A stretch of DNA of 64,000 nucleotides from Burkholderiaceae bacterium (GTDB lineage Bacteria > Pseudomonadota > Gammaproteobacteria > Burkholderiales > Burkholderiaceae_B). Each line of letters opens with the position of its first letter. The first letter of the stretch is position 1. The stretch covers positions 1 through 64,000 of the forward strand of contig JAMNXR010000016.1 in NCBI GenBank assembly GCA_023653055.1. The letters are read 5' to 3'. Positions 1 to 64,000 of this stretch are shown here, one piece after another. Both the position numbers and the translations under genes were made by a program. The notes beneath the pieces are model-generated. The model was not told where the DNA came from and did not search any database. It worked only from the letters and a program-made list of their open reading frames with translations.

Positions 1-1
1 C

Positions 2-820
2 GCCAAGGCTAAAAAACTTAAAGGCGCTCTCGTTCGCACAGATATGGTAACCGTCACAGGAACAGAAAATCTGATGATGGCCGCGGTTTTAGCCGAGGGT
101 CAGACGATTTTAGAAAATGCTGCGCGCGAACCTGAGGTGGTCGACCTCGCCGAGCTACTCATCAAAATGGGTGCACGCATTAAGGGCCACGGCACAGATC
201 GCATCATCATTGAGGGTGTCCCAACGCTTCACGGCGCAAGCCACGATGTCATTCCTGATCGCATTGAGGCCGGCAGTTTTTTATGTGCGGTGGGTGCTGC
301 TGGCGGCGACATCATGCTGCGACGCGTCGCCCCCGACACCATGGGCGCAACGTTATCAAAGTTACAAGAAGCGGGACTCACGATTCAAACAGGCAAAGAC
401 TGGATACAGGCCAGCATGCATACGCGTCCGAAAGCTGTTGACTTTCGTACGCATGAATACCCGGGTTTCGCCACCGATATGCAAGCGCAATTGATGGCTT
501 TAAACACCATCGCTGACGGCACCTCGGTGATTGCTGAAACAATTTTCGAAAACCGCTTTATGCATGTTCAGGAGTTGTTGCGTTTAGGTGCCAATATCGA
601 TATCGATGGTCACACTGCAGTGGTGCGTGGCGTAAACAAACTATCCGGTGCAACGGTGATGGCGACAGACCTACGCGCCTCTGCCAGCCTTGTGATCGCA
701 GGCTTGGCTGCCGAGGGGGAAACCGTGGTGGAACGGATTTATCACCTTGATCGCGGTTACGAGCGGATGGAACACAAGCTCAGCGCGCTTGGCGCTCAAA
801 TTGAAAGAATCTCTCGCTAA
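2..820 (+). CDS. murA: UDP-N-acetylglucosamine 1-carboxyvinyltransferase, 5'-truncated by window edge
   Basis: MurA transfers enolpyruvate from PEP to UDP-GlcNAc, the first committed step of peptidoglycan synthesis in the cytosol. The open frame runs in from the window edge (codons from base 2), so about 272 residues of a roughly 420-residue protein are present; the first third, with the active-site loop cysteine, lies outside. Visible family landmarks are [23 protein letters not shown] (with the Asp that acts as acid/base in the family), [13 protein letters not shown] and the closing [10 protein letters not shown]. The ATG at base 44 is internal and not the true start. Only 10 bases separate the stop from hisG, and this murA-his order is common in Burkholderiales. 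Confidence 0.96.
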
Positions 821-830
821 AGGAACATGC

Positions 831-1511
831 ATGAGCACTGACGCACATACGCGCCCACTGACCATGGCCTTGTCTAAGGGGCGCATTTTTGAAGAAACCC
901 TCCCCTTGTTGGAGGCGGCAGGTATTACCGTCAGTGAAAATCCAGAAAAGTCGCGCAAACTGATCATTGGCACGAGCGACCCGCGCTTGCGCCTCATTAT
1001 CGTGCGCGCCTCTGATGTCCCCACCTATGTCGAATATGGTGCGGCGGATCTCGGGATCGCTGGCAAGGATGTACTGATTGAGCACACCGCTCAACATCCA
1101 GGCGGACTGTATCAGCCCATTGACCTTAATATCGCCAAATGCCGCCTTGCCGTAGCCGTTCGTAACGGTTTTGACTATGCTGCGGCGGTCAAACAAGGTG
1201 CACGCCTGCGTGTTGCAACCAAATACACGTCTGCCGCTCGGGATCACTTTGCTGCAAAAGGTGTCTATGTCGACCTGATTAAGCTCTATGGTTCCATGGA
1301 GCTTGCGCCCTTGGTCGGCTTGGCAGACGCAATCGTTGACTTGGTTTCTACTGGCAATACGCTCAAAGCCAACGACCTAGTGGCCGTTGAAGACATTATG
1401 CCGATTTCGTCCAGATTGGTCGTCAACCGCGCGGCACTTAAAACCCGTCATGCCGAATTACAGCCTTTACTGGATGCCTTTGAGCGTGCAAGCGCAAGCT
1501 CTGTGGCATGA
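831..1511 (+). CDS. hisG: ATP phosphoribosyltransferase, short form
   Basis: HisG joins ATP and PRPP in the first, feedback-controlled step of histidine synthesis. The protein is 226 residues, the short form that lacks the C-terminal regulatory domain; in known systems this form works only with the regulatory subunit HisZ, which is not in this window. The start is the ATG at 831, giving [18 protein letters not shown], with an AAAGGA ribosome site at 819-824 overlapping the murA stop; the frame is open further upstream but murA occupies that stretch. The PRPP-binding stretch [16 protein letters not shown] is visible near residue 165. It is the first gene of the his block. Confidence 0.96.
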
Positions 1512-1558
1512 TAGTGACCTACTTGTTTTGATGACCCCTTCAAAAGAGGGGCTCTTTG

Positions 1559-2869
1559 ATGATGCGCACAATCACACGTCTGGACTCACGCGACCCTGAG
1601 TTTGAAGTCACCCTCTCCAAATTGCTGGCGTTCGATGCCGAGCAAGATGACGCTATTGACGCCGCAGCTGCAGGCATTTTGCAACACGTGCGTCGCGAAG
1701 GCGACACGGCCCTGCTGCGATACACCCGCCAGTTTGATCAGGTTATGGTTGATAGCGTGGCAGAGCTGGAAATTCCTCGCCGCGACTGGCAATCCGCGCT
1801 GGCAACATTACCTGCCGCCCAGCGCGAGGCGCTAGAAGTCGCTGCACAGCGCGTGCGGGATTACCACGTACACCAAGTCCAAGAAAGCTGGTCTTACACT
1901 GAGCCTGACGGCACGCGTCTCGGCCAACAAATCACCCCTCTTGACCGCGTCGGTCTCTATGTGCCGGGTGGTAAAGCCTCATACCCTTCCTCCGTGCTAA
2001 TGAATGCCATTCCAGCCAAGGTTGCAGGCGTCAGCGAAGTCATCATGGTCACACCGACACCCGGAGGCCAACGCAATGCCATGGTGCTGGCTGCGGCTGC
2101 AATTGCTGGGGTAGACCGCTGTTTCGCCATTGGTGGTGCTCAGGCAGTTGCTGCACTGGCTTACGGCACGGCTACCATCCCAGCTGTCGACAAAATTGTC
2201 GGCCCCGGCAATGCCTATGTCGCAGCAGCCAAGCGACGTGTTTTTGGCACGGTTGGCATCGACATGATCGCCGGTCCCAGCGAAATTTTGATCATTTGCG
2301 ATGGCAAAACGCCTGCTGACTGGATTGCGATGGACTTATTCTCGCAAGCCGAGCACGATGAGCTCGCGCAAGCAATCCTTTTATGCCCTGACGCTCAATA
2401 TTTGGATGCCGTCGAGGCTTCGATTGACAAGCTCTTACCGACGATGCCTCGTGCCGATATCATCCGCACGAGCCTACGTGACCGTGGCGCCTTGATTTTG
2501 GTGCGCGACCTCCAAGAAGCCTGCGAGATCAGCAATAATATCGCCCCCGAACACCTTGAAGTCTCCTGCGAAAACCCCGATGCGTGGTTGCCTTCACTGC
2601 GACATGCCGGTGCGATTTTTATGGGACGACATAGCTCCGAGTCTCTTGGAGACTATTGTGCCGGCCCCAATCACGTCTTACCCACATCAAGGACGGCGCG
2701 ATTTTCCTCGCCGTTAGGCGTCTATGACTTCCAAAAACGCTCAAGCTTGATTCACGTTTCTGCTGCTGGCGCCCAAACACTTGGTAAAGTGGCAAATGAA
2801 CTGGCACTTGGCGAAGGTCTTCAAGCGCATGCGGCTAGTGCACGTTATCGCTTGACCAACATACAATAG
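1559..2869 (+). CDS. hisD: Histidinol dehydrogenase
   Basis: HisD is a zinc enzyme that oxidises histidinol to histidine in two NAD-dependent steps, the end of the pathway. About 436 residues, usual length. Landmarks: [59 protein letters not shown] with family zinc ligands Gln and His, and NIAPEHLEV with the catalytic Glu-His pair. Three start codons lie in a row (TTG 1556, ATG 1559, ATG 1562); the AGAGGGG at 1546-1551 best serves 1559. The next gene is hisB, not hisC as in many Burkholderiales his operons. Confidence 0.96.
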
Positions 2870-2905
2870 ATATTCCGACGATCTGAGTTCATCCGAGTGC
2901 ACACT

Positions 2906-3493
2906 ATGCGTACCGCAGAAATTATCCGAAATACCAATGAAACGCGTATCCGCGTCGCGGTCAATATAGACGGCACAGGCATCCAGAAGCTCAATACGGG
3001 CGTCCCCTTTTTGGACCACATGCTGGACCAGATTGCGCGTCACGGTTTAATCGATCTTGAGGTACACGCCGAAGGCGATCTGCACATTGATGCCCACCAC
3101 ACCGTCGAGGACGTGGGGATCACTCTTGGCATGGCCCTTGCAAAAGCTGTTGGCGACAAAGCTGGCATGCGTCGGTACGGGCACGCATACGTTCCATTGG
3201 ACGAAGCACTTTCACGCGTTGTCGTTGATTTTTCAGGACGTCCCGGTTTGCAATTTCACGTCCCCTTTACACGTGCGCGCGTGGGTGACTTTGATGTCGA
3301 TCTGACCATTGAATTTTTCCAAGGCCTCGTGAATCACGCCCTGATTACGATGCATATTGATAACTTGCGTGGCGTCAATGCGCATCATCAGTGTGAAACC
3401 ATCTTTAAAGCAACCGGTCGTGCTCTGCGTATGGCGCTTGAGCTTGATCCCCGCAGTACGGGTATTGTGCCCTCCACCAAAGGTGTGCTCTAA
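2906..3493 (+). CDS. hisB: Imidazoleglycerol-phosphate dehydratase
   Basis: HisB here is the stand-alone dehydratase (195 residues) that turns imidazole glycerol phosphate into imidazole acetol phosphate; the histidinol phosphatase domain fused to it in enteric bacteria is absent, so another phosphatase must do that step. Metal-binding histidine clusters are visible as [10 protein letters not shown] near residue 65 and [16 protein letters not shown] near residue 160. The start ATG 2906 (MRTAEIIRN) is chosen over a GTG at 2897 by family length. It follows hisD after 36 bases and precedes hisH by 3 bases. Confidence 0.95.
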
Positions 3494-3496
3494 GCC

Positions 3497-4153
3497 ATGA
3501 CCTCGATTGCCATTGTCGATTACGGCATGGGGAACTATCACTCTGTTGAGCGCGCGCTACGTCATGCCGCTCCAGAGGCGGATATTCGTTTATGTAAGCG
3601 CGCGTCAGAAATTGACGCAGCGGATCGCGTCGTATTTCCAGGGCAAGGCGCGATGGCCGACTGCATTCGTACCTTGGACGAAGCGGGTTTGCGTGAAGCC
3701 GTGTTGCGAGCAGCCGCCACCAAACCCCTTTTGGGTGTGTGCGTTGGAGAACAAATGCTGTTTGAGCGCAGCGAAGAAGGCAACACCGCGAGCCTTGGCT
3801 TATTTAAAGGCGAAGTTCGCCGCTTTAAAGGACCTGCCTTTGACGCCCCCACTTCAGGCGCCAACGATCATGCAGATCGCTTAAAAGTCCCGCACATGGG
3901 CTGGAATCCTGTCCATCAAGTGCGCGCGCACAAACTCTGGTCCGGCATTCCCGATGCGACGCCTTTTTACTTTGTTCACAGCTATTACGCTGCGCCCACT
4001 GAAGCGGCATTAACGGTCGGCGAGAGCGTGTATGGCGGGCCCTTTACTTGTGCTGTCGCCCAAGACAACATCTTTGCCGTACAGTTTCACCCTGAGAAAA
4101 GTGCAGACCATGGTTTGCGTCTTTACCGGAATTTTGTAGACTGGCAACCTTAA
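3497..4153 (+). CDS. hisH: Imidazole glycerol phosphate synthase, glutamine amidotransferase subunit
   Basis: HisH hydrolyses glutamine and channels ammonia to HisF, forming imidazole glycerol phosphate and AICAR. 218 residues, a class I glutamine amidotransferase. The nucleophile lies in [11 protein letters not shown] (about residue 82) and the His-Glu pair in [14 protein letters not shown] near the C-terminus. The start at 3497 lies 3 bases after the hisB stop, so the two are likely translationally coupled. An insertion around residues 110-130 ([17 protein letters not shown]) is longer than in enteric HisH but resembles other betaproteobacterial forms from memory. Confidence 0.95.
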
Positions 4154-4182
4154 CAACCTAAAAGTGACTGATCACAAACGAT

Positions 4183-4923
4183 ATGCTGCTGATCCCCGCA
4201 ATTGATCTCAAAGACGGACAATGTGTCAGACTTCGCCAAGGCGACCTCGATGACGCGACCATCTTCTCCGAAGACCCGACCGCAATGGCCACTCACTGGC
4301 TTGAGCGCGGCGCCCGACGCCTGCACTTGGTGGACCTCAACGGCGCTGTTGCGGGCAAGCCTAAAAATGAAGCGCTCATTAAAGCAATCGTCGCCGCAGT
4401 AGGCGATGATATCCCCGTACAAATCGGTGGTGGCATTCGCGATCTTGATACGATCGAGCGGTATCTTGATTTTGGTATTTCCTACGTCATCATTGGTACG
4501 GCCGCTGTCAAAAACCCAGGCTTTTTACATGATGCGTGTGGTGCCTTTCCTGGCAACATCATCGTGGGTCTTGATGCGCGTGACGGAAAGGTCGCAACCG
4601 ATGGTTGGAGCAAACTCACCAAGCACGATGTGAGCGATCTCGCCAAAAAATTTGAAGATTACGGTTGCGAGGCAATCATCTATACCGACATTGGTCGCGA
4701 TGGCATGCTCTCTGGTGTCAACATCGAAGCCACCGTCCGCTTGGCACAGCACGTGCGAATTCCCATCATCGCCTCAGGCGGCGTTACCGATTTGCGCGAC
4801 ATTGATGCACTGTGTGCCGTGCAGGACGAAGGCGTCGAAGGCGCCATTTTGGGTCGAAGCATTTACGAAGGCACGCTCGACTTTGAAGCGGCACAAAAGC
4901 GCGCGGACGAACTCCAGCCATGA
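4183..4923 (+). CDS. hisA: ProFAR isomerase
   Basis: HisA is a TIM-barrel isomerase converting ProFAR to PRFAR in histidine synthesis. 246 residues. The first catalytic Asp is in [16 protein letters not shown] at the N-terminus, the second in [15 protein letters not shown] near residue 170; phosphate-binding glycines are in [12 protein letters not shown] and IASGGVTDL. The start ATG 4183 begins MLLIPAIDL, the usual first residues. Its stop overlaps the hisF start by four bases (ATGA), which points to coupled translation. Confidence 0.96.
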
Positions 4924-5723
4924 CCGTTCAGCAAACGTCCAAAACACTCAGCGAGCTGACACGTCGAATCATTCCATGCTTGGATGTGACGGCAGGTCGC
5001 GTTGTCAAGGGCGTTAACTTTGTTCAACTGATGGATGCTGGTGATCCTGTGGAGATCGCTCACCGCTACAACGAACAAGGCGCGGACGAACTGACTTTTT
5101 TAGATATTACCGCCACCAGCGATGGCCGCGATTTGATCCTTCCGATCATTGAAAAAGTTGCTTCTCAGGTTTTCATCCCCTTGACAGTCGGCGGTGGCGT
5201 GCGTCAAGTCAGCGATGTACAACGACTGCTCAGTGCAGGCGCTGACAAGATCTCTATGAATAGCGCGGCGGTTGCCAACCCTGATCTGGTGCGTGCAGCT
5301 TCGGACTATCACGGCTCACAATGCATTGTGGTGGCGATTGATGCGCGACGCGTGGCCGACAGTGAAACCCCTCGTTGGGAAGTTTTTACCCACGGTGGGC
5401 GCCGCGGCACTGGAATAGATGCGGTGGCCTGGGCACGCAAAATGGCCGAGTATGGAGCGGGCGAAATTTTACTGACGAGTATGGACCGCGACGGCACCAA
5501 ATCTGGCTTTGATTTAGAACTCACTCGCTTAGTTTCAGATGCGGTTTCTGTGCCTGTGATTGCCTCGGGTGGCGTGGGCAATCTTCAACACCTTGCAGAC
5601 GGTGTCACACTGGGCGGCGCGAGCGCGGTACTCGCAGCGAGTATTTTTCACTATGGTGAATACACAGTCGGGCAAGCCAAGGCGTTCATGGCGAGTCAAG
5701 GCATCCCTGTCAGGACGGGCTGA
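4920..5723 (+). CDS. hisF: Imidazole glycerol phosphate synthase, cyclase subunit
   Basis: HisF is the TIM-barrel cyclase partner of HisH, producing imidazole glycerol phosphate and AICAR from PRFAR and ammonia. 267 residues. The catalytic aspartates are in [19 protein letters not shown] and [23 protein letters not shown] and [10 protein letters not shown] bind phosphate. About 12 extra residues precede the conserved core, set by the ATG that overlaps the hisA stop. hisI begins one base after its stop. Confidence 0.96.
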
Positions 5724-5724
5724 G

Positions 5725-6150
5725 ATGGCAACACCTCAATTGCCTGCGTGGATTCAAGACGTGCACTTTGACGCACAAGGCCTGATTCCCGCTATTTCCC
5801 AAGATGCCCACACTGGCGATATTTTGATGGTCGCGTGGATGAATGCGGATGCGCTTGCGGAGACCGTTGCGACTGGACGCGCTGTGTTTTGGTCACGTTC
5901 ACGCAACCGCCTGTGGCGCAAGGGCGAGGAGTCTGGGCATGTTCAACGACTCCTAGAGCTCCGCTTAGATTGTGATGGTGATGTTTTACTTCTTAAGGTC
6001 GAACAAATTGGTGCCATCGCCTGCCATACAGGGCGCGCGAGTTGTTTTTACCGCAGACTGGATACCGTCTCAGACTTAGGCGTCGAACCTCGCTCACAAT
6101 GGGTTGTAGTTGATCCTATCCTGAAAGACCCCGAACTCATTTACAAATGA
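5725..6150 (+). CDS. hisI: Phosphoribosyl-AMP cyclohydrolase
   Basis: HisI opens the adenine ring of phosphoribosyl-AMP, the third step of histidine synthesis, using zinc and magnesium. 141 residues, the separate cyclohydrolase without fused HisE. Zinc-ligand cysteines are visible in [11 protein letters not shown] and [14 protein letters not shown], and [12 protein letters not shown] and [11 protein letters not shown] are family motifs. The frame is open upstream into hisF; the ATG at 5725 (MATPQLPAW) is chosen because it follows the hisF stop directly. It overlaps hisE by four bases. Confidence 0.96.
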
Positions 6151-6509
6151 ATAAAGATCTCGCCATGACGAACGCTTCAGAGGCTGTGCTAGCTCGCATA
6201 ACCGACCTTTTAGAAACGCGTCTGCCGAGCCGCGGGGGCGACCCTGCAGCCTCCTATGTGGCCAAACTGTTCTCCAAAGGTCCCGATGCCGCGCTCAAAA
6301 AAATAGGCGAAGAAGCAACAGAGCTTGTCATGGCCGCCAAAGATCGGCAGCCAGAGCGCATCGTGTCTGAAATGGCTGACCTCTGGTTTCACTGTTTAGT
6401 TGTATTGACTGAAAATGGACTCCGTCCGGAGCAAGTCATCGCAGAGTTAGCGCGTCGCGAAGGCATCTCCGGACTGCAAGAAAAAGCTTCACGCCCAAAA
6501 ACCCCTTGA
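6147..6509 (+). CDS. hisE: Phosphoribosyl-ATP pyrophosphatase
   Basis: HisE removes pyrophosphate from phosphoribosyl-ATP, the second histidine step. 120 residues from the ATG overlapping the hisI stop, or 114 from ATG 6165 ([12 protein letters not shown]). The alpha-helical MazG-like metal-binding core is visible in [19 protein letters not shown] and [12 protein letters not shown]. It closes the his block; the next gene follows 15 bases later and probably shares the transcript. Confidence 0.95.
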
Positions 6510-6524
6510 GGACCTAAAGACTTC

Positions 6525-6893
6525 ATGAGTGAACACTGCATATTTTGCAAAATCGTACGGCGGGAATTGCCGGCAAAAATCGTCTACGAGGACGAAGATT
6601 GCCTGGTTTTTCATGACATTAACCCTGCCGCACCCGTCCATTTGCTGATGATCCCCAAACGGCATGTTGTCTCAATGCAAGAGATTAATTCCGAAGATAG
6701 CGTTTGGTTAGGTAGAATGCTATCTAAGGTACCTCAAATTGCACTCGACAATGGATGTAATCCTGGACCATCAGGCGGCTTTCGTCTTATGGCCAACTCC
6801 GGCGTCGAGGGTGGTCAAGAGGTTTTGCACCTTCATTTTCATATTTACGGTGGTAGTCGGCCTTGGAAAGGGCCAGCACCCACCGTTGCCTAA
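6525..6893 (+). CDS. hinT: HIT-family nucleotide phosphoramidate hydrolase
   Basis: Histidine-triad protein of 122 residues, expected to hydrolyse nucleoside phosphoramidates or related adenylates in the cytosol. The triad is seen as [10 protein letters not shown] at the C-terminus, and the start [22 protein letters not shown] is typical of HinT, including a Cys pair. Its place between hisE and tatA is a conserved Burkholderiales arrangement. No functional link with histidine synthesis is implied by the name. Confidence 0.93.
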
Positions 6894-6907
6894 TTCGGAG
6901 AACCGTC

Positions 6908-7159
6908 ATGGGCGCATTTAGTATCTGGCATTGGTTGATTGTTTTAGCAATTGTTGCCTTGGTTTTTGGTACCAAAAAGATTCGCAATATTGGTGCGGAT
7001 CTTGGTGGCGCCATCAAAGGTTTCAAAGAAGGGATGAAAGACCCTAACGCAAAAGAAGCTGACGCGACCCCGCCGGCAGCCGAAGCTGCACCTGCGCAAC
7101 GTGTTGCATCAAACGAAACGATTGATGTGCAAGCTAAAGAAAAGACCAACACACATTGA
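6908..7159 (+). CDS. tatA: Twin-arginine translocase subunit TatA
   Basis: TatA oligomerises to form the passage for folded proteins across the inner membrane. 83 residues: a short periplasmic start (MGAFSIWHW), one membrane helix ([13 protein letters not shown]), the conserved hinge [10 protein letters not shown], an amphipathic helix ([15 protein letters not shown]) and an acidic/Ala-rich tail. The start ATG 6908 follows CGGAG at 6897-6901; the frame is open upstream but overlaps hinT. tatB follows after about 50 bases. Confidence 0.95.
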
Positions 7160-7210
7160 ACGCCTTGTTTGTTTTCCTTTTAGCTGAGTCTATCTGGCCC
7201 TGTTATCACC

Positions 7211-7729
7211 ATGTTTGACATCAGCTTTACCGAGCTACTCGTCATCGGGGTGATCGCGCTTGTCGTGATTGGCCCCGAACGTTTGCCCAAGGTTGCTCGC
7301 ACAATCGGACACCTCGTAGGTCGTGCCCAGCGCTACGTCAATGATGTCAAATCAGACATTAATCGCGAGGTCGAGCTCGATGAGTTGCGCAAGCTCAAAG
7401 AGCAAATGCAAGATGCTGCTCAAAGCGTGCAATCGGGCCTGCAAAATACTGAGTCGGCCTTACGTCAGCCCCTCGATGCTTTTGAACAGTCGACCATGTC
7501 GACGCTCAATGAGCTCAAAACGCCACTTGGCACACCTGACGCAGGTACCACGCCACTCGCAAATCCAGACGCTTCAGTGACAACGGTCGCATCGACGCCT
7601 TCAGTATCAGCGCCTCAGCAACAACCTGCTCAACTTGAGATTGATGCTGTACGCACCACGGTCGTTGCACCAACCATTCCCACCACGAGTGCAGCCACTC
7701 CAGAGACTTCGCCCGGATCAAAAACTTGA
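7211..7729 (+). CDS. tatB: Twin-arginine translocase subunit TatB
   Basis: TatB forms the substrate-receptor complex with TatC. 172 residues: MFDISFTELLVIGVIALVVIGPERLPKVART contains the single membrane helix and the GPERLP hinge that separates TatB from TatA. An amphipathic, charged helix covers residues 35-80, and the C-terminal half is a Thr/Ala/Pro-rich, probably disordered tail, as is normal for TatB. Its TGA overlaps the TTG start of tatC. Confidence 0.95.
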   Translation: MFDISFTELLVIGVIALVVIGPERLPKVARTIGHLVGRAQRYVNDVKSDINREVELDELRKLKEQMQDAAQSVQSGLQNTESALRQPLDAFEQSTMSTLNELKTPLGTPDAGTTPLANPDASVTTVASTPSVSAPQQQPAQLEIDAVRTTVVAPTIPTTSAATPETSPGSKT

Positions 7730-8514
7730 GCACTGAAGACACATCGCACGAAACCGCCCAAGGCGGCGAAAGTTTCATGTCGCACCTGATTGAGCTACGC
7801 TCGAGACTTTTGCGTGCAGTGGGCACGATGCTCGTTGTTTTTATTGCGCTTTTTCTGTACCCCGGCGCATCCGTGATTTATGACCTCTTAGCGGCTCCGA
7901 TGCTCGCCTCCTTACCCGAAGGCACGCGCATGATTGCAACTGGCGTGATCACGCCCTTTATGGTGCCCGTCAAGGTCACGATGATGGCGGCCTTTGTCGT
8001 TTCTCTTCCTGTAGTGCTTTATCAGGTTTGGGCTTTTGTGGCCCCTGGTCTCTATCGACATGAACAACGACTCGCCCTTCCCCTGATTATTTCAAGCTCT
8101 TTGCTTTTTTTAGCGGGTATGGCCTTTTGTTATTTCGTTGTTTTCAAAACTGTTTTCAGTTTTATTGCCTCTTTTGCACCCGAATCCATCACGCCTGCAC
8201 CGGACATCGAAGCATATCTCGGCTTTGTGATGACCATGTTTTTAGCGTTTGGTATTACATTTGAAGTACCAGTCGCCGTAATTTTGCTGGTGCGGATGAG
8301 GATTGTCACGATAGCTCAACTTCAACAGTCTCGAGGTTACGTCATTGTCGGTGCATTTATCATCGCCGCTGTGGTGACCCCACCCGACGTCGTGAGCCAG
8401 TTCTTACTCGCAGTCCCGCTTTGCATCTTGTATGAAGTAGGGATTTTGTTGGCGCGCGGCATCAAACCTCGCCCCGAAGAAATAAAAACTGACGGACAAG
8501 ATTCCACAAGTTGA
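7726..8514 (+). CDS. tatC: Twin-arginine translocase subunit TatC
   Basis: TatC binds twin-arginine signal peptides. About 262 residues with six hydrophobic helices; MSHLIELRSRLLRA near the start and PVVLYQVWAFVAPGLYRHEQR in the first periplasmic/cytoplasmic loops are family signatures, as is FGITFEVPV. The start taken is the TTG at 7726, overlapping the tatB stop (TTGA); an ATG at 7777 directly before SHLIELRSRL would give 245 residues and cannot be excluded. Apparently the last gene of the murA-his-tat transcript. The twin-arginine proteins encoded between 10.5 and 24.3 kb are its likely clients. Confidence 0.94.
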   Translation: MSTEDTSHETAQGGESFMSHLIELRSRLLRAVGTMLVVFIALFLYPGASVIYDLLAAPMLASLPEGTRMIATGVITPFMVPVKVTMMAAFVVSLPVVLYQVWAFVAPGLYRHEQRLALPLIISSSLLFLAGMAFCYFVVFKTVFSFIASFAPESITPAPDIEAYLGFVMTMFLAFGITFEVPVAVILLVRMRIVTIAQLQQSRGYVIVGAFIIAAVVTPPDVVSQFLLAVPLCILYEVGILLARGIKPRPEEIKTDGQDSTS

Positions 8515-8789
8515 AATTAGCTATTGAGGCAGTTTTAAGGTTTATTCCCCCTAAAAGCTCAAAAAATAGCCCAAAAGGCGCATATATATGCGTAGTCCAG
8601 CATAGTTTCCCGCCCTTATCGACCATAAACACTCAACTTTACTTACAACAAATATGTTGTGATTGAGATTGCAAAGGTATATCTTTTGCTTAGTCAAATT
8701 TAACAAACTTAAATTTATCGGGGTGTAGTCTTTTTAGCCCTGCTATTTTATTTAAATATTCTCTCTGCAAGCATCATAAAGGGACTACC
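8515..8789. promoter_or_regulatory. AT-rich spacer with several palindromes upstream of an XRE regulator gene
   Basis: No gene is seen in this 275-base spacer. It holds a perfect 14-base palindrome CGCATATATATGCG (8579-8592), an inverted repeat ACAACA-AATA-TGTTGT (8645-8660), an imperfect dyad with arms GCAAAGG and CTTTTGC (8671-8689), and AAATTTAA-CAAAC-TTAAATTT (8696-8716). An AT-rich run (8747-8762) could serve as a -10 region. The clustering just before a helix-turn-helix gene suggests operators, possibly for autoregulation; this is inference. Confidence 0.5.
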
Positions 8790-9149
8790 GTGCTCGCTCA
8801 CCGTCTCAAACAAGCCCGCCTTCGCGCAGGGCTGTCACAAGAAAAACTCGGCAAATTGGCCGGAATCGACCCCATGTCTGCCAGCGCGCGAATGAATCAG
8901 TATGAGCGGGGCAAGCACTCACCAGATTATCAGCTCATGTGTCGTGTTGCCGACATTCTAAAAATGCCGGTCAGCTGGTTTTACACAGCCGATGAGGATG
9001 AGGCTCGGCTCCAAGAGGTTTTTTATCACTTGCAGCCTTCGATTCGCCAGCCTCTGTTAACGCAAGCCGAAAATCTTTTTGTCGCGCATCCAACCGACGC
9101 AAAAGAATCTTCAGGCACAGCTTCAGACAGCGCACCCAAACAAGGGTAA
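8790..9149 (+). CDS. XRE-family helix-turn-helix transcriptional regulator
   Basis: 119 residues with a Cro/C1-type helix-turn-helix over residues 3-62 (LKQARLRAGLSQEKLGKLAG, then MNQYERGKHSPDY, then CRVADILKMPVSWFYT), followed by a short acidic C-terminal part with no recognised ligand domain. The start is GTG 8790 behind AAAGGGA (8778-8784). It resembles small one-domain regulators of the SinR type, but no target can be named. The palindrome-rich spacer directly upstream is the obvious candidate binding region. The end of the gene runs close to the Nif3-like gene (34 bases). Confidence 0.85.
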   Translation: MLAHRLKQARLRAGLSQEKLGKLAGIDPMSASARMNQYERGKHSPDYQLMCRVADILKMPVSWFYTADEDEARLQEVFYHLQPSIRQPLLTQAENLFVAHPTDAKESSGTASDSAPKQG

Positions 9150-9183
9150 GCGCCTCGCTCGCTGCAGCTGCATTTGGGACGTC

Positions 9184-9942
9184 ATGAAATCGATTGCAAC
9201 CCGCGCACTCTGTGCTTGGCTCGACACCAAGCTCAATGCGCCATCCTTTAGTGACTACTGCCCAAATGGTTTACAGGTAGAAGGCACGCCATCGATCTCA
9301 CACATTGTGACGGGCGTGACGGCAAGCCAAGCCTTGATCGATGTTGCGATAGCACAGGGTGCAGATGCACTGCTCGTCCATCACGGATGGTTCTGGAAAG
9401 GCGAAGACTCACGCATCACCGGCATACGCAAGACCAGGCTTGCAAGCCTGATGGCAAACAATATTAATTTACTTGCTTTTCACCTGCCGCTTGATGCCCA
9501 CCCCGAACTTGGAAATAATGCTCAACTCGCGCGTGTGCTTAAACTCACGCCCTCTCAAGAGACGACGGGGCCTGGCAACTTGATTTGGTTAGGCCAAATG
9601 CCCGGATCGACTACGCTTGGTGAGGTTGCTGCGAATGTTGAGCGCGCTTTGGGTCGCACACCCCAAATCATTGGAGACCCCGGTATGCCTGCACATCGGC
9701 TGGCATGGTGCACAGGCGCTGCCCAAAGCATGATGACCCACGCTATTGAGGCGGGTGCACAAGTATTTATCACTGGGGAGATCTCTGAGCCTACCGTTCA
9801 CTTGGCACGCGAGGCAGGTGTCGGTTTTATTAGTGCCGGACACCATGCCACTGAGCGCTACGGCGTGCAAGCCCTCGGCAATGCCATCCAAAAAGAGTTT
9901 GGCATTCGAGTCGATTTTGTCGACATCGACAATCCCGTTTGA
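9184..9942 (+). CDS. Nif3-like dinuclear metal center protein (YbgI/DUF34 family)
   Basis: 252 residues. The Nif3/DUF34 family binds two metal ions in a toroidal hexamer; the physiological reaction is not settled. Metal ligands expected in the family are visible as DALLVHHGWFWKGE (residues 57-70), HLPLDAHPELGNNAQL and SAGHHATERYGVQAL near the C-terminus. The start ATG 9184 (MKSIATRALCAWLD) is chosen over an in-frame ATG at 9079 inside the preceding regulator gene, because the family begins near this point. It is convergent with mscL, 15 bases away. Confidence 0.92.
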   Translation: MKSIATRALCAWLDTKLNAPSFSDYCPNGLQVEGTPSISHIVTGVTASQALIDVAIAQGADALLVHHGWFWKGEDSRITGIRKTRLASLMANNINLLAFHLPLDAHPELGNNAQLARVLKLTPSQETTGPGNLIWLGQMPGSTTLGEVAANVERALGRTPQIIGDPGMPAHRLAWCTGAAQSMMTHAIEAGAQVFITGEISEPTVHLAREAGVGFISAGHHATERYGVQALGNAIQKEFGIRVDFVDIDNPV

Positions 9943-9957
9943 CCTAGGCCGTGTCGG

Positions 9958-10407
9958 CTACTTCTTTAAAGAATCGCGAATTTCGCGTAAAAGCAACACA
10001 TCTTCTGTGACTTTAGGAGCGGCTGCCTCTGCTTCCAGATCCATTTTGCTGCGTGCTGTGTTGATGGCTTTAACCATCCAAAAAATCACAAATGCAAGCA
10101 AAACGAAATTAATCACAATCGTGACGAAATTACCCCAAGCAAAAATAGTCGCACCCGCTTTGGTTAAGTCCGCATACGTTTCTGGGCCGGCGTAATCTGC
10201 TGGCCGAGACAAAACGAAAAATTTATTACTAAAGTCCATCGCCCCGCCAACCAGAAAATTCACGATCGGCATGATGATGTCTTTGACCAACGAATCCACA
10301 ATTTTGCTAAAGGCCGCCCCCACAATGACACCAATTGCGAGGTCTACCATGTTGCCCCGAACAGCAAAGGCCCGAAATTCCTTTAAAAATCCCCGCGCTT
10401 GACTCAT
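9958..10407 (-). CDS. mscL: Large-conductance mechanosensitive channel
   Basis: MscL opens under membrane tension on hypo-osmotic shock and releases solutes. 149 residues: [31 protein letters not shown] is the amphipathic N-helix and first membrane helix, [13 protein letters not shown] the conserved loop, and [21 protein letters not shown] the second membrane helix, followed by a charged cytoplasmic helix ([12 protein letters not shown]). Transcribed away from petA; 133 bases separate the two divergent starts. Confidence 0.96.
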
Positions 10408-10540
10408 TTCTTGATTCCCCTGATGGAAGTGTGTTCGTCGTGAGGCTATAATAAGAGGTTATAAAATTTGCAACAAGTTTGGTGTAAACAAGACTTCAAC
10501 GTGTGCGCTTAAACGCGTTGGCTGTAATGAGGATAGCAAG

Positions 10541-11182
10541 ATGAGTCAGGATTCGATTGTGCATGACGACGATGGCGCGGTTCCCCAAACCCTGCCCGCC
10601 GATCCCTCGCGCCGCTTTTGGATCGGTACAACCTGTGCCGTAGGCGGTGTTGCCGGAGCCGCGTTAGCTGTTCCCTTCGTAAGCACCTTTGCGCCGTCTG
10701 AAAAGGCCCGCGCTGCAGGCGCTCCTGTCGAGCTCGACATCAGCACGATCGCCCCAGGCGAAATGCGCACTGTTGAGTGGCGCGGCAAGCCTGTCTGGGT
10801 GCTTCATCGCACCAAAGAACAATTGGCGACACTAAAGCAAAACGACCCGTTTCTGGCGGATCCCAACTCAACCCGCCCAGGCTACACGCCTGCATATGCA
10901 AAAAATGAATGGCGCTCGCGCAAGCCCGATATGTTTGTCGCGGTAGGGATTTGCTCGCACCTTGGATGTGCGCCGACGCCTAAATTTCAAACAGGTCCTC
11001 AGCCAAGCCTTCCCGATAACTGGGATGGCGGCTTTTTGTGCCCTTGCCATGGTTCGACATTTGATATGGCTGGTCGTGTTTACAAAAACAAGCCTGCACC
11101 TGACAACCTAGAAGTACCGCCCTACCAGTACTTGAGCGACACCCGAATCATCATCGGTGTTGACGAAAACAACAAGGCCTGA
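10541..11182 (+). CDS. petA: Ubiquinol-cytochrome c reductase, Rieske iron-sulfur subunit
   Basis: Carries the [2Fe-2S] cluster that takes the first electron from ubiquinol in the bc1 complex. 213 residues. The N-terminus has a twin-arginine motif (DPSRRFWIGTTCAVGG) and one membrane helix that stays as anchor. Cluster ligands are CSHLGC (about residue 132) and CPCHGSTFD (about residue 167), the normal C-x-H and C-x-x-H pattern. First of three bc1 genes; a GAGGA ribosome site precedes the ATG. Confidence 0.96.
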   Translation: MSQDSIVHDDDGAVPQTLPADPSRRFWIGTTCAVGGVAGAALAVPFVSTFAPSEKARAAGAPVELDISTIAPGEMRTVEWRGKPVWVLHRTKEQLATLKQNDPFLADPNSTRPGYTPAYAKNEWRSRKPDMFVAVGICSHLGCAPTPKFQTGPQPSLPDNWDGGFLCPCHGSTFDMAGRVYKNKPAPDNLEVPPYQYLSDTRIIIGVDENNKA

Positions 11183-11239
11183 TCGGCCTTTGATTAACAT
11201 CGCACATTGCGACACTGATTAAAGTAAAGGAGCCATTCC

Positions 11240-12619
11240 ATGGCTGGCGAAAAATCCGTCGAAACGACTGGACTTTTAGGATGGATAGATCAGCGCTTTC
11301 CGTTGACCTCTACATACAAAGCGCATTTATCTGAGTATTACGCACCGAAAAATTTTAATTTTTGGTATTTTTTTGGTGCGCTATCTCTTGTGGTGCTTGT
11401 GCTCCAAATTGTGACGGGTATCTTCCTCGTCATGCATTACAAACCCGATGCGCAATACGCATTTCAGTCCGTTGAGTACATCATGCGCGAAGTGCCGGGC
11501 GGCTGGTTCATCCGCTATATGCACTCAACCGGCGCGTCGATGTTTTTTGTTGTGGTCTATCTGCATATGACGCGCGCACTCATTTACGGCTCTTACCGCA
11601 AGCCACGTGAGCTCGTCTGGATTTTCGGCGTGGGCATTTTCCTGTGCCTGATGGCTGAGGCGTTCTTTGGTTATCTCCTGCCTTGGGGCCAGATGTCCTT
11701 TTGGGGCGCGCAGGTGATCGTCAACTTGTTTTCGGCCATTCCTTTTATCGGACCTGAGCTTTCCATCTGGATTCGCGGCGACTACGTGGTTTCTGATGCA
11801 ACACTTAATCGCTTCTTTGCTTTCCACGTGATTGCGATTCCTCTTGTGCTACTCGGCCTGGTTGCCGCGCACATCATCGCCTTGCACGAAGTGGGTTCAA
11901 ACAATCCCGATGGCGTTGATATCAAGGCCAAAAAAGATAAGCATGGACGTCCTTTGGATGGCATCCCCTTCCATCCTTACTACACTGTGCATGACGTTGT
12001 TGGCCTAGCCGGTTTCATGATCATCTTCATGGCGATTGTCCTCTTCGCGCCTGAGATGGGAGGCTACTTCCTGGAGTTCAACAACTTCTTACCAGCCGAC
12101 CCGCTAAAGACACCTCTTCATATTGCACCCGTCTGGTATTTCACACCTTTTTACTCCATGCTGCGTGCTACCACCGATGACTTTACCTGGGTGTTAGCAG
12201 GGGCATCCGTAGTGGCTGCCATCGTGATGTTCTTCAAGACCAAGGGCCTCGCTAAGCTGATCGTTCCAGTGATACTCATCATCCTTGCCGTTCTGTTACG
12301 CGCAATCGATGCAAAGTTCTGGGGTGTCGTGGCAATGGGCGGCTCGGTCGTTTTGTTATTCTTCCTCCCTTGGCTCGACTACAGCCCTGTTAAGTCGATT
12401 CGCTATCGTCCAAGCTGGCACAAAGTGCTTTACGGCATTTTCTTTGTCAACTTTATCGTGCTGGGCTATTTAGGTACGCAAGCACCGACCGACATTTTTA
12501 ACTTGATGTCGCAAATCGGCACTCTCATTTATTTGGGGTTCTTCTTGCTGATGCCTGTCTGGAGTCGCCTTGGAACATTTAAACCGGTCCCTGACCGTGT
12601 CACTTTCCACGCACATTGA
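11240..12619 (+). CDS. petB: Ubiquinol-cytochrome c reductase, cytochrome b subunit
   Basis: 459-residue integral membrane subunit with the two b-hemes and both quinone sites of the bc1 complex. Heme-ligand histidines lie in YMHSTGASMFFVVVYLHM and FFAFHVIAIPLVLLGLVAAH. The Qo-site motif reads PVWYFTPFYSML, the PVWY variant of the PEWY motif. Eight or more hydrophobic segments are evident. A ribosome site AAAGGAG precedes the ATG at 11240. It lies 57 bases after petA and just before petC. Confidence 0.97.
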   Translation: MAGEKSVETTGLLGWIDQRFPLTSTYKAHLSEYYAPKNFNFWYFFGALSLVVLVLQIVTGIFLVMHYKPDAQYAFQSVEYIMREVPGGWFIRYMHSTGASMFFVVVYLHMTRALIYGSYRKPRELVWIFGVGIFLCLMAEAFFGYLLPWGQMSFWGAQVIVNLFSAIPFIGPELSIWIRGDYVVSDATLNRFFAFHVIAIPLVLLGLVAAHIIALHEVGSNNPDGVDIKAKKDKHGRPLDGIPFHPYYTVHDVVGLAGFMIIFMAIVLFAPEMGGYFLEFNNFLPADPLKTPLHIAPVWYFTPFYSMLRATTDDFTWVLAGASVVAAIVMFFKTKGLAKLIVPVILIILAVLLRAIDAKFWGVVAMGGSVVLLFFLPWLDYSPVKSIRYRPSWHKVLYGIFFVNFIVLGYLGTQAPTDIFNLMSQIGTLIYLGFFLLMPVWSRLGTFKPVPDRVTFHAH

Positions 12620-12644
12620 GCTTAACTTTATTTACGGAATGACC

Positions 12645-13496
12645 ATGATCAAGAAGCTGCTTTGTGCTCTTGCCCTAGTGATCACATGCACTGGCGCCTC
12701 CGCCGCTGGCGGAGACTTCCCGCTTGAGCGCGCACCCGATCGCATCAACGATGTTGCCTCTCTCCAAAACGGTGCGAAGCTATTCGTGAATTACTGTCTA
12801 AACTGTCACAGCGCCTCTGCCATGCGCTACAACAAACTCAAGGATATTGGTCTGACTGATCAACAGATCCGTGATAGCTTGTTGTTCACTGGGGAAAAAG
12901 TCGGTGACTTAATGATAGGCTCTGTGTCTGTCAAAGATGGCAAAACATGGTTTGGTGCAGCGCCGCCAGATTTGTCCCTGATGGCACGTGCCAAATCCAT
13001 CAATGCTGGGCCTACTGGTTCAGATTACATCTACACCTATCTGCGCACTTTTTACCGTGACACAAGTAAGCCAACCGGCTGGGATAACCTCGCTTTCCCC
13101 AATGCAGGTATGCCACACGTTTTGTGGGAGCGTCAGGGTCAACGCGAAATGACTGTGACCACCACGCACAAAACAGCTGCGCAAGCGGGTAAGCCAGCGG
13201 GTTGGGAACGTATTGTCACAACCTATGATCCCGCGGGTTACGTCACGTCCAAAGCGGAACCTCTTGCAAACTACAAAGGCAAGGCCTCTGTAGATCATAA
13301 GTTCAAGCCTTTAGACCCACAGCGCGCAGCGGCCTATGACCGTGATATGGCTGATTTGACTGGCTTTATGACTTGGATGGCCGAACCCATTCAGCAAAAG
13401 CGCAAACAGATCGGGGTCTGGGTATTATTGTTCCTCGGAATCTTTTTCCTTATTGCTTGGCGCTTGAACGCTTCGTTCTGGAAGCACGTCAAGTAA
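12645..13496 (+). CDS. petC: Ubiquinol-cytochrome c reductase, cytochrome c1 subunit
   Basis: Cytochrome c1 passes electrons from the Rieske cluster to soluble cytochrome c in the periplasm. About 283 residues: Sec signal peptide (MIKKLLCALALVITCTGASA), heme c motif CLNCH, family motif FGAAPPDLSLMARAK, and a C-terminal membrane anchor (GVWVLLFLGIFFLIAW). Start codons at 12639 and 12645 are both in frame; the GGA at 12636-12638 better suits 12645. A strong terminator follows. Confidence 0.95.
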   Translation: MIKKLLCALALVITCTGASAAGGDFPLERAPDRINDVASLQNGAKLFVNYCLNCHSASAMRYNKLKDIGLTDQQIRDSLLFTGEKVGDLMIGSVSVKDGKTWFGAAPPDLSLMARAKSINAGPTGSDYIYTYLRTFYRDTSKPTGWDNLAFPNAGMPHVLWERQGQREMTVTTTHKTAAQAGKPAGWERIVTTYDPAGYVTSKAEPLANYKGKASVDHKFKPLDPQRAAAYDRDMADLTGFMTWMAEPIQQKRKQIGVWVLLFLGIFFLIAWRLNASFWKHVK

Positions 13497-13509
13497 GTTG
13501 TCGACTTGG

Positions 13510-13550
13510 GCCAGCGTCTGCATGACGTAGACGCTGGCTTTTTGCTTTTT
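13510..13550 (+). terminator. Rho-independent terminator of the petABC genes
   Basis: Perfect 10-bp stem GCCAGCGTCT (13510-13519) and AGACGCTGGC (13529-13538), 9-base loop, followed by a T-rich tract (13539-13550). It sits 14 bases after the petC stop and before the sspA start. Confidence 0.9.
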
Positions 13551-13584
13551 CTATCAGTATCTATTTTTAGGACGGATATCCATC

Positions 13585-14196
13585 ATGATGGTCCTTTACT
13601 CCGGCACCACCTGCCCTTTCTCACATCGCTGCCGCTTTGTGTTGTTCGAGAAGGGTATGGATTTTGAAATCCGTGACATCGACTTGTACAACAAGCCCGA
13701 AGACATCTCTGTCATGAATCCTTACGGCCAAGTGCCTATTTTGGTAGAACGTGACCTGATTCTGTATGAGTCAAACATCATCAATGAATACATCGATGAG
13801 CGTTTTCCTCACCCCCAGCTGATGCCTGCTGATCCTGTGATGCGTGCTCGGACGCGCCTGTTCTTGTATAACTTTGAAAAAGAACTGTTCATTCACGTGG
13901 CCGCCCTTGAGGACAGATCTATTCGTGGTGATGAAAAGCGCCTGAATATTTCGCGCGCAGCAGTTCGCGATCGTTTATCACAACTGGCTCCTCTGTTGCT
14001 CAAAAACAAATATATGCTCGGCGAAGAGTTCACGATGCTTGACGTGGCGATGGCTCCACTCTTGTGGCGCTTGGATCACTACGGTATTGAGTTGCCTAAA
14101 ACAGCAGCGCCAATCCAAAAGTATGGCGAGCGTATTTTTTCGCGACCAGCTTACATCGAAGCGCTGACACCGTCTGAAAAGGTCATGCGCCGCTAA
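13585..14196 (+). CDS. sspA: Stringent starvation protein A, GST-fold RNA polymerase-associated protein
   Basis: 203 residues with a glutathione S-transferase fold: thioredoxin-like N-half beginning MVLYSGTTCPFSHRCRFVLFE, the NPYGQVPILVERDLILYES segment, and a helical C-half. SspA in enteric bacteria binds RNA polymerase and acts in stationary phase and acid stress, without GST activity. Two adjacent ATGs (13585, 13588) are possible starts. It stands in the conserved Burkholderiales order bc1 genes-sspA-sspB, but behind its own terminator break. Confidence 0.93.
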   Translation: MMVLYSGTTCPFSHRCRFVLFEKGMDFEIRDIDLYNKPEDISVMNPYGQVPILVERDLILYESNIINEYIDERFPHPQLMPADPVMRARTRLFLYNFEKELFIHVAALEDRSIRGDEKRLNISRAAVRDRLSQLAPLLLKNKYMLGEEFTMLDVAMAPLLWRLDHYGIELPKTAAPIQKYGERIFSRPAYIEALTPSEKVMRR

Positions 14197-14207
14197 GCGC
14201 TACCACC

Positions 14208-14645
14208 ATGGCTGAATCATCCACGAAACCGTACATGCTTCGTGCTTTGCACGAGTGGTGTACGGACAATGGCTACACGCCCCAGATTGTTGTTCAGGTA
14301 GATGCAAACACGCTGGTGCCGCACGCGCATGTTCGTGATGGTCAAATTACACTCAACATCGGTGCTTTGGCGACCAATCGCCTCGTCATCGGTAATGAAG
14401 CCGTTGAATTTCAGGCTCGCTTTAGTGGTGTGACTGAGAATTTATACGTGCCGATTGCGACGATTGTTGCGATTTATGCACGCGAAACCGGTGCAGGTAT
14501 GGGCTTCGAAGCAGAAGCTTCAACCCCCGCTGCACCCCTCGTTCGAAATACCAATCTTACAAGTTTGAGTGAGAGCGATTCGCCTGATACAGATGGACCA
14601 AAACCACCTGAAAACAAGCGCCCAAAACTTTCAATCGTCAAATAA
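14208..14645 (+). CDS. sspB: ClpXP protease specificity-enhancing factor SspB
   Basis: SspB delivers ssrA-tagged peptides to the ClpXP protease. 145 residues: the folded peptide-binding domain covers residues 7-105 (KPYMLRALHEWCTDNGYTPQ, FSGVTENLYVPIATIVAIYA), followed by a flexible acidic and Pro-rich linker and a basic/hydrophobic end PKLSIVK that corresponds to the ClpX-docking tail known in the family. It follows sspA after 11 bases, so they are probably co-transcribed. Confidence 0.94.
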   Translation: MAESSTKPYMLRALHEWCTDNGYTPQIVVQVDANTLVPHAHVRDGQITLNIGALATNRLVIGNEAVEFQARFSGVTENLYVPIATIVAIYARETGAGMGFEAEASTPAAPLVRNTNLTSLSESDSPDTDGPKPPENKRPKLSIVK

Positions 14646-14678
14646 CGAATCTCTCAAGAACGTTTTCAACAAATCATT

Positions 14679-14684
14679 TATAAT
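14679..14684 (+). promoter_or_regulatory. Possible -10 box for the tRNA-Thr gene
   Basis: TATAAT stands 40 bases before the mature tRNA. No convincing -35 box is seen at 16-18 bases upstream, so the assignment is weak. A perfect 7-bp hairpin (TTTAGAC / GTCTAAA, 14703-14722) lies between it and the tRNA and would be in the 5' leader of the precursor. Confidence 0.35.
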
Positions 14685-14723
14685 TCTGTCCGTTGTTCAA
14701 GTTTTAGACCTTAGAGTCTAAAT

Positions 14724-14799
14724 GCCGGAGTAGCTCAGTTGGTAGAGCAGCTCACTTGTAATGAGAAGGTCGAGGGTTCGATTCCTTTCTCCGGCACCA
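14724..14799 (+). tRNA. tRNA-Thr (anticodon UGU)
   Basis: 76 bases including the encoded CCA end. The acceptor arms GCCGGAG and CTCCGGC pair fully; the D-arm (GCTCAGTTGGTAGAGC), the anticodon loop CTTGTAA with TGT at 14757-14759, and the T-arm with GGTTCGATTCC are all present. The top pair of the anticodon stem is G-A, a mismatch. It reads ACA and, by wobble, other threonine codons. Confidence 0.97.
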
Positions 14800-14805
14800 T
14801 AGATT

Positions 14806-14841
14806 AAAAAAGCTGTCAGGTTTTCGCCTGACAGCTTTTTT
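14806..14841. terminator. Bidirectional Rho-independent terminator
   Basis: Stem of AAAAAAGCTGTCAGG (14806-14820) and CCTGACAGCTTTTTT (14827-14841) around the six-base loop TTTTCG. It ends the tRNA transcript on the plus strand and, read the other way, lies 30 bases beyond the stop of the flavocytochrome gene on the minus strand; both sides end in a T run. Confidence 0.92.
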
Positions 14842-14871
14842 GTTTTGCACTGCAGTTTTATGCCTTCAGTT

Positions 14872-16149
14872 TTATACCAAACTATCAGCCCAGATATTTT
14901 TGGCCCAACCCCATGCATACGTGCCCTCAAGTGCAGTTGGTGCAGGCGACAAACCACCCGAGCCAGGAACGGTTTTAAACGTCTTCTCTGCTGCAACGTA
15001 TTGGTGAACGCTCGCAACGTGCACAACGTCAGTTTCGTTAACAAAGCTATAGCAAGTATTGGTCAGGACTGGTTGAGGATTAATAGCAAAATTACTCAAC
15101 TCTGCGATGATTGCAGCGGCAGTGACCTTTGCATGCTGATTCGCCATATGACCTGACTTCGGCATCAGGGGCGCTACCTGAATTGAATCACCAATGATAT
15201 GAATATCTTTGGCAACGACCGATTCAAAGTTCAAGAAATTGACGTTTGACCAACGAGCATTTGAATCCGCCAATCCTGCCTTCACGATCAAGTCGCCAGC
15301 ACGCATTGGAGGCAAAATATTGAGCACATCGGCCTTTACATCTTCCTGCACCTCAAACTTAATAGTGCGTGTCTTGGCATCAATCGCCGTCACATTGTGC
15401 TCTGGCATATATTGAATGATGCCTGGGTAAAGGTTTGCCCAAGCGTCTTTAAATAACTTGCCTTTCGATGTCACATCTTGGTTCGCATCAAACACCAAGA
15501 CCTTTGATTTAGGTTTATTTTTCTTTATATAGTTTGCGACCTGACAGACACGTTCATACGGCCCTGGAGGGCAGCGATACGGTGCAAGCGGGATGCTCAA
15601 GGCATACACGCCCCCATCTTTCATCTCAGAGATTTGTTTATGCAGGGCAACAGTCTCTGGACCGGCTTTCCAGGCCTGCAAGGTCACACCCGCCTTATTA
15701 GCGGCATCGAGACCTTCGATTTTATCCATCATCAAGCCGATGCCTGGAGACAGCACAAGCTTGTCGTACTTCACTGTTTTGCCCGAGGCCAACTGGACGG
15801 TTTTCTTTTGACGGTCAATGCTGGCAACTGCATCTTTGACCATTTTGACGCCATGATTTTTTTCAAGGCCTGCGTATGGAACTGAAAGTGCGCTCAGTTT
15901 TTGCGAGCCACCCACAACCAGATTGGAGAGTGGGCAAGAAATAAATTCAGGATTTGGTTCGATTAGCGTGACCTGAGCCGTATTGTTTGACAACATACGC
16001 AAATATTTTGCGGCGGTCGCACCACCATAACCCGCACCCACAACAACAATCTGTGCAGATTTCAGTGAGCTGGCAACCGCTTGTCCATTTAAACCAATAG
16101 CCAATCCGGCAACTGCTGCGCTTTGTCCAAGAAAATGTCGACGATTCAT
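14872..16149 (-). CDS. soxF: Flavocytochrome c sulfide dehydrogenase, flavoprotein subunit (SoxF/FccB type)
   Basis: 425 residues. FAD-linked periplasmic enzyme that oxidises sulfide, or in Sox systems reactivates the carrier, and passes electrons to a c-type cytochrome partner. A twin-arginine signal (MNRRHFLGQSAAVAGLAIG) is followed by a Rossmann FAD-binding motif (IVVVGAGYGGATAAKYLR), and by cysteines at EFISCPLSNL and YRCPPGPYERVC that in the family form the redox disulfide. The C-terminal region matches the FCSD-flavin-binding domain (ANQHAKVTAAAI). The small cytochrome gene lies 12 bases upstream, as the fccA/soxE partner usually does. Confidence 0.9.
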   Translation of the reverse strand: MNRRHFLGQSAAVAGLAIGLNGQAVASSLKSAQIVVVGAGYGGATAAKYLRMLSNNTAQVTLIEPNPEFISCPLSNLVVGGSQKLSALSVPYAGLEKNHGVKMVKDAVASIDRQKKTVQLASGKTVKYDKLVLSPGIGLMMDKIEGLDAANKAGVTLQAWKAGPETVALHKQISEMKDGGVYALSIPLAPYRCPPGPYERVCQVANYIKKNKPKSKVLVFDANQDVTSKGKLFKDAWANLYPGIIQYMPEHNVTAIDAKTRTIKFEVQEDVKADVLNILPPMRAGDLIVKAGLADSNARWSNVNFLNFESVVAKDIHIIGDSIQVAPLMPKSGHMANQHAKVTAAAIIAELSNFAINPQPVLTNTCYSFVNETDVVHVASVHQYVAAEKTFKTVPGSGGLSPAPTALEGTYAWGWAKNIWADSLV

Positions 16150-16161
16150 GTTTGTGCCCCT

Positions 16162-16491
16162 TTAGTTTTTCTTGCCAAGAACGCTAGCAATCGTTTTGAG
16201 TTGTTCGTCGGTATACCCTTTTGCAAGTTGATGCATGATGGTCCCTGTTCTCTTACCGGTCTTATAGGCCATCAGCAGTTCGTACATGACGGATTCAGGC
16301 AAATGATTGATCATTGGCACAGTCACGCCGGGAACGCTCACGCCATTTGTGCCGTGGCAATTTGCACAGGTCGCAGCAAGACTTTGGTTATATAAACGCT
16401 GCGCTTGGATGTCTTGCGCATGTGTGGCTCCGCTTGTGGCAAGTCCCATCAAACCAGACAGCAAGAGGACAAATGAAAGTTTTTTTCGCAT
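16162..16491 (-). CDS. soxE: Monoheme cytochrome c, partner of the flavoprotein (SoxE/FccA type)
   Basis: 109 residues with a Sec signal peptide (KKLSFVLLLSGLMGLATSGATHA) and one class I heme motif, CANCHGTNG; the sixth ligand Met is probably in TGTIMHQLAKGYTDEQL. It should accept electrons from the adjacent flavoprotein and feed the respiratory chain. FccA can be mono- or diheme; this is the short monoheme form. A perfect AT-rich inverted repeat lies directly upstream (16503-16519). Confidence 0.85.
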   Translation of the reverse strand: MRKKLSFVLLLSGLMGLATSGATHAQDIQAQRLYNQSLAATCANCHGTNGVSVPGVTVPMINHLPESVMYELLMAYKTGKRTGTIMHQLAKGYTDEQLKTIASVLGKKN

Positions 16492-16502
16492 TGTTTGACT
16501 CC

Positions 16503-16519
16503 TAAAAATTATATTTTTA
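16503..16519. repeat. AT-rich inverted repeat upstream of the cytochrome gene
   Basis: TAAAAAT (16503-16509), 3-base spacer, ATTTTTA (16513-16519), perfect arms. It lies 11 bases before the start of the soxE-like gene, in the 55-base gap behind the dienelactone hydrolase gene. Could be an operator or chance in AT-rich DNA. Confidence 0.35.
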
Positions 16520-16546
16520 ACGTTTTAACACCGTTATCTGATTTTT

Positions 16547-17446
16547 CTAAATACCATTTTGTTTTAACCATTCTATACATTTTCCCCACCCATCCTTTGC
16601 CGGTCCAGGTTGGTACGTTGCACGATAGTCTGCGTGAAAGGCGTGCGGTGCATCTGGGTAAATTTCAAATTTGCTAGCAGCAGCGGCCTTGTTACCTTTT
16701 GCTGCAGCCAAAGCGGCCTTCATTTGCTCGACCGTTTCTAAACTAATCCCAGTATCCTTTCCGCCGTACAAGCCTAATACAGGGGCTTTCATTTGTAGGG
16801 CTAAATCAACGGGATGGGCTGGAAAGTTTTCACTCTTTTCACCCACAAGGCGTCCGTACCATGCAACACCCGCACGAATTTGTGGAAGATTTGCACACGC
16901 AAGCCACGTGATACGTCCACCCCAACAGAATCCCGTGATGCCTACTCTATCCAAATTGCCGCCGTGCTGACCCGCCCACTTGAGCGCTATTTCAATGTCG
17001 CCCATGACTTGCTTATCTGGCGTTTTAGCAACAATTTGCGACATAATTTCAGCCATGGTTCCCAGCGCAGTGGGGTCGCCTGCTCGTGTAAAGAACTCGG
17101 GGGCAATCGCGAGGTAACCTAACTTCGCGAACCGTCTTGCCACATCAGCGATATGCTCGTGAACGCCAAAAATCTCACTAGCAATGATGACAACGGGCAA
17201 TTTATCAGCATTGTTTGTAGGTCTTGCCACATAGGCAAAAAGCTCAGTATCGCCATCTTTGATCGTTTCTTCACCTGCTTTGATTCCCGAGAAGTCGGTT
17301 TGAATCACCTGAGCAAAGCTTGGTTGTGCAACTGAAGCAAATCCGAGGCCCACTCCAATGACCGAAGTATTGCGTAAAAACTCTCTGCGGGTACGCAGTG
17401 AAACATCGCTCAATGCTTCGGCGTCACGGATATGATCAAAACTCAT
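16547..17446 (-). CDS. Tat-exported dienelactone hydrolase family protein
   Basis: 299 residues. An alpha/beta hydrolase of the dienelactone hydrolase family: the nucleophile elbow reads GITGFCWGGRITW, with Cys as nucleophile as in that family, the Asp is in GLYGGKDTGIS and the His in PDAPHAFHADY. A clear twin-arginine signal (LRTRREFLRNTSVIGVGLGFASVAQPSFA) shows export to the periplasm. Its position first on the minus-strand arm of the sox cluster, with soxE and soxF behind it, suggests a link with sulfur oxidation, but the substrate is unknown. Classical dienelactone hydrolases act in chloroaromatic breakdown in the cytosol, which does not fit this setting. Confidence 0.85.
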   Translation of the reverse strand: MSFDHIRDAEALSDVSLRTRREFLRNTSVIGVGLGFASVAQPSFAQVIQTDFSGIKAGEETIKDGDTELFAYVARPTNNADKLPVVIIASEIFGVHEHIADVARRFAKLGYLAIAPEFFTRAGDPTALGTMAEIMSQIVAKTPDKQVMGDIEIALKWAGQHGGNLDRVGITGFCWGGRITWLACANLPQIRAGVAWYGRLVGEKSENFPAHPVDLALQMKAPVLGLYGGKDTGISLETVEQMKAALAAAKGNKAAAASKFEIYPDAPHAFHADYRATYQPGPAKDGWGKCIEWLKQNGI

Positions 17447-17459
17447 CCTGCTCTCCTAA

Positions 17460-17477
17460 ATATAACTAAGGTTATAT
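17460..17477. promoter_or_regulatory. Inverted repeat in the divergent sox promoter region
   Basis: ATATAAC (17460-17466), TAAG, GTTATAT (17471-17477): perfect 7-bp arms, 13 bases upstream of the minus-strand dienelactone hydrolase start. Candidate operator or 5' hairpin. The regulator is not encoded in the window (no SoxR-like ArsR protein seen). Confidence 0.4.
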
Positions 17478-17557
17478 GCTTTTTGGCTGTCCATACTGGA
17501 TTCTCATCTTTGCTATCGGTATTAGGGTATGCCTCAGTGTATTTAATCGTAAAAATT

Positions 17558-17596
17558 AAGTAATCTATTTATTACTTTTGGGTATTTATTTATACC
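17558..17596. promoter_or_regulatory. Two tandem inverted repeats upstream of soxC
   Basis: AAGTAAT-CTATTT-ATTACTT (17558-17577) is followed 3 bases later by GGTAT-TTATTT-ATACC (17581-17596). Both have 6-base spacers and their centres are about 21 bases apart, that is on nearly the same helix face. They lie 70-110 bases before soxC and are good candidates for operators of a dimeric repressor such as the ArsR-type SoxR known from other sox clusters. Confidence 0.45.
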
Positions 17597-17666
17597 AAAC
17601 CAGTCTAAGAATGTCGCTAATGGGTTACACCTATATTCCAACCAAAGTTTCAGGCGAATACGCACT

Positions 17667-19034
17667 ATGCTGAATCCGAAAAACCTAGAGCTCCAACCCG
17701 GCAAGCTTCAAAAAGCGCCCGAAAATTTTTTATCGCGGGACTTTGCCTCTGCACTCACTGAGCAAGGCATGGACGATACGCGCCGAGGATTTTTGCGAAA
17801 TAGTTTTTTTGCTGCAATGGCGGCAGGTGTTGCTACCACGAGCCTTGCAACAGACGCTCGCGCCTCAGAGGGTGACCCAGCCATTTTGCAAAAGCAACCT
17901 TGGCAAACCACGCTTGGCCAACCTGTTGCCGCCAAGCCTTACGGCATGCCTTCAAAATACGAGGCGAACCTGCAACGCCGTGAATCCCCGGGGCTGACAC
18001 GTGTATCTGCCGCTTCGGTCGCCTTTACCCCGTTACAAGGACTGTTTGGCATGATCACGCCAAGCGGCCTGCACTTTGAGAGACACCATCAGGGTTGGGT
18101 TGACATTGACCCTGCGCAGCACCGCCTGATGATCAATGGTCTTGTGAAAAAAGACATGGTCTTCACAATGGAAGATCTGATGCGTCTGCCTTCCGTGTCG
18201 CGTATTCACTTTATTGAGTGTGGCGCCAACACGGGTATGGAGTGGGGCAACGTCGCAGTCCCCACCGTTCAGTACACACATGGCATGATTTCCTGTTGTG
18301 AGTTCACAGGTATCCCCTTGTCACTTTTACTTGACATGGTCGGCGCAGACTTCACCAAAGGTAAGTATGTATTGGCGGAAGGCGGTGATGGCTCAGGCAT
18401 GACACGCACGATTCCAATGGAACTCGCGCGCGATGACGTCATCGTCGCCTGGGCAATGAATGGGGAGATGTTGCGTCCTGAAAACGGCTATCCCTTGCGT
18501 CTGGTGGTTCCAGGTGTTCAGGGCGTGAGCTCTGTCAAATGGCTACGCCGGTTAGAAGTTGGCGATATGCCCTACGGAGCTAAGGACGAGACCATTCACT
18601 ACGTTGATCTGATGCCTGATGGAATGCATCGGCAATACACCACGATTCAAGAGTGTAAATCTGTCATCACGACCCCGTCAGGAGGTCAGCAGCTCCTCAC
18701 CACAGGTTTTTACAACATCAGCGGTATCGCCTGGTCGGGGCGCGGCAAAATTAAACGTGTCGATGTGTCTGTCGATGGTGGTCGCAACTGGCGTGAAGCA
18801 CGCATGGAATCTCCCATCCTGAGCAAAGCCCTGACTCGCTTTAACATCAACTGGGTGTGGGATGGTAAGCCGGCAATCTTGCAATCGCGCGCCATTGATG
18901 AAACAGGCTATGTACAACCCCCGATTCGCATGCTTAGAGAGGTGCGCGGCACGCGGTCCATTTATCACAACAATGCCATTCAATCTTGGAAAGTCGACAC
19001 AAATGGAGAGGTCAGCAATGTTCAAGTTGGTTAA
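17667..19034 (+). CDS. soxC: Sulfite dehydrogenase molybdenum subunit SoxC
   Basis: SoxC, with SoxD, oxidises the carrier-bound sulfane sulfur in the periplasmic Sox cycle. 455 residues: twin-arginine signal (DDTRRGFLRNSFFAAMAAG, starting about residue 36 after an unusually long N-region), a sulfite-oxidase-type molybdopterin domain with the Mo-ligand Cys in HFIECGANTGMEWG, and a C-terminal Mo-cofactor dimerisation domain (GIAWSGRGKIKRVDVSVDGG). Presence of soxCD predicts full oxidation of thiosulfate to sulfate without sulfur globules. It overlaps soxD by 17 bases. Confidence 0.94.
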   Translation: MLNPKNLELQPGKLQKAPENFLSRDFASALTEQGMDDTRRGFLRNSFFAAMAAGVATTSLATDARASEGDPAILQKQPWQTTLGQPVAAKPYGMPSKYEANLQRRESPGLTRVSAASVAFTPLQGLFGMITPSGLHFERHHQGWVDIDPAQHRLMINGLVKKDMVFTMEDLMRLPSVSRIHFIECGANTGMEWGNVAVPTVQYTHGMISCCEFTGIPLSLLLDMVGADFTKGKYVLAEGGDGSGMTRTIPMELARDDVIVAWAMNGEMLRPENGYPLRLVVPGVQGVSSVKWLRRLEVGDMPYGAKDETIHYVDLMPDGMHRQYTTIQECKSVITTPSGGQQLLTTGFYNISGIAWSGRGKIKRVDVSVDGGRNWREARMESPILSKALTRFNINWVWDGKPAILQSRAIDETGYVQPPIRMLREVRGTRSIYHNNAIQSWKVDTNGEVSNVQVG

Positions 19035-20127
19035 AACAATTACCAGCCTTGCTGCCCTCGCGTTGGCAAGCGGCTTAGTTCAAGCTCAAAATGTTGCCGA
19101 GTTTGCAGGTATTGGTCGTATCGCAAAACCTGCGGAAATCAAAGCCTGGGATATTGATGTTAGACCTGACTTCAAGGGTATACCTAAAGGGTCAGGCACA
19201 GCAGACCAAGGCCAACAGCTTTGGGATGCGCAGTGTGCGAGTTGCCATGGTACTTTTGGCGAGTCCAATGAAGTATTCACGCCTCTCGTGGGTGGAACGA
19301 CCGCAAAAGACATCGAAACGGGCCGTGTCGCTTCGCTCACATCACCGAATCAACCTCAGCGCACCACATTGATGAAAGTCCCGACAGTTTCCACACTGTA
19401 TGACTACATCTATCGTGCGATGCCTTGGAATGCGCCCCGGTCATTATCTGCAGATGATACCTATGCCTTGGTCGCCTATATGTTGGCAATGGGAGAAATC
19501 GTACCGGAAGACTTTACCCTCAGTGACAAAAACATCGCCGAGGTACAAAAGCGCATGCCTAACCGTAACGGTATGACAGACAAACACGGCATGTGGACAA
19601 TCGCCGGCACGCCTGATGTCAAAGCAACGGCGTGCATGACAAATTGCTCGACCGAAGTAAAAATCACTTCGACCCTTCCTGATTTCGCACGCAATGCACA
19701 CAACAACTTGGCAGAACAAGATCGTACGTTCGGACCTTACCGCGGGTCTGACTCGACAAAGCCACCTCTCAAAGCACTTCCAGGCGCCAACTTTGTTGCT
19801 AGCGCAACAACAGTGAAAACTGCTGCTGCCGCCAATCAGGCATCCCCAGCTCAGCCTGCTACTGCGAATGCAGACTCGGCGGCATTACAACAAGCTTTCA
19901 CAAAGAACAACTGTGCCGCTTGCCACGCCCCTGCAGCAAAAGGTGTTGGTCCATCCAATGCAGATATCGCCAAAAAATATAAAGGCCAAGATGTACTTGC
20001 CAAGCTGAGTGCAAAAGTTAAAAATGGGGGTTCAGGTGCTTGGGGTGCAATTCCCATGCCCCCTCACCCTCAAGTTCCAGATGCTGAAATCAATCGTCTG
20101 GTGCAGTGGATGTTAACGGGCTCTTAA
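19018..20127 (+). CDS. soxD: Sulfur dehydrogenase cytochrome subunit SoxD
   Basis: Diheme cytochrome c subunit of the Sox(CD)2 sulfur dehydrogenase. 369 residues from ATG 19018: Sec signal (MFKLVKTITSLAALALASG ending near VQA), first heme motif CASCH at residues 73-77, second CAACH at about 299-303, joined by a long Ala/Pro linker at about 265-285. An in-frame ATG at 19003 and a longer open frame from 18862 exist inside soxC; 19018 gives the normal signal peptide. The overlap with soxC implies coupled translation. Confidence 0.92.
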   Translation: MFKLVKTITSLAALALASGLVQAQNVAEFAGIGRIAKPAEIKAWDIDVRPDFKGIPKGSGTADQGQQLWDAQCASCHGTFGESNEVFTPLVGGTTAKDIETGRVASLTSPNQPQRTTLMKVPTVSTLYDYIYRAMPWNAPRSLSADDTYALVAYMLAMGEIVPEDFTLSDKNIAEVQKRMPNRNGMTDKHGMWTIAGTPDVKATACMTNCSTEVKITSTLPDFARNAHNNLAEQDRTFGPYRGSDSTKPPLKALPGANFVASATTVKTAAAANQASPAQPATANADSAALQQAFTKNNCAACHAPAAKGVGPSNADIAKKYKGQDVLAKLSAKVKNGGSGAWGAIPMPPHPQVPDAEINRLVQWMLTGS

Positions 20128-20193
20128 GCTCAATATCCAATATCAATTTAATAAAAAACATATTTTTATATTTCTATCCGCAAAGGAATCATG

Positions 20194-20646
20194 ATGAACG
20201 TACAACGACGCAGACTTCTGCAAATGACCGCACTGGTTGGCTTGATGGCTAGCGCAGGACTGATGACCGAAGCGGAAGCCGCGACTTGGAATAAAGCCGC
20301 CTTCGAAGCCAAAACTATGGACGATGTCATGAAAGTACTCGGTGGTGGTGCGCCACAAAAATCAGACGCGGTTATTTTGCGCGCACCTGACATCGCTGAA
20401 AACGGGGCCGTTGTGCCTGTTGGAGTTGAAACAGACTTGAAAGCAACTGAGATGGCCATCTTGGTTGAAAAAAATCCGAGCGCGATGGCAGCCATGTTTA
20501 TTGTGCCTGCCGGTGCCGAAGCCTTTGCTTCAACACGCGTGAAAATGGGACAAACTTCAAACGTATATGCCCTGGCGAAGGTCGATGGCAAATGGTTGAT
20601 GGCTTCGAAAGAAGTCAAGGTCACACTTGGTGGTTGTGGCGGTTAA
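20194..20646 (+). CDS. soxY: Sulfur carrier protein SoxY
   Basis: SoxY carries the sulfur compound covalently on a cysteine in a flexible C-terminal arm while the other Sox enzymes act on it. About 150 residues: twin-arginine-like signal (NVQRRRLLQMTALVGLMASAG), an immunoglobulin-like carrier domain, and the hallmark C-terminal GGCGG with the carrier Cys second-last but two. ATGs at 20191 and 20194 compete; AGGA at 20184-20187 favours 20194. soxZ follows. Confidence 0.95.
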   Translation: MNVQRRRLLQMTALVGLMASAGLMTEAEAATWNKAAFEAKTMDDVMKVLGGGAPQKSDAVILRAPDIAENGAVVPVGVETDLKATEMAILVEKNPSAMAAMFIVPAGAEAFASTRVKMGQTSNVYALAKVDGKWLMASKEVKVTLGGCGG

Positions 20647-20733
20647 ACCCGTACACATCCCACTCAGACACTCCATCCTCATTGAAATCAATTCGCCCGA
20701 TCTGGGCACAGAAATAGTCTAGGAGAATTAATC

Positions 20734-21048
20734 ATGGCAAGTCCAATGCGCATCCGTGCAACAGAAAAAGATGGCGTTGTTGACGTCCGTGTTCTGATGA
20801 AGCACGACATGGAGACAGGTCAACGCAAAAATCCAGAAGGTAAAGTCATTCCTGCTTGGTTCATTTCGACCGTCGAAGCAAAAGTGGGTGATAAAGTTGT
20901 ATACAGCGCTCAATTTGGCCCCGCGGTTTCAAAAGATCCCTTCCTGCATTTCAAACTCAAAGGTGCCGCTAAAAAAGGCGATGCGATGAGTGTCACATGG
21001 GTCGATAACAAGGGTGAAACCCGTACCGACAAAACCGATATCAAATAA
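20734..21048 (+). CDS. soxZ: Sulfur oxidation carrier partner SoxZ
   Basis: SoxZ forms the heterodimer with SoxY. 104 residues, no signal peptide, exported in partnership with SoxY by the Tat route in known systems. Family stretches: SPMRIRATEKDGVVDVRVLMKHDMETGQRKN and PFLHFKLKGAAKKGDAMSVTW. A TAGGAG ribosome site precedes the ATG. The 87-base gap after soxY holds no visible terminator. Confidence 0.95.
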   Translation: MASPMRIRATEKDGVVDVRVLMKHDMETGQRKNPEGKVIPAWFISTVEAKVGDKVVYSAQFGPAVSKDPFLHFKLKGAAKKGDAMSVTWVDNKGETRTDKTDIK

Positions 21049-21117
21049 TAAATACGCTCACGCAGAGGATGACCTCAAGATTCAGCCTCTGCTTATAAGC
21101 GATACAGGAGACACCCC

Positions 21118-21918
21118 ATGAAACGGTATGTACTAACAGGGCTTTTAGCAAGCCTGATATGTTCGACATCGATTGTTTACGCTCAATCCGCGTCTGATCA
21201 ACTGGCTGAGTATCGCCGTATGCTTGCGGATGGCAATCCTTCTGAGCTTTACGAGGCTGAAGGTGAAGAGCTATGGGCCAAACCAGCAGGCCCTAAAAAT
21301 GCCAGCTTAGAAAAATGCGATTTAGGTCTGGGTCCAGGTGTCGTCAAAGGCGCCTCAGCTCAGCTGCCGCGCTACTTTAAAGATACCGATCGGGTTCAGG
21401 ATCTTGAGTCTCGCCTAATGACGTGTATGAGCACACTCCAAGGCATCCCTGAAGCGGACATCGTGAAAGGCTCCTTTGGAAAAGGAGTTCGCAAGAACCT
21501 CGAGGCCATTGTCGCTTACGTTGTCACTGAGTCGAAAGGGATGAAAGTTGATGTGGCCGTCAAGCATCCGAAAGAAAAAGAAATGCTCGCACTAGGCAAA
21601 AAGATTTTTTATCTTCAGGGCGGTCCAATGGACTTTTCTTGTGCCTCTTGCCACGCAGTCGATAATCAACGCATCCGCATGCAAGATCTGCCAAACTTGA
21701 CCACACAAAAGGGTGCGGCAGAAGGTTGGGGTAGCTGGCCTGCATATCGTGTTTCCAGTGGTACTTTTTGGACGATGCAACAACGTCTGAATGATTGCTA
21801 CCGTCAGCAACGCATGCCTTTCCCCATCTACGGCTCTGAAGCCACCATCGCACTTTCCGTCTTCATGGCGAATACTGCAAACGGTGGCACGATTCAGACA
21901 CCCGCGTTGAAGCGCTAA
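21118..21918 (+). CDS. soxA: L-cysteine S-thiosulfotransferase heme subunit SoxA
   Basis: SoxA, with SoxX, attaches thiosulfate to the SoxY cysteine. 266 residues: signal peptide (KRYVLTGLLASLICSTSIVYAQ), a single heme motif CASCH at residues 175-179, and the active-site cysteine heme ligand in NDCYRQQRMPFP at residue 227. The N-terminal half, which holds a second heme in some species, shows two isolated cysteines (KCDLG and LMTCMS) instead, the one-heme type with a structural disulfide. Start behind GGAGACACCCC. Confidence 0.94.
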   Translation: MKRYVLTGLLASLICSTSIVYAQSASDQLAEYRRMLADGNPSELYEAEGEELWAKPAGPKNASLEKCDLGLGPGVVKGASAQLPRYFKDTDRVQDLESRLMTCMSTLQGIPEADIVKGSFGKGVRKNLEAIVAYVVTESKGMKVDVAVKHPKEKEMLALGKKIFYLQGGPMDFSCASCHAVDNQRIRMQDLPNLTTQKGAAEGWGSWPAYRVSSGTFWTMQQRLNDCYRQQRMPFPIYGSEATIALSVFMANTANGGTIQTPALKR

Positions 21919-21935
21919 TTCGAGGGAGCACACAA

Positions 21936-22568
21936 ATGAAAACAATATTGACAAAACTCGGACTGAGCATCAGCGCTGGCTTACTGATTCTCAGCATCTC
22001 ACCCTCCAGCATTGCCCAGCAAGTCGATCCTGCTGTTCAAGCGGTGATGGAACGTAGTTTCCGCGAGCAAGGTATCGCAAAACTGGATCGTATCAAGCAA
22101 GATGAGTTCCAGGCTTTATGTTCCGACGAAAAGTTTCGGACAAGTGCTGAAGGGAAAAAGAAAGCAGAAGCTCTCCAAGCCGCCGCCCTCGCAGCCATCA
22201 AGCCTCCTTCGGATGGGAAGTATCTCGGCGACTGGAAAGCAGGTGAGAAAGTCGCACAAAGTGGCCGAGGCGCAACGTGGAGTGACACGCTGAAAACAGT
22301 GAACGGCGGTGGTTGTTACAACTGTCACCAAGTCACAAAAGAAGAAATCTCTTATGGCACCATTGGTCCTTCGCTTTTAGCCTACGGAAAAATACGTGGC
22401 AATAGTGAGCCCATTTTGGTTTACACCTGGAATCGAATCAACAACTCGAAAGCCTATAACGCTTGCAGCAACATGCCGCGCATGGCGCATTTCAATTTGT
22501 TGACTGAACAACAAATGAAAGACGTGATGGCACTTTTGCTGGATCCTGCCTCTCCCGTTAATAAGTAA
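21936..22568 (+). CDS. soxX: L-cysteine S-thiosulfotransferase cytochrome subunit SoxX
   Basis: Monoheme cytochrome c subunit of SoxXA. 210 residues, at the long end of the family: signal peptide (KTILTKLGLSISAGLLILSISPSSIAQ), an extra N-terminal helical part around residues 30-110, heme motif CYNCH starting at residue 127, and Met ligand candidates in ACSNMPRMAHF. In other species long SoxX forms carry an extra N-terminal segment compared with short ones. Seventeen bases follow soxA, with a GAGGGAG ribosome site. Confidence 0.92.
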   Translation: MKTILTKLGLSISAGLLILSISPSSIAQQVDPAVQAVMERSFREQGIAKLDRIKQDEFQALCSDEKFRTSAEGKKKAEALQAAALAAIKPPSDGKYLGDWKAGEKVAQSGRGATWSDTLKTVNGGGCYNCHQVTKEEISYGTIGPSLLAYGKIRGNSEPILVYTWNRINNSKAYNACSNMPRMAHFNLLTEQQMKDVMALLLDPASPVNK

Positions 22569-22606
22569 AAACAGTACGCAAGTATTACGCTACAAGGAAG
22601 CACAAA

Positions 22607-24331
22607 ATGGGTATGAGTCGTCGTGAATTTGTCCAGCTAATGGCGATCGCATCTGCTGCAGGTCTCTCGCTAGGGTCTGGAACAAGTCGTGCGCAAGCTG
22701 CAACGGCGTTGTATGACCTGCCAAAGTTCGGTAACGTACATCTGTTGCACTTTACCGATTGTCACGCACAACTCAAACCCATTTACTTTCGTGAGCCCAA
22801 TGTCAACTTAGGCTTTGACTCTCAGTTTGGCAAACCCCCTCACCTCGTGGGCGATGCGTTCCTGAAGTTTTATGGCATCAAACCTGGCACGCACGAAGCC
22901 CATGCGTTGACCTATCTCGACTTTGACAAAGCAGCATTGCAATACGGCAAAGTTGGAGGCTTCGCTCATTTAGCCACGCTGATCAAACAAGTCCGTACAA
23001 GTCGTCCTGGTGCGCTTCTGCTAGATGGAGGCGATACCTGGCAAGGCTCTGGCACCGCGCTTTGGACCAAAGGTCAGGACATGGTCGATGCCTGTCTCGC
23101 GCTTGGCGTAGACATCATGACTGCACACTGGGAAATGACGCTCGGCGAAGAGCGTGTAAAAGAAATCGTCGAAAAAGATTTCGCTGGCAAGATTAATTTT
23201 GTTGCACAAAACATCAAGACAACGGATTTTGAAGATCCTGTTTTTGATGCCTTTGTTATGCGTGAAATGAATGGAATCCCTGTCGCGATCATTGGTCAGG
23301 CCTTCCCCTATACGCCGATCGCCAATCCACGTTATCTCGTCGAGAATTGGTCCTTTGGCATCGACGAAGAGAACATGCAAAAAACGGTCAATCTTGCGCG
23401 CTCCAAAGGTGCTCAAGTCGTGGTCGTGCTTTCTCACAACGGGATGGATGTCGACCTCAAGATGGCGAGTCGCGTGCGCGGGATTGACGCCATTATGGGT
23501 GGCCACACCCACGATGGTGTCCCCGTTCCCGTTAAGGTGACGAATCCGGGCGGCGTGACGCTCGTCACCAATGCAGGCTCAAATAGCAAGTTCCTGGGTG
23601 TGCTTGACTTTGATGTCAAAAATGGCAAAGTATCTGACTTTAGATACCGCCTCTTGCCTGTTTTCGCAGATCTCATCCCTGCTGATAAGCCGATGGATGC
23701 GCTCATCACCAAGATTCGTGCGCCCTACGAAACCAAGCTTAATGAAAAGCTTGCGACCGCTGAGGGAACACTATATAGACGTGGCAATTTCAACGGCACC
23801 TTTGATCAACTGATTGTGGACGGCTTGATCAACATGAAAGGCGCCGAGATCGCCTTCTCTCCTGGCTTTAGATGGGGTACCTCTCTTTTGCCTGGGCAAG
23901 CGATCACCATGGAACACTTGCTCGATCAAACCGCGATCACCTATCCATACACCACGATGACGCCCATGAGCGGTGAAATGATCAAGACCGTACTGGAGGA
24001 CGTCGCAGATAACCTCTTTAACCCAGATCCCTATTATCAGCAGGGCGGTGACATGGTGCGTGTCGGTGGCATGCAATACACCATCGATCCTACCGCATCC
24101 GCCGGCAACCGGATTTCGGATATGCGTTTGGGCGACAAGATGATCGAAGCGTCGAAAACATACAAGGTTGCTGGCTGGGCGCCTGTCTCCGAAGCTGCAC
24201 GTGACGCTGGCGGCGAACCCATCTGGGATGTCATGGCGACTTATCTGCGACAAATTAAAACTGTTGCGGCAAAAGCACCTAATATGCCTGTTATTAAAGG
24301 CGCAACCAACAACCCAGGCATGGCTGGATAA
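22607..24331 (+). CDS. soxB: S-sulfosulfanyl-L-cysteine sulfohydrolase SoxB
   Basis: SoxB is a dimanganese hydrolase that releases sulfate from the SoxY-bound intermediate. 574 residues of the metallophosphoesterase/5'-nucleotidase superfamily: twin-arginine signal (MSRREFVQLMAIASAAGLSL), metal motifs LLHFTDCHAQLKP, LLLDGGDTWQGSG, AHWEMTLG and AIMGGHTHDGVP, then the C-terminal nucleotidase-like domain with FSPGFRWGTSLLPG. Normal length. The DsrE-like gene starts 3 bases after its stop. Confidence 0.95.
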   Translation: MGMSRREFVQLMAIASAAGLSLGSGTSRAQAATALYDLPKFGNVHLLHFTDCHAQLKPIYFREPNVNLGFDSQFGKPPHLVGDAFLKFYGIKPGTHEAHALTYLDFDKAALQYGKVGGFAHLATLIKQVRTSRPGALLLDGGDTWQGSGTALWTKGQDMVDACLALGVDIMTAHWEMTLGEERVKEIVEKDFAGKINFVAQNIKTTDFEDPVFDAFVMREMNGIPVAIIGQAFPYTPIANPRYLVENWSFGIDEENMQKTVNLARSKGAQVVVVLSHNGMDVDLKMASRVRGIDAIMGGHTHDGVPVPVKVTNPGGVTLVTNAGSNSKFLGVLDFDVKNGKVSDFRYRLLPVFADLIPADKPMDALITKIRAPYETKLNEKLATAEGTLYRRGNFNGTFDQLIVDGLINMKGAEIAFSPGFRWGTSLLPGQAITMEHLLDQTAITYPYTTMTPMSGEMIKTVLEDVADNLFNPDPYYQQGGDMVRVGGMQYTIDPTASAGNRISDMRLGDKMIEASKTYKVAGWAPVSEAARDAGGEPIWDVMATYLRQIKTVAAKAPNMPVIKGATNNPGMAG

Positions 24332-24334
24332 ATC

Positions 24335-24781
24335 ATGAAATCATTCATTTCTGCCTTATGCCTCAGCCTGAGTTTAGGTGTTGCATCTTTACCCGTTGCG
24401 GCTCAGCAAGCGGCGCCTCAACAAGGCAACAAAGTTGTCTACCACGTCGATGATGCCGAAACACAAGGGCTCAAAGGCCTCAGAAATATTCGCAATCACC
24501 TTGATGTCGCCCCAAACACCAAAATTACGGTCGTAATGCACGCCAATGGTGTAGATCTCGTCATGGATGGCGCGCAGGACAAAAAATCTAAAGCAGAATA
24601 CGCCCCACTTGTCTCCGCACTCGTTTCACGTGGTGTGGTGTTTGAGGTGTGCGAGATCACACTCAAAAATAGAAACCTTAAAAAAGATCAGTTTGTACTT
24701 GAAGCAACGTTTACGCCCTCGGGGGTTGCTCGTCTAGCGGATCTTCAAGCGCAACAAAAGTTTGCTTACATCAAGCCATAA
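24335..24781 (+). CDS. Periplasmic DsrE/DsrF-like protein
   Basis: 148 residues: Sec signal peptide (KSFISALCLSLSLGVASLPVAAQQ), then a DsrE/F-like fold (KVVYHVDDAETQGLKGLRNI, ITVVMHANGVDLVM, LVSRGVVFEVCEITLKNRNL). DsrE family proteins handle sulfur as persulfides on conserved cysteines. Here the only Cys of the mature part is in EVCEITLKN, the position often conserved in exported family members. Starting 3 bases after soxB, it is surely in the sox operon; a sulfur-binding role is inferred. Confidence 0.82.
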   Translation: MKSFISALCLSLSLGVASLPVAAQQAAPQQGNKVVYHVDDAETQGLKGLRNIRNHLDVAPNTKITVVMHANGVDLVMDGAQDKKSKAEYAPLVSALVSRGVVFEVCEITLKNRNLKKDQFVLEATFTPSGVARLADLQAQQKFAYIKP

Positions 24782-24792
24782 CGTTGACTCCC

Positions 24793-25731
24793 ATGCTTAA
24801 GTCTTTGCGTCGCATCACGCTGATGCTGAGCTTGATGATGCTGAGCATGGCCAGTCACGCGACTGAACGCTTACTGACACTTGCTCCCGTCAGCAAGAAT
24901 ACTTATTACGCCGAAGGAACTTCAGCGCTTGGTTCACCGCTAAACAAAAATTTTATTTCAAATGCCGGCGTAGTGATTGGGCCGACGGGCGTCATCGTGA
25001 TTGATGCATTAGGCTCACCCGCTCTTGGCAAACAATTGATCGATGAAATTCGCAAGATCACAGATAAGCCAATTCAGTTTGTCATCGTGACGCATTATCA
25101 TGCCGACCATATTTATGGCCTCCAAAGCTTCATCGACATTGGCGCTACAGTTATCGCGCAAGAAAGCGCGAAAGAGTACTTGAGTTCAGATACGGCTCAA
25201 CTTCGTCTTCAAGCCTCGCGCACTGAACTTGCCCCTTGGGTAAACAACCAAACCCGTCTCGTTGCTCCATCAAGGTGGGTCAGCGAGGACGCGCGCTTAT
25301 CTTTATCGGGGCTCGATGTTGATATCATCAAAATGGGGCCGGCCCACACCCCAGATGATCTGGCGATATATTTTCCATCTGAGAGCGTTCTTTTCGCCGG
25401 TGATTTGGTCTTTCGTGGTCGCATTCCTTACGTTGGCAACGCAGACAGTCTTGGCTGGATTAAATCCTTAGATAAACTGCTGCGTCGGGATGCAAAGGTG
25501 ATTGTGCCAGGTCATGGGCCTGCATCAACATCCTCAACCGAAGATTTAAAGTTCACCCGAGACTACCTTGTATTTGTACGTCAAGCCATGGAGCAAGCCG
25601 CACGCGATCTCGAACCTTTCGATGAAGCGTATCTTGCAACAGACTGGTCTCGTTATGAAAAAGTCCCCCTTTTCAATGCGGCCAATCGCATGAATGCGTA
25701 CAACATTTATCTTTCTATTCAGAACGAGTAA
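24793..25731 (+). CDS. soxH: Periplasmic metallo-beta-lactamase-fold hydrolase, SoxH-like
   Basis: 312 residues: Sec signal (LKSLRRITLMLSLMMLSMASHA), MBL fold with metal motif VTHYHADHIYG near residue 100, later His in GPAHTPDDLAIYF, Asp in VLFAGDLVFRG and His in VIVPGHGPAS. SoxH proteins at the end of sox operons have this make-up; their reaction is unresolved and they are dispensable in the species tested. ATG 24793 is preferred over a TTG at 24784. It ends 5 bases before a convergent gene. Confidence 0.83.
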   Translation: MLKSLRRITLMLSLMMLSMASHATERLLTLAPVSKNTYYAEGTSALGSPLNKNFISNAGVVIGPTGVIVIDALGSPALGKQLIDEIRKITDKPIQFVIVTHYHADHIYGLQSFIDIGATVIAQESAKEYLSSDTAQLRLQASRTELAPWVNNQTRLVAPSRWVSEDARLSLSGLDVDIIKMGPAHTPDDLAIYFPSESVLFAGDLVFRGRIPYVGNADSLGWIKSLDKLLRRDAKVIVPGHGPASTSSTEDLKFTRDYLVFVRQAMEQAARDLEPFDEAYLATDWSRYEKVPLFNAANRMNAYNIYLSIQNE

Positions 25732-25736
25732 TACGC

Positions 25737-26246
25737 TTAATGGCGACCTAAGCGTGCCAGTTCATAAATATCTAAATCCACCATTTGTCCGACATCTTTT
25801 TGTATAACGCGTCCTGCTGGATCAATCACATAGAGTTCAGGAATGCCGCGGCGCTTACCAATCGCGCGATCTAGCTCTGGTGTCATCATCGCGACAGGAA
25901 AATTAATCTCATTTTTTTTCACGTATTGTTGAACCGTCTCGATATTTTTATCAACTGATAGACCAATCACCTGTAGTTTGCCGCCTTGTGTTCGTCGGAC
26001 GAGTTCTTTGAGATTGGTATTTTGACGGTGGCAGTATGGGCACCACGTTGCCCACACTTGAACCACCAAATATTTTCCCTTGAGCTCGGATGAAGAAATT
26101 GGCTGGCTGTCTATTGTCGAGAGATTATCAATCTTTAGATAATCCCCCACCCCAAGCGCATTCGCATGCGCCGAGAAAAAAAGACTCAACACGATAGAAG
26201 CGCTCAATATGCGGAAAAAGTTTATTACCGTCACGAGCAGTCTCAC
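25737..26246 (-). CDS. soxW: Periplasmic thioredoxin-like protein, SoxW/TlpA type
   Basis: About 169 residues: hydrophobic N-terminal signal or anchor (INFFRILSASIVLSLFFSAHANA) and a TlpA-like thioredoxin domain with active site WATWCPYCHRQ and cis-Pro region RRGIPELYVIDPAGR. SoxW in other clusters keeps carrier or cytochrome cysteines reduced. No SoxV/CcdA electron supplier is encoded nearby. The GTG at 26246 lies close behind GGAG, so the start may instead be the GTG at 26234. Convergent with soxH. Confidence 0.8.
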   Translation of the reverse strand: MRLLVTVINFFRILSASIVLSLFFSAHANALGVGDYLKIDNLSTIDSQPISSSELKGKYLVVQVWATWCPYCHRQNTNLKELVRRTQGGKLQVIGLSVDKNIETVQQYVKKNEINFPVAMMTPELDRAIGKRRGIPELYVIDPAGRVIQKDVGQMVDLDIYELARLGRH

Positions 26247-26401
26247 TCCAATGATTTTTCATAGATTAACTGATCTGTGCGCCGTGTTCTCTAAAGTTGA
26301 GGTTTCCATACCTTAACGAAGCGTCGTCTTCCGGTACGGCTTTGCCTAATTTTGTTAACATTCGGGTATCTACTAGTTAATCCCGCCCATCTGGAGTCAC
26401 C

Positions 26402-26941
26402 ATGAGTCTCGACAAAGTCAGCCCGGGGAAAAACCTTCCCGAGTCTTTTAACGTCATCATTGAAATCTCAATGAATGCTGACCCCATTAAATACGAAGTG
26501 GACAAAGAATCAGGCGCGATATTTGTCGATCGCTTTATGGGTACGTCGATGCACTACCCCTGCAACTATGGCTATATCCCCAAAACGATCGCTGGCGATG
26601 GTGACCCGGTCGACGTACTCGTGATGACGCCCTTTCCCCTCATCCCAGGCGTTGTCGTGCGTTGCCGTGCCCTTGGCGTACTCAACATGGAAGATGAGGG
26701 TGGCGAAGACGCTAAGCTTTTAGCGGTTCCAGAAAATAAAATTCTTCCGCTTTACGATCATTTGAATGCCGTGTCAGATGTTCATCCGATGACACTCAAT
26801 GCCATTCAGCATTTCTTTGAGCACTACAAAGACCTCGAGAAAGGTAAATGGGTTAAAGTTCAGGCTTGGGGAGACGTCTCAGAAGCGCATCAGGAAATCC
26901 TGTCCGGCCTCAAGCGTTACCAAGAAGAAAACAACGCCTAA
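26402..26941 (+). CDS. ppa: Inorganic pyrophosphatase
   Basis: Family I soluble pyrophosphatase hydrolysing PPi to phosphate. 179 residues, normal length. The signature DGDPVDVLVM (metal-binding aspartates) follows HYPCNYGYIPKT; the substrate-binding KYEVDKESGAIFVDRF is near residue 30, and HFFEHYKDLEKGKWVKV near the end. A GGAG ribosome site lies before the ATG. The stop overlaps by four bases the convergent gene on the other strand. Confidence 0.97.
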   Translation: MSLDKVSPGKNLPESFNVIIEISMNADPIKYEVDKESGAIFVDRFMGTSMHYPCNYGYIPKTIAGDGDPVDVLVMTPFPLIPGVVVRCRALGVLNMEDEGGEDAKLLAVPENKILPLYDHLNAVSDVHPMTLNAIQHFFEHYKDLEKGKWVKVQAWGDVSEAHQEILSGLKRYQEENNA

Positions 26942-27276
26942 GGTTTTTGGCGAACTTCTCCTTGGCTCGGCGGGTACATCTCCTGCCAGCCAAGGATCTC
27001 CGCAAGCCGCGAAATCACCCACTGCGCTTCCGCCGCAGACAACCCAATCCCTACATTACCGAGCCCCTGGTGAATTCTCTCCAGCACGTCGGCTTCGGTG
27101 ATACCGAGCTCCCACAGCTTATTTGACGCTTGTTCGGTCAATAGATTAGCCAAATCTTCACATAAATCGTATCGTTCATAGATATGCTCTCGCGTGGCAC
27201 TTGGCTTGATGCGTCCTGGTTCAACGAAGAGCGCGACAAACGAGGGCGGAATAATAATCTGGTTGCCGTCACTCAT
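26938..27276 (-). CDS. Conserved hypothetical small protein
   Basis: 112 residues, no signal or membrane segment. It begins MSDGNQIIIPPSFVALFVEPG and contains KPSATREHIYERYDLCEDLA and GLSAAEAQWVISRLAEILGW. I recall similar short proteins being widespread in Burkholderiales, sometimes labelled ATPase with chaperone activity without a visible ATP-binding motif; I see no Walker motif here either. An upstream GTG (27297) would add seven residues. It overlaps the end of ppa tail-to-tail, an arrangement to compare in relatives. Confidence 0.75.
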   Translation of the reverse strand: MSDGNQIIIPPSFVALFVEPGRIKPSATREHIYERYDLCEDLANLLTEQASNKLWELGITEADVLERIHQGLGNVGIGLSAAEAQWVISRLAEILGWQEMYPPSQGEVRQKP

Positions 27277-27384
27277 CGCTGCGCTGCAACAGGTCAAATT
27301 TCTGTGTCATCTTGAATCCTAGGTTGGCAAGTGCCAGTGTTTACACGATACTACGCAGCATAGGTGATTTTTAAAGCGCACACC

Positions 27385-28224
27385 ATGTCAACTCCCATTC
27401 GCTCCTCTCAAAGCCGCACAGTGGCACTTTCCGATGGGGCCTCTTTAAACGTTCTTGATGACGGGACGGGTCCCGCACTTTTGCTCGTCAGCGGTTTAGG
27501 TGGCACCGCACACTTTTGGAATCCCTGTGTGCCTGCGCTTGCCGCGCACTACCGCGTGATTCGGCTCGACCAGCGCGGAATCGCCAAAAGTACGCGCGGC
27601 ACAGCGCCCTGCACCATCGATCAACTTGCGCAAGACTGTCTTTCTGTCCTGGATGACTGTGGTGTCGATCAAGCAATCGTTGTGGGACACTCTACCGGCG
27701 GCTGTATCGCACAAACGATGGCGCTACTCGCACCCGCGCGCGTGCGAGCGTGCATCTTTAGCGCAACCTGGGGCAAACCCAGTCGGCACAGACAGGAACT
27801 CTTTTCCACACGTCGTGAAATGCTTTTTAAAGATCCCGTCGGTTACGCCTGTTCGTCGGTCTTTATGGGGCACGATGCAAATTGGCTCAATCAAAACTGG
27901 AATGTTTTGGAAAACGCGCGTACAAATGCACCTGTCACAACCGAAGCACAACACATTATTTCCGAACGATTAGATGCACTGATTGCTTTTGATCGGAGCG
28001 CTGAGGTGCATCGCATCACTGTCCCAACACTTATTGTGGGCGCACGAGACGACCTCATCGTGCCTTCGTTTTTACAAGAAGAACTCGCCACTTTACTCAG
28101 TCATGCAGATCTGCATATGTTTGAGCAGGGCGGACATTTTTTTCCCGTTACCCGCACCCATCTTTTTATACCGCTCATCTCAGGGTGGTTACATACTTCA
28201 CTTACACGGACTCCTCATGCTTGA
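27385..28224 (+). CDS. Alpha/beta hydrolase
   Basis: 279 residues. Nucleophile elbow VVGHSTGGCIAQ (Ser near residue 101), acid in VGARDDLIVP and His in EQGGHFFPVT complete a catalytic triad; LLVSGLGGTAHFW supplies the oxyanion region. The sequence resembles 3-oxoadipate enol-lactonase and RutD-like hydrolases, but the substrate is not deducible. ATG 27385 is chosen over an upstream GTG at 27364. Its last codons overlap the start of the gamma-glutamyltransferase-like gene by 8 bases. Confidence 0.88.
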   Translation: MSTPIRSSQSRTVALSDGASLNVLDDGTGPALLLVSGLGGTAHFWNPCVPALAAHYRVIRLDQRGIAKSTRGTAPCTIDQLAQDCLSVLDDCGVDQAIVVGHSTGGCIAQTMALLAPARVRACIFSATWGKPSRHRQELFSTRREMLFKDPVGYACSSVFMGHDANWLNQNWNVLENARTNAPVTTEAQHIISERLDALIAFDRSAEVHRITVPTLIVGARDDLIVPSFLQEELATLLSHADLHMFEQGGHFFPVTRTHLFIPLISGWLHTSLTRTPHA

Positions 28225-29791
28225 AAACTTTTCCAGCTCGCAAACTGTTCGTAAAACTGTGGTCGCTACCAAAGCTGGCGTTGTGGCCGCTCAGCATCGA
28301 CGTGCGGCCGAAGTCGGTGCCGCGGTCCTCGATGCGGGCGGCGATGCGGTCGATGCCGCCATTGCGACCTCCTTTGCCATTGGTGTTGTCGAACCGTGGA
28401 TGAGTGGCCCTGCCGCGGGTGGCACCATGGTCTTATGGCGTGCCAAAGAAGGTAAAGCACGCGTAATCGATTTTGGTTGTCGATCCCCGCGCGAGCTCAA
28501 TCCTGCTGACTACCCACTGAGTGGGGCAGGAAAGTCCTCAGATTTATTTCCTTGGGCCTCCGTCGTCGACGATCGCAACGTCATGGGTGCGACCGCTGTT
28601 GCCGTGCCAGGCGCGGTCGCGGGCATGGATCTCGCCCACAAACATTTTGGACGTATGCCATGGAAAGACTTGGTCACACCTGCGGCCAAGCTCGCCGATG
28701 CGGGCTTATTGGTTGACTGGTACACAACGCTCGTGACCGCCGCGAATGCTCGCGTGCTCAGCAAAGATCCTGACACCGCCAAAATGTTTCTGGACGAAGG
28801 ACACTGGCCGATCGCTGGAGAGTGGACCTCCCTGACGGAAAAACATCTCAACCAGAAAGCCTTCGCCCAAACACTCATGCAAATCGCCGAAGGCGGTGCA
28901 GACGCTTTTTATAAAGGCGATATCGCCGAACAACTCGCGAAAGACGTTCGGGCAAAAGGTGGGTGCTTGAGCGTACAAGACTTGCACGACTATCAAGCGT
29001 CAATCATTGAGCCACTAACGATCAACTACCGTGGCGGTCGGGTGTATGCAACGCCTGGGCTCACCGGTGGTCCGACCTTTGGCAAAGCCTTAGAGATACT
29101 CGCACATGAACTATCGCCAAGCAAAGGAAAACCCAACGCAGCGACCTACGCAGGTTTCGCGCGCGCACTCGATGCCGCCTTCAAACTGCGCTTTGAAAAC
29201 ATGGGCGACCACGAGTCACCCAAAGCACCCGGTTCCACCACACATTTCAGCGTGGTCGATCGCGAGGGCAACATGTGCGCAGTGACCCAAACCTTACTGT
29301 CTATTTTCGGATCACGTGTGGTGTCACCCTCTACAGGCATGTTGCTCAATAACGGCATCATGTGGTTCGACCCCGAACCCGGCAAGCCCAACTCGCTCGG
29401 GCCCAACAAGCGCTGTCTGGCAAACTATTCTCCCGTCATCGGTGAGGATGCTTTAGGCCGTCGCTTTGCAATTGGCGCCTCAGGTGGTCGGAAAATTCTC
29501 GGTGCCGTCATGCAATTAAGCTCTTTCATGATCGACCATGGCCTAAACCTTGAGGAAGCCTTTCACACTCCCCGTATTGATGTCAGTGGCAGCGGGAAAA
29601 TCACTGCCGACCAAACCCTCTCGGCAGACATCATTGCTGTGCTCGAAAAAGAAATGCCTGTGATTCAAACACGTCGCAATATTTATCCCTATTCGTTCGC
29701 TTGTCCGGCCGGCGTCATGCGCGACGGCGATATGAATATGGGCTGTACCGAAATTATGTCGCCCTACGGTGACGCTATTGCAGGCGGTTGA
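28217..29791 (+). CDS. Gamma-glutamyltransferase family Ntn-hydrolase
   Basis: 524 residues. Such proteins self-cleave before a Thr that becomes the catalytic nucleophile; here it is in GSTTHFSVVDREGNM at about residue 341. N-terminal stretch GVVAAQHRRAAEVGAAVLDAGGDAVDAAIATSFAIGV and a GG-rich loop ASGGRKILGAVMQ are typical. No signal peptide is seen, so it is probably cytosolic, more like YwrD or oxamate amidohydrolase (HpxW) type members than the periplasmic glutathione enzyme. Several longer upstream starts overlap the hydrolase gene; ATG 28217 gives the family N-terminus. Coupled with its neighbours by overlap. Confidence 0.88.
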   Translation: MLENFSSSQTVRKTVVATKAGVVAAQHRRAAEVGAAVLDAGGDAVDAAIATSFAIGVVEPWMSGPAAGGTMVLWRAKEGKARVIDFGCRSPRELNPADYPLSGAGKSSDLFPWASVVDDRNVMGATAVAVPGAVAGMDLAHKHFGRMPWKDLVTPAAKLADAGLLVDWYTTLVTAANARVLSKDPDTAKMFLDEGHWPIAGEWTSLTEKHLNQKAFAQTLMQIAEGGADAFYKGDIAEQLAKDVRAKGGCLSVQDLHDYQASIIEPLTINYRGGRVYATPGLTGGPTFGKALEILAHELSPSKGKPNAATYAGFARALDAAFKLRFENMGDHESPKAPGSTTHFSVVDREGNMCAVTQTLLSIFGSRVVSPSTGMLLNNGIMWFDPEPGKPNSLGPNKRCLANYSPVIGEDALGRRFAIGASGGRKILGAVMQLSSFMIDHGLNLEEAFHTPRIDVSGSGKITADQTLSADIIAVLEKEMPVIQTRRNIYPYSFACPAGVMRDGDMNMGCTEIMSPYGDAIAGG

Positions 29792-29793
29792 AT

Positions 29794-30444
29794 ATGTATT
29801 TACCCAAGCACTTCGAACAACAAGACCTTGAGTCTTTGACAGCCTTGCTCAAGGCGTATCCTCTCGGCGCGCTTGTCACGCAACAAGACGGCGCGGTTGA
29901 GGCCAACCACATTCCCTTTGTTCTCGAAGGTGGCCTTGCAGTCGGCGGCAAACTCATCGGCCATGTTGCCAAGGGAAATCCAGTTTGGAAAAGTGACTCG
30001 ACACAACATGAGTCTTTAGTGATCTTTCAAGGACCTGAGGCCTACATCTCGCCCAACTGGTACCCCTCGAAACAGGTTCACCACCAAGTTGTCCCCACCT
30101 ACAACTATGCGGTCGTGCATGTATACGGCACGTTATCCATCACGCATGATGAGGCGATCAAAAGACAAATCGTCACCGACCTCACTCAGAGAATGGAACA
30201 AACAAGGCAAAGCACTTGGCAAGTTTCTGATGCCCCCAGCGATTACCTTGAAAAAATGCTCGCGGCCATCGTCGGGATCGAACTCACCATCACACGTGTG
30301 CAGGCCAAGTGGAAGGTCAGTCAAAATCGTGATGTCGCGGACCGCGGTGGTGTCGAACAAGGTTTGCGCGCACAGGGCACAACTGAAAGAGACCACCGTA
30401 TGAGTGCGGTCGTTCGCACGGGCTTTGGGATCGGAACGGAATAA
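29794..30444 (+). CDS. FMN-binding PaiB-like protein
   Basis: 216 residues of the PaiB/FMN-binding split-barrel family (MYLPKHFEQQDLESLTALLKAYPLGALVT, ANHIPFVL, ISPNWYPSKQVHHQVVPTYNY, LTITRVQAKWKVSQNR). Members are annotated as negative transcriptional regulators of sporulation and protease genes in Bacillus, but have no clear DNA-binding domain and may be flavin or heme-handling proteins. ATG 29794 lies 2 bases after the preceding stop. Forms a three-gene unit with the hydrolase and the gamma-glutamyltransferase-like protein. Confidence 0.87.
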   Translation: MYLPKHFEQQDLESLTALLKAYPLGALVTQQDGAVEANHIPFVLEGGLAVGGKLIGHVAKGNPVWKSDSTQHESLVIFQGPEAYISPNWYPSKQVHHQVVPTYNYAVVHVYGTLSITHDEAIKRQIVTDLTQRMEQTRQSTWQVSDAPSDYLEKMLAAIVGIELTITRVQAKWKVSQNRDVADRGGVEQGLRAQGTTERDHRMSAVVRTGFGIGTE

Positions 30445-30453
30445 CTAAAAGGT

Positions 30454-30798
30454 CTAGCGACCTAGCTGCGTAGTGCAATCAACCGTGGCATGAATCAACA
30501 GCTTTTTTTCATTATTCTGGGCAGGAAACTCGGTCGAAACGACTTTACAACCCGTGGCTTTTTCAATGGCCTCAATCTGTCTTGCTTTCTGCTTGTCATA
30601 ATCAGTACCGAACCACCCGCCTTGCTTTCCACCAAAAGCCTCCCACTTGTCATTGCCAAGTGGAATGATGCTGATTTCTCGCTGATCAAGCACAATGATC
30701 TGACGCGCAGGATCGCGGTGGTAATAGACGGCACTACCCTGACATCCAACGAGCACGCTCGCGACAGCCACTAGAGCGACAAAGGGCAACATTTTCAT
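30454..30798 (-). CDS. Small putative lipoprotein
   Basis: 114 residues with a lipoprotein signal MKMLPFVALVAVASVLVGC: the lipobox LVGC gives Cys19 as the lipidated residue. The rest is polar, with ISIIPLGNDKWEAFGGKQGG and two later cysteines (TGCKVV, VDCTTQ) that may form a disulfide. No family recognised. Convergent with the PaiB-like gene, 9 bases apart. Confidence 0.72.
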   Translation of the reverse strand: MKMLPFVALVAVASVLVGCQGSAVYYHRDPARQIIVLDQREISIIPLGNDKWEAFGGKQGGWFGTDYDKQKARQIEAIEKATGCKVVSTEFPAQNNEKKLLIHATVDCTTQLGR

Positions 30799-30957
30799 CT
30801 ATATTCTCTGATATCGATACAAACAAAACAGCTTCAGCGCTAAGCATAACGCTATTTTCTGTGTATTCCGAACAGAACCACTCGCGAAATCGTTCGCGGC
30901 TTGGTATCTTTAGCTTTATAAAATTTATTCTTGCAAAAACTTTAGGAGCACATACTC

Positions 30958-31746
30958 ATGGCAAAAGAAGGCGTATTGCAGATTCCCTCACTCAAAGGCA
31001 AAGTATCGGATGCTGAGTGGCAAACGCGTGTCGATTTAGCTGCCTGTTATCGGCTCGTTGAAATTTACGGAATGGCAGATATGATCGCCAATCACATTTC
31101 TGCACGCGTCCCCGGCGAAGAGGGTACATACCTCATCAATGCCTACGGCTTGATGTACGAAGAAATCACTGCTTCCAGCCTTCTCAAGGTTGACCACCAC
31201 GGCAATATCATTACCAAGCCTGATTTCGGCGATCTCAACTACGGTGTCAACAAAGCCGGCGCTGTCATTCACAGTGCCGTCCACCATGCGCGCCCAGAAG
31301 TGGGTTGTGTGATTCACACACATAGCTGGGCCTCGATGGCCGTGTCGTCGCTTGAATGCGGGCTATTGCCCTTAACGCAAACAGCGATGCGCTTTCTTAA
31401 AATCAGTTATCACAATTATGAAGGCGTTGTGTTGGATGAAGCCGAGCAAGAGTCTTTGTGTCGGGACTTGGGCAATAGCGAAGCCATGATTTTGCGCAAC
31501 CATGGGGCATTGACCGTGGGACGCACCATTGGCGAGGCGTTCAACTGGATGCACCGTCTGGAGTTGTCCTGCCGCGCACAAATCGGTGCGATGTCCTGCA
31601 ATTCACCGATGTCCAAGGTCTCGCAAAAAGTCTTGGATGAGACGTGGAACAACTATCAGCCCGGGACACGCCGTCCTTATGGTGTGATGGAGTGGCCCGC
31701 ACTGCTGCGCAAGCTTGACCGCACAGATACCTCCTACCGGAACTAA
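30958..31746 (+). CDS. Class II aldolase/adducin family protein
   Basis: 262 residues. The zinc site of class II aldolases is visible as CVIHTHSWASMAV and the later LRNHGALTVGRTIGEAF; ADMIANHISARVPGEEGTYLINAYGLMYEEITASSLLKVD is the N-terminal core. This subgroup (adducin-like, about 250-260 residues) often sits near hydroxyacid dehydrogenases, as here, and its substrate is not predictable. A GGAG ribosome site lies before the ATG. The sequence upstream (30930-30945) is AT-rich and could hold a promoter. Confidence 0.88.
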   Translation: MAKEGVLQIPSLKGKVSDAEWQTRVDLAACYRLVEIYGMADMIANHISARVPGEEGTYLINAYGLMYEEITASSLLKVDHHGNIITKPDFGDLNYGVNKAGAVIHSAVHHARPEVGCVIHTHSWASMAVSSLECGLLPLTQTAMRFLKISYHNYEGVVLDEAEQESLCRDLGNSEAMILRNHGALTVGRTIGEAFNWMHRLELSCRAQIGAMSCNSPMSKVSQKVLDETWNNYQPGTRRPYGVMEWPALLRKLDRTDTSYRN

Positions 31747-31831
31747 AGTCACACGCATCACTGACGCACCTCAGCGTGCGTCAGTCTACGATTTTTAAAT
31801 CATTCCCTCAGCATTTGCCAAGGTTACTAAC

Positions 31832-32845
31832 GTGTCCATTCCAAAACTCAGTCATCCACCACGCATCCTGCTATCAGATAAAACGGCTGAGGAGCTCGCC
31901 CCCAAAATCGCTAATATCTTAGGCGTGGATGGCTATGTTCGCGTCACGGCACAACAAATCCATGAGGGCACTGCAGATGCCGATTTCTGTTTTGTTTCGC
32001 GTGACATCACCGCGACCTCTACCAAACAAAACATCATTCCAGAAACGCAATATGTCTACGATGCGCTCAAACACTCAAAAGCGCTGCAATGGGTACACAT
32101 TCACTCAGCTGGTGTAGATCGACAAATTTTCCTCGATTTAATGGCAAAAGGGGTGACCGTCACGAGCTCATCCGGCGCGAGTGCGAGTCTGGTGGCGCAA
32201 ACGGCCCTGACTGGATTGCTTTCGCTGTCGCGTCGCTTTCCTCAACTTGCTGCTGCGCAACGGGCGCACGTTTGGGCACCCTTTTTCAAGGTCGGACTTC
32301 CTCCAGATCTCGAAGGACAGACGGCTACGATAGTTGGTTGGGGTCCAATTGGTCAAAAACTAGCCGCATGGTTAAAAGCGCTTGGCCTAAACATTATTGT
32401 CGTGCGTCAATCCGCGAGCTCGACGATCCCCGACACCCGCGTGGTGTCTTTTAACGAATTCAATCATATTCTTCAAGAAACGGATTGGCTGGTGCTTGCC
32501 TGCCCACTCACCGCACAAACGACTAACCTAGTCAGCGCTGATGCACTGAATCTCATGAAGCCCTCTGCGCACATCGTCAATATTTCACGGGGCGCAGTGA
32601 TCGACGAACCTGCAATGATTCGCGCGCTACAAAGTGGGCGCTTGGCCGGTGCCTATCTCGATGTCTTTGCGCAAGAGCCCTTGCCAACAGACTCTCCACT
32701 TTGGGATATGCCCAACGTGATTGCAACGCCGCATACAGCTGGCTTTTCAGATGCCATCCTTCAGCGCATGGCAGATAAATTTATTGAAAATCTTGGGCAC
32801 TATGCCCGTGGGGAAAGCTTTATTAATGTTGCACGCTTAAGCTAA
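31832..32845 (+). CDS. D-isomer-specific 2-hydroxyacid dehydrogenase
   Basis: 337 residues, NAD(P)-dependent. Nucleotide-binding GWGPIGQKLAAWLKALG is near residue 170; catalytic Arg in NISRGAVIDEPAM, Glu in DVFAQEPLPTDSPLW and His in VIATPHTAGFSD complete the active site. Closest in appearance to glyoxylate/hydroxypyruvate-reductase-like members. It starts with GTG at 31832, 85 bases after the aldolase, so it may be co-transcribed and act on a product of that enzyme; this is inference. Confidence 0.9.
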   Translation: MSIPKLSHPPRILLSDKTAEELAPKIANILGVDGYVRVTAQQIHEGTADADFCFVSRDITATSTKQNIIPETQYVYDALKHSKALQWVHIHSAGVDRQIFLDLMAKGVTVTSSSGASASLVAQTALTGLLSLSRRFPQLAAAQRAHVWAPFFKVGLPPDLEGQTATIVGWGPIGQKLAAWLKALGLNIIVVRQSASSTIPDTRVVSFNEFNHILQETDWLVLACPLTAQTTNLVSADALNLMKPSAHIVNISRGAVIDEPAMIRALQSGRLAGAYLDVFAQEPLPTDSPLWDMPNVIATPHTAGFSDAILQRMADKFIENLGHYARGESFINVARLS

Positions 32846-32851
32846 TACGTA

Positions 32852-33748
32852 TCAAATTACATGCTCTGAAGTCACTGCAATATCTAAAGTATGTTCGCCA
32901 CCACCTCGAATGACGCCGCGTAGAGGCGATACGTCACCGAAATCTCTGCCTACCGCCACGCTAATATGATCCACACCAATGATCTTGTCATTGGTTGGAT
33001 CAAGCTCAAGCCAGTGTCCAGGGGCGCTTGGGCAATATACGGAGACCCATGCATGGGAGGCGTCTGCACCACGTAATTTTTTCTGACCAGGTGCCGGTTG
33101 TGTCAGCAAATATCCACTGACGTATCGTGCAGCCAAACCGATGGCACGCAAGCAACCAATATAAATATGTGAAAAATCCTGACAAACTCCCGCACGCTTT
33201 TCAAAAGCCTCCAGCATCGGCGTATGCACCTCTGTGGCGACAGGTGAATACTCAAAGTCGCGATGTATTCTTGCCGACAACTCTATGCTCGCCTCTGCAA
33301 TCGGACGATCAGACCGAAAAGACTCAAGCGCATAATCCTGTAACTCGCGTAAGCGTGGCACGTAAGGGCTTGGGAAAATAAACTCACTCGCTGCAAGATA
33401 GGGTCGCTCTAATGCATACGCAAGTGACTCCGCTACCAATTCCCAGGGTGGCGTTTCTTTCGGATTAAAGTGGCTATATCTATTTTTCACCTGCACCGTT
33501 GAAACAGCTTTTACAACAAGAGCGCGATGGGGGGTCGAAAGTGTAAAAAATGTTCGGCGATTGCCAAAAATATCTATCCCTTCAGTTTGTTGATCAGGTT
33601 GAGGTGTAATCATCAATCCTGAGCTCAGTACCTTTTGATCATCCGAATCTAATGGTCTTAGATATGCGAGATGATGTGCAAGCTCAACATCAGTTTGATA
33701 CTGATAGCGCGTTTCGTGTTCGATCTCAATTTTTGCGATGCGCGTCAT
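32852..33748 (-). CDS. Transglutaminase-like (cysteine peptidase fold) protein
   Basis: 298 residues with an N-terminal bacterial transglutaminase-like domain (IEIEHETRYQYQTDVELAHHLAYLRPL) and a transglutaminase core holding an intact Cys-His-Asp triad: RAGVCQDFSH (about residue 188), ADASHAWVSVY (about 231) and WLELDPTND (about 248). Such proteins are thought to cleave or transfer amide bonds rather than crosslink proteins. Its start overlaps the end of the ATP-grasp/alpha-E fusion gene by four bases. Third gene of the minus-strand arm of the amidoligase locus. Confidence 0.9.
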   Translation of the reverse strand: MTRIAKIEIEHETRYQYQTDVELAHHLAYLRPLDSDDQKVLSSGLMITPQPDQQTEGIDIFGNRRTFFTLSTPHRALVVKAVSTVQVKNRYSHFNPKETPPWELVAESLAYALERPYLAASEFIFPSPYVPRLRELQDYALESFRSDRPIAEASIELSARIHRDFEYSPVATEVHTPMLEAFEKRAGVCQDFSHIYIGCLRAIGLAARYVSGYLLTQPAPGQKKLRGADASHAWVSVYCPSAPGHWLELDPTNDKIIGVDHISVAVGRDFGDVSPLRGVIRGGGEHTLDIAVTSEHVI

Positions 33749-36255
33749 GATGCAAAGTGTCGCTCAACAGCCAAGGTAAAAAATCGTCGGCTAATTTCAT
33801 CGGAAAGCTGTGCGGCAAAAAGACTCAATGCACGGATCGTATCGACTTGTTTCAAGATCGCTTCTCCTTGTGGATTAAAAGTCGGCATTGATGCCATCAG
33901 CAACGCACTATCTGGCAGGTATCTGATCTCATCGGCCAAACTTCGCAAAATACATTGAATAGAGCGAGGATTGGTTTCGTCCGTCACCAACAAATCCATG
34001 AGCGCATGGACATCCTGCTGTCGCTGATAGCGCGTACGGTATGTAATCGAGCTATCGAACAATACTAATAAGGTTTCAAAGCCACGTGGTGTGTATGCAG
34101 CGGCATTTGAAAAGAATGTACACAATACTTCGCTCAGACTAATCAGTCTTTCAATCAAACGCCCGACCGTCAACATATGCCAACCTAGATCGCGCGTCAT
34201 TCTGTCAGATTGAAATCCAACTAAAGCCACAAGTTGAATACTGAGCGCATCCAAGACTTCAATCGTATCGATCGCCGTGCGAGACGGGGTGCGCAACACC
34301 ATCTGACGCATCGTTTGTGCGATTTCTGCATGCTCAGCGGGCAAGCGATCTCTGACAGCCTTGAGTGCGTGTTCAAGCGCATCAATATTATCAATCAAGC
34401 CACCTTGGTCCTTCTTTGCCAAACCACTGATTAAGGTGCGTCCAAAAATAACAGCAGACTCCGTCAAGCTCGGCGTATCCTTGGGGATCAGTTTATGTGA
34501 CTCACCCAGAACACTCATGACATCATTGAGCACTGGCAGACTATCTTGTTGGTTAGTACTCACCAGCACCAACGCTTCCTTGGCGAGACGCACCACCGAC
34601 TCGCAACGCTCGGTATACCGCCCAAGCCAAAATAAATTCTCGGCAGACCGACTCGATACGAGCTGCTCAGAGGCGGTCCAGCGAGGTATTTTTTCGCGAC
34701 TCGGCAGCATTGAATACGTATCGACTGGCTGCTCAGTCATCACCCACGTATCCAAGGTACTGCCACCACTTTGTATCGAAACAATATGGGGATCGACGGT
34801 TGCAATCCGTGTCATACCTCCCGGCAAAACTTGCCACTCCCCTTTCCCATCAGCAATGGCATACACACGCAACATCGCCGTTCGAGGCGTCACGCGATCC
34901 TCTTGCCAGGTCGGGGCCTGAGAGAAAGGCAAATAACTTTGGGTGGTGTACAAATCTGGCTGCTGTTCAATACGATCACGCCACATTTGACGATCTTTCT
35001 CGCTCAAGACGCTGGCGATTGCAGGCTGAAAATTTGTACGTGAGCTAGTCGAATACGTGGGTTTAATCACCTGCGTATCCAAATCCGGAGAAATATCTTT
35101 CCAGGCGGCAACCTCCCCACACCACCAAGTGTTGAGCGAGGGCATCTTAAGCGTCTCACCCAGCAGGTACTCGGAAATAGCAGGCAAAAATCCCTGAACG
35201 GCAGGCGACTCTAAAAAGCTTGTGCCAAGGGAATTCGCCATCACGACATTCCCTGCGCGTACAGCTTGAAGCAGACCAGGAACACCTAAACTGGAGTCTG
35301 CTCGCAGCTCTAATGGATCGCAAAAATCATCATCCAGACGACGCAACAAACCATGAATCGGCTGTAAGCCATGCAAGGTCTTAAGATACAACCTGTCGTT
35401 GCGAACCGTTAAATCTGCCCCCTCCACCAAAGGTAAACCTAAGTAACGCGCCAAATAGGCGTGCTCGAAATAGGTTTCGCTATAAGGCCCAGGGGTCAAC
35501 AAAGCAAAACGCGGTGTGTCTTGGGTGATGAGCGCCGCAGCAGTTTTCATCGAATCCAACAATCGCTTATAACTCGATGCGATATGTTGCACACGCATCT
35601 CGCGATAGGCTTCTGGAAACAACCGCGAAACAATTAACCGGTTTTCCAATACATAGCCGAGTCCCGAGGGTGACTGTGTGCGTTGACCGATCACCCACCA
35701 ACGCCCCTTAGGTCCGCGCGCGATATCAAAAGCCACTACATGCAGATGAACACCGCCAGGAGGCTGCACGCCTTGCATGGGTCGTAAATAACCGGGGTGG
35801 CCCAACACCAGTGCACTGGGCAAATATCCACCACGTATCAATCTTTGCTGCCCGTAAACATCCTGCACAATCGCATTCAATAGCTTTGCACGCTGCGCCA
35901 TACTCGTCGCAATGTTGCGCCAGTCTGCGGGCTCAATCAACATGGGCAAGGGATTCAAAGACCACGGCCGAGCTTGGTCTTGGTTATCCGCGTAAACGTT
36001 ATACGAGATTCCGTTTTGTTGAATCAGCCTGGCAATGGTGTCACTGCTGGCGGGCAAACCAGAAATACCGACCTCACCGAGATAGCCGAAAAATGTTTTC
36101 CACGGTTTGCGCAAGCCACCTGTTTGATCACGCAATTCATCGAAATGACCCGCCTTTGTCTCTGCGGTCAGGCTGCACACGGACGTAAAGATGCGCTCAA
36201 GCGCGTCTTTACGGGCTTGCTCAGCGTCTTTCTTGGAGGTGGAATCTACAGACAT
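33745..36255 (-). CDS. Circularly permuted ATP-grasp / alpha-E fusion protein
   Basis: 836 residues. Residues 1-515 form a circularly permuted ATP-grasp domain (PSGLGYVLENRLIVSRLFPEAY, LLTPGPYSETYFEHAYLARYLG, LRRLDDDFCDP, VLPGGMTRIA), predicted to make amide bonds using ATP. From about residue 530 follows an alpha-E helical domain (SSRSAENLFWLGRYTERCESVVRL). The stretch matching the glycine-rich loop of the stand-alone partner at 39824 (there KEVHGAGGYGMLVGP) reads VIKPTYSTSSRTNF here, without the glycines. Comparative genomics has linked these domains to peptide or metabolite modification; no reaction is proven. Lies 18 bases behind the DUF2126 gene. Confidence 0.9.
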   Translation of the reverse strand: MSVDSTSKKDAEQARKDALERIFTSVCSLTAETKAGHFDELRDQTGGLRKPWKTFFGYLGEVGISGLPASSDTIARLIQQNGISYNVYADNQDQARPWSLNPLPMLIEPADWRNIATSMAQRAKLLNAIVQDVYGQQRLIRGGYLPSALVLGHPGYLRPMQGVQPPGGVHLHVVAFDIARGPKGRWWVIGQRTQSPSGLGYVLENRLIVSRLFPEAYREMRVQHIASSYKRLLDSMKTAAALITQDTPRFALLTPGPYSETYFEHAYLARYLGLPLVEGADLTVRNDRLYLKTLHGLQPIHGLLRRLDDDFCDPLELRADSSLGVPGLLQAVRAGNVVMANSLGTSFLESPAVQGFLPAISEYLLGETLKMPSLNTWWCGEVAAWKDISPDLDTQVIKPTYSTSSRTNFQPAIASVLSEKDRQMWRDRIEQQPDLYTTQSYLPFSQAPTWQEDRVTPRTAMLRVYAIADGKGEWQVLPGGMTRIATVDPHIVSIQSGGSTLDTWVMTEQPVDTYSMLPSREKIPRWTASEQLVSSRSAENLFWLGRYTERCESVVRLAKEALVLVSTNQQDSLPVLNDVMSVLGESHKLIPKDTPSLTESAVIFGRTLISGLAKKDQGGLIDNIDALEHALKAVRDRLPAEHAEIAQTMRQMVLRTPSRTAIDTIEVLDALSIQLVALVGFQSDRMTRDLGWHMLTVGRLIERLISLSEVLCTFFSNAAAYTPRGFETLLVLFDSSITYRTRYQRQQDVHALMDLLVTDETNPRSIQCILRSLADEIRYLPDSALLMASMPTFNPQGEAILKQVDTIRALSLFAAQLSDEISRRFFTLAVERHFAS

Positions 36256-36273
36256 GGGGAATTGAACACTGAA

Positions 36274-39200
36274 TCATGGGTGGCGCCGCAAGTCGAGTGT
36301 ATAAGGAAATTCCGGCTCCGTGGTGTGAGGTACGAATGAAACCGAACCCGGCGTATGTTCAAGCCTGGAAAATCTTGCTAGTCGTCGACTTTCTGCCTCA
36401 AAGGCGTTCACGGGCAGCGTGTCATAACTCCGACCGCCGGGATGTGTCACGTGATAGCGACATCCACCCATTGAGCGAGAAAGCCAGTTGTCCACCAAAT
36501 CAAATGTTAAGGGTGCATGCACACCAATCGTCGGGTGCAACGCTGACGGTGGACTCCAGGCGCGATAACGCACCCCGATCACATACTCCCCTTCAGTCCC
36601 TGTCGGTTGAATACGTGGCACCACGCCATTAATTGCAATAGAAAATCTGTTGTCCACGTAACCGGATACTTTCAATTCAAGTCGCTCAACAGAAGCGTCA
36701 ACGAGGCGAACCGTTCCCCCAGCACCGCTTTCTTCACCCATCACATGCCAAGGCTCAAGCGCTGTGCGTAAACTCAGGCGCACCTCTCGGAGATCTGTCT
36801 CGCCAATTAGAGGGAATCTAAACTCAGCATGAGGTGCAAACCATTTCATATCAAAGTGAAATCCAGCTGCCTGAAGCTCGGACAACACATCTTGAAAATC
36901 CATCAAGATGAAAGTAGGCAGCATAAACCGATCATGTAGCTGTGTACCCCAACGTGTCAGACGCGTCTGGCCGGGCGGTCTATAGGTCGTTTTCCAAAAC
37001 CAGGCGACAAGTGCCCGAATAAGCAACTGCTGCACAAGACTCATTCGCGCATGAGGTGGCATTTCAAAACCACGCAACTCTAGCAACCCCAAACGTCCGC
37101 TTGGTCCATCTGGCGAATAAAGCTTGTCGATACTGAACTCCGCGCGATGCGTATTGCCCGTGACATCAATCAAAATATTACGTAACGCACGATCGATCAT
37201 CCAGGGCGAACACCCACCAGGGCGTTTCATTTGGGTATCTATTTCTTTTAATGCGATCTCCAACTCGTACACTTGATCATTACGCGCCTCATCTACACGC
37301 GGCGACTGGCTGGTCGGGCCAACAAACAAACCAGAAAATAAATACGACATCGAAGGGTGGTTATGCCAAAAGGTCAGCAAACTTGCCAGCACATCTGGAC
37401 GCCGTAAAAAAGGACTATCTGCCGGGCTCGCCGCCCCCATCACAAAGTGATTGCCTCCACCCGTGCCCGTATGACGGCCATCCACCATGAATTTTTCACA
37501 ACTCAAGCGCGTTTCATGTGCGGCTTGATATAAAAATTCGGTATGTTGAACAAGCTCCGACCAATTTTTTGCTGGGTGAATATTCACCTCTAAGACACCA
37601 GGATCAGGCGTCACTTGTAGCAGCATCATGCGGGCATCGCGCGGTGGCGGATAACCTTCCAGCACAATGCAAACATCCAGTTGCAGCGCCGTCTCCTCAA
37701 CGATTTGCAATAGTGCCAAATAGTCTTCAAGATGCGTCAGAGGCGGCATAAAAACATATAGCACGGCGCTCTCTGGCTCCAAAAACTCAAGCTTGGGGCC
37801 ACTGCTCCGGTTTGGATTACGCACTTCGACACACAAGGCCGTTCGAATCAAATTGGCATGCGACTCAAACTTCGCTGGGGCGACGGTCTCTGTGTGTGGC
37901 ACAGTCGATCTGTGCTGATGCGTAATAGGTGTCGATGTCCTCACCGAATCAAGCGCATCAATCTTGTCAAAAGGATCGCGATCAATTGGATAGCGTCGAT
38001 CCGTTTCGAGAGCCCATGGCAAAGAATCTAATGGCAACCTATATCCCATTGGCGAATCGCCGGGGAGCAAATACAAGCGCGCATCGCGTAAATACCATAC
38101 GCCAGATTCCCATCGGGTGATATCAGATGATCTCACACCCCTCAAAGACTCTTTGCGAGTGAGTGGCAACGCATAACCAACAGGTTCGTCGAGTCGATGC
38201 TCAAAAACACGACGCAATCGCGCGCGCTCCATTTCATCATTAAGCTTTGAGTCAAATGGATCGACATTGATTGGCAGAGTTCGCTCTTTCCACAAATAGT
38301 AAAAAGTATCTTCGTAACCCGCTTGAATGTGTTGGCGACTAACGCCCAAGCGGCCCGCAACCGCATGCAAAAAAGCGTGTGCATCAGACGTTGTATAAAA
38401 GTGCGGCTCTCGCTCGTCCGCAAAAAGCTCGGGATGTTTCCAGCACGGCTGTCCATCTGTGCGCCAATACGCCGATAAGGTCCATCGGGGTAACTGCTCG
38501 CCGGGATACCATTTGCCCTGTCCAAAATGAAGAAACCCTGTAGCACCATATTGTTGTTGCAGACGATGCATCAACGCGAGCCCCAAACCACGCTTGGTAG
38601 GACCTAAGGCATCGGTGTTCCACTCCGCACCATCCCGATCTAGAGCAGAAACAAAAGTCGGCTCTCCCCCCATCGTTAGGCGAACATCCTGCGCCTCTAA
38701 CCGAGCATCCACCTGCCCACCCAGTGCACCAATGCTCTCCCACTGTGCATCGCTGTAAGGTTTTGTCACACGGGGGGTCTCATGCACCCGCTGTGCCGTC
38801 ATTTGGTGCACAAACTCTACTTCACACTCTTCTAGCGCACCAGATATGGGCGCAGCTGACGAAGGTTCAGGAGTGCAAGCAATAGGAATATGGCCCTCAC
38901 CGGCAAGCAAACCAGAAGTTGGGTCCAGGCCGACCCAGCCAGCCCCCGGCAAATACACCTCACACCAGGCATGTAAGTCGGTAAAGTCCTCGGTCGCGCC
39001 AGACGGACCATCCACCGCCTCGACATCTGGCTTCAATTGAATGAGGTAACCTGAGACAAAGCGTGCCGCTAAACCAAAGTGACGAAACAACTGCACCAGC
39101 AACCAGCCCGAATCACGACAAGAGCCAGAAGCGAGCGACAGTGTTTCCTCTGGGGTTTGTACACCTGGCTCCATCCGAACGGTATAGCCCACCTTGCGGT

Positions 39201-39657
39201 GAACGCGGCTATTGAGCTCAACTAAAAAATCAATGCTTCGGCGCTCACGACGAGGCACATTTTTAAAAAATGTTGTGAGCTGTGGACCCATTGGTGCAGC
39301 GACCAAATAAGGCGCAAGTTCTGCTTTGAGCTCTGGTGAATAGCTAAAGGGAAAGCGTTCAGACCCAGGCTCAAGAAAAAAATCAAATGGGTTGTAAACC
39401 GCGATTTCCGCCACAAGGTCAACAACAACTTCAAATGTGCGCGTTTTCTCCGGAATCACAACACGAGCGAGATAATTTGCAAAAGGATCTTGCTGCCAAT
39501 TCAGGAAATGCATCGCTGGCTCTATCCGGAGCGCATACGAAAGTATGCGGGTGCGGCAGTGTGGCGCAGGTCTCAGCCGAATCACTTGGGGACCCAGCGT
39601 GATCAACTGATCGTAGCGATACGTTGTAACGTGATGAAGTGCGACATGGATAGGCAT
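36274..39657 (-). CDS. Transglutaminase-like / DUF2126 putative amidoligase fusion protein
   Basis: 1127 residues, the largest protein here. Residues 1-290 are a transglutaminase-like region with the triad Cys in ASGSCRDSGWLL (about 179), His in FTDLHAWCEVY (about 229) and Asp in VGLDPTSGL (about 242). Residues about 320-1127 match DUF2126 (LTMGGEPTFVSA, AGYEDTFYYLWKERTLP, HTGTGGGNHFVMGA, LRGFEMPPHARMSL), a family predicted to be an amidoligase of the glutamine-synthetase-like fold. First gene of the minus-strand arm, reading from a sigma-54-type promoter sequence that ends right at its start codon. Confidence 0.92.
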   Translation of the reverse strand: MPIHVALHHVTTYRYDQLITLGPQVIRLRPAPHCRTRILSYALRIEPAMHFLNWQQDPFANYLARVVIPEKTRTFEVVVDLVAEIAVYNPFDFFLEPGSERFPFSYSPELKAELAPYLVAAPMGPQLTTFFKNVPRRERRSIDFLVELNSRVHRKVGYTVRMEPGVQTPEETLSLASGSCRDSGWLLVQLFRHFGLAARFVSGYLIQLKPDVEAVDGPSGATEDFTDLHAWCEVYLPGAGWVGLDPTSGLLAGEGHIPIACTPEPSSAAPISGALEECEVEFVHQMTAQRVHETPRVTKPYSDAQWESIGALGGQVDARLEAQDVRLTMGGEPTFVSALDRDGAEWNTDALGPTKRGLGLALMHRLQQQYGATGFLHFGQGKWYPGEQLPRWTLSAYWRTDGQPCWKHPELFADEREPHFYTTSDAHAFLHAVAGRLGVSRQHIQAGYEDTFYYLWKERTLPINVDPFDSKLNDEMERARLRRVFEHRLDEPVGYALPLTRKESLRGVRSSDITRWESGVWYLRDARLYLLPGDSPMGYRLPLDSLPWALETDRRYPIDRDPFDKIDALDSVRTSTPITHQHRSTVPHTETVAPAKFESHANLIRTALCVEVRNPNRSSGPKLEFLEPESAVLYVFMPPLTHLEDYLALLQIVEETALQLDVCIVLEGYPPPRDARMMLLQVTPDPGVLEVNIHPAKNWSELVQHTEFLYQAAHETRLSCEKFMVDGRHTGTGGGNHFVMGAASPADSPFLRRPDVLASLLTFWHNHPSMSYLFSGLFVGPTSQSPRVDEARNDQVYELEIALKEIDTQMKRPGGCSPWMIDRALRNILIDVTGNTHRAEFSIDKLYSPDGPSGRLGLLELRGFEMPPHARMSLVQQLLIRALVAWFWKTTYRPPGQTRLTRWGTQLHDRFMLPTFILMDFQDVLSELQAAGFHFDMKWFAPHAEFRFPLIGETDLREVRLSLRTALEPWHVMGEESGAGGTVRLVDASVERLELKVSGYVDNRFSIAINGVVPRIQPTGTEGEYVIGVRYRAWSPPSALHPTIGVHAPLTFDLVDNWLSRSMGGCRYHVTHPGGRSYDTLPVNAFEAESRRLARFSRLEHTPGSVSFVPHTTEPEFPYTLDLRRHP

Positions 39658-39666
39658 ACTTATTCA

Positions 39667-39683
39667 AAGCAATATCCATGCCA
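39667..39683 (-). promoter_or_regulatory. Sigma-54 (-24/-12) promoter for the minus-strand amidoligase arm
   Basis: Read on the minus strand: TGGCAT-GGATA-TTGCTT, preceded by C. GG and GC elements are separated by exactly 10 bases, the fixed spacing of sigma-54 promoters (consensus TGGCACG-N4-TTGC). The predicted start of transcription, 12 bases after the GC, falls at about 39657, the A of the ATG of the DUF2126 fusion gene. Confidence 0.75.
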
Positions 39684-39740
39684 GTTGAGGCCTCTTATCC
39701 AGGCCCTTGGACCCGCCCGCGTGACCGCCAGTGAGGGGCG
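39684..39740. promoter_or_regulatory. 57-base spacer between two divergent sigma-54 promoters
   Basis: GC-richer than the flanks. It contains GGCCT-CTTATCC-AGGCC (39689-39705), a small perfect dyad that could be a binding site. No clear NtrC-type or IHF site was recognised by eye. Confidence 0.3.
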
Positions 39741-39757
39741 TGGCATAGATATTGCTT
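39741..39757 (+). promoter_or_regulatory. Sigma-54 (-24/-12) promoter for the plus-strand ATP-grasp/alpha-E arm
   Basis: TGGCAT-AGATA-TTGCTT with GG (39742-39743) and GC (39754-39755) spaced by 10 bases. It is the mirror image of the sequence at 39667-39683 with one base changed, so the two form a 17-bp inverted repeat with one mismatch around a 57-base middle. Predicted transcription start near 39767, upstream of the ATG at 39824. Confidence 0.75.
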
Positions 39758-39823
39758 AATTAGACCAGTAGCCCGCGCTGAAGGTTGCGCGCAATCCCTG
39801 CGAACGAAGACGGACACCCTGAC

Positions 39824-41296
39824 ATGCGGCAAGCCACGCAAACCATGCTTTTGAACGATATTTTTGACGAAATGCTAGAGACCGCTCAAGCGCATACGTC
39901 TCTGTCGCCTGTCACGCGCGCGCATTACCAAAGCTTTGCGCATTGGCTCTCCCAACAGCCGGAGCAACTGATTGCCGCCCGCCGTGAAGAGGCTGAGCTC
40001 ATTTTCCGGCGTGTCGGCATCACTTTCGCGGTCTATGGTGACACAGATGGCACTGAGCGCACCATCCCTTTCGACATTGTTCCTCGGATCTTTCCTGCGG
40101 CAGAATGGGAGCGCCTTGAGCGCGGGCTTAGGCAACGGGTGCGAGCGATGAACATGTTTCTGCACGATGTCTACCATGATCAAAAAATTATAAAAGCTGG
40201 CATCATTCCTGCAGAGCAAGTACTCAATAACGCGCAGTATCGAACGCAAATGAAAGGCGTAAAAGTCCCGCTCGGCATCTACGCGCACATAGCAGGGATC
40301 GATATCGTTCGCGCCAATCACGGCGCACAGACGGGTGAGCTATTTGTACTCGAAGACAATTTGCGTGTGCCCTCAGGCGTTTCGTACATGCTTGAAAATA
40401 GAAAAATGATGATGCGCCTTTTTCCAGAGCTCTTTGCCAATCATCGCGTCGAACCTGTCGATCACTACCCAGACTTGCTACTTGAAACGCTTCGCGATAC
40501 GTTCAGAAACTCTGTACTTCGCCCTAACGTAGTCGTCTTAACCCCAGGCATGTATAACTCAGCCTATTTTGAGCATGCATTTTTGGCACAACAAATGGGC
40601 GTAGAGCTCGTAGAAGGACAAGATCTGTTTGTCAAAGATGATTGTGTATTCATGCGCACTACCCAAGGACCAAGAAAAATCGATGTTATTTACCGGCGTG
40701 TCGATGATGACTTTCTGGACCCTGAGGTCTTTAGACATGACTCCACGCTTGGACCTGCAGGGCTGCTACGCGCGTATCGGGCCGGCAACGTTGCGATCTG
40801 CAATGCCATCGGCACAGGTGTCGCAGACGATAAATCTATCTACCCTTATGTGCCAGACATGATTCGGTTTTACCTGAGCGAAGAACCCCTCATCGCAAAC
40901 GTACCTACCTTTCAATGCCGTAAACCTGACGAGCTTTCGTACGTGATTCAAAACATGGCCGAACTCGTCGTAAAAGAAGTCCATGGCGCAGGTGGTTACG
41001 GTATGTTGGTCGGCCCCGCCTCCAGCCAAAGTGAGATCGATGACTTTAAAGCGCGCGTACTCGCCAACCCCAATAACTACATTGCTCAACCAACGCTTGC
41101 CTTGTCAACTTGTCCAACCTATGTCGAGTCAGGCATCGCACCGCGACATATCGATTTGCGCCCCTTCGTTCTTTCGGGCGAACATGTCCGCATGGTGCCA
41201 GGTGGCCTCACCCGCGTAGCGTTGAAAGAAGGCTCGCTCGTCGTGAACTCCTCACAGGGTGGCGGCACCAAAGATACCTGGATTCTGGAGCACTGA
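39824..41296 (+). CDS. Circularly permuted ATP-grasp protein, stand-alone
   Basis: 490 residues from ATG 39824 (MRQATQTMLLNDIFDEM); a TTG at 39785 would add 13. The order of motifs (SGVSYMLENRKMMMRLFPELF, LTPGMYNSAYFEHAFLAQQMG, YRRVDDDFLDP, KEVHGAGGYGMLVGP, PGGLTRVAL) matches the circularly permuted ATP-grasp family, with the glycine-rich nucleotide loop intact near residue 390. Predicted ATP-dependent amide-bond enzyme acting in the cytosol. It is followed after 1 base by the alpha-E gene and sits behind a sigma-54-type promoter sequence. Confidence 0.91.
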   Translation: MRQATQTMLLNDIFDEMLETAQAHTSLSPVTRAHYQSFAHWLSQQPEQLIAARREEAELIFRRVGITFAVYGDTDGTERTIPFDIVPRIFPAAEWERLERGLRQRVRAMNMFLHDVYHDQKIIKAGIIPAEQVLNNAQYRTQMKGVKVPLGIYAHIAGIDIVRANHGAQTGELFVLEDNLRVPSGVSYMLENRKMMMRLFPELFANHRVEPVDHYPDLLLETLRDTFRNSVLRPNVVVLTPGMYNSAYFEHAFLAQQMGVELVEGQDLFVKDDCVFMRTTQGPRKIDVIYRRVDDDFLDPEVFRHDSTLGPAGLLRAYRAGNVAICNAIGTGVADDKSIYPYVPDMIRFYLSEEPLIANVPTFQCRKPDELSYVIQNMAELVVKEVHGAGGYGMLVGPASSQSEIDDFKARVLANPNNYIAQPTLALSTCPTYVESGIAPRHIDLRPFVLSGEHVRMVPGGLTRVALKEGSLVVNSSQGGGTKDTWILEH

Positions 41297-41297
41297 G

Positions 41298-42284
41298 ATG
41301 ACAAACATGCTCTCAAGAACTGCCGATCATCTCTACTGGATGTCACGCTACACAGAGCGTGCGGAAAACACCGCGCGCATGCTTGATGTCAATTATCAAA
41401 TGTCGTTGTTTCCTCAGTCCACTCAAACCGTCGAAAATACTTGGCGAGCCTTACTCGACATTTCTGAGTTGTCAGATGACTATGACTCTCGCCATGACGC
41501 GCTCACGCCACCGGGTGTGATGCAATTTATGGTGAGTGATATCAATAATCTTTCATCCATTATGCGTTGCTTTCAAGCCGCGCGCGAAAATGCACGCGCG
41601 GTACGTGGTGCTATCACCACAGAGCTTTGGGAAACCATCAACACCACCTGGCTCGAGGCTCAGCGCATGCTGCACACAGGCATGATGCAACGTTCTCCCG
41701 CAGAGTTTTTTGAATGGGTTAAATTTCGCTCACACCTGACGCGTGGCGTCAATAACGGCACGATGATGCGTGGTGAGGTGTATGACTTTATTCAGCTCGG
41801 TACTTTTTTAGAAAGGGCAGATAACACCGCTCGTTTGCTCGATGTCAAATTTCTTGCCGCAGCCGCCTCGCAAGACGAGCGTCTTGATGCCGTCGACGAG
41901 TTTTATTACTGGGCAGCAATTTTGCGTTCCGTTTCTGCATTTGAAAACTACCGTAAAGTCTACCGTGATGTCATCACCCCAGAGCGCATCGCCGAACTCT
42001 TAATTCTTCGCACCAACATGCCCAGATCGCTCGTTGCTTGCCTGCAGGAAATTGTCGACACGCTGGCACGCGTACGAAACATTTATTCAGGTAATACTCA
42101 TCATGCTGCGCTTAGCCTGCTCACAACATTAAGAGACCAGACAATTGAAGAGATCTTGGCGATCGGCCTGCATGAGTATCTGACAGAATTTTTAAGCCAA
42201 ATCAATCTCGTTGGCACCGGGATCAGCAAAGACTTTCTTGTTCCACTGAGCGATACCCCAGAGGAAGGCGACCTCGCCAGCTAA
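41298..42284 (+). CDS. Alpha-E domain protein
   Basis: 328 residues, almost wholly helical, beginning MTNMLSRTADHLYWMSRYTERAENTARML; the motif SRxAxxLxWxxRYTERxE is shared with the C-terminal part of the fusion protein at 33745-36255. Alpha-E proteins nearly always sit next to circularly permuted ATP-grasp proteins; a conserved Arg/Glu-rich surface suggests a catalytic or accessory role, unproven. Starts: ATG 41298, one base after the previous stop, or ATG 41307. The transglutaminase and Anbu-type peptidase genes that often follow this pair are absent here. Confidence 0.91.
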   Translation: MTNMLSRTADHLYWMSRYTERAENTARMLDVNYQMSLFPQSTQTVENTWRALLDISELSDDYDSRHDALTPPGVMQFMVSDINNLSSIMRCFQAARENARAVRGAITTELWETINTTWLEAQRMLHTGMMQRSPAEFFEWVKFRSHLTRGVNNGTMMRGEVYDFIQLGTFLERADNTARLLDVKFLAAAASQDERLDAVDEFYYWAAILRSVSAFENYRKVYRDVITPERIAELLILRTNMPRSLVACLQEIVDTLARVRNIYSGNTHHAALSLLTTLRDQTIEEILAIGLHEYLTEFLSQINLVGTGISKDFLVPLSDTPEEGDLAS

Positions 42285-42425
42285 AAAATAATCCCGACTG
42301 AGACTGGCTTAGCGTACAATGTGGTTACGGTACAACGTTCCAGTCCTCGTGCCGCGCTAAGCCCCAACTCTGTGGGCGCTCGCCTCCAAGGCGTTTTTAC
42401 TCCCTGTTCGTCTGCCCCGATTGGA

Positions 42426-42445
42426 GTCCGCATTTAGTTGCGGAC
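42426..42445 (+). promoter_or_regulatory. Hairpin in the leader of the rhlE-type gene
   Basis: GTCCGCA (42426-42432), 6-base loop, TGCGGAC (42439-42445), perfect. It lies 12 bases before the ribosome site GGAG (42458-42461) in a leader region of up to 185 bases. Possible RNA thermo- or autoregulatory element, or the end of a leader terminator lacking a T run. Confidence 0.4.
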
Positions 42446-42469
42446 CGGCACGACGATGGAGCTGTTCTC

Positions 42470-43924
42470 TTGTCTACTTCTGTTACTTTTGCTGACCTCG
42501 GGTTGGCCGATCCTCTTATGCGTGCGATTGCCGATGCCGGCTACACCATACCCACTCCTATCCAAGCGCAAGCCATTCCTCGCGTCCTCGCGGGCGGAGA
42601 CTTGCTCGCCGCCGCACAAACCGGCACGGGTAAAACCGCTGGTTTTACGCTCCCTATTTTGCACATGCTGCTTGCCAAGCCGCTTGAGCTGCGCAAACCT
42701 GGCCGCCCACGCGTACTGATTCTCACGCCTACCCGCGAATTGACCGCACAAGTCGAAGAGTCCGTCAAAACTTACGGTGTTCACACCAAAATTTCCTCTA
42801 TGGTGATTTTTGGTGGCGTCAACATCAACCCCCAGACCAATGCCTTGCGCAAACCCGTCGACATCTTGGTGGCAACACCGGGTCGTTTACTGGATCATTG
42901 CCAGCAACGCAACGTAGACTTGTCTGGTGTAGAAATTCTCGTCCTGGACGAAGCAGACCGTATGCTTGACATGGGTTTTATCCGTGACATTCGCAAAATT
43001 CTTGCCTTGCTCCCACGCCAGCGTCAAAACCTGCTCTTTTCAGCGACGTTCTCGGACGAAATCCGTGAGCTTTCCAAAGGCGTCCTCAATAACGCTTCTG
43101 AGGTTTCCGTGGCCGCCCGCAACACGACGGCTGAGCGCGTTGACCAAACCGTTCACATGGTGCCCCAGGCGCACAAACGCGACATCCTTAGCCACATCAT
43201 TCGCGAAAGCGGCTGGCATCAGGTGTTGGTCTTTACACGTACCAAGCATGGTGCAAATCGCCTCGCTGAAAAACTCGTTAAAGACGGTTTGTCTGCCTCG
43301 GCCATTCACGGGAACAAGAGTCAAGCCGCCCGTACGCGTGCACTAGATGATTTCAAAAAGGGTAAAGTCGCCGTACTGGTCGCGACCGATATCGCAGCCC
43401 GCGGTCTCGATATCGACCAACTACCTCAAGTCGTGAACTTCGAATTGCCCAACGTACCCGAGGACTACGTGCACCGCATTGGTCGTACGGGTCGTGCAGG
43501 TGCCGCAGGCTCAGCCGTGTCTTTAGTGGATTCGAGCGAAGTCAAATACCTCAAAGCCATCGAACGCATTATTAAAAAACAGATTCCACAGGTCCCGGCC
43601 CCGACGGGCTGGACGGCTTCGCCTGCCTCCCCACATGATGCGGACGATGAGGCACGCTCTGAGGGTCGCCGCGACGGCCCACGTCGCCCCCCGCAACGCT
43701 CCTCCCGCCCTGCCGGCCCTTCGAGTACAGGTGCCCCTCGTCCAGCGCGTGCTGGTCAAGGTGCAGGACATGCGCCCCGCCGTGACGTTCAAGGCAGCGG
43801 TCGTGCCCCATCGGGTCACGCCCCTGCGCGCGCAGGCTCCGGCGGTCCGGTTCGCACCGGTTCGGGCTCTAATAGCCCAAGCCAAGCCAATCGCCCCCGT
43901 CGCCCAGCTCTTTTTAACAAGTAA
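42470..43924 (+). CDS. rhlE: DEAD-box ATP-dependent RNA helicase, RhlE type
   Basis: 484 residues. Helicase motifs in order: Q-motif region [11 protein letters not shown]...[20 protein letters not shown] (Walker A), [22 protein letters not shown] (DEAD), FSATFSDEI (SAT), [11 protein letters not shown] and [10 protein letters not shown]. The last 100 residues are a Pro/Arg/Gly-rich disordered tail, an RNA-binding extension common in this group. The start is TTG 42470, preceded by GGAG at 42458-42461. It probably unwinds rRNA or mRNA structure during ribosome assembly and cold adaptation. Confidence 0.94.
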
Positions 43925-43971
43925 CTTGCCCGCAAACAGGCTGGCGCGTCCAGCCTGTAAAATCTGTCATC

Positions 43972-45582
43972 ATGAGTATTCAATCTGAAGTTGCGCGACG
44001 CAGAACGTTCGCCATTATTTCTCACCCTGACGCCGGTAAAACGACACTCACCGAAAAGCTCCTGCTTTTCGCGGGTGCGATTCAAATCGCCGGCAGCGTC
44101 AAGGCACGCAAGGCTTCACGTCATGCGTCCTCAGACTGGATGGAAATCGAAAAGCAAAGAGGTATTTCCGTTGCCTCCTCCGTGATGCAAATGGAGTATC
44201 GCGATTGCGTGATCAATTTGCTCGACACCCCGGGCCACCAGGATTTTTCCGAAGACACCTACCGCGTCCTGACGGCTGTTGATGCCGCACTCATGGTGAT
44301 CGACGCGGCAAACGGCGTTGAACCACAAACCATTCGCTTGCTGCAAGTCTGTCGTGCACGCAATACCCCCATCATTACCTTTATTAACAAAATGGACCGA
44401 GAGGTTCGCGATCCGCTTGAGCTGCTGTCCGAAATTGAACAGCACATTGGCATGGATGCCGTGCCCTTCTCTTGGCCGGTTGGTATGGGCAAAGCCTTCG
44501 GTGGCGTATTCGATATTCAGCGCGACCGCATGCGTCTTTTCCGTCCAGGACAAGAGCGTCGCAATGACAGCACGGATGACTTTATTGACGGGCTAGACAA
44601 CCCTGAAATCGCCAAGCGGTTTGGCTCAGCTTTTGAACAAGCCAAAGGCGAGATCGAACTCATACAAGCTGCCGCGCCAACCTTCGACCACGATGCTTTT
44701 TTAGCAGGCAAGCAAACCCCAATCTTTTTCGGTTCCGCCATCAATAACTTTGGCGTCCAAGAGGTATTAGATGCCTTGGTCGACCAAGCGCCACCCCCTG
44801 GCTCCCGCCAAGCGCTGGAGCGCGTTGTCCATCCCGAAGAGCCCAAATTTACCGGTGTCGTGTTTAAGGTCCAAGCAAACATGGATCCTGCACACCGCGA
44901 TCGCGTTGCTTTTGTTCGGGTGAGCTCAGGTAAGTTTGAACGCGGGATGCGTCTTAAAGTTTCGCGCAATGGTAAAGAAATCCGCCCCAACAACGTTGTG
45001 TCTTTTTTGTCACAACGCCGTGAACTTGTGGATGAGGCCTATGCGGGCGACGTCATTGGTATCCCGAACCATGGGATCCTGCACCTCGGTGATGTGTTAA
45101 CTGAGGGCGAAGCCTTACATTTTACCGGTCTGCCATTTTTTGCACCCGAACTCTTTCAAGCGGTTGAAACCAAAGATCCACTTCGGATCAAACAGCTTCG
45201 CACAGGTCTGCTTCAGCTTGGCGAAGAAGGTGCCATCCAAGTATTTAAGCCTATTGCCGCAGGTGGTGCGATGCTGCTTGGCGCGGTCGGCCAGCTTCAA
45301 TTTGAAGTCGTGGCCCATCGCCTACAAGCCGAATACGGCGCCGAAGCCCGGTTGATGCCTTCTCGCTACAACATGGCCCGCTGGATTACGGCCGAAGATC
45401 CGAAAGAATTGCGCAAATTCATCGATGCGAATGCCTCTCATATCGCCTATGATGTAGTCGAAGCACCGGCCTTCCTCGTCTCGTCAACTGCGCAACTTCG
45501 GGTCGCCGAAGAGCGCCACCCGGCGATTCGGTTTCATGCAATGCGTGAACACGGTGGCCAAGTGTTTGCTGACAAAGTCTGA
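43972..45582 (+). CDS. prfC: Peptide chain release factor 3
   Basis: RF3 is a translational GTPase that recycles RF1/RF2 from the ribosome after termination. 536 residues. P-loop SHPDAGKTTLTEKLL, switch region GISVASSVMQMEY, DTPGHQDFSEDTYR and NKMDREVRDP are the G1-G4 elements; the C-terminal part has the RF3-specific domain (VEAPAFLVSSTAQL). Standard length. Followed after 23 bases by an unknown gene. Confidence 0.96.
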   Translation: MSIQSEVARRRTFAIISHPDAGKTTLTEKLLLFAGAIQIAGSVKARKASRHASSDWMEIEKQRGISVASSVMQMEYRDCVINLLDTPGHQDFSEDTYRVLTAVDAALMVIDAANGVEPQTIRLLQVCRARNTPIITFINKMDREVRDPLELLSEIEQHIGMDAVPFSWPVGMGKAFGGVFDIQRDRMRLFRPGQERRNDSTDDFIDGLDNPEIAKRFGSAFEQAKGEIELIQAAAPTFDHDAFLAGKQTPIFFGSAINNFGVQEVLDALVDQAPPPGSRQALERVVHPEEPKFTGVVFKVQANMDPAHRDRVAFVRVSSGKFERGMRLKVSRNGKEIRPNNVVSFLSQRRELVDEAYAGDVIGIPNHGILHLGDVLTEGEALHFTGLPFFAPELFQAVETKDPLRIKQLRTGLLQLGEEGAIQVFKPIAAGGAMLLGAVGQLQFEVVAHRLQAEYGAEARLMPSRYNMARWITAEDPKELRKFIDANASHIAYDVVEAPAFLVSSTAQLRVAEERHPAIRFHAMREHGGQVFADKV

Positions 45583-45605
45583 CACCCTGTCAATCAGAGA
45601 TCCTT

Positions 45606-46211
45606 ATGTCTTGGCGTGCCCTCACTCTCTTTTTGTTGCTTGCCATCGTCGCCTCCTGGCAAGGCGGTCGACAACTTGGTCTCTGGCTTGTTGACCAAGC
45701 ACCGGAGTCCATCGCCTCGGCCTTTAGCCCCAAAAATGAAAACGGTACGGTGCTGGATGCAGATGGCAAACCTCTCGCACCACAGCCTCCCCAACCACGC
45801 ATTGATGGGACGCTTGGTGTCCCAAAAGAAATGGCCCCCGTTGAATGGACGATCGCGCCCGTCATTGCCTCACGTGCAGATGCCAACTCCTACAATAAAG
45901 ATGGCGAAGAAGACGATGAGAGGGAAAATGAGGAAGATAAAGAAACATCCTCTGATTCCGTGCAAACGGTCGATGTACGCGGCCCCGGTACCGTCTCTGC
46001 CACTACGCGACCCAATACACCTCCACCGCCTCCAGTGCTCAGCTGGCAAGAGTCCTTAAGGAAAGAACTTTCTCAGTGCAACAGCGTTGGTTTCTTTAGG
46101 CGCCCTGGTTGTATTGATGCGGCGCAATCTAAATACTGCGGGCCAAACAGCGCTTGGGGAAAAATCGCTGAGTGCCCCGAGAAAACGAACACATACAACA
46201 TAGGCGGCTAA
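45606..46211 (+). CDS. Hypothetical exported or anchored protein with acidic linker and cysteine motif
   Basis: 201 residues. One N-terminal hydrophobic segment (LTLFLLLAIVASWQGG, residues 6-21), a Pro-rich part, a strongly acidic run (GEEDDERENEEDKE, about residues 99-112) and a C-terminal module with four cysteines (QCNSVGFFRRPGC, AQSKYCGPNSAWGKIAEC). From memory similar four-cysteine ends occur in hypothetical proteins of Burkholderiales, but I cannot name a family. It overlaps the convergent rpoN by four bases. Confidence 0.75.
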   Translation: MSWRALTLFLLLAIVASWQGGRQLGLWLVDQAPESIASAFSPKNENGTVLDADGKPLAPQPPQPRIDGTLGVPKEMAPVEWTIAPVIASRADANSYNKDGEEDDERENEEDKETSSDSVQTVDVRGPGTVSATTRPNTPPPPPVLSWQESLRKELSQCNSVGFFRRPGCIDAAQSKYCGPNSAWGKIAECPEKTNTYNIGG

Positions 46212-47719
46212 GCAGCACCTGCTTGTGACTTGCGTAGCGGTGCGGTGGGTATTCGCATCTGCTCACGGTATTTTGCAACGGTCCTGCGTGCGATCGTAAT
46301 GCCATCCTTATCCAACAACTTGACAAGCTGACTGTCGGACAGCGGTCGAGCCCGATCTTCTTGACGAATCAACGCCTGAATTCTCGTCTGAACCGCCGTC
46401 GAAGAAGTCGCCTCGCCGCCCTCTGTCGATAAACCTGTACTGAAAAAGCGCTTAAGCTCCAACGTACCGAATGGCGTCACCATATACTTTTGCGTCGTTG
46501 CTCGCGAAATCGTTGACTCGTGCATCCCGAGCTCAAGGGCAATGTCTTTAAGCGTGAGGGGACGTACCGCCTCCCAACCTTTTGTAAAGAAACTTTGTTG
46601 ATGCGTCACAATCACTTGGGAGACGCGCAAAATTGTCTCAAATCGCTGCGCAACATTACGTATCATCAAGCGTGCCTCTTGCAACTGCCCATGAAGCGCA
46701 CTGTTCGCACCACCGCGAGGGCTTCCAAGTGCCTGTGCATACATCGCATTGACCCGCAGCTTTGGCATGACCGCTTCGTTGAGATGCGCTTCCCATCCCT
46801 TGCGTGTTTTCCGCACAATCACATCCGGCACTGCAAAGTCTGCCGCAGGCTTATTCCATTGGCTCCCCGGTCGAGGATTCAATCGCACGATCAACGCGTG
46901 CGCACGACGTAATACATCCGCCTCGCATCGGAGCGCCTCTCGCAACTTGCTCATATTGCCCGTTGCCAAAATATTCAGGTGCTGCTGACATACTCGACGT
47001 GCCAGCGCCAGAACTTCTGCATCTTTGACCTCAGGTAAACGGTCTGGATCCGCGTACTGTAATTGCAGGTCTAAACACTCACCCAAGTTACGAGCGCCCA
47101 CTCCTGGCGGATCCATTGACTGCAAAAAAGTCAGTCCCAATCGAAAATCATCCAGCTCTAGCTCCAACTCTGGACTCATCCAGTCCACAATTTCCTCAAG
47201 CGGCGAAGCCAACAAGCCGTCTTCGTTGAGCTCCTCAATTAACAAGCTCACAATGGCTGCGTCTCGCCGACTGAGTCGCGTCGTGCCAAGCTGACCCAAT
47301 AAATATTCGCGCAAATTACTCTCACGGGCCGCCTCGGGGCGCTCTGTCAGCTCATCATCTCTTGAGTGCCGCGACTCCGTTGAAAACTCAGGGCGCTCGC
47401 GCTCAGAGTACGGATCGCCCTCCATAGAGGAGGTGGTCGACCCCTCTAAGTCGGCCTGAGACGCCTCAGAGGGGTCTGCAGGACCCTCAAATGCCTGGTC
47501 AACCCTTATAGTAGCGCCCAGCGCGCCGGGGTCTTGTAGGCCGTCTCCTTCTTGTTCTAACAGTGGATTTTCAGCAAGCGCCTTCGCGACTTCCGCCTCT
47601 AACTCGAGGGTCGACAACTGCAAAAGTCGGATGGACTGTTGCAGTGCCGGGGTCAGTGTCAAGCTCTGACCAAGACGAAATTCGAGAAAATTGCGAGTCA
47701 TAGGTACAATATTTTGCAT
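46208..47719 (-). CDS. rpoN: RNA polymerase sigma-54 factor
   Basis: 503 residues. Region I at the N-terminus is Gln/Leu-rich (RLGQSLTLTPALQQSIRLLQ), followed by an acidic region II (about residues 60-120), the core-binding domain and the DNA-binding C-terminus with the RpoN box ARRTVAKYRE, which reads -24 promoters. ATG 47719 is used; ATG 47701 (MTRNFLEFRLGQ) also fits the family start, and a GTG at 47737 is possible. In most betaproteobacteria rpoN follows lptB; here it stands alone, so it could be a second copy or a moved gene. Confidence 0.95.
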   Translation of the reverse strand: MQNIVPMTRNFLEFRLGQSLTLTPALQQSIRLLQLSTLELEAEVAKALAENPLLEQEGDGLQDPGALGATIRVDQAFEGPADPSEASQADLEGSTTSSMEGDPYSERERPEFSTESRHSRDDELTERPEAARESNLREYLLGQLGTTRLSRRDAAIVSLLIEELNEDGLLASPLEEIVDWMSPELELELDDFRLGLTFLQSMDPPGVGARNLGECLDLQLQYADPDRLPEVKDAEVLALARRVCQQHLNILATGNMSKLREALRCEADVLRRAHALIVRLNPRPGSQWNKPAADFAVPDVIVRKTRKGWEAHLNEAVMPKLRVNAMYAQALGSPRGGANSALHGQLQEARLMIRNVAQRFETILRVSQVIVTHQQSFFTKGWEAVRPLTLKDIALELGMHESTISRATTQKYMVTPFGTLELKRFFSTGLSTEGGEATSSTAVQTRIQALIRQEDRARPLSDSQLVKLLDKDGITIARRTVAKYREQMRIPTAPLRKSQAGAA

Positions 47720-48353
47720 GATGATCACACCAAACACCGCAAATACCCGAAAAGACGTCTATCTACTGGGCAATACCTTGTTGCGTCTGGGACTGCCGCG
47801 ACTCATTATTCGCTTAGCTGTGACCTTAAGTGTGCTGGCCTTGTTACTTTATTGCGTGCAGGGCATTCTCGCACGGGGTAAAGCTTGGTTAGAGTTTAGT
47901 CTGCATATTTCGGGTCTCAACGATATCCTTGGCAAGACGGTGATCGATTTTGTCATGCAGTATCAAAAATTCTTCTGGTGGCTGATTGCCGCGCTTCTGG
48001 TGCTTTTCGTCTTGAGTGGACTCATGAGTTGGCTCAAGGCTAGCGTCAAACGCGGCCGTGCTGCGCTCGTCCCCCTCGGTGAGATACGCAAGCTGTGTGG
48101 AGGTCTGAGCCAAGAAGCACTCGATGTGCTGGATTGGGTATGGCGGGACAAGTCAAATCCGGTCACCATCGGCAATATACAGGCCACGCTCACGCAGCTA
48201 CGCTCTGGCCGTCAACGCAAATTAGATTTAGCGCGCGCGCAAAAACTTGAGCTTGAGCTTGCCCTAACACCCAAAACTTCCACGCCAGCGACCGCCCCAT
48301 CAGACACCCCTCCTGCTCCTGGCGGTCAGCGCGAACCGACCCTTCTTGCCTAA
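47718..48353 (+). CDS. Hypothetical membrane protein
   Basis: 211 residues with two membrane helices: LPRLIIRLAVTLSVLALLLYCV (about residues 28-50) and FFWWLIAALLVLFVLSGLMSWL (about 84-105), then a cytoplasmic, charged, helical part (LGEIRKLCGGLSQEALDVLDWVWRDK) and a Pro-rich end. No family recognised. Starts at ATG 47718 or 47721; the first overlaps the divergent rpoN start codon in the tetranucleotide CATG. No room is left for separate promoters between the two genes. Confidence 0.75.
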   Translation: MMITPNTANTRKDVYLLGNTLLRLGLPRLIIRLAVTLSVLALLLYCVQGILARGKAWLEFSLHISGLNDILGKTVIDFVMQYQKFFWWLIAALLVLFVLSGLMSWLKASVKRGRAALVPLGEIRKLCGGLSQEALDVLDWVWRDKSNPVTIGNIQATLTQLRSGRQRKLDLARAQKLELELALTPKTSTPATAPSDTPPAPGGQREPTLLA

Positions 48354-48760
48354 ACAAACCGTTGCTTAAAAACGCCTTGTTAAGCCCTCAACGTCAAGCC
48401 ACGCTTGCTTTTGGGCTGCTTTTATGTTTGACTATTGGTTATGATCGCGCACATCTCAGGCTCTGCCTGCCCTCGTTTAAATCTTATCGCCTCACAAGGC
48501 GAGGGTACGTTGTCGCGTGCCGGACTTGCGTCCGCCTCAGCCAAGCTTTCTTCCACACCCAGCCTACTACCGCTACTGCTAGCGATCGGTTGCCGGACCT
48601 AGCGTCCCGTGGTAGTCCGGCAACCCTTGGCCACTTCGTATTACCCCACCAGTTTTCTTTTATTACGCCCGGCTCTACCGGACGCTGGTCAAAAACCAGC
48701 AATAGATGATTGCGATATCACTGAAATGCGACGTCGGATAAAACAGACTTGAGGTTAAAC
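48354..48760 (+). promoter_or_regulatory. leuA leader region
   Basis: A 407-base stretch without a normal gene. It holds a short leucine-codon-rich reading frame (48510-48602), a hairpin CGGAC-TTGC-GTCCG (48521-48534), a perfect 11-bp stem GGTTGCCGGAC / GTCCGGCAACC (48588-48598 and 48615-48625) overlapping the leader stop codon, a T-rich run (48653-48661), a rival pairing of GTCCGG (48615-48620) with CCGGAC (48678-48683), and GCTGGT-CAAAA-ACCAGC (48684-48700). This layout fits transcription attenuation of leuA. Confidence 0.6.
48510..48602 (+). CDS. leuL: Putative leuA leader peptide rich in leucine codons
   Basis: A 30-codon frame from TTG 48510, behind GAGG (48501-48504). Codons 19-24 are CTA CTA CCG CTA CTG CTA, five leucines in six codons, four of them the usually rare CTA, ending PSLLPLLLAIGCRT. 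An in-frame ATG at 48441 would give 53 residues but lacks a ribosome site. The peptide ends inside the 5' arm of the strongest hairpin of the leader. In known attenuators, ribosome stalling at such leucine runs when charged tRNA-Leu is scarce lets leuA be read. Confidence 0.6.
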   Translation: MSRAGLASASAKLSSTPSLLPLLLAIGCRT

Positions 48761-50431
48761 ATGCTTTCAAATCCCGCTACAAAATACATCCCGTTCAAGC
48801 CCTTCGAACGAGACTTTTCTGAACGCACTTGGCCCACCAAGCGAATTACCCATCCACCTATCTGGATGAGCACAGACCTGCGCGATGGCAACCAGTCTTT
48901 GATCGAACCGATGAGCGTCGAACGCAAACTGCGTTTTTTCGATATGCTCATCAAAATCGGTTTCAAAGAAATCGAAGTCGGATTCCCCTCCGCATCACAA
49001 ACAGACTTCGATTTTGTCCGCAAGCTTGTAGACGACAAGCTGATCCCCGACGACGTCACGATCATCGCCTTGACTCAGGCACGCCCCGAACTCATCGAAC
49101 GCACCGTCGAGGCCGCTGCTGGCGCCAAACGCGCGATGATTCATCTTTACAACGCTTGCGCGCCCGGCTTTCGCCGCATCGTATTCAACATGAATCGCGA
49201 AGAAGTCAAACAAGTCGCCGTCGACGGCACAAAGTGCGTTATGGCCTGCATGGCCAAATACCCGCAAACAGAGTGGTTGTACGAATACTCTCCAGAAGTC
49301 TTTAGCACCACCGAACCAGATTTCGCCCTCGAAGTCTGTAATGCCGTGACGGACACGTGGAAACCCACACCCCAGCGCAAAATCATTTACAACTTGCCAG
49401 CGACCATCGAAGCCACCACGCCCAACATGTATGCCGATCAAATCGAATACATGCACAACAACCTGAACAAGCGCGACTGTGTCATCATCAGCTTGCACCC
49501 ACACAACGACCGCGGCACTGCCGTTGCCGCCGCCGAGCTCGGCTTGATGGCAGGCGCCGATCGTGTCGAAGGTTGTTTGTTTGGAAATGGCGAGCGCACC
49601 GGTAACGTTGACCTGGTGACCTTGGCCTTAAACCTCTACACCCAAGGGATCCACCCCGGTCTGGATTTCTCAGATATCGACGAAGTGCGCCGCTGTGTTG
49701 AGTTTTGTAATCAGTTGCCCGTTCATCCCCGTCATCCTTATGCCGGCGACCTCGTCTTTACGGCCTTCTCAGGCTCGCACCAAGATGCGATTAAAAAAGG
49801 CTTTGCCGTACAAAAAGCAGATGCCATTTGGGAAGTTCCTTATTTACCCATCGACCCCGCCGACCTTGGTCGCAGCTACGATGCAGTGATTCGCGTCAAT
49901 AGTCAGTCCGGCAAAGGCGGCGTCTCGTACCTGCTTGAACAAGAGCATGGTCTGGCCTTGCCGCGTCGCTTACAAATCGAATTTAGTCGTGCGATTCAGC
50001 GTGTCACAGACGAAACCGGTCGCGAGGTGACCGCTACGGATGTGTACAGTATTTTCAACAAAGAATATTTGACTCAGACCGAACCCTGGAAGCTGATCAA
50101 ACACAGCATCACTGGTGACCCGAGCGCTGCCGAAGGCAAACTGTTCACGATCGAGGCAGAGTTTGATGTGGGTGGTGAGCGACGCAAACTGACCGGTTCA
50201 GGTGACGGTGCCATTTCAGCGTTTGTCGATTGCTTGGGCATTCCTGTGCGCATTATGGACTACCACGAACATGCCATTGGGATTGGTACTGATACGCGTG
50301 CGGCTTGCTATGTCGAAGCACGTATCGAAGAAGGCGCAACAGGATTTGGAGTGGGTATCGACCGAGATATCGTGACCGCATCCTTTAAAGCCGTCCTGAG
50401 CGCACTGAATCGGCATATCGGTGCAGCCTGA
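48761..50431 (+). CDS. leuA: 2-isopropylmalate synthase, long form
   Basis: LeuA condenses acetyl-CoA with 2-oxoisovalerate, the first step of leucine synthesis, and is usually feedback-inhibited by leucine. 556 residues, the long LeuA type ([21 protein letters not shown] at the start) found in many Burkholderiales. Catalytic region [16 protein letters not shown], metal ligands [11 protein letters not shown], and a C-terminal LeuA allosteric domain ([20 protein letters not shown]). ATG 48761 follows GAGG at 48751-48754. Probably regulated by the leader region described separately. Confidence 0.96.
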
Positions 50432-50451
50432 CAAGGCGCGGTTAGTGTGAT

Positions 50452-51258
50452 TTAAACGGGCGTCTCTTGAGGGCGCCCGTTTACTTTTTGTAACGCAGCA
50501 ATTTCTACAGGCTCAAAACCAGCCGCCAGACGCGCCTCAATATTAAAGGGTCCTTTAAGCGTTGGCGCTCGATATTGCGTCGCTAACTCGGCATACGTTT
50601 GAACGGGCTCGAGACCGCGCGCTGCACATAGCCAGCGATACCAGAAATTACCAATTGCTACGTGGCCGATCTCATCGCGCAAAATAATATCCACAATCGC
50701 TGCTGCCTGAGGATCACCCCCGCTTGCGAGCTTATGACGCACAGCAGGAGAAGCATCTAAACCGCGCGCCTCCAACGTACGGGGCACCAGGGCCAGGCGT
50801 GCCAGCACATCCCCCTGCGTGCGCTCCGCCATTTCCCAGAGCCCATCGTGCGCAGGAAAATCACCGTAACAATACCCAAGTGTTTTCAAATGCACCTCAA
50901 GCATCTGGAAATGTTCAGCCTCCTCAATCGCAACGCCCATCCACTCTCGATAAAATGCCTCTGGCATCTCACCAAAACGCCACACCACATCAAGCGCTAA
51001 ATTAATGGCATTGAATTCAATATGTGCCAATGCATGGATCAACACCGCACGTCCTTCTAGCGTATTGACGCTGCGCAGGCGCAGTCCTGCCGGGGAAACC
51101 AATTCAACGGGTGGACGACCAGGAATGGGCACAAGCGCCTCTAGGACACGCGAGGAATCAATCGGTGTATCCGCTTGTACCTTGGCTAAGAGATCCGCTT
51201 TCTCTTGCCAAGTGGTCTGACCCAGTGCACAGAGTGCCAATTCTCGCAATTCAATCAC
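50452..51258 (-). CDS. DUF455 ferritin-like domain protein
   Basis: 268 residues, helical. Putative di-iron ligands of a ferritin-like four-helix bundle are visible: ALAHIEFNAINLALD, VAIEEAEHFQMLEVHL and LRDEIGHVAIGNFWYRW, giving the ExxH pairs. The DUF455 family has no proven function; it is distantly like other ferritin-like oxygenases. The C-terminal residues are encoded by the leuA terminator hairpin. It starts with ATG 51258, 43 bases from the divergent DUF3429 gene. Confidence 0.88.
   Translation of the reverse strand: MIELRELALCALGQTTWQEKADLLAKVQADTPIDSSRVLEALVPIPGRPPVELVSPAGLRLRSVNTLEGRAVLIHALAHIEFNAINLALDVVWRFGEMPEAFYREWMGVAIEEAEHFQMLEVHLKTLGYCYGDFPAHDGLWEMAERTQGDVLARLALVPRTLEARGLDASPAVRHKLASGGDPQAAAIVDIILRDEIGHVAIGNFWYRWLCAARGLEPVQTYAELATQYRAPTLKGPFNIEARLAAGFEPVEIAALQKVNGRPQETPV
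50453..50489 (+). terminator. Rho-independent terminator of leuA
   Basis: Stem TAAACGGGCG (50453-50462) and CGCCCGTTTA (50474-50483), 11-base loop, then CTTTTT. It begins 22 bases after the leuA stop and lies within the last codons of the convergent DUF455 gene, whose stop codon is at 50452-50454. Confidence 0.85.
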
Positions 51259-51301
51259 GTTTTACCCAACAGTTTTAAACTCAATTGGTAATATTGCAAT
51301 T

Positions 51302-51781
51302 ATGTCTGATCTTTTGAATGCCACACATCCTGCCTTACCTGCCCGCATCCCAGCCGCAGCCCTCATTCCAGGCTTGCTGGGACTTTTGCCGTTCTGGGGG
51401 CTTGCGCTCTCGACACAGCTCTCGAGCGGACTCGATCCTTTGCTCGCGCTGATGGCACTCATTATGTATGGCGCGGTCATCCTCAGCTTTGTCGGTGCGC
51501 TCTGGTGGGGTCTGGCCGTGCATGCCACGGCACCCGCACCACGCACCGCAATGTTTATCTGGAGTGTGGTGCCTGCATTAATCGGTTGGGCCTCCATCAT
51601 GACAGCGCCTGCCATCGGCTTGCGTATGTTGATCGCGGGTCTCGCGCTTCAATGGGTGCTCGATGGACTCCTCATGCGCAAAGTCCCCAATGTGATCCCA
51701 CGTTGGGTCTTTAGACTACGCACCCTACTCACGCTGGGCGCAACCAGTGCGCTCGGCTTTGCGTATTGGCAGTTGAGCTAA
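51302..51781 (+). CDS. DUF3429 membrane protein
   Basis: 159 residues, mostly hydrophobic with about five membrane segments: IPAAALIPGLLGLLPFWGLAL, PLLALMALIMYGAVILSFVGALWWG, AMFIWSVVPALIGWASIM, GLRMLIAGLALQWVLDGLLM and LLTLGATSALGFAYW. The pattern GAxILSFxGAxxWG is typical of DUF3429. Function unknown. Confidence 0.87.
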   Translation: MSDLLNATHPALPARIPAAALIPGLLGLLPFWGLALSTQLSSGLDPLLALMALIMYGAVILSFVGALWWGLAVHATAPAPRTAMFIWSVVPALIGWASIMTAPAIGLRMLIAGLALQWVLDGLLMRKVPNVIPRWVFRLRTLLTLGATSALGFAYWQLS

Positions 51782-51827
51782 GTCAAGGCAAATACTGTAG
51801 ACCTGCCTTTACTTATTTCTCAGATTT

Positions 51828-52325
51828 TTATTTCTCAGGCTTCTTTTTTGACGTTTTTTTCTTAGGCACTGCCAACATCGTAAAACGGCAACTTGGTGCC
51901 CCGCATCGACACGCGTACTGCGCCTTAAGCGTTTTAGTCAGCTTTTCATCGTCAATCACGAGGCCGTAATCGTAGTTCAGCTCTTCGCCGCGCTTGATAT
52001 CTCGCTTAGCAACGATGTGCACCCGCTTTCCACCTTTACCTTCACTACTCTCACAGTTTGGTTCGCAAGCGTGATTAATCCAACGCGCGTCATTCCCTTC
52101 GTCATTACCATCAATGACTTTGCCCGTACTGAGTGAAAAGAAAAAAGTGTGGAACGGATCATCAGGATTGGTGGGATGGCGGCGATCGGCCTCTTTCGCA
52201 CTAATCGTCTTGCCGCCGTATTCAATGATACGCGTGCCTTCAGGAATATTTCGCGCAGCAAAAACACCGTTACCATGCACCGTTGATCGCCTGACAATAT
52301 GCCAGGGCTTTTCAGTTGTTGTCAT
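51828..52325 (-). CDS. SET-domain protein (putative lysine methyltransferase)
   Basis: 165 residues, essentially one SET domain plus post-SET: STVHGNGVFAARNIPEGTRIIEYGG at the start, then NDARWINHACEPNCE, the core SAM and lysine-site motif, EELNYDYGLVI with the catalytic Tyr, and YACRCGAPSCR with post-SET zinc cysteines. The end is a short lysine tail (KKKTSKKKPEK). SET proteins methylate protein lysines in eukaryotes; bacterial ones are found in several groups, with targets largely unknown. Lies 18 bases after panB on the same strand. Confidence 0.9.
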   Translation of the reverse strand: MTTTEKPWHIVRRSTVHGNGVFAARNIPEGTRIIEYGGKTISAKEADRRHPTNPDDPFHTFFFSLSTGKVIDGNDEGNDARWINHACEPNCESSEGKGGKRVHIVAKRDIKRGEELNYDYGLVIDDEKLTKTLKAQYACRCGAPSCRFTMLAVPKKKTSKKKPEK

Positions 52326-52343
52326 TTTTCAAGCTTCAAAAAA

Positions 52344-53165
52344 TCAAGGTTTTTTAACACCAAAACAATGCTGAGCTTCGGGGAACTTGCCGCCGCGCAC
52401 TTCATCCGCATACTGTTGAACCGCATTACGCATCACCGTGTCGAGATCCGCATAACGCTTAACGAATTTAGGTACACGATTACCGCTTAGTCCGAGCATG
52501 TCATCTGTCACAAGGATCTGACCATCACATGCAGGAGAGGCACCAATACCAATCGTAGGAATATGGAGCTTCGCAGTGATATCCGCACCGAGTGCCTCCG
52601 TCACACCCTCAAGGACCACGCCAAAAGCGCCCGCTTTTTCGAGCGCCTGTGCATCCGCCAAAATACGCGCTGCAGCGTCCGGCGTTTTGCCTTGTGCCAA
52701 ATAGCCGCCCATCGTATTGACATATTGAGGCATCAACCCCACGTGCGCAAGCACGGGTATGCCTCGGCTGACGAGATACTCGACAGTCTCGGCCATCACC
52801 TCACCGCCCTCAAGCTTGACGGCATCAGCACCCTGACTCAACAAATAACCGGCGCTACGAAACGCCTGGCCCAACGACTCCTGATAACTACCAAACGGTA
52901 AGTCCGCTACGATGCAAGCACGTTTTGTTCCGCGCACAACCGCTGCCGTGTGATGCCCGATTTGCTCAAGTGAAATCGATAATGTATTGGGCAAACCATA
53001 CGCCACCATCGCCGTCGAATCACCGATCAAAATAAAATCGACATAATCATCAATCACGCGTGCAGTGGGCACACTATACGCCGTCAACGCGACAATCTTG
53101 CGCTGACCTTTACAAGCCAACAATTGTGGGACGGTCATCCGCTTGATATCTGTGTGCGTACTCAT
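52344..53165 (-). CDS. panB: 3-methyl-2-oxobutanoate hydroxymethyltransferase
   Basis: PanB adds a hydroxymethyl group from methylene-THF to 2-oxoisovalerate, the first step of pantothenate synthesis. 273 residues. Landmarks: VALTAYSVPTARVIDDYVD, ILIGDSTAMVAYGLPNTLS, VKLEGGEVMAETVEYLVSRG, VLAHVGLMPQYVN and IGIGASPACDGQILVTDDMLG. It shares the substrate 2-oxoisovalerate with leuA 2 kb away. Tail of its coding strand continues into the SET-domain gene. Confidence 0.96.
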   Translation of the reverse strand: MSTHTDIKRMTVPQLLACKGQRKIVALTAYSVPTARVIDDYVDFILIGDSTAMVAYGLPNTLSISLEQIGHHTAAVVRGTKRACIVADLPFGSYQESLGQAFRSAGYLLSQGADAVKLEGGEVMAETVEYLVSRGIPVLAHVGLMPQYVNTMGGYLAQGKTPDAAARILADAQALEKAGAFGVVLEGVTEALGADITAKLHIPTIGIGASPACDGQILVTDDMLGLSGNRVPKFVKRYADLDTVMRNAVQQYADEVRGGKFPEAQHCFGVKKP

Positions 53166-53178
53166 TTTCGTTTCCCAA

Positions 53179-55848
53179 TCATTCGTCTACAGCCACGTCA
53201 CTCGCAGACTTTTTTGTCGCTTTCTTAGCAACTTTTTTAACGGCTTTTTTTGCTGTCTTTTTTGCAGCAGTTTTAGTTGCTGCCTTTTTTACGGCCGTCT
53301 TTGTTGCTGTTTTAGTTGCAGTTTTTGTTGCCTTTTTAGCCGCCGTCTTCCCAGCTGTTTTAGTCGCTGATTTCGCAGGGGTCTTGCGTCCTGGCTTTTC
53401 TGGTCGCGCCTCAAACTCAAAGCTGACTTTTCCATCCTCGCCACGCGCCAGGTAGGCTTTAAATTTTCGATTAGTACGACTCGAAACAAAACCTTCCAGC
53501 AAATCCGTTTTACCGGTCTCTAACAGCTTGACCATTTGATCTGCGCCAATCTCTTGTTGCAAGATCACCTTGCCAGAGCGGAAATCGCAGTTACGTTCAG
53601 GCCCAACTGACTTTTCACAGATGTAACGCATGCCGTGCTCAAACACACGCGCCGAACATTTTGGACACGCGCCCAAAGGCGCATGTCCAGAAAAGTCTAC
53701 CGGCTCATTTGATTCTTCATCTCGCTGACCAAAATCAAATTCCAATTTTGAATCAGGATCCAGCTTCAAAATCGCAGCAAATGGACGACCCATTTTGCTG
53801 ATAAATCCCTGCATAGGTCCGATGCGCTTATCCGTAATCAGCGTTTCAACTTCCTCGGGCTCAAAGGTCCGTCCACCAGGGTGTTTGCCTATTGAAAAGT
53901 CACAACTCGTGCATGCGTAGCGACGGTAATTTTCTTTCACCACAGCGCCGCATTTTGGGCAAGGCGTCGTCAAGGTGACATAGTCACCAGGCACTGTATC
54001 GCGATCGTATTCTTTCGCGCGCTTCACAATGACTTGCGTCATTTGTGCAATTTCGCGCATGAACGCATCACGCTCAAGTTCACCTTGTTCTATCTGCTGT
54101 AACTTGTGCTCCCACTCGCCCGTGAGTTCTGGGGACGTCAGTTCCTTGACATCCAAACCGTTTAGCAAGGTCATTAACTGACGCGTCTTGGCTGTCGGGA
54201 CCAGATCGCGGCCTTCACGTCGTAAATAGGTTTCGTTGAGCAAGCCTTCAATAATAGAGGCTCGAGTCGCTGGCGTACCAAGACCGCGAGCAGCCATCGC
54301 CTGCGCAAATTCGTCATCATCCACAAGCTTGCCAGCATGCTCCATCGCCGACAACAAGGTGCCTTCGTTATAGCGTGCGGGTGGCTTAGTCACCAAGGCA
54401 ATCGCATTCACCTCTTCCGTGCGAACAGACTCGCCTTCCACCACGGCCACAAGCGTCTCATCGTCTTCCTGCGCTTCGCGACCATACACAGCCAACCATC
54501 CAGGCGAGACTAATACCTTACCTTCAGTTTTAAACTGGTGCGCTTGAACAGTCGTTGTACGCGTCGTCATCCGGTACTCAGCCGACGGGAAAAATATTGC
54601 CAAAAACCGCTTGACCACCAAGTCATATAACTTTGCTTCAGCTTCGCTCAGTTCTTTAGGAATTTGCAAAGTCGGAATAATTGCAAAGTGATCCGACACT
54701 TTTTTATTATCAAAAATTCTCTTGTTAGGCTTGACCCAACCATTTTTGCTGATCGTCTTAGCATGCGGAGCCAAGCTGCGTGTGACGCCACCACCCTCAG
54801 CGATACCATCAATCGTAGCGCGCACCGTATTGATATAGTCTTCGGGCAAATGCTTCGAGTCCGTACGCGGATAAGTCAGCGCTTTATGGCGCTCGTACAA
54901 GCTCTGTGCAAGTGACAAGGTTGCTTTGGCTGAAAAACCAAAGCGTCCGTTTGCTTCGCGCTGTAGCGACGTTAAGTCAAACAATGCCGGTGCGGCTTCT
55001 GTCTTGGGCTTAGCAACCTCAGTCACAACACCTGGTTGCGCTCGGCATGCGGCCACCACACTTTTTGCAGCAGCCTCTACCCACAATCGAGACTCATGCT
55101 TGCTGGGGTCTTCTGCATCTTTCTTAAACTGGGGATCAAACCACCGACCCTCATATAAACCCGCTGCCGCCACAAAGGTCGCCCGGACTTCCCAATAATT
55201 ACGTGGCTCAAAGCGTCGAATTTTTTCTTCGCGCTCAAATACGATTGCGAGCGTCGGTGTTTGTACACGCCCAACAGGCGTCTTGAAAAAACCACCATCT
55301 TTACTGTTAAAGGCCGTCATGGCTCGGGTGCCATTGATACCGACCAACCAGTCAGCCTCTGCACGTGAACGCGCAGCCGCCTCAAGAGGCTTCATTGTGG
55401 TGTCGGCACGAAGGTTTGCAAACGCCTCTTTAATGGCGTCTTGTGTCATCGACTGCAACCATAGGCGCTGCACAGGCTTTTTCTGGCCCGCGTATTGCTC
55501 AATGTAGCGAAAAATCAGTTCACCCTCTCGACCCGCGTCACACGCATTAATGAGTGCGCTTACGTCCTTGCGTTTGATCAAACGCACTAACATTTTCAAG
55601 CGTTCCGCAGATTTTTTATCGCTCGGATTCAACTCGAACTGAGGTGGAATCACCGGCAAGTGCGTAAAACTCCACTTTCCCTTGACCGGATCATTTGGGG
55701 CTACCAGACTTAACAGGTGACCGACGCTTGAGGACAAAACAAAATTGTCACTTTCAAAATAGTCGCCTTCACGCGTAAAGCCACCTAGTGCCCTGGAAAT
55801 ATCGAGGGCAACAGAAGGCTTCTCAGCAATAATTAGTGTCTTAGTCAT
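53179..55848 (-). CDS. topB: DNA topoisomerase III with lysine/alanine-rich C-terminal tail
   Basis: Type IA topoisomerase of 889 residues. TOPRIM domain (LIIAEKPSVALDISRAL, NACDAGREGELIFRY with acidic metal ligands), active-site Tyr in LTYPRTDSKHLPEDY (about residue 325), and two C-terminal zinc-finger-like modules (CPKCGAVVKENYRRYACTSC and CPKCSARVFEHGMRYIC). The last 70 or so residues are histone-H1-like repeats of KTA, KKA and KTAT blocks ending in KKSASDVAVDE. Such tails raise DNA affinity in other proteins. Situated between gluQ and panB. Confidence 0.95.
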   Translation of the reverse strand: MTKTLIIAEKPSVALDISRALGGFTREGDYFESDNFVLSSSVGHLLSLVAPNDPVKGKWSFTHLPVIPPQFELNPSDKKSAERLKMLVRLIKRKDVSALINACDAGREGELIFRYIEQYAGQKKPVQRLWLQSMTQDAIKEAFANLRADTTMKPLEAAARSRAEADWLVGINGTRAMTAFNSKDGGFFKTPVGRVQTPTLAIVFEREEKIRRFEPRNYWEVRATFVAAAGLYEGRWFDPQFKKDAEDPSKHESRLWVEAAAKSVVAACRAQPGVVTEVAKPKTEAAPALFDLTSLQREANGRFGFSAKATLSLAQSLYERHKALTYPRTDSKHLPEDYINTVRATIDGIAEGGGVTRSLAPHAKTISKNGWVKPNKRIFDNKKVSDHFAIIPTLQIPKELSEAEAKLYDLVVKRFLAIFFPSAEYRMTTRTTTVQAHQFKTEGKVLVSPGWLAVYGREAQEDDETLVAVVEGESVRTEEVNAIALVTKPPARYNEGTLLSAMEHAGKLVDDDEFAQAMAARGLGTPATRASIIEGLLNETYLRREGRDLVPTAKTRQLMTLLNGLDVKELTSPELTGEWEHKLQQIEQGELERDAFMREIAQMTQVIVKRAKEYDRDTVPGDYVTLTTPCPKCGAVVKENYRRYACTSCDFSIGKHPGGRTFEPEEVETLITDKRIGPMQGFISKMGRPFAAILKLDPDSKLEFDFGQRDEESNEPVDFSGHAPLGACPKCSARVFEHGMRYICEKSVGPERNCDFRSGKVILQQEIGADQMVKLLETGKTDLLEGFVSSRTNRKFKAYLARGEDGKVSFEFEARPEKPGRKTPAKSATKTAGKTAAKKATKTATKTATKTAVKKAATKTAAKKTAKKAVKKVAKKATKKSASDVAVDE

Positions 55849-55910
55849 TCTTTTCCAAATACGGCTCTAGTACTAAACGCGCTCAATCCAAGCGCTATTT
55901 TGACTTTAGT

Positions 55911-56864
55911 CTAGCGCGGATCATAAATGCGGCGATGAATGCCGTGCAAGTTAGCACGACTCAGGCCTTGCACCCAAACGGGGATCGCAGCGGACCAAAA
56001 CTGGCTTACGTCCCTAATTGGCAGGGGATCAAAGCCCAATGACAACCATGCACGCTGCAAAACGCCCAAAGGATCACTCAACTCTATTGCAGCCGCGCCA
56101 TTTTGTTTCGATAATTTTTGTCCTGCCTCATCCGTCACGAGTGGGACGTGCAAATATGTAGGTAGGGACAAGCCCAGTAATTTAAACAAAACGATCTGAC
56201 GTGCCGTACTGCTAAATAAATCCTCACCGCGCACCACATGCGTCACACCTTGATGCGCATCGTCCACCACCACAGCGAGTTGATACGCCCAAATCCCGTC
56301 GGCACGGCGCAAAACAAAATCGCCAACCGTTTGATCTACCTCCTGCGCCATAACGCCCAGCCAGCGATCTTGAAAGGTTGTCTGACCCTCCGGCACACGC
56401 AAGCGCCAAGAAAGCGCCTGACGCCCTTCTGGATGCCCTGAGCGACATGTACCGGGGTAGGGGCGCTCACCCTCCGGAAAGTATCCCTGCATGCGTAATA
56501 CGGAATCGGCGATCTCTCGGCGGGTACAACCACATGGATATGCGAGATTTAACGACAAAAGAGCATCAAAAGACTGCTGATAGGCACTTAATCGGCGCGA
56601 TTGATATAAAACCTCACCATCCCACCGCATCCCTAACGCCTGCAATTGTTGCAAAATTACCCGATCAGCATCATGGACATTTCGAGGAGCATCTAAATCC
56701 TCCATCCTCACCAACCAGGATCCTCCATGCGCGCAAGCGTCAAGATAGCTCGCCAGTGCGGCTACAACTGAACCTGCGTGGAGAGGCCCGCTCGGACTCG
56801 GCGCAAAGCGACCCACATAGGGGGATTGATCCGAGGGCTGGTCAGTGCAACAGACGGTCACCAT
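55911..56864 (-). CDS. gluQ: Glutamyl-Q tRNA(Asp) synthetase
   Basis: GluQ-RS attaches glutamate to queuosine at the wobble base of tRNA-Asp. 317 residues: a shortened glutamyl-tRNA synthetase lacking the anticodon-binding domain. [19 protein letters not shown] is the HIGH-like motif, [14 protein letters not shown] the KMSKS-like motif, and zinc cysteines lie in [10 protein letters not shown] and YPGTCRSG. It overlaps smg by 23 bases on the same strand, which argues for a later start; [15 protein letters not shown] may be partly untranslated. Confidence 0.92.
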
Positions 56865-57300
56865 CGTCGCGCAAAAGTTCTTCGAGAATCAAATGATCGA
56901 CCTCGGACTCCTGGCTCCACAACACCATCAATGCAATGATTTTGATCTTTTGCAGAGAAACTGGGCCGTCTGTCGTCGCCATGGCGCGGTCGATGACAAT
57001 TTCACGCAAGACAGGGGACAAGGCCTCCGTCGCCTCAAGGAACGTGATGAAGCCAATCGCTTGGGCACCAAGATGTTGCTGCTCCATCTCGGCGTACACG
57101 CGAAAACCATCTCCGGGCGTGTGCGCAAGTTCAACGCACTGTTCAGTCGTTTCGGCTAAGCCTACTAGCCAACCTAACGCCTCATCGATGTCCGTGTGCT
57201 CAAAGCCTGCGGCGGCAAGCCGCTTGGCCAATACATCCGCCGACGGACAGGCTTCGGGGGTGTAGTAGTTCTCAAACAAGTAAACCAGGATATCGAACAT
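56842..57300 (-). CDS. smg: Smg-family protein (DUF494)
   Basis: 152 residues, all-helical, opening [34 protein letters not shown], the typical Smg start. Function unknown; in many proteobacteria smg sits between dprA and topA/topB. Here topB is close by, beyond gluQ, but dprA is missing upstream, its place taken by a divergent metallo-hydrolase gene. Confidence 0.92.
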
Positions 57301-57324
57301 AGCAGCTACGGCTCCTGTTTTAAC

Positions 57325-57343
57325 AGGGGTCTGTCAGACCCCT
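57325..57343. repeat. 19-base palindrome upstream of smg
   Basis: AGGGGTCTG-T-CAGACCCCT, perfect 9-bp arms around one base. It lies 24 bases upstream of the smg start and 148 before the MBL gene. The tiny loop speaks for a protein-binding site or a leader hairpin with a few opened pairs. Confidence 0.4.
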
Positions 57344-57431
57344 CATGTGAAATAACTTTACCCTTAAACATAAAAAACAACAAATGTTATCTGCAATAAC
57401 CCTCAAACTGGGCCCATGGGTCTCATGACAG

Positions 57432-57447
57432 TTTACGTAAACGTAAA
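57432..57447. promoter_or_regulatory. LiuR-like operator TTTACGT-AA-ACGTAAA
   Basis: Perfect 7-2-7 inverted repeat, 44 bases before the ATG of the MBL hydrolase. From memory it resembles the sites assigned to the MerR-family regulator LiuR, which controls branched-chain amino acid breakdown in proteobacteria. A second partial copy (CGCGTAAACCGTCACGTTT) follows at 57460-57477. No MerR gene is in the window. Confidence 0.5.
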
Positions 57448-57491
57448 TTATGATGGTTCGCGTAAACCGTCACGTTTGGAGACAAAAAAAT

Positions 57492-58550
57492 ATGAATCCC
57501 CTCGAGCATCAGCTGCAATACCCCTTTGCAGACGCTATGCCGGGCCCCGGGCAATCTATTGAGCTCGCGCCGGGCGTGCGCTGGATTCGCATGCCACTGC
57601 CTTTTGCACTCGATCACATTAACCTCTGGCTCCTGCGCGACAAGATCGATGGCATTGAGGGCTGGACAATTGTCGACTGCGGTATCAGCCGAGACGAGGT
57701 TAAGGTGCTGTGGGAAGAGATCTTCTCCACTCAGCTAGAGGGTCTCCCGGTGCTTCGCGTCATCGTGACACATATGCATCCAGATCACGTTGGGTTAGCC
57801 AGCTGGTTATGTAAAAAGTGGAATGTGCCGTTATCCATGAGCATGACGGACTATACGACCGCCAAACTCTGGTCGCTCGGACAAAGCAACGGTGGCACAG
57901 GGGGTGAACGCGCAGCGCAACACTTGGGTCAACACGGCATGACAGATCCTGAGTCACTTGAACAAATCCGCGCCCGCGCGTCTTACTACCCAAGCCTCGT
58001 GCCAGACATGCCTGCTTCATACGCCCGACTTCTTGACGGACAAACCTTAAGTATCGGGGGGCATGTGTGGCAGGAAATTGTGGGTTATGGCCATGCGCCC
58101 GAACATATCGCGTTGTTCTGTCCGGATAAAAATGTCCTCATCTCTGGGGATATGGTGCTCCCGCGCATCTCTACCAATGTGAGCGTGTTCGATTACGAAC
58201 CGCTCGGCAATCCGCTGCCGCTCTACTTAAATTCCTTGAACAACTTTGATCATCTCCCTGTCGACACGCTCATTTTGCCCTCACACGGAAAGCCTTTTAA
58301 AGGGTTACACCAACGTATTGCGCAACAACAGGCGCATCACGCAGATCGGCTCGCCGAAGTACTTGAGGCTTGCGCCACCCCGCAATCGACCACCGATATC
58401 CTACCTGTCATGTTTAAACGTACGCTAGACTTACATCAAACAACGTTTGCAATGGGCGAAGCCCTTGCGCACCTTCATGCTTTATATTTTGAAGGCAAAC
58501 TCTCACGTGAAATCTGCGCGGATGGCATCATTCGTTTTGTCAGAAAATAA
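57492..58550 (+). CDS. Metallo-beta-lactamase-fold hydrolase
   Basis: 352 residues, cytosolic. Metal motif VTHMHPDHVGLASWL (about residue 100), later His in GYGHAPEHIALF, Asp in VLISGDMVLP and His in LILPSHGKPF; a C-terminal helical winged-helix-like part (TFAMGEALAHLHALYFEGKL) as in hydrolases of the lactamase_B/BLACT-WH type, some of which act on thioesters. ATG 57492 follows GGAG; an in-frame ATG at 57450 lies within the operator-like sequence and has no ribosome site. Product unknown. Confidence 0.88.
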   Translation: MNPLEHQLQYPFADAMPGPGQSIELAPGVRWIRMPLPFALDHINLWLLRDKIDGIEGWTIVDCGISRDEVKVLWEEIFSTQLEGLPVLRVIVTHMHPDHVGLASWLCKKWNVPLSMSMTDYTTAKLWSLGQSNGGTGGERAAQHLGQHGMTDPESLEQIRARASYYPSLVPDMPASYARLLDGQTLSIGGHVWQEIVGYGHAPEHIALFCPDKNVLISGDMVLPRISTNVSVFDYEPLGNPLPLYLNSLNNFDHLPVDTLILPSHGKPFKGLHQRIAQQQAHHADRLAEVLEACATPQSTTDILPVMFKRTLDLHQTTFAMGEALAHLHALYFEGKLSREICADGIIRFVRK

Positions 58551-58560
58551 AGGACCCGTC

Positions 58561-59748
58561 TTGACCACACATCATCTTGATACCCGATTACTCCATATCG
58601 GAAGCGCCCCTTTTGATCCAGAAACAGGCACTGCGCCCGTTAGCTTGCCTTCCATGCGTACCAGCACAGTTCGTTTCGAAAACTTAGCGGCACTCGATCG
58701 TGCGATGACGCGTCGACTCGCTGGGGAAAGGGCCATTACCTATGGTCGCTCAGGTATGGATACACATCGTGCCCTCGAAGATGTCTTTATGCAGCTCGAA
58801 GGCGGCACCTATTGCGTCCTTGCCCCCTCCGGCATGGCCGCGATCAACATCGCTTTTCTTGGTTTACTCAAAACAGGCGATCATGTCCTTGTCGCGGATT
58901 GCGTCTACGGTCCAGTTCGTAATCTTGATCGTGCGCTGCTCCAAGGTTTTGGGATTTCAGTCACCTACTTTTCTGCAGAACGCGACGATATCGCCCAGCT
59001 TGTTCAGCCTAATACCAAAATGATTTATGTCGAGTCTCCTGGCTCGTTACTTTACGAAATGCTGGATATGCCTGCACTCGCCGCTCAGGCAAAAGCGCAT
59101 GGCTTGATACTCGCGACCGATAACACCTGGGGTTCTGGTTATATCTACCGCCCCTTAATGCTCGGTGCGGACGTATCTATCGTAGCCGGCACCAAATATG
59201 TCGCCGGACATTCCGATGTCATGCTTGGTGCTGTCGTAGTCAAAGATCAGAAACTAGCCGCGCGTATTCACGCTGCCCAATACGCAATGGGTAATTCCGT
59301 CAGCGCCGACGACGCATGGCTCGCCTTACGCGGCGTGAAAACGATGGCTGTTCGCATGCCTCAACATGCCCGTCACGCACGCGAAGTCTGCGCCTTTCTG
59401 GATGCTCAGCCAGAAGTCCTTCAGATCTACCATCCCGCTTGGCATAAAGACGCAGGCCATGCGCTTTGGCAACGTGACTGCACAGGCTCCAACGGCATGT
59501 TATCCATTGAGCTCAATTGCACACCCGAAGCAGCCAAGCCTTTCGTAGACGCACTCGAACTATTTGGCATTGGTTTTTCTTGGGGCGGTTATGAAAGCCT
59601 GGTGCAGTGGGTCGAGCCCGGCACCCTGGCTTCGCACCAATACTGGAAACACCACGAGCATGCGTTGATTCGCCTACACATCGGCCTTGAGTCAGTCGAC
59701 GACTTGATTGCAGACCTTAAACAAGCCCTGGCGAAAATAAAAAAATAA
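58561..59748 (+). CDS. metC: Cystathionine beta-lyase
   Basis: PLP enzyme cleaving cystathionine to homocysteine, pyruvate and ammonia in methionine synthesis. 395 residues from TTG 58561, which has an AAAGGA ribosome site at 58549-58554; the open frame runs further up into the MBL gene. PLP-binding Lys in VAGTKYVAGHSDVM, RITYGRSG-like segment AITYGRSGMDTH, APSGMAAINIAF and ESPGSLLYEMLDMPAL are family motifs. Related gamma-lyases are possible but the SGMAAI and GHSDVMLG forms suit MetC. Ten bases after the MBL gene. Confidence 0.92.
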   Translation: MTTHHLDTRLLHIGSAPFDPETGTAPVSLPSMRTSTVRFENLAALDRAMTRRLAGERAITYGRSGMDTHRALEDVFMQLEGGTYCVLAPSGMAAINIAFLGLLKTGDHVLVADCVYGPVRNLDRALLQGFGISVTYFSAERDDIAQLVQPNTKMIYVESPGSLLYEMLDMPALAAQAKAHGLILATDNTWGSGYIYRPLMLGADVSIVAGTKYVAGHSDVMLGAVVVKDQKLAARIHAAQYAMGNSVSADDAWLALRGVKTMAVRMPQHARHAREVCAFLDAQPEVLQIYHPAWHKDAGHALWQRDCTGSNGMLSIELNCTPEAAKPFVDALELFGIGFSWGGYESLVQWVEPGTLASHQYWKHHEHALIRLHIGLESVDDLIADLKQALAKIKK

Positions 59749-59761
59749 CAGGAGTCCATGA

Positions 59762-60064
59762 ATGTCTAAAGATAAAGGCTATGTCTTTGTAGAACTTGAA
59801 GTGCACGACATGGACAACTTCAAAGCACACTACCAACCCAGATCAACGGCAGCCGTCGCCGCGTTCAATGGTCGTTTTGTCATGCGCGGTGGTGAAGTCA
59901 CGGTCAAATCAGGGCCAGAAGATGGGCGTCGACGCGTATTGTTAGAATTTGATCGTTACGAAGATGCGCTCGCGTTTTATGATTCGCCGCTCTACCAGGA
60001 GGCGAAACTGCATCGCGACAAATACGCACATGTCCACACGTTTTACATCATGCGTGGCACATAA
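59762..60064 (+). CDS. DUF1330 family protein
   Basis: 100 residues, a ferredoxin-like alpha/beta dimeric barrel protein (GYVFVELEVHDMDNFKAHYQP, FVMRGGEVTVKSG, VLLEFDRYEDALAFYDSPLYQEAK), matching DUF1330, whose function is unknown. Thirteen bases after metC with an AGGAG site, so very likely the last gene of the MBL-metC unit; a terminator follows at once. Confidence 0.9.
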   Translation: MSKDKGYVFVELEVHDMDNFKAHYQPRSTAAVAAFNGRFVMRGGEVTVKSGPEDGRRRVLLEFDRYEDALAFYDSPLYQEAKLHRDKYAHVHTFYIMRGT

Positions 60065-60093
60065 AAAAGCCACTACATTCCATAGTGACTTTT
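60065..60093. terminator. Bidirectional terminator between DUF1330 and dsbA genes
   Basis: AAAAG-C-CACTA (60065-60075), 7-base loop, TAGTG-A-CTTTT (60083-60093), one mismatch; T runs follow on the plus strand (four) and on the minus strand (six). A second perfect hairpin, AAAGTAAAAC / GTTTTACTTT (60109-60136), overlaps the dsbA stop codon. Confidence 0.7.
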
Positions 60094-60129
60094 AATCAGC
60101 TCGACGCGAAAGTAAAACTATTTACCGTT

Positions 60130-60768
60130 TTACTTTCCTCTGGCTTGACGAATCAAATCACTCGCCACATCCAAGGTCTGCTGGTAGCCACCCGCCTCTG
60201 AAGGCGAAGTCACAAAGCGTCCACCGACTGCCACGGACGGCGTGCCTTGAATCCGGTACGCCGTCACAAGCTGATCGGCGCGGTTCGCTTTGGATGAGAC
60301 ACCAAAAGATTCGTATGCCAGATCAAATTTTTCAGCATCCACACCTTGAGATCCAATCCAGCTCTTAATTTCTGCTTTCGTAAACAAGCGCTTTTTTTCC
60401 TGATGAATCGCAACAAAAACTTTTGGATGCACATCCAAACGATTTAATGCTTCAAGTGTGTAATACAAGCGTTGCAACGGTTTCATGCTGGCATTAAATG
60501 CAACAGGGACGCCACGAACCACCACATCGGCAGATTGCGCTTTGATCCACTTTTCAAATAAAGGCTCAATCGCTGCACAATGTCCGCAACCGTAAGAAAA
60601 AAACTCGAGCACTTCAATCTTGCCAGGCTCCGTTGCCTGCGCAGGCGTTAACTCGACATATTTCCCTTTCGCTGCTGGCCCGCCTTGTGAAAAGCTCGCT
60701 GCCGAAAAAAACATCGCTGTCGTCGCAAACAGGACCACAATCAAACGTGAAAAAATATTTTGTGTCAT
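60130..60768 (-). CDS. dsbA: Thiol:disulfide interchange protein DsbA
   Basis: Periplasmic oxidase that introduces disulfide bonds. 212 residues: signal peptide (LIVVLFATTAMFFSAASFSQGG), thioredoxin fold with active site YGCGHCAAIEP, CGHC instead of the enteric CPHC, and cis-Pro loop GTPSVAVGG. The insertion domain is helical (LYYTLEALNRLDVHPK). It follows the SPOR protein gene by 29 bases on the same strand. The periplasmic cytochromes of this window make such oxidative maturation relevant. Confidence 0.93.
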   Translation of the reverse strand: MTQNIFSRLIVVLFATTAMFFSAASFSQGGPAAKGKYVELTPAQATEPGKIEVLEFFSYGCGHCAAIEPLFEKWIKAQSADVVVRGVPVAFNASMKPLQRLYYTLEALNRLDVHPKVFVAIHQEKKRLFTKAEIKSWIGSQGVDAEKFDLAYESFGVSSKANRADQLVTAYRIQGTPSVAVGGRFVTSPSEAGGYQQTLDVASDLIRQARGK

Positions 60769-60797
60769 AGCAATTGATCCCTAGTAACTAAACTTGA

Positions 60798-61475
60798 TTA
60801 TTGGCGCACGACTGCGGTTGGAATTTTTTCCTGGCCTAAACGAATACGCGTTTGATTCATATCGTCGATTTTTACAAAGGGTCCAACGCGTACACGATTG
60901 ACCTGCAGGCCATTGACCTCGGCACGTTGGATTTCAACCGACATTCCCATTAAGAGAATTTTGGCGCGTAACGCCTCGGCATCTTCGAGCACTCTAAACG
61001 AACCCACTTGCAAATAGTATGGCCCTCCCGCACTCGGAGGAGATGCCGACTCTGTTCGAGCAGGCGCTGAGGGCGTATTAGTCGTTGTCGTTTGTGGATT
61101 GCGTGAGGCAACATTTGGAGCAGGGGTCAAGGTCGCGATCAATGAACCCAATGCATCGCCTCCCTGTTTACTAGTACCTGCTGCGGGCTGCTGTGAACCC
61201 TGACCTGAAAGGTCTGCTTGTCCTGTTGGCTGATCTGGTCCACTTGGCGCGGTGACCGGCCCAACCTCTCTGTTCCCTAACGCCGCATTTGGATCTGGTG
61301 GATTACGCGGATCAGGCACGCCCGGCGAATCGGGCGAACGACTCGCTTTGTCCACAAAAGGCATCGGTGCTTTGATGACGTAATACGCAACGCCTGCCGC
61401 CAAACCCAAGCCGAGCAATAGCCCTGCAAGCATGCCATAGACCGTACTGCCACCAGATGATTTGCTTTTAGCCAT
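60798..61475 (-). CDS. SPOR-domain protein
   Basis: 225 residues: short cytoplasmic start, one membrane helix (TVYGMLAGLLLGLGLAAGVAYYVI), a long Pro/Gln/Thr-rich periplasmic linker, and a C-terminal SPOR domain (GGPYYLQVGSFRVLEDAEALRAK, VNRVRVGPFVKIDD), which binds denuded peptidoglycan at the division septum. ATG 61475 is taken because the 12 residues before it overlap argS closely and do not look like a protein start. The argS-SPOR-dsbA order is common in Burkholderiales. Confidence 0.9.
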   Translation of the reverse strand: MAKSKSSGGSTVYGMLAGLLLGLGLAAGVAYYVIKAPMPFVDKASRSPDSPGVPDPRNPPDPNAALGNREVGPVTAPSGPDQPTGQADLSGQGSQQPAAGTSKQGGDALGSLIATLTPAPNVASRNPQTTTTNTPSAPARTESASPPSAGGPYYLQVGSFRVLEDAEALRAKILLMGMSVEIQRAEVNGLQVNRVRVGPFVKIDDMNQTRIRLGQEKIPTAVVRQ

Positions 61476-61485
61476 ATTGATGATC

Positions 61486-63171
61486 TTACATCCGTTCTGG
61501 AGTTGAAACACCTAGTAACCCAAGACCATTGGCAATCACTTGCCGCGTCGCATCTGCCAGACGCAAACGCGCATGCTTGAGCGCAACATCATCTACCAAC
61601 ACGCGTTCTGCGTTGTACCAGGCATGAAAGTCAGAGGCACAGTCACGCAGCCAAAACGCCACTAAATGCGGAGACAACTCTGACGCGGCTTCTTTCACTA
61701 ACGTAGGAAACTCGGCCAAGCGTTGCATCAGCGCCAACTCCGAAGGCGCTGTCAAATGCTCCACAGAAGCGGCATGCAATTCTGTCGTGCTCAATCCTGC
61801 CGTTGCCAACATGGAGCAAATTCGAGCATGTGCATACTGAATGTAATACACCGGATTTTCTTCACTCTGCGAGCGCGCCAAATCCACATCAAAGACAAAC
61901 TCAGTGTCAGCACGACGCTGAATTAAAAAGAACCGGACCGCATCCTGTCCAACCCATTCGATCAAGTCGCGCAACGTCACATAGCTTCCGGCGCGTTTAG
62001 AAATCTTGACCTCTTCACCACCCCTCATCACCTTTACCATTTTGTGCAAGATGTAAGACGGATAGTCTGCAGGAATGCCCATCGACAAGGCTTGTAAGCC
62101 TGCACGCACGCGTGCAACGGTACCGTGATGATCGCTACCTTGAATATTGATGGCACGCGTATATCCGCGCTGCCATTTCGTCACGTGATATGCCACGTCC
62201 GGCACAAAATACGTATACCCACCTTCTGATTTACGCATCACACGATCTTTATCGTCTCCCGTACCAAGCTCCGTGGTGCGCAACCATAATGCACCTTCAC
62301 TTTCATACGTGTGGCCGCTTGCAATAAGTTGATTGACTGTATCCTCTACGCGCCCCGAGGTATAAAGCGAGCTCTCTAAATAATAATGATCAAACGCAAG
62401 GCTAAATGCCTGTAAATCCAAGTCTTGCTCGCGGCGCAAATACGTCACCGCAAAGCGACGTATATTATCCAAATCATTCAGATCACCGTTCGCTATAACC
62501 GGCTCACCATCGCTTGCACTGACCGTCGCTTTGGCCAAAAAATCTCGCGCAATATCCGCAATGTACTCGCCGCGATAACCGTCTGCCGGGTACGCCTCTG
62601 CCCCCGGCTCAATCCCCTGACCGCGCGCCTGAACACTGATTGCTAAGTTGTGAATCTGATTGCCCGCATCGTTGTAATAAAACTCACGACTCACTTCAAA
62701 ACCACTCGCATCAAACAAGCGACACAAAGCGTCACCTAGTGCCGCTTGGCGCGCATGCCCAACATGCAACGGACCCGTTGGGTTCGCAGAGACAAACTCC
62801 ACCAATACCTTTTGTGCCTGACGTGGCGCACGACCGAACGCCTCCCCTTGCTGGGTAATCGACGTCATCACAGCGGTGCGTGCAGCGTGAGTCAGCCTGA
62901 AATTAATAAATCCCGGGCCCGCGAGTTCCGCCTCAGCGATCAAGTGACGCGCCTCAGGATCGGCCATGAGCACATCTAAAATAGACTGTGCGAGTTCGCG
63001 CGGATTCCGCTTGGCGGGTTTGGCCAACTGCATCGCAACGTTTGTCGCCAAATCACCGTGTGCGGCAACCTTTGGGCGCTCTAAAATGACCGTTGGCGTT
63101 GCGTCGGGCAAAACAGCCGATACGGCAGCATGAATACGGGAAACGAGAGTGTTTTGTTGCTCGAGGAGCAT
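61486..63171 (-). CDS. argS: Arginyl-tRNA synthetase
   Basis: Class I aminoacyl-tRNA synthetase charging tRNA-Arg. 561 residues, the normal bacterial length. [20 protein letters not shown] holds the HIGH motif; [15 protein letters not shown] takes the place of KMSKS. The N-terminal additional domain and the C-terminal DALR anticodon-binding domain ([13 protein letters not shown]) are present. An upstream in-frame ATG at 63222 would add 17 residues; ATG 63171 ([17 protein letters not shown]) fits the family. Confidence 0.96.
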
Positions 63172-63324
63172 GGGCGTTGACTGTAGCGATGAGAAGAACA
63201 AATCATAGCCTGAATTGGCCACTGACCGCGCGCACTAACCTTCGATGTCCGTGCGCTACATCCTTCGTTTAAGGGGGTACTATGCCAAAAGGCGATCCAA
63301 TCAAGGATCTATCAGGGAGACCCC

Positions 63325-63666
63325 ATGCTCGTCACTTTTAGCAGCAAAGCCGGTGCAGACATTCTGATGCTTGCACCCCACGCCAAACCGCTACTCACCC
63401 TTATTGGCAAGTTAGACGATAAAGACCTGCTCACGCGAGGCGTCGTAATGCCTGAACACCTTGACGAAGCGATTTCAAGGCTTGAACTTGCCATTGCTGC
63501 AGAACCTAAGCAAGCCATGGATGAGGATCAAGACACTGATCAGCCAAAGGATGCACGCACATTACCCGTCGGATTGCGCCAGCGAGCCTTCCCGCTTCTT
63601 GATCTTCTCAAACGCGCAAAGGGCCTGAACGTACCCGTGATGTGGGAAGCCGGCTCGGGTTGGTAA
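63325..63666 (+). CDS. DUF1840 family protein
   Basis: 113 residues opening MLVTFSSKAGADILMLAPHAKPLL, with a central helical hairpin and an acidic loop (DEDQDTDQPKD), ending PVGLRQRAFPLLDLLKRAKGLNVPVMWEAG. This matches DUF1840, a short conserved family of betaproteobacteria without known function. A GGGAG ribosome site precedes the ATG. Divergent from argS. Confidence 0.9.
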   Translation: MLVTFSSKAGADILMLAPHAKPLLTLIGKLDDKDLLTRGVVMPEHLDEAISRLELAIAAEPKQAMDEDQDTDQPKDARTLPVGLRQRAFPLLDLLKRAKGLNVPVMWEAGSGW

Positions 63667-63697
63667 AACAGTTTGCCCTGCTCAAATATTTGGCACG

Positions 63698-64000
63698 CTA
63701 ATACGCGCGCTCAAATAACGCACGAAAATCTGCAACCGTTGTATGCCGAGGATTCCATCGGTTGTAGTTCGCCGCCAAACATTGCTCTGACATTTCGGCA
63801 AAGGTATCTTGTGTTGCGCCCACATCACGCAGCCTAGCTGGAATACCAAGGTCTTCACACATTTTACAAATGGCCTCGACGGCTGCCTGTGCCGCATCGA
63901 GAGCCGGCATCTGTTGTACGGGACGATCCATCGCGATCGCCACGCGCGCAAACTTTTCTGGACAGGCAACGAGATTAAATTGTGCGACATGCGGCAAACA
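63698..64000 (-). CDS. Iron-containing alcohol dehydrogenase, C-terminal part, cut by window edge
   Basis: The open frame enters from the right edge of the window and ends at 63698. The 100 visible residues (LPHVAQFNLVACPEKFARVAIAM, CKMCEDLGIPARLRDVGATQD, NPRHTTVADFRALFERAY) match the helical C-terminal domain of iron-dependent alcohol dehydrogenases, including the LPHV start of the last conserved block and the LGIP-LRDVGA segment. The iron ligands lie outside the window, so the exact substrate group cannot be told. Confidence 0.82.
   Translation of the reverse strand, partial: CLPHVAQFNLVACPEKFARVAIAMDRPVQQMPALDAAQAAVEAICKMCEDLGIPARLRDVGATQDTFAEMSEQCLAANYNRWNPRHTTVADFRALFERAY

Follow-up and report, generated by a model that had tools for sequence, protein, structure and literature searches.

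Two divergent putative sigma-54 promoters, probably under NtrC control, between ATP-grasp, alpha-E and transglutaminase operons in a Burkholderiaceae bacterium

The gap between two divergent operons for ATP-grasp, alpha-E, transglutaminase and amidoligase-like proteins in a Burkholderiaceae bacterium very probably contains two independent sigma-54 promoters, both of which would be opened by phosphorylated NtrC under nitrogen limitation (probability about 0.88). The sequence evidence for this reading consists of the promoter motifs, their conservation, the presence of RpoN and NtrC, and the occurrence of the same motif in front of nitrogen genes.

Results

The window is the whole 64,000-nt stretch of DNA that was analysed. 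An earlier note on this DNA described a 17-bp inverted repeat with one mismatch around 57 bases, and reported that each arm matches the -24/-12 consensus with exactly 10 bases between GG and GC. The sequence bears out both statements. In the window the two 17-nt arms are 94% complementary and are separated by a 57-bp spacer (39684..39740). The left arm, TGGCATGGATATTGCTT (39667..39683, minus strand), would be a promoter reading into the DUF2126/transglutaminase operon, with a predicted +1 at 39657. The right arm, TGGCATAGATATTGCTT (39741..39757, plus strand), would read into the ATP-grasp/alpha-E operon, with a predicted +1 at 39767. Both start sites were placed by taking the C of TTGC as position -12. 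Sigma-54 promoters have the -24/-12 consensus TGGCAY-N5-TTGCW with 10 bp from GG to GC, and transcription from them starts about 12 nt past the -12 element and is lost without RpoN. Read outward, both arms have the form TGGCAY-N5-TTGCTT, again with 10 bases separating GG and GC. The B. cenocepacia study writes the consensus as GGcacg-N4-ttGC (PMC5491218).

Genome-wide, the pattern TGGCAYN5TTGCW has 24 matches, whereas its reversed form has 3. Eight of the 24 matches, all putative sigma-54 sites other than the arms, were used to build a weight matrix. Both arms and 14 matches in coding or unclear places were left out, and one site (L065) was retained although it falls within the longest reading of its gene. 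The earlier note had proposed scoring both arms with such a matrix. Over both strands of the 64 kb, the left arm ranks first (23.8 bits) and the right arm second (22.4 bits), with the third position at 16.1 bits; because the eight training sites were picked by a pattern that also fits the arms, these scores express likeness to the genome's other sites and are not independent proof. None of 60 simulated sequences of 64 kb contained a position with correctly placed GG and GC that scored as high as the lower arm. The eight retained sites precede glnA (whose promoter reads TGGCACAGTTTTTGCTT), glnK followed by amtB, and genes for a Peripla_BP_5 protein, three SBP_bac_5 proteins, an NMT1-like protein and a Gcw_chp protein. 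Judged from these annotations, the genes behind the sites are largely those of nitrogen assimilation and transport. A simple consensus scan of window positions 39560-39900 found no sigma-70 promoters and no terminators.

The description of the locus as a divergent ATP-grasp/transglutaminase/alpha-E set holds, but domain matches show its content to be richer. On the left (minus strand) are a fusion of a transglutaminase-like domain with DUF2126, a putative amidoligase of 1127 aa (36274..39657), a fusion of circularly permuted ATP-grasp and alpha-E domains of 836 aa (33745..36255) and a second transglutaminase-like protein of 298 aa (32852..33748). On the right (plus strand) are a circularly permuted ATP-grasp type 2 protein (39824..41296, with its ATG at 39824 and an in-frame TTG at 39785) and an alpha-E (DUF403) protein (41259..42284). 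All member domains of the ATP-grasp/alpha-E/transglutaminase/DUF2126 amidoligase system are thus together at the locus, and the enzymes of both operons may join or cut amide bonds. The gene for sigma-54 itself, rpoN (46208..47737, minus strand, with all three Pfam domains found), lies 3.9 kb beyond the alpha-E gene, in agreement with the earlier estimate of about 4 kb. We reject this linkage as meaningful: of the 16 genomes of the genus that have the locus, 11 have rpoN on the same contig at a distance of about 6.7 kb from the start of the DUF2126 gene, but in G042 it is far away. RpoN was present in 31 of 32 genomes of the genus and was not found in G011. Further along the window, near a leuA-like gene, Pfam matches alone mark a DUF455 protein (50452-51258) and a small SET-domain protein (51828-52325).

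The genus set comprised 32 genomes, the host's own (G000) and 31 others. The DUF2126 gene was found in 16 of them, and the gap next to it could be read in 15 (it is unreadable in G027). Both arms are present in 13 of these 15 gaps, the comparison with relatives that the earlier note had suggested as a check. G015 has only the right-hand site, and G014 has neither arm. Among the 13 genomes with the pair, conservation differs from part to part: pairwise identity at the 11 consensus positions is 95.8% for the left arm and 98.6% for the right, as against 73% and 55% at the five middle positions, 31-35% in the flanks and 36% in the spacer (the last in the nine genomes with 23-bp spacers). Only the -24/-12 letters are kept while the arm middles, spacer and flanks drift, which argues for two separate outward promoters. 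The compact divergent pair is, from these sequences, the arrangement of the host's genus. Its spacer measures 22-24 bp in 11 of the other 12 paired genomes, 32 bp in one, and 57 bp here. In the G014 gap (L017 / L099), 13 nt separate a good NtrC-like box, GCACTTTTTAGGTGC, from the start codon of the DUF2126 gene, as though one type of promoter had replaced another.

Beyond the genus, we considered the best 80 of 595 homologous matches, taken from named genomes. Six (L159, L169, L173, L175, L178 and L180) were left out where the alignment made the DUF2126 start uncertain, and 74 were tested, two of which (L110 and L186) are the genus itself. Among these best 80 of 595 matches, 53 of the 74 loci have a site matching at least 11 of 12 positions in the 200 nt before the DUF2126 gene, compared with 5 of 2,220 control windows; at the same threshold 21 of the 74 have no site. 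Four of six Burkholderia loci (L159, L164, L175 and L178, but not L169 or L173) instead have an 11/12 site 41-51 nt upstream of the ATP-grasp gene. Genus conservation and the wider loci with a site together make sigma-54 control of the system look old in Burkholderiales, as far as sequence can tell. The proposal of two divergent sigma-54 promoters is strongly supported by this conservation, by the matrix, by the motif shared with glnA and glnK-amtB, and by the 53 of 74 loci among the best 80 of 595 matches.

The tight divergent layout is, from a scan of the order, uncommon but not unique. Back-to-back sites 5-35 bp apart, a range that leaves out the window's own 57-bp pair, were found in 5 of 399 genomes of the order and in none with the reversed pattern. 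Three of these pairs, near position 1501 of L107, L108 and L109, are 6-16 bp apart, lie between PHB depolymerase and glutathione S-transferase genes, and come from three families of the order. The layout is therefore not unique to our locus; these genes are unrelated to those of the window, and the B. cenocepacia genes of the same two families, I35_4672-73, are sigma-54/NtrC-dependent (PMC5491218). The pair in L105 adjoins a periplasmic binding protein gene, and that in L106 may fall in coding sequence. A fixed 23-bp spacing is weak as a functional rule, given spacers of 32 and 57 bp within the genus and of 6-23 bp in other pairs. A second pair in G028 (contig 1, L101 5556-5623), with a 34-bp spacer, lies between genes for a TctC tricarboxylate receptor and an M81 (MlrC-type) metallopeptidase.

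The leftward promoter has an unusual predicted relation to its gene. Its predicted +1 coincides with the A of the DUF2126 ATG at 39657 in the window and falls 1-3 nt before the AUG in the other 12 paired genomes. In 9 of the 13 there is no in-frame ATG, GTG or TTG between the AUG and the next upstream stop, the exceptions with an earlier in-frame start codon being G017, G019, G026 and G028. In the window an in-frame TGA (39666-39664) stands three codons upstream of the ATG, and the next Met of the protein, residue 49, already falls within the first domain. A message made from the left promoter would have no room for a Shine-Dalgarno site. Among the best 80 of 595 matches, the first base of the site is 47-112 nt upstream of the start codon in 46 of the 53 loci that have one, and 29-30 nt upstream in L118, L124 and L128.

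One might conclude from the leaderless geometry, seen in all 13 paired genomes, and from the survival of the right-hand site alone in G015, that only the rightward promoter matters and that the leftward arm is either a relic that became fixed or has some other role. We consider this unlikely. The consensus letters of the left arm are under about the same constraint as those of the right arm, a sigma-54 site precedes the DUF2126 gene in most of the wider loci among the best 80 of 595 matches, and leaderless mRNAs are established in Proteobacteria (PMC3616915).

Sigma-54 promoters need an activator, and the host genome narrows the choice. The sigma-54 activator domain finds a single strong match there (E 7e-70); four further matches are weak. 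The strong match is encoded in a glnA-ntrB-ntrC operon and combines a receiver domain and a Fis-type helix-turn-helix with the GAFTGA motif, so that, on sequence grounds, the sole strong sigma-54 activator found in the genome is NtrC. The earlier suggestion that an enhancer-binding protein ties the locus to nitrogen status is thereby supported, and the protein can be named. Activators were counted in 21 of the 32 genomes of the genus. Exactly one strong activator was found in 16 of the 21, and of these 16, nine have the locus and seven have the pair as well. The other five are G013 (none), G002 and G012 (two each), G008 (three) and G016 (six). NtrC control is the simplest reading because NtrC is the one strong activator here and the single-activator state is common in the genus.

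The consensus NtrC box is TGCACC-N5-GGTGCA, and a search reaching 400 nt from each arm found no NtrC-like box with fewer than three mismatches. The best one near the arms has three mismatches and falls within the DUF2126 gene (39552-39568). At the eight single sigma-54 promoters of the same genome, a box with at most two mismatches was found in five and one with at most three in all eight. Of 200 mononucleotide shuffles of equal length, 59 had a best box with at most three mismatches and 5 had one with at most two. Around 11 gaps of the genus, NtrC-like boxes are no commoner than background, and at the wider loci (among the best 80 of 595 matches) a box with at most three mismatches occurs in 17 of 53, compared with 1 of 53 reversed controls. 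Given that there is no clear box near the pair, NtrC may act from weak or distant sites, or unbound.

The lack of a clear box could also mean that the arms are real sigma-54 promoters driven by another enhancer-binding protein, in which case the signal would not be nitrogen. At 95% completeness the assembly could lack a second activator, and G002, G008, G012 and G016 do have two or more strong activators. We regard this as improbable in view of the 16 single-activator genomes, seven of which carry the pair, and of the NtrC dependence reported for the homologous cluster of B. cenocepacia (PMC5491218).

Finally, one palindrome serving as the operator of a dimeric regulator, or a DNA or RNA hairpin, with an accidental likeness to sigma-54 sites, would fit the near-perfect repeat in the window and the fully matching arms of G001, G003, G008 and G026, but it is very improbable and we reject it as largely refuted: such an element would keep its arms complementary throughout, whereas across the 13 genomes the left and right arms share 140 of 143 consensus positions but only 31 of 65 middle ones (mismatches reach 7 of 17 in G004 and G009, where five of them fall in middle letters), the spacing ranges from 22 to 57 bp, and single arms precede single genes of the genome, a pattern that points to two promoters separately held to one consensus.

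Discussion

In the mechanism that we propose, sigma-54 RNA polymerase would bind each arm as an independent -24/-12 promoter, and nitrogen limitation, through phosphorylated NtrC, would open both. The two halves of the amidoligase/ATP-grasp/alpha-E/transglutaminase set would then be made together, with the leftward mRNA predicted to begin at its AUG or within 3 nt of it, and NtrC may activate the pair from weak or distant sites or while unbound. We infer the activation by NtrC at this locus, the start sites, the leaderless leftward mRNA and the activation without a near box. That the leftward promoter makes a leaderless mRNA, and that NtrC opens the locus from solution or from sites that are weak or far away, is as a combined claim tentative, and we hold it with less than even confidence. 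Such action of NtrC would be tolerable in a genome with a single activator.

In a relative, B. cenocepacia, others have shown that the homologous cluster depends on NtrC and sigma-54 (PMC5491218). In strain H111, the log2 change in an ntrC mutant relative to wild type was -8.2 for I35_5080 (DUF404/407), -9.4 for I35_5081 (DUF403), -9.4 for I35_5082 (transglutaminase) and -6.0 for I35_5083 (large transglutaminase), and all four genes are counted among the common targets of NtrC and sigma-54 (PMC5491218). They belong to the same families as the genes of the window, namely DUF404/407 ATP-grasp, DUF403 alpha-E, transglutaminase and large transglutaminase. Unlike that cluster, the locus of the window forms two divergent operons whose promoters stand back to back. 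The earlier note knew of no work placing this system under sigma-54. That was wrong, as this published regulon demonstrates, and its claim to novelty fails, while its reading of the DNA stands.

For P. putida the evidence on sigma-54 control of the homologous cluster is mixed. The Anbu operon PP_2685-PP_2688 includes nitrogen-induced ATP-grasp and transglutaminase genes homologous to those of the window. PP_2686-2688 rose 11- to 15-fold under nitrogen limitation in the wild type and were assigned by the authors to NtrB/NtrC, but they still rose 14- to 20-fold in an rpoN mutant (PMC7801951). The urtABCD genes, also assigned to NtrB/NtrC, were likewise up in that mutant, by 7- to 17-fold, and the message of PP_2685 (Anbu) changed 1.12-fold in the wild type under nitrogen limitation (PMC7801951). 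Elsewhere, nitrate gave higher levels of PP_2685 and PP_2688 than ammonium did, and in a reporter test of nitrogen depletion the PP_2688 promoter responded 3.7-fold, whereas that of PP_2685 was nitrogen-agnostic (PMC8050072). Two papers on Anbu structure cite nitrogen induction from Hervas 2008 (PMC5666114, PMC6376114).

The P. putida operon encodes Anbu (PP_2685), whereas the system of the window is a version in which no Anbu was found. In the host's own 95%-complete assembly, the only PF00227 protein found is HslV, beside HslU (L190, contig 23), and no Anbu gene was found beside ATP-grasp, alpha-E and transglutaminase genes. The amidoligase/ATP-grasp peptide-synthesis systems of Iyer et al. 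2009, as described in the Anbu papers, have the same ATP-grasp, alpha-E and transglutaminase neighbourhood (PMC5666114, PMC6376114). In comparison with them, the window has two ATP-grasp, two alpha-E and two transglutaminase modules as well as DUF2126, and no Anbu was found. The Anbu papers call the role of this enzyme set unconfirmed.

What counts against control by NtrC and sigma-54 is the lack of a near NtrC box, the losses in G014 and G015, the 21 of 74 loci without a site (among the best 80 of 595 matches) and the P. putida rpoN mutant. The nitrogen link of the gene set is already known from other bacteria, B. cenocepacia and P. putida. What is new, from the sequence, is detail at this locus: a cleanly conserved instance of this known regulatory link, a predicted leaderless sigma-54 mRNA, which we do not put forward as the first of its kind, and the lack of a clear NtrC box.

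Why would this matter? The mirrored promoters and the predicted leaderless message would offer clean and cheap tests of sigma-54 promoter geometry. Moreover, the enzyme set is widespread, and promoter sequence would place it in the response to nitrogen starvation across Burkholderiales, beyond the transcriptomes of two species. Such a placement would direct the search for its substrates toward the synthesis or salvage of peptides and amides once ammonium is exhausted.
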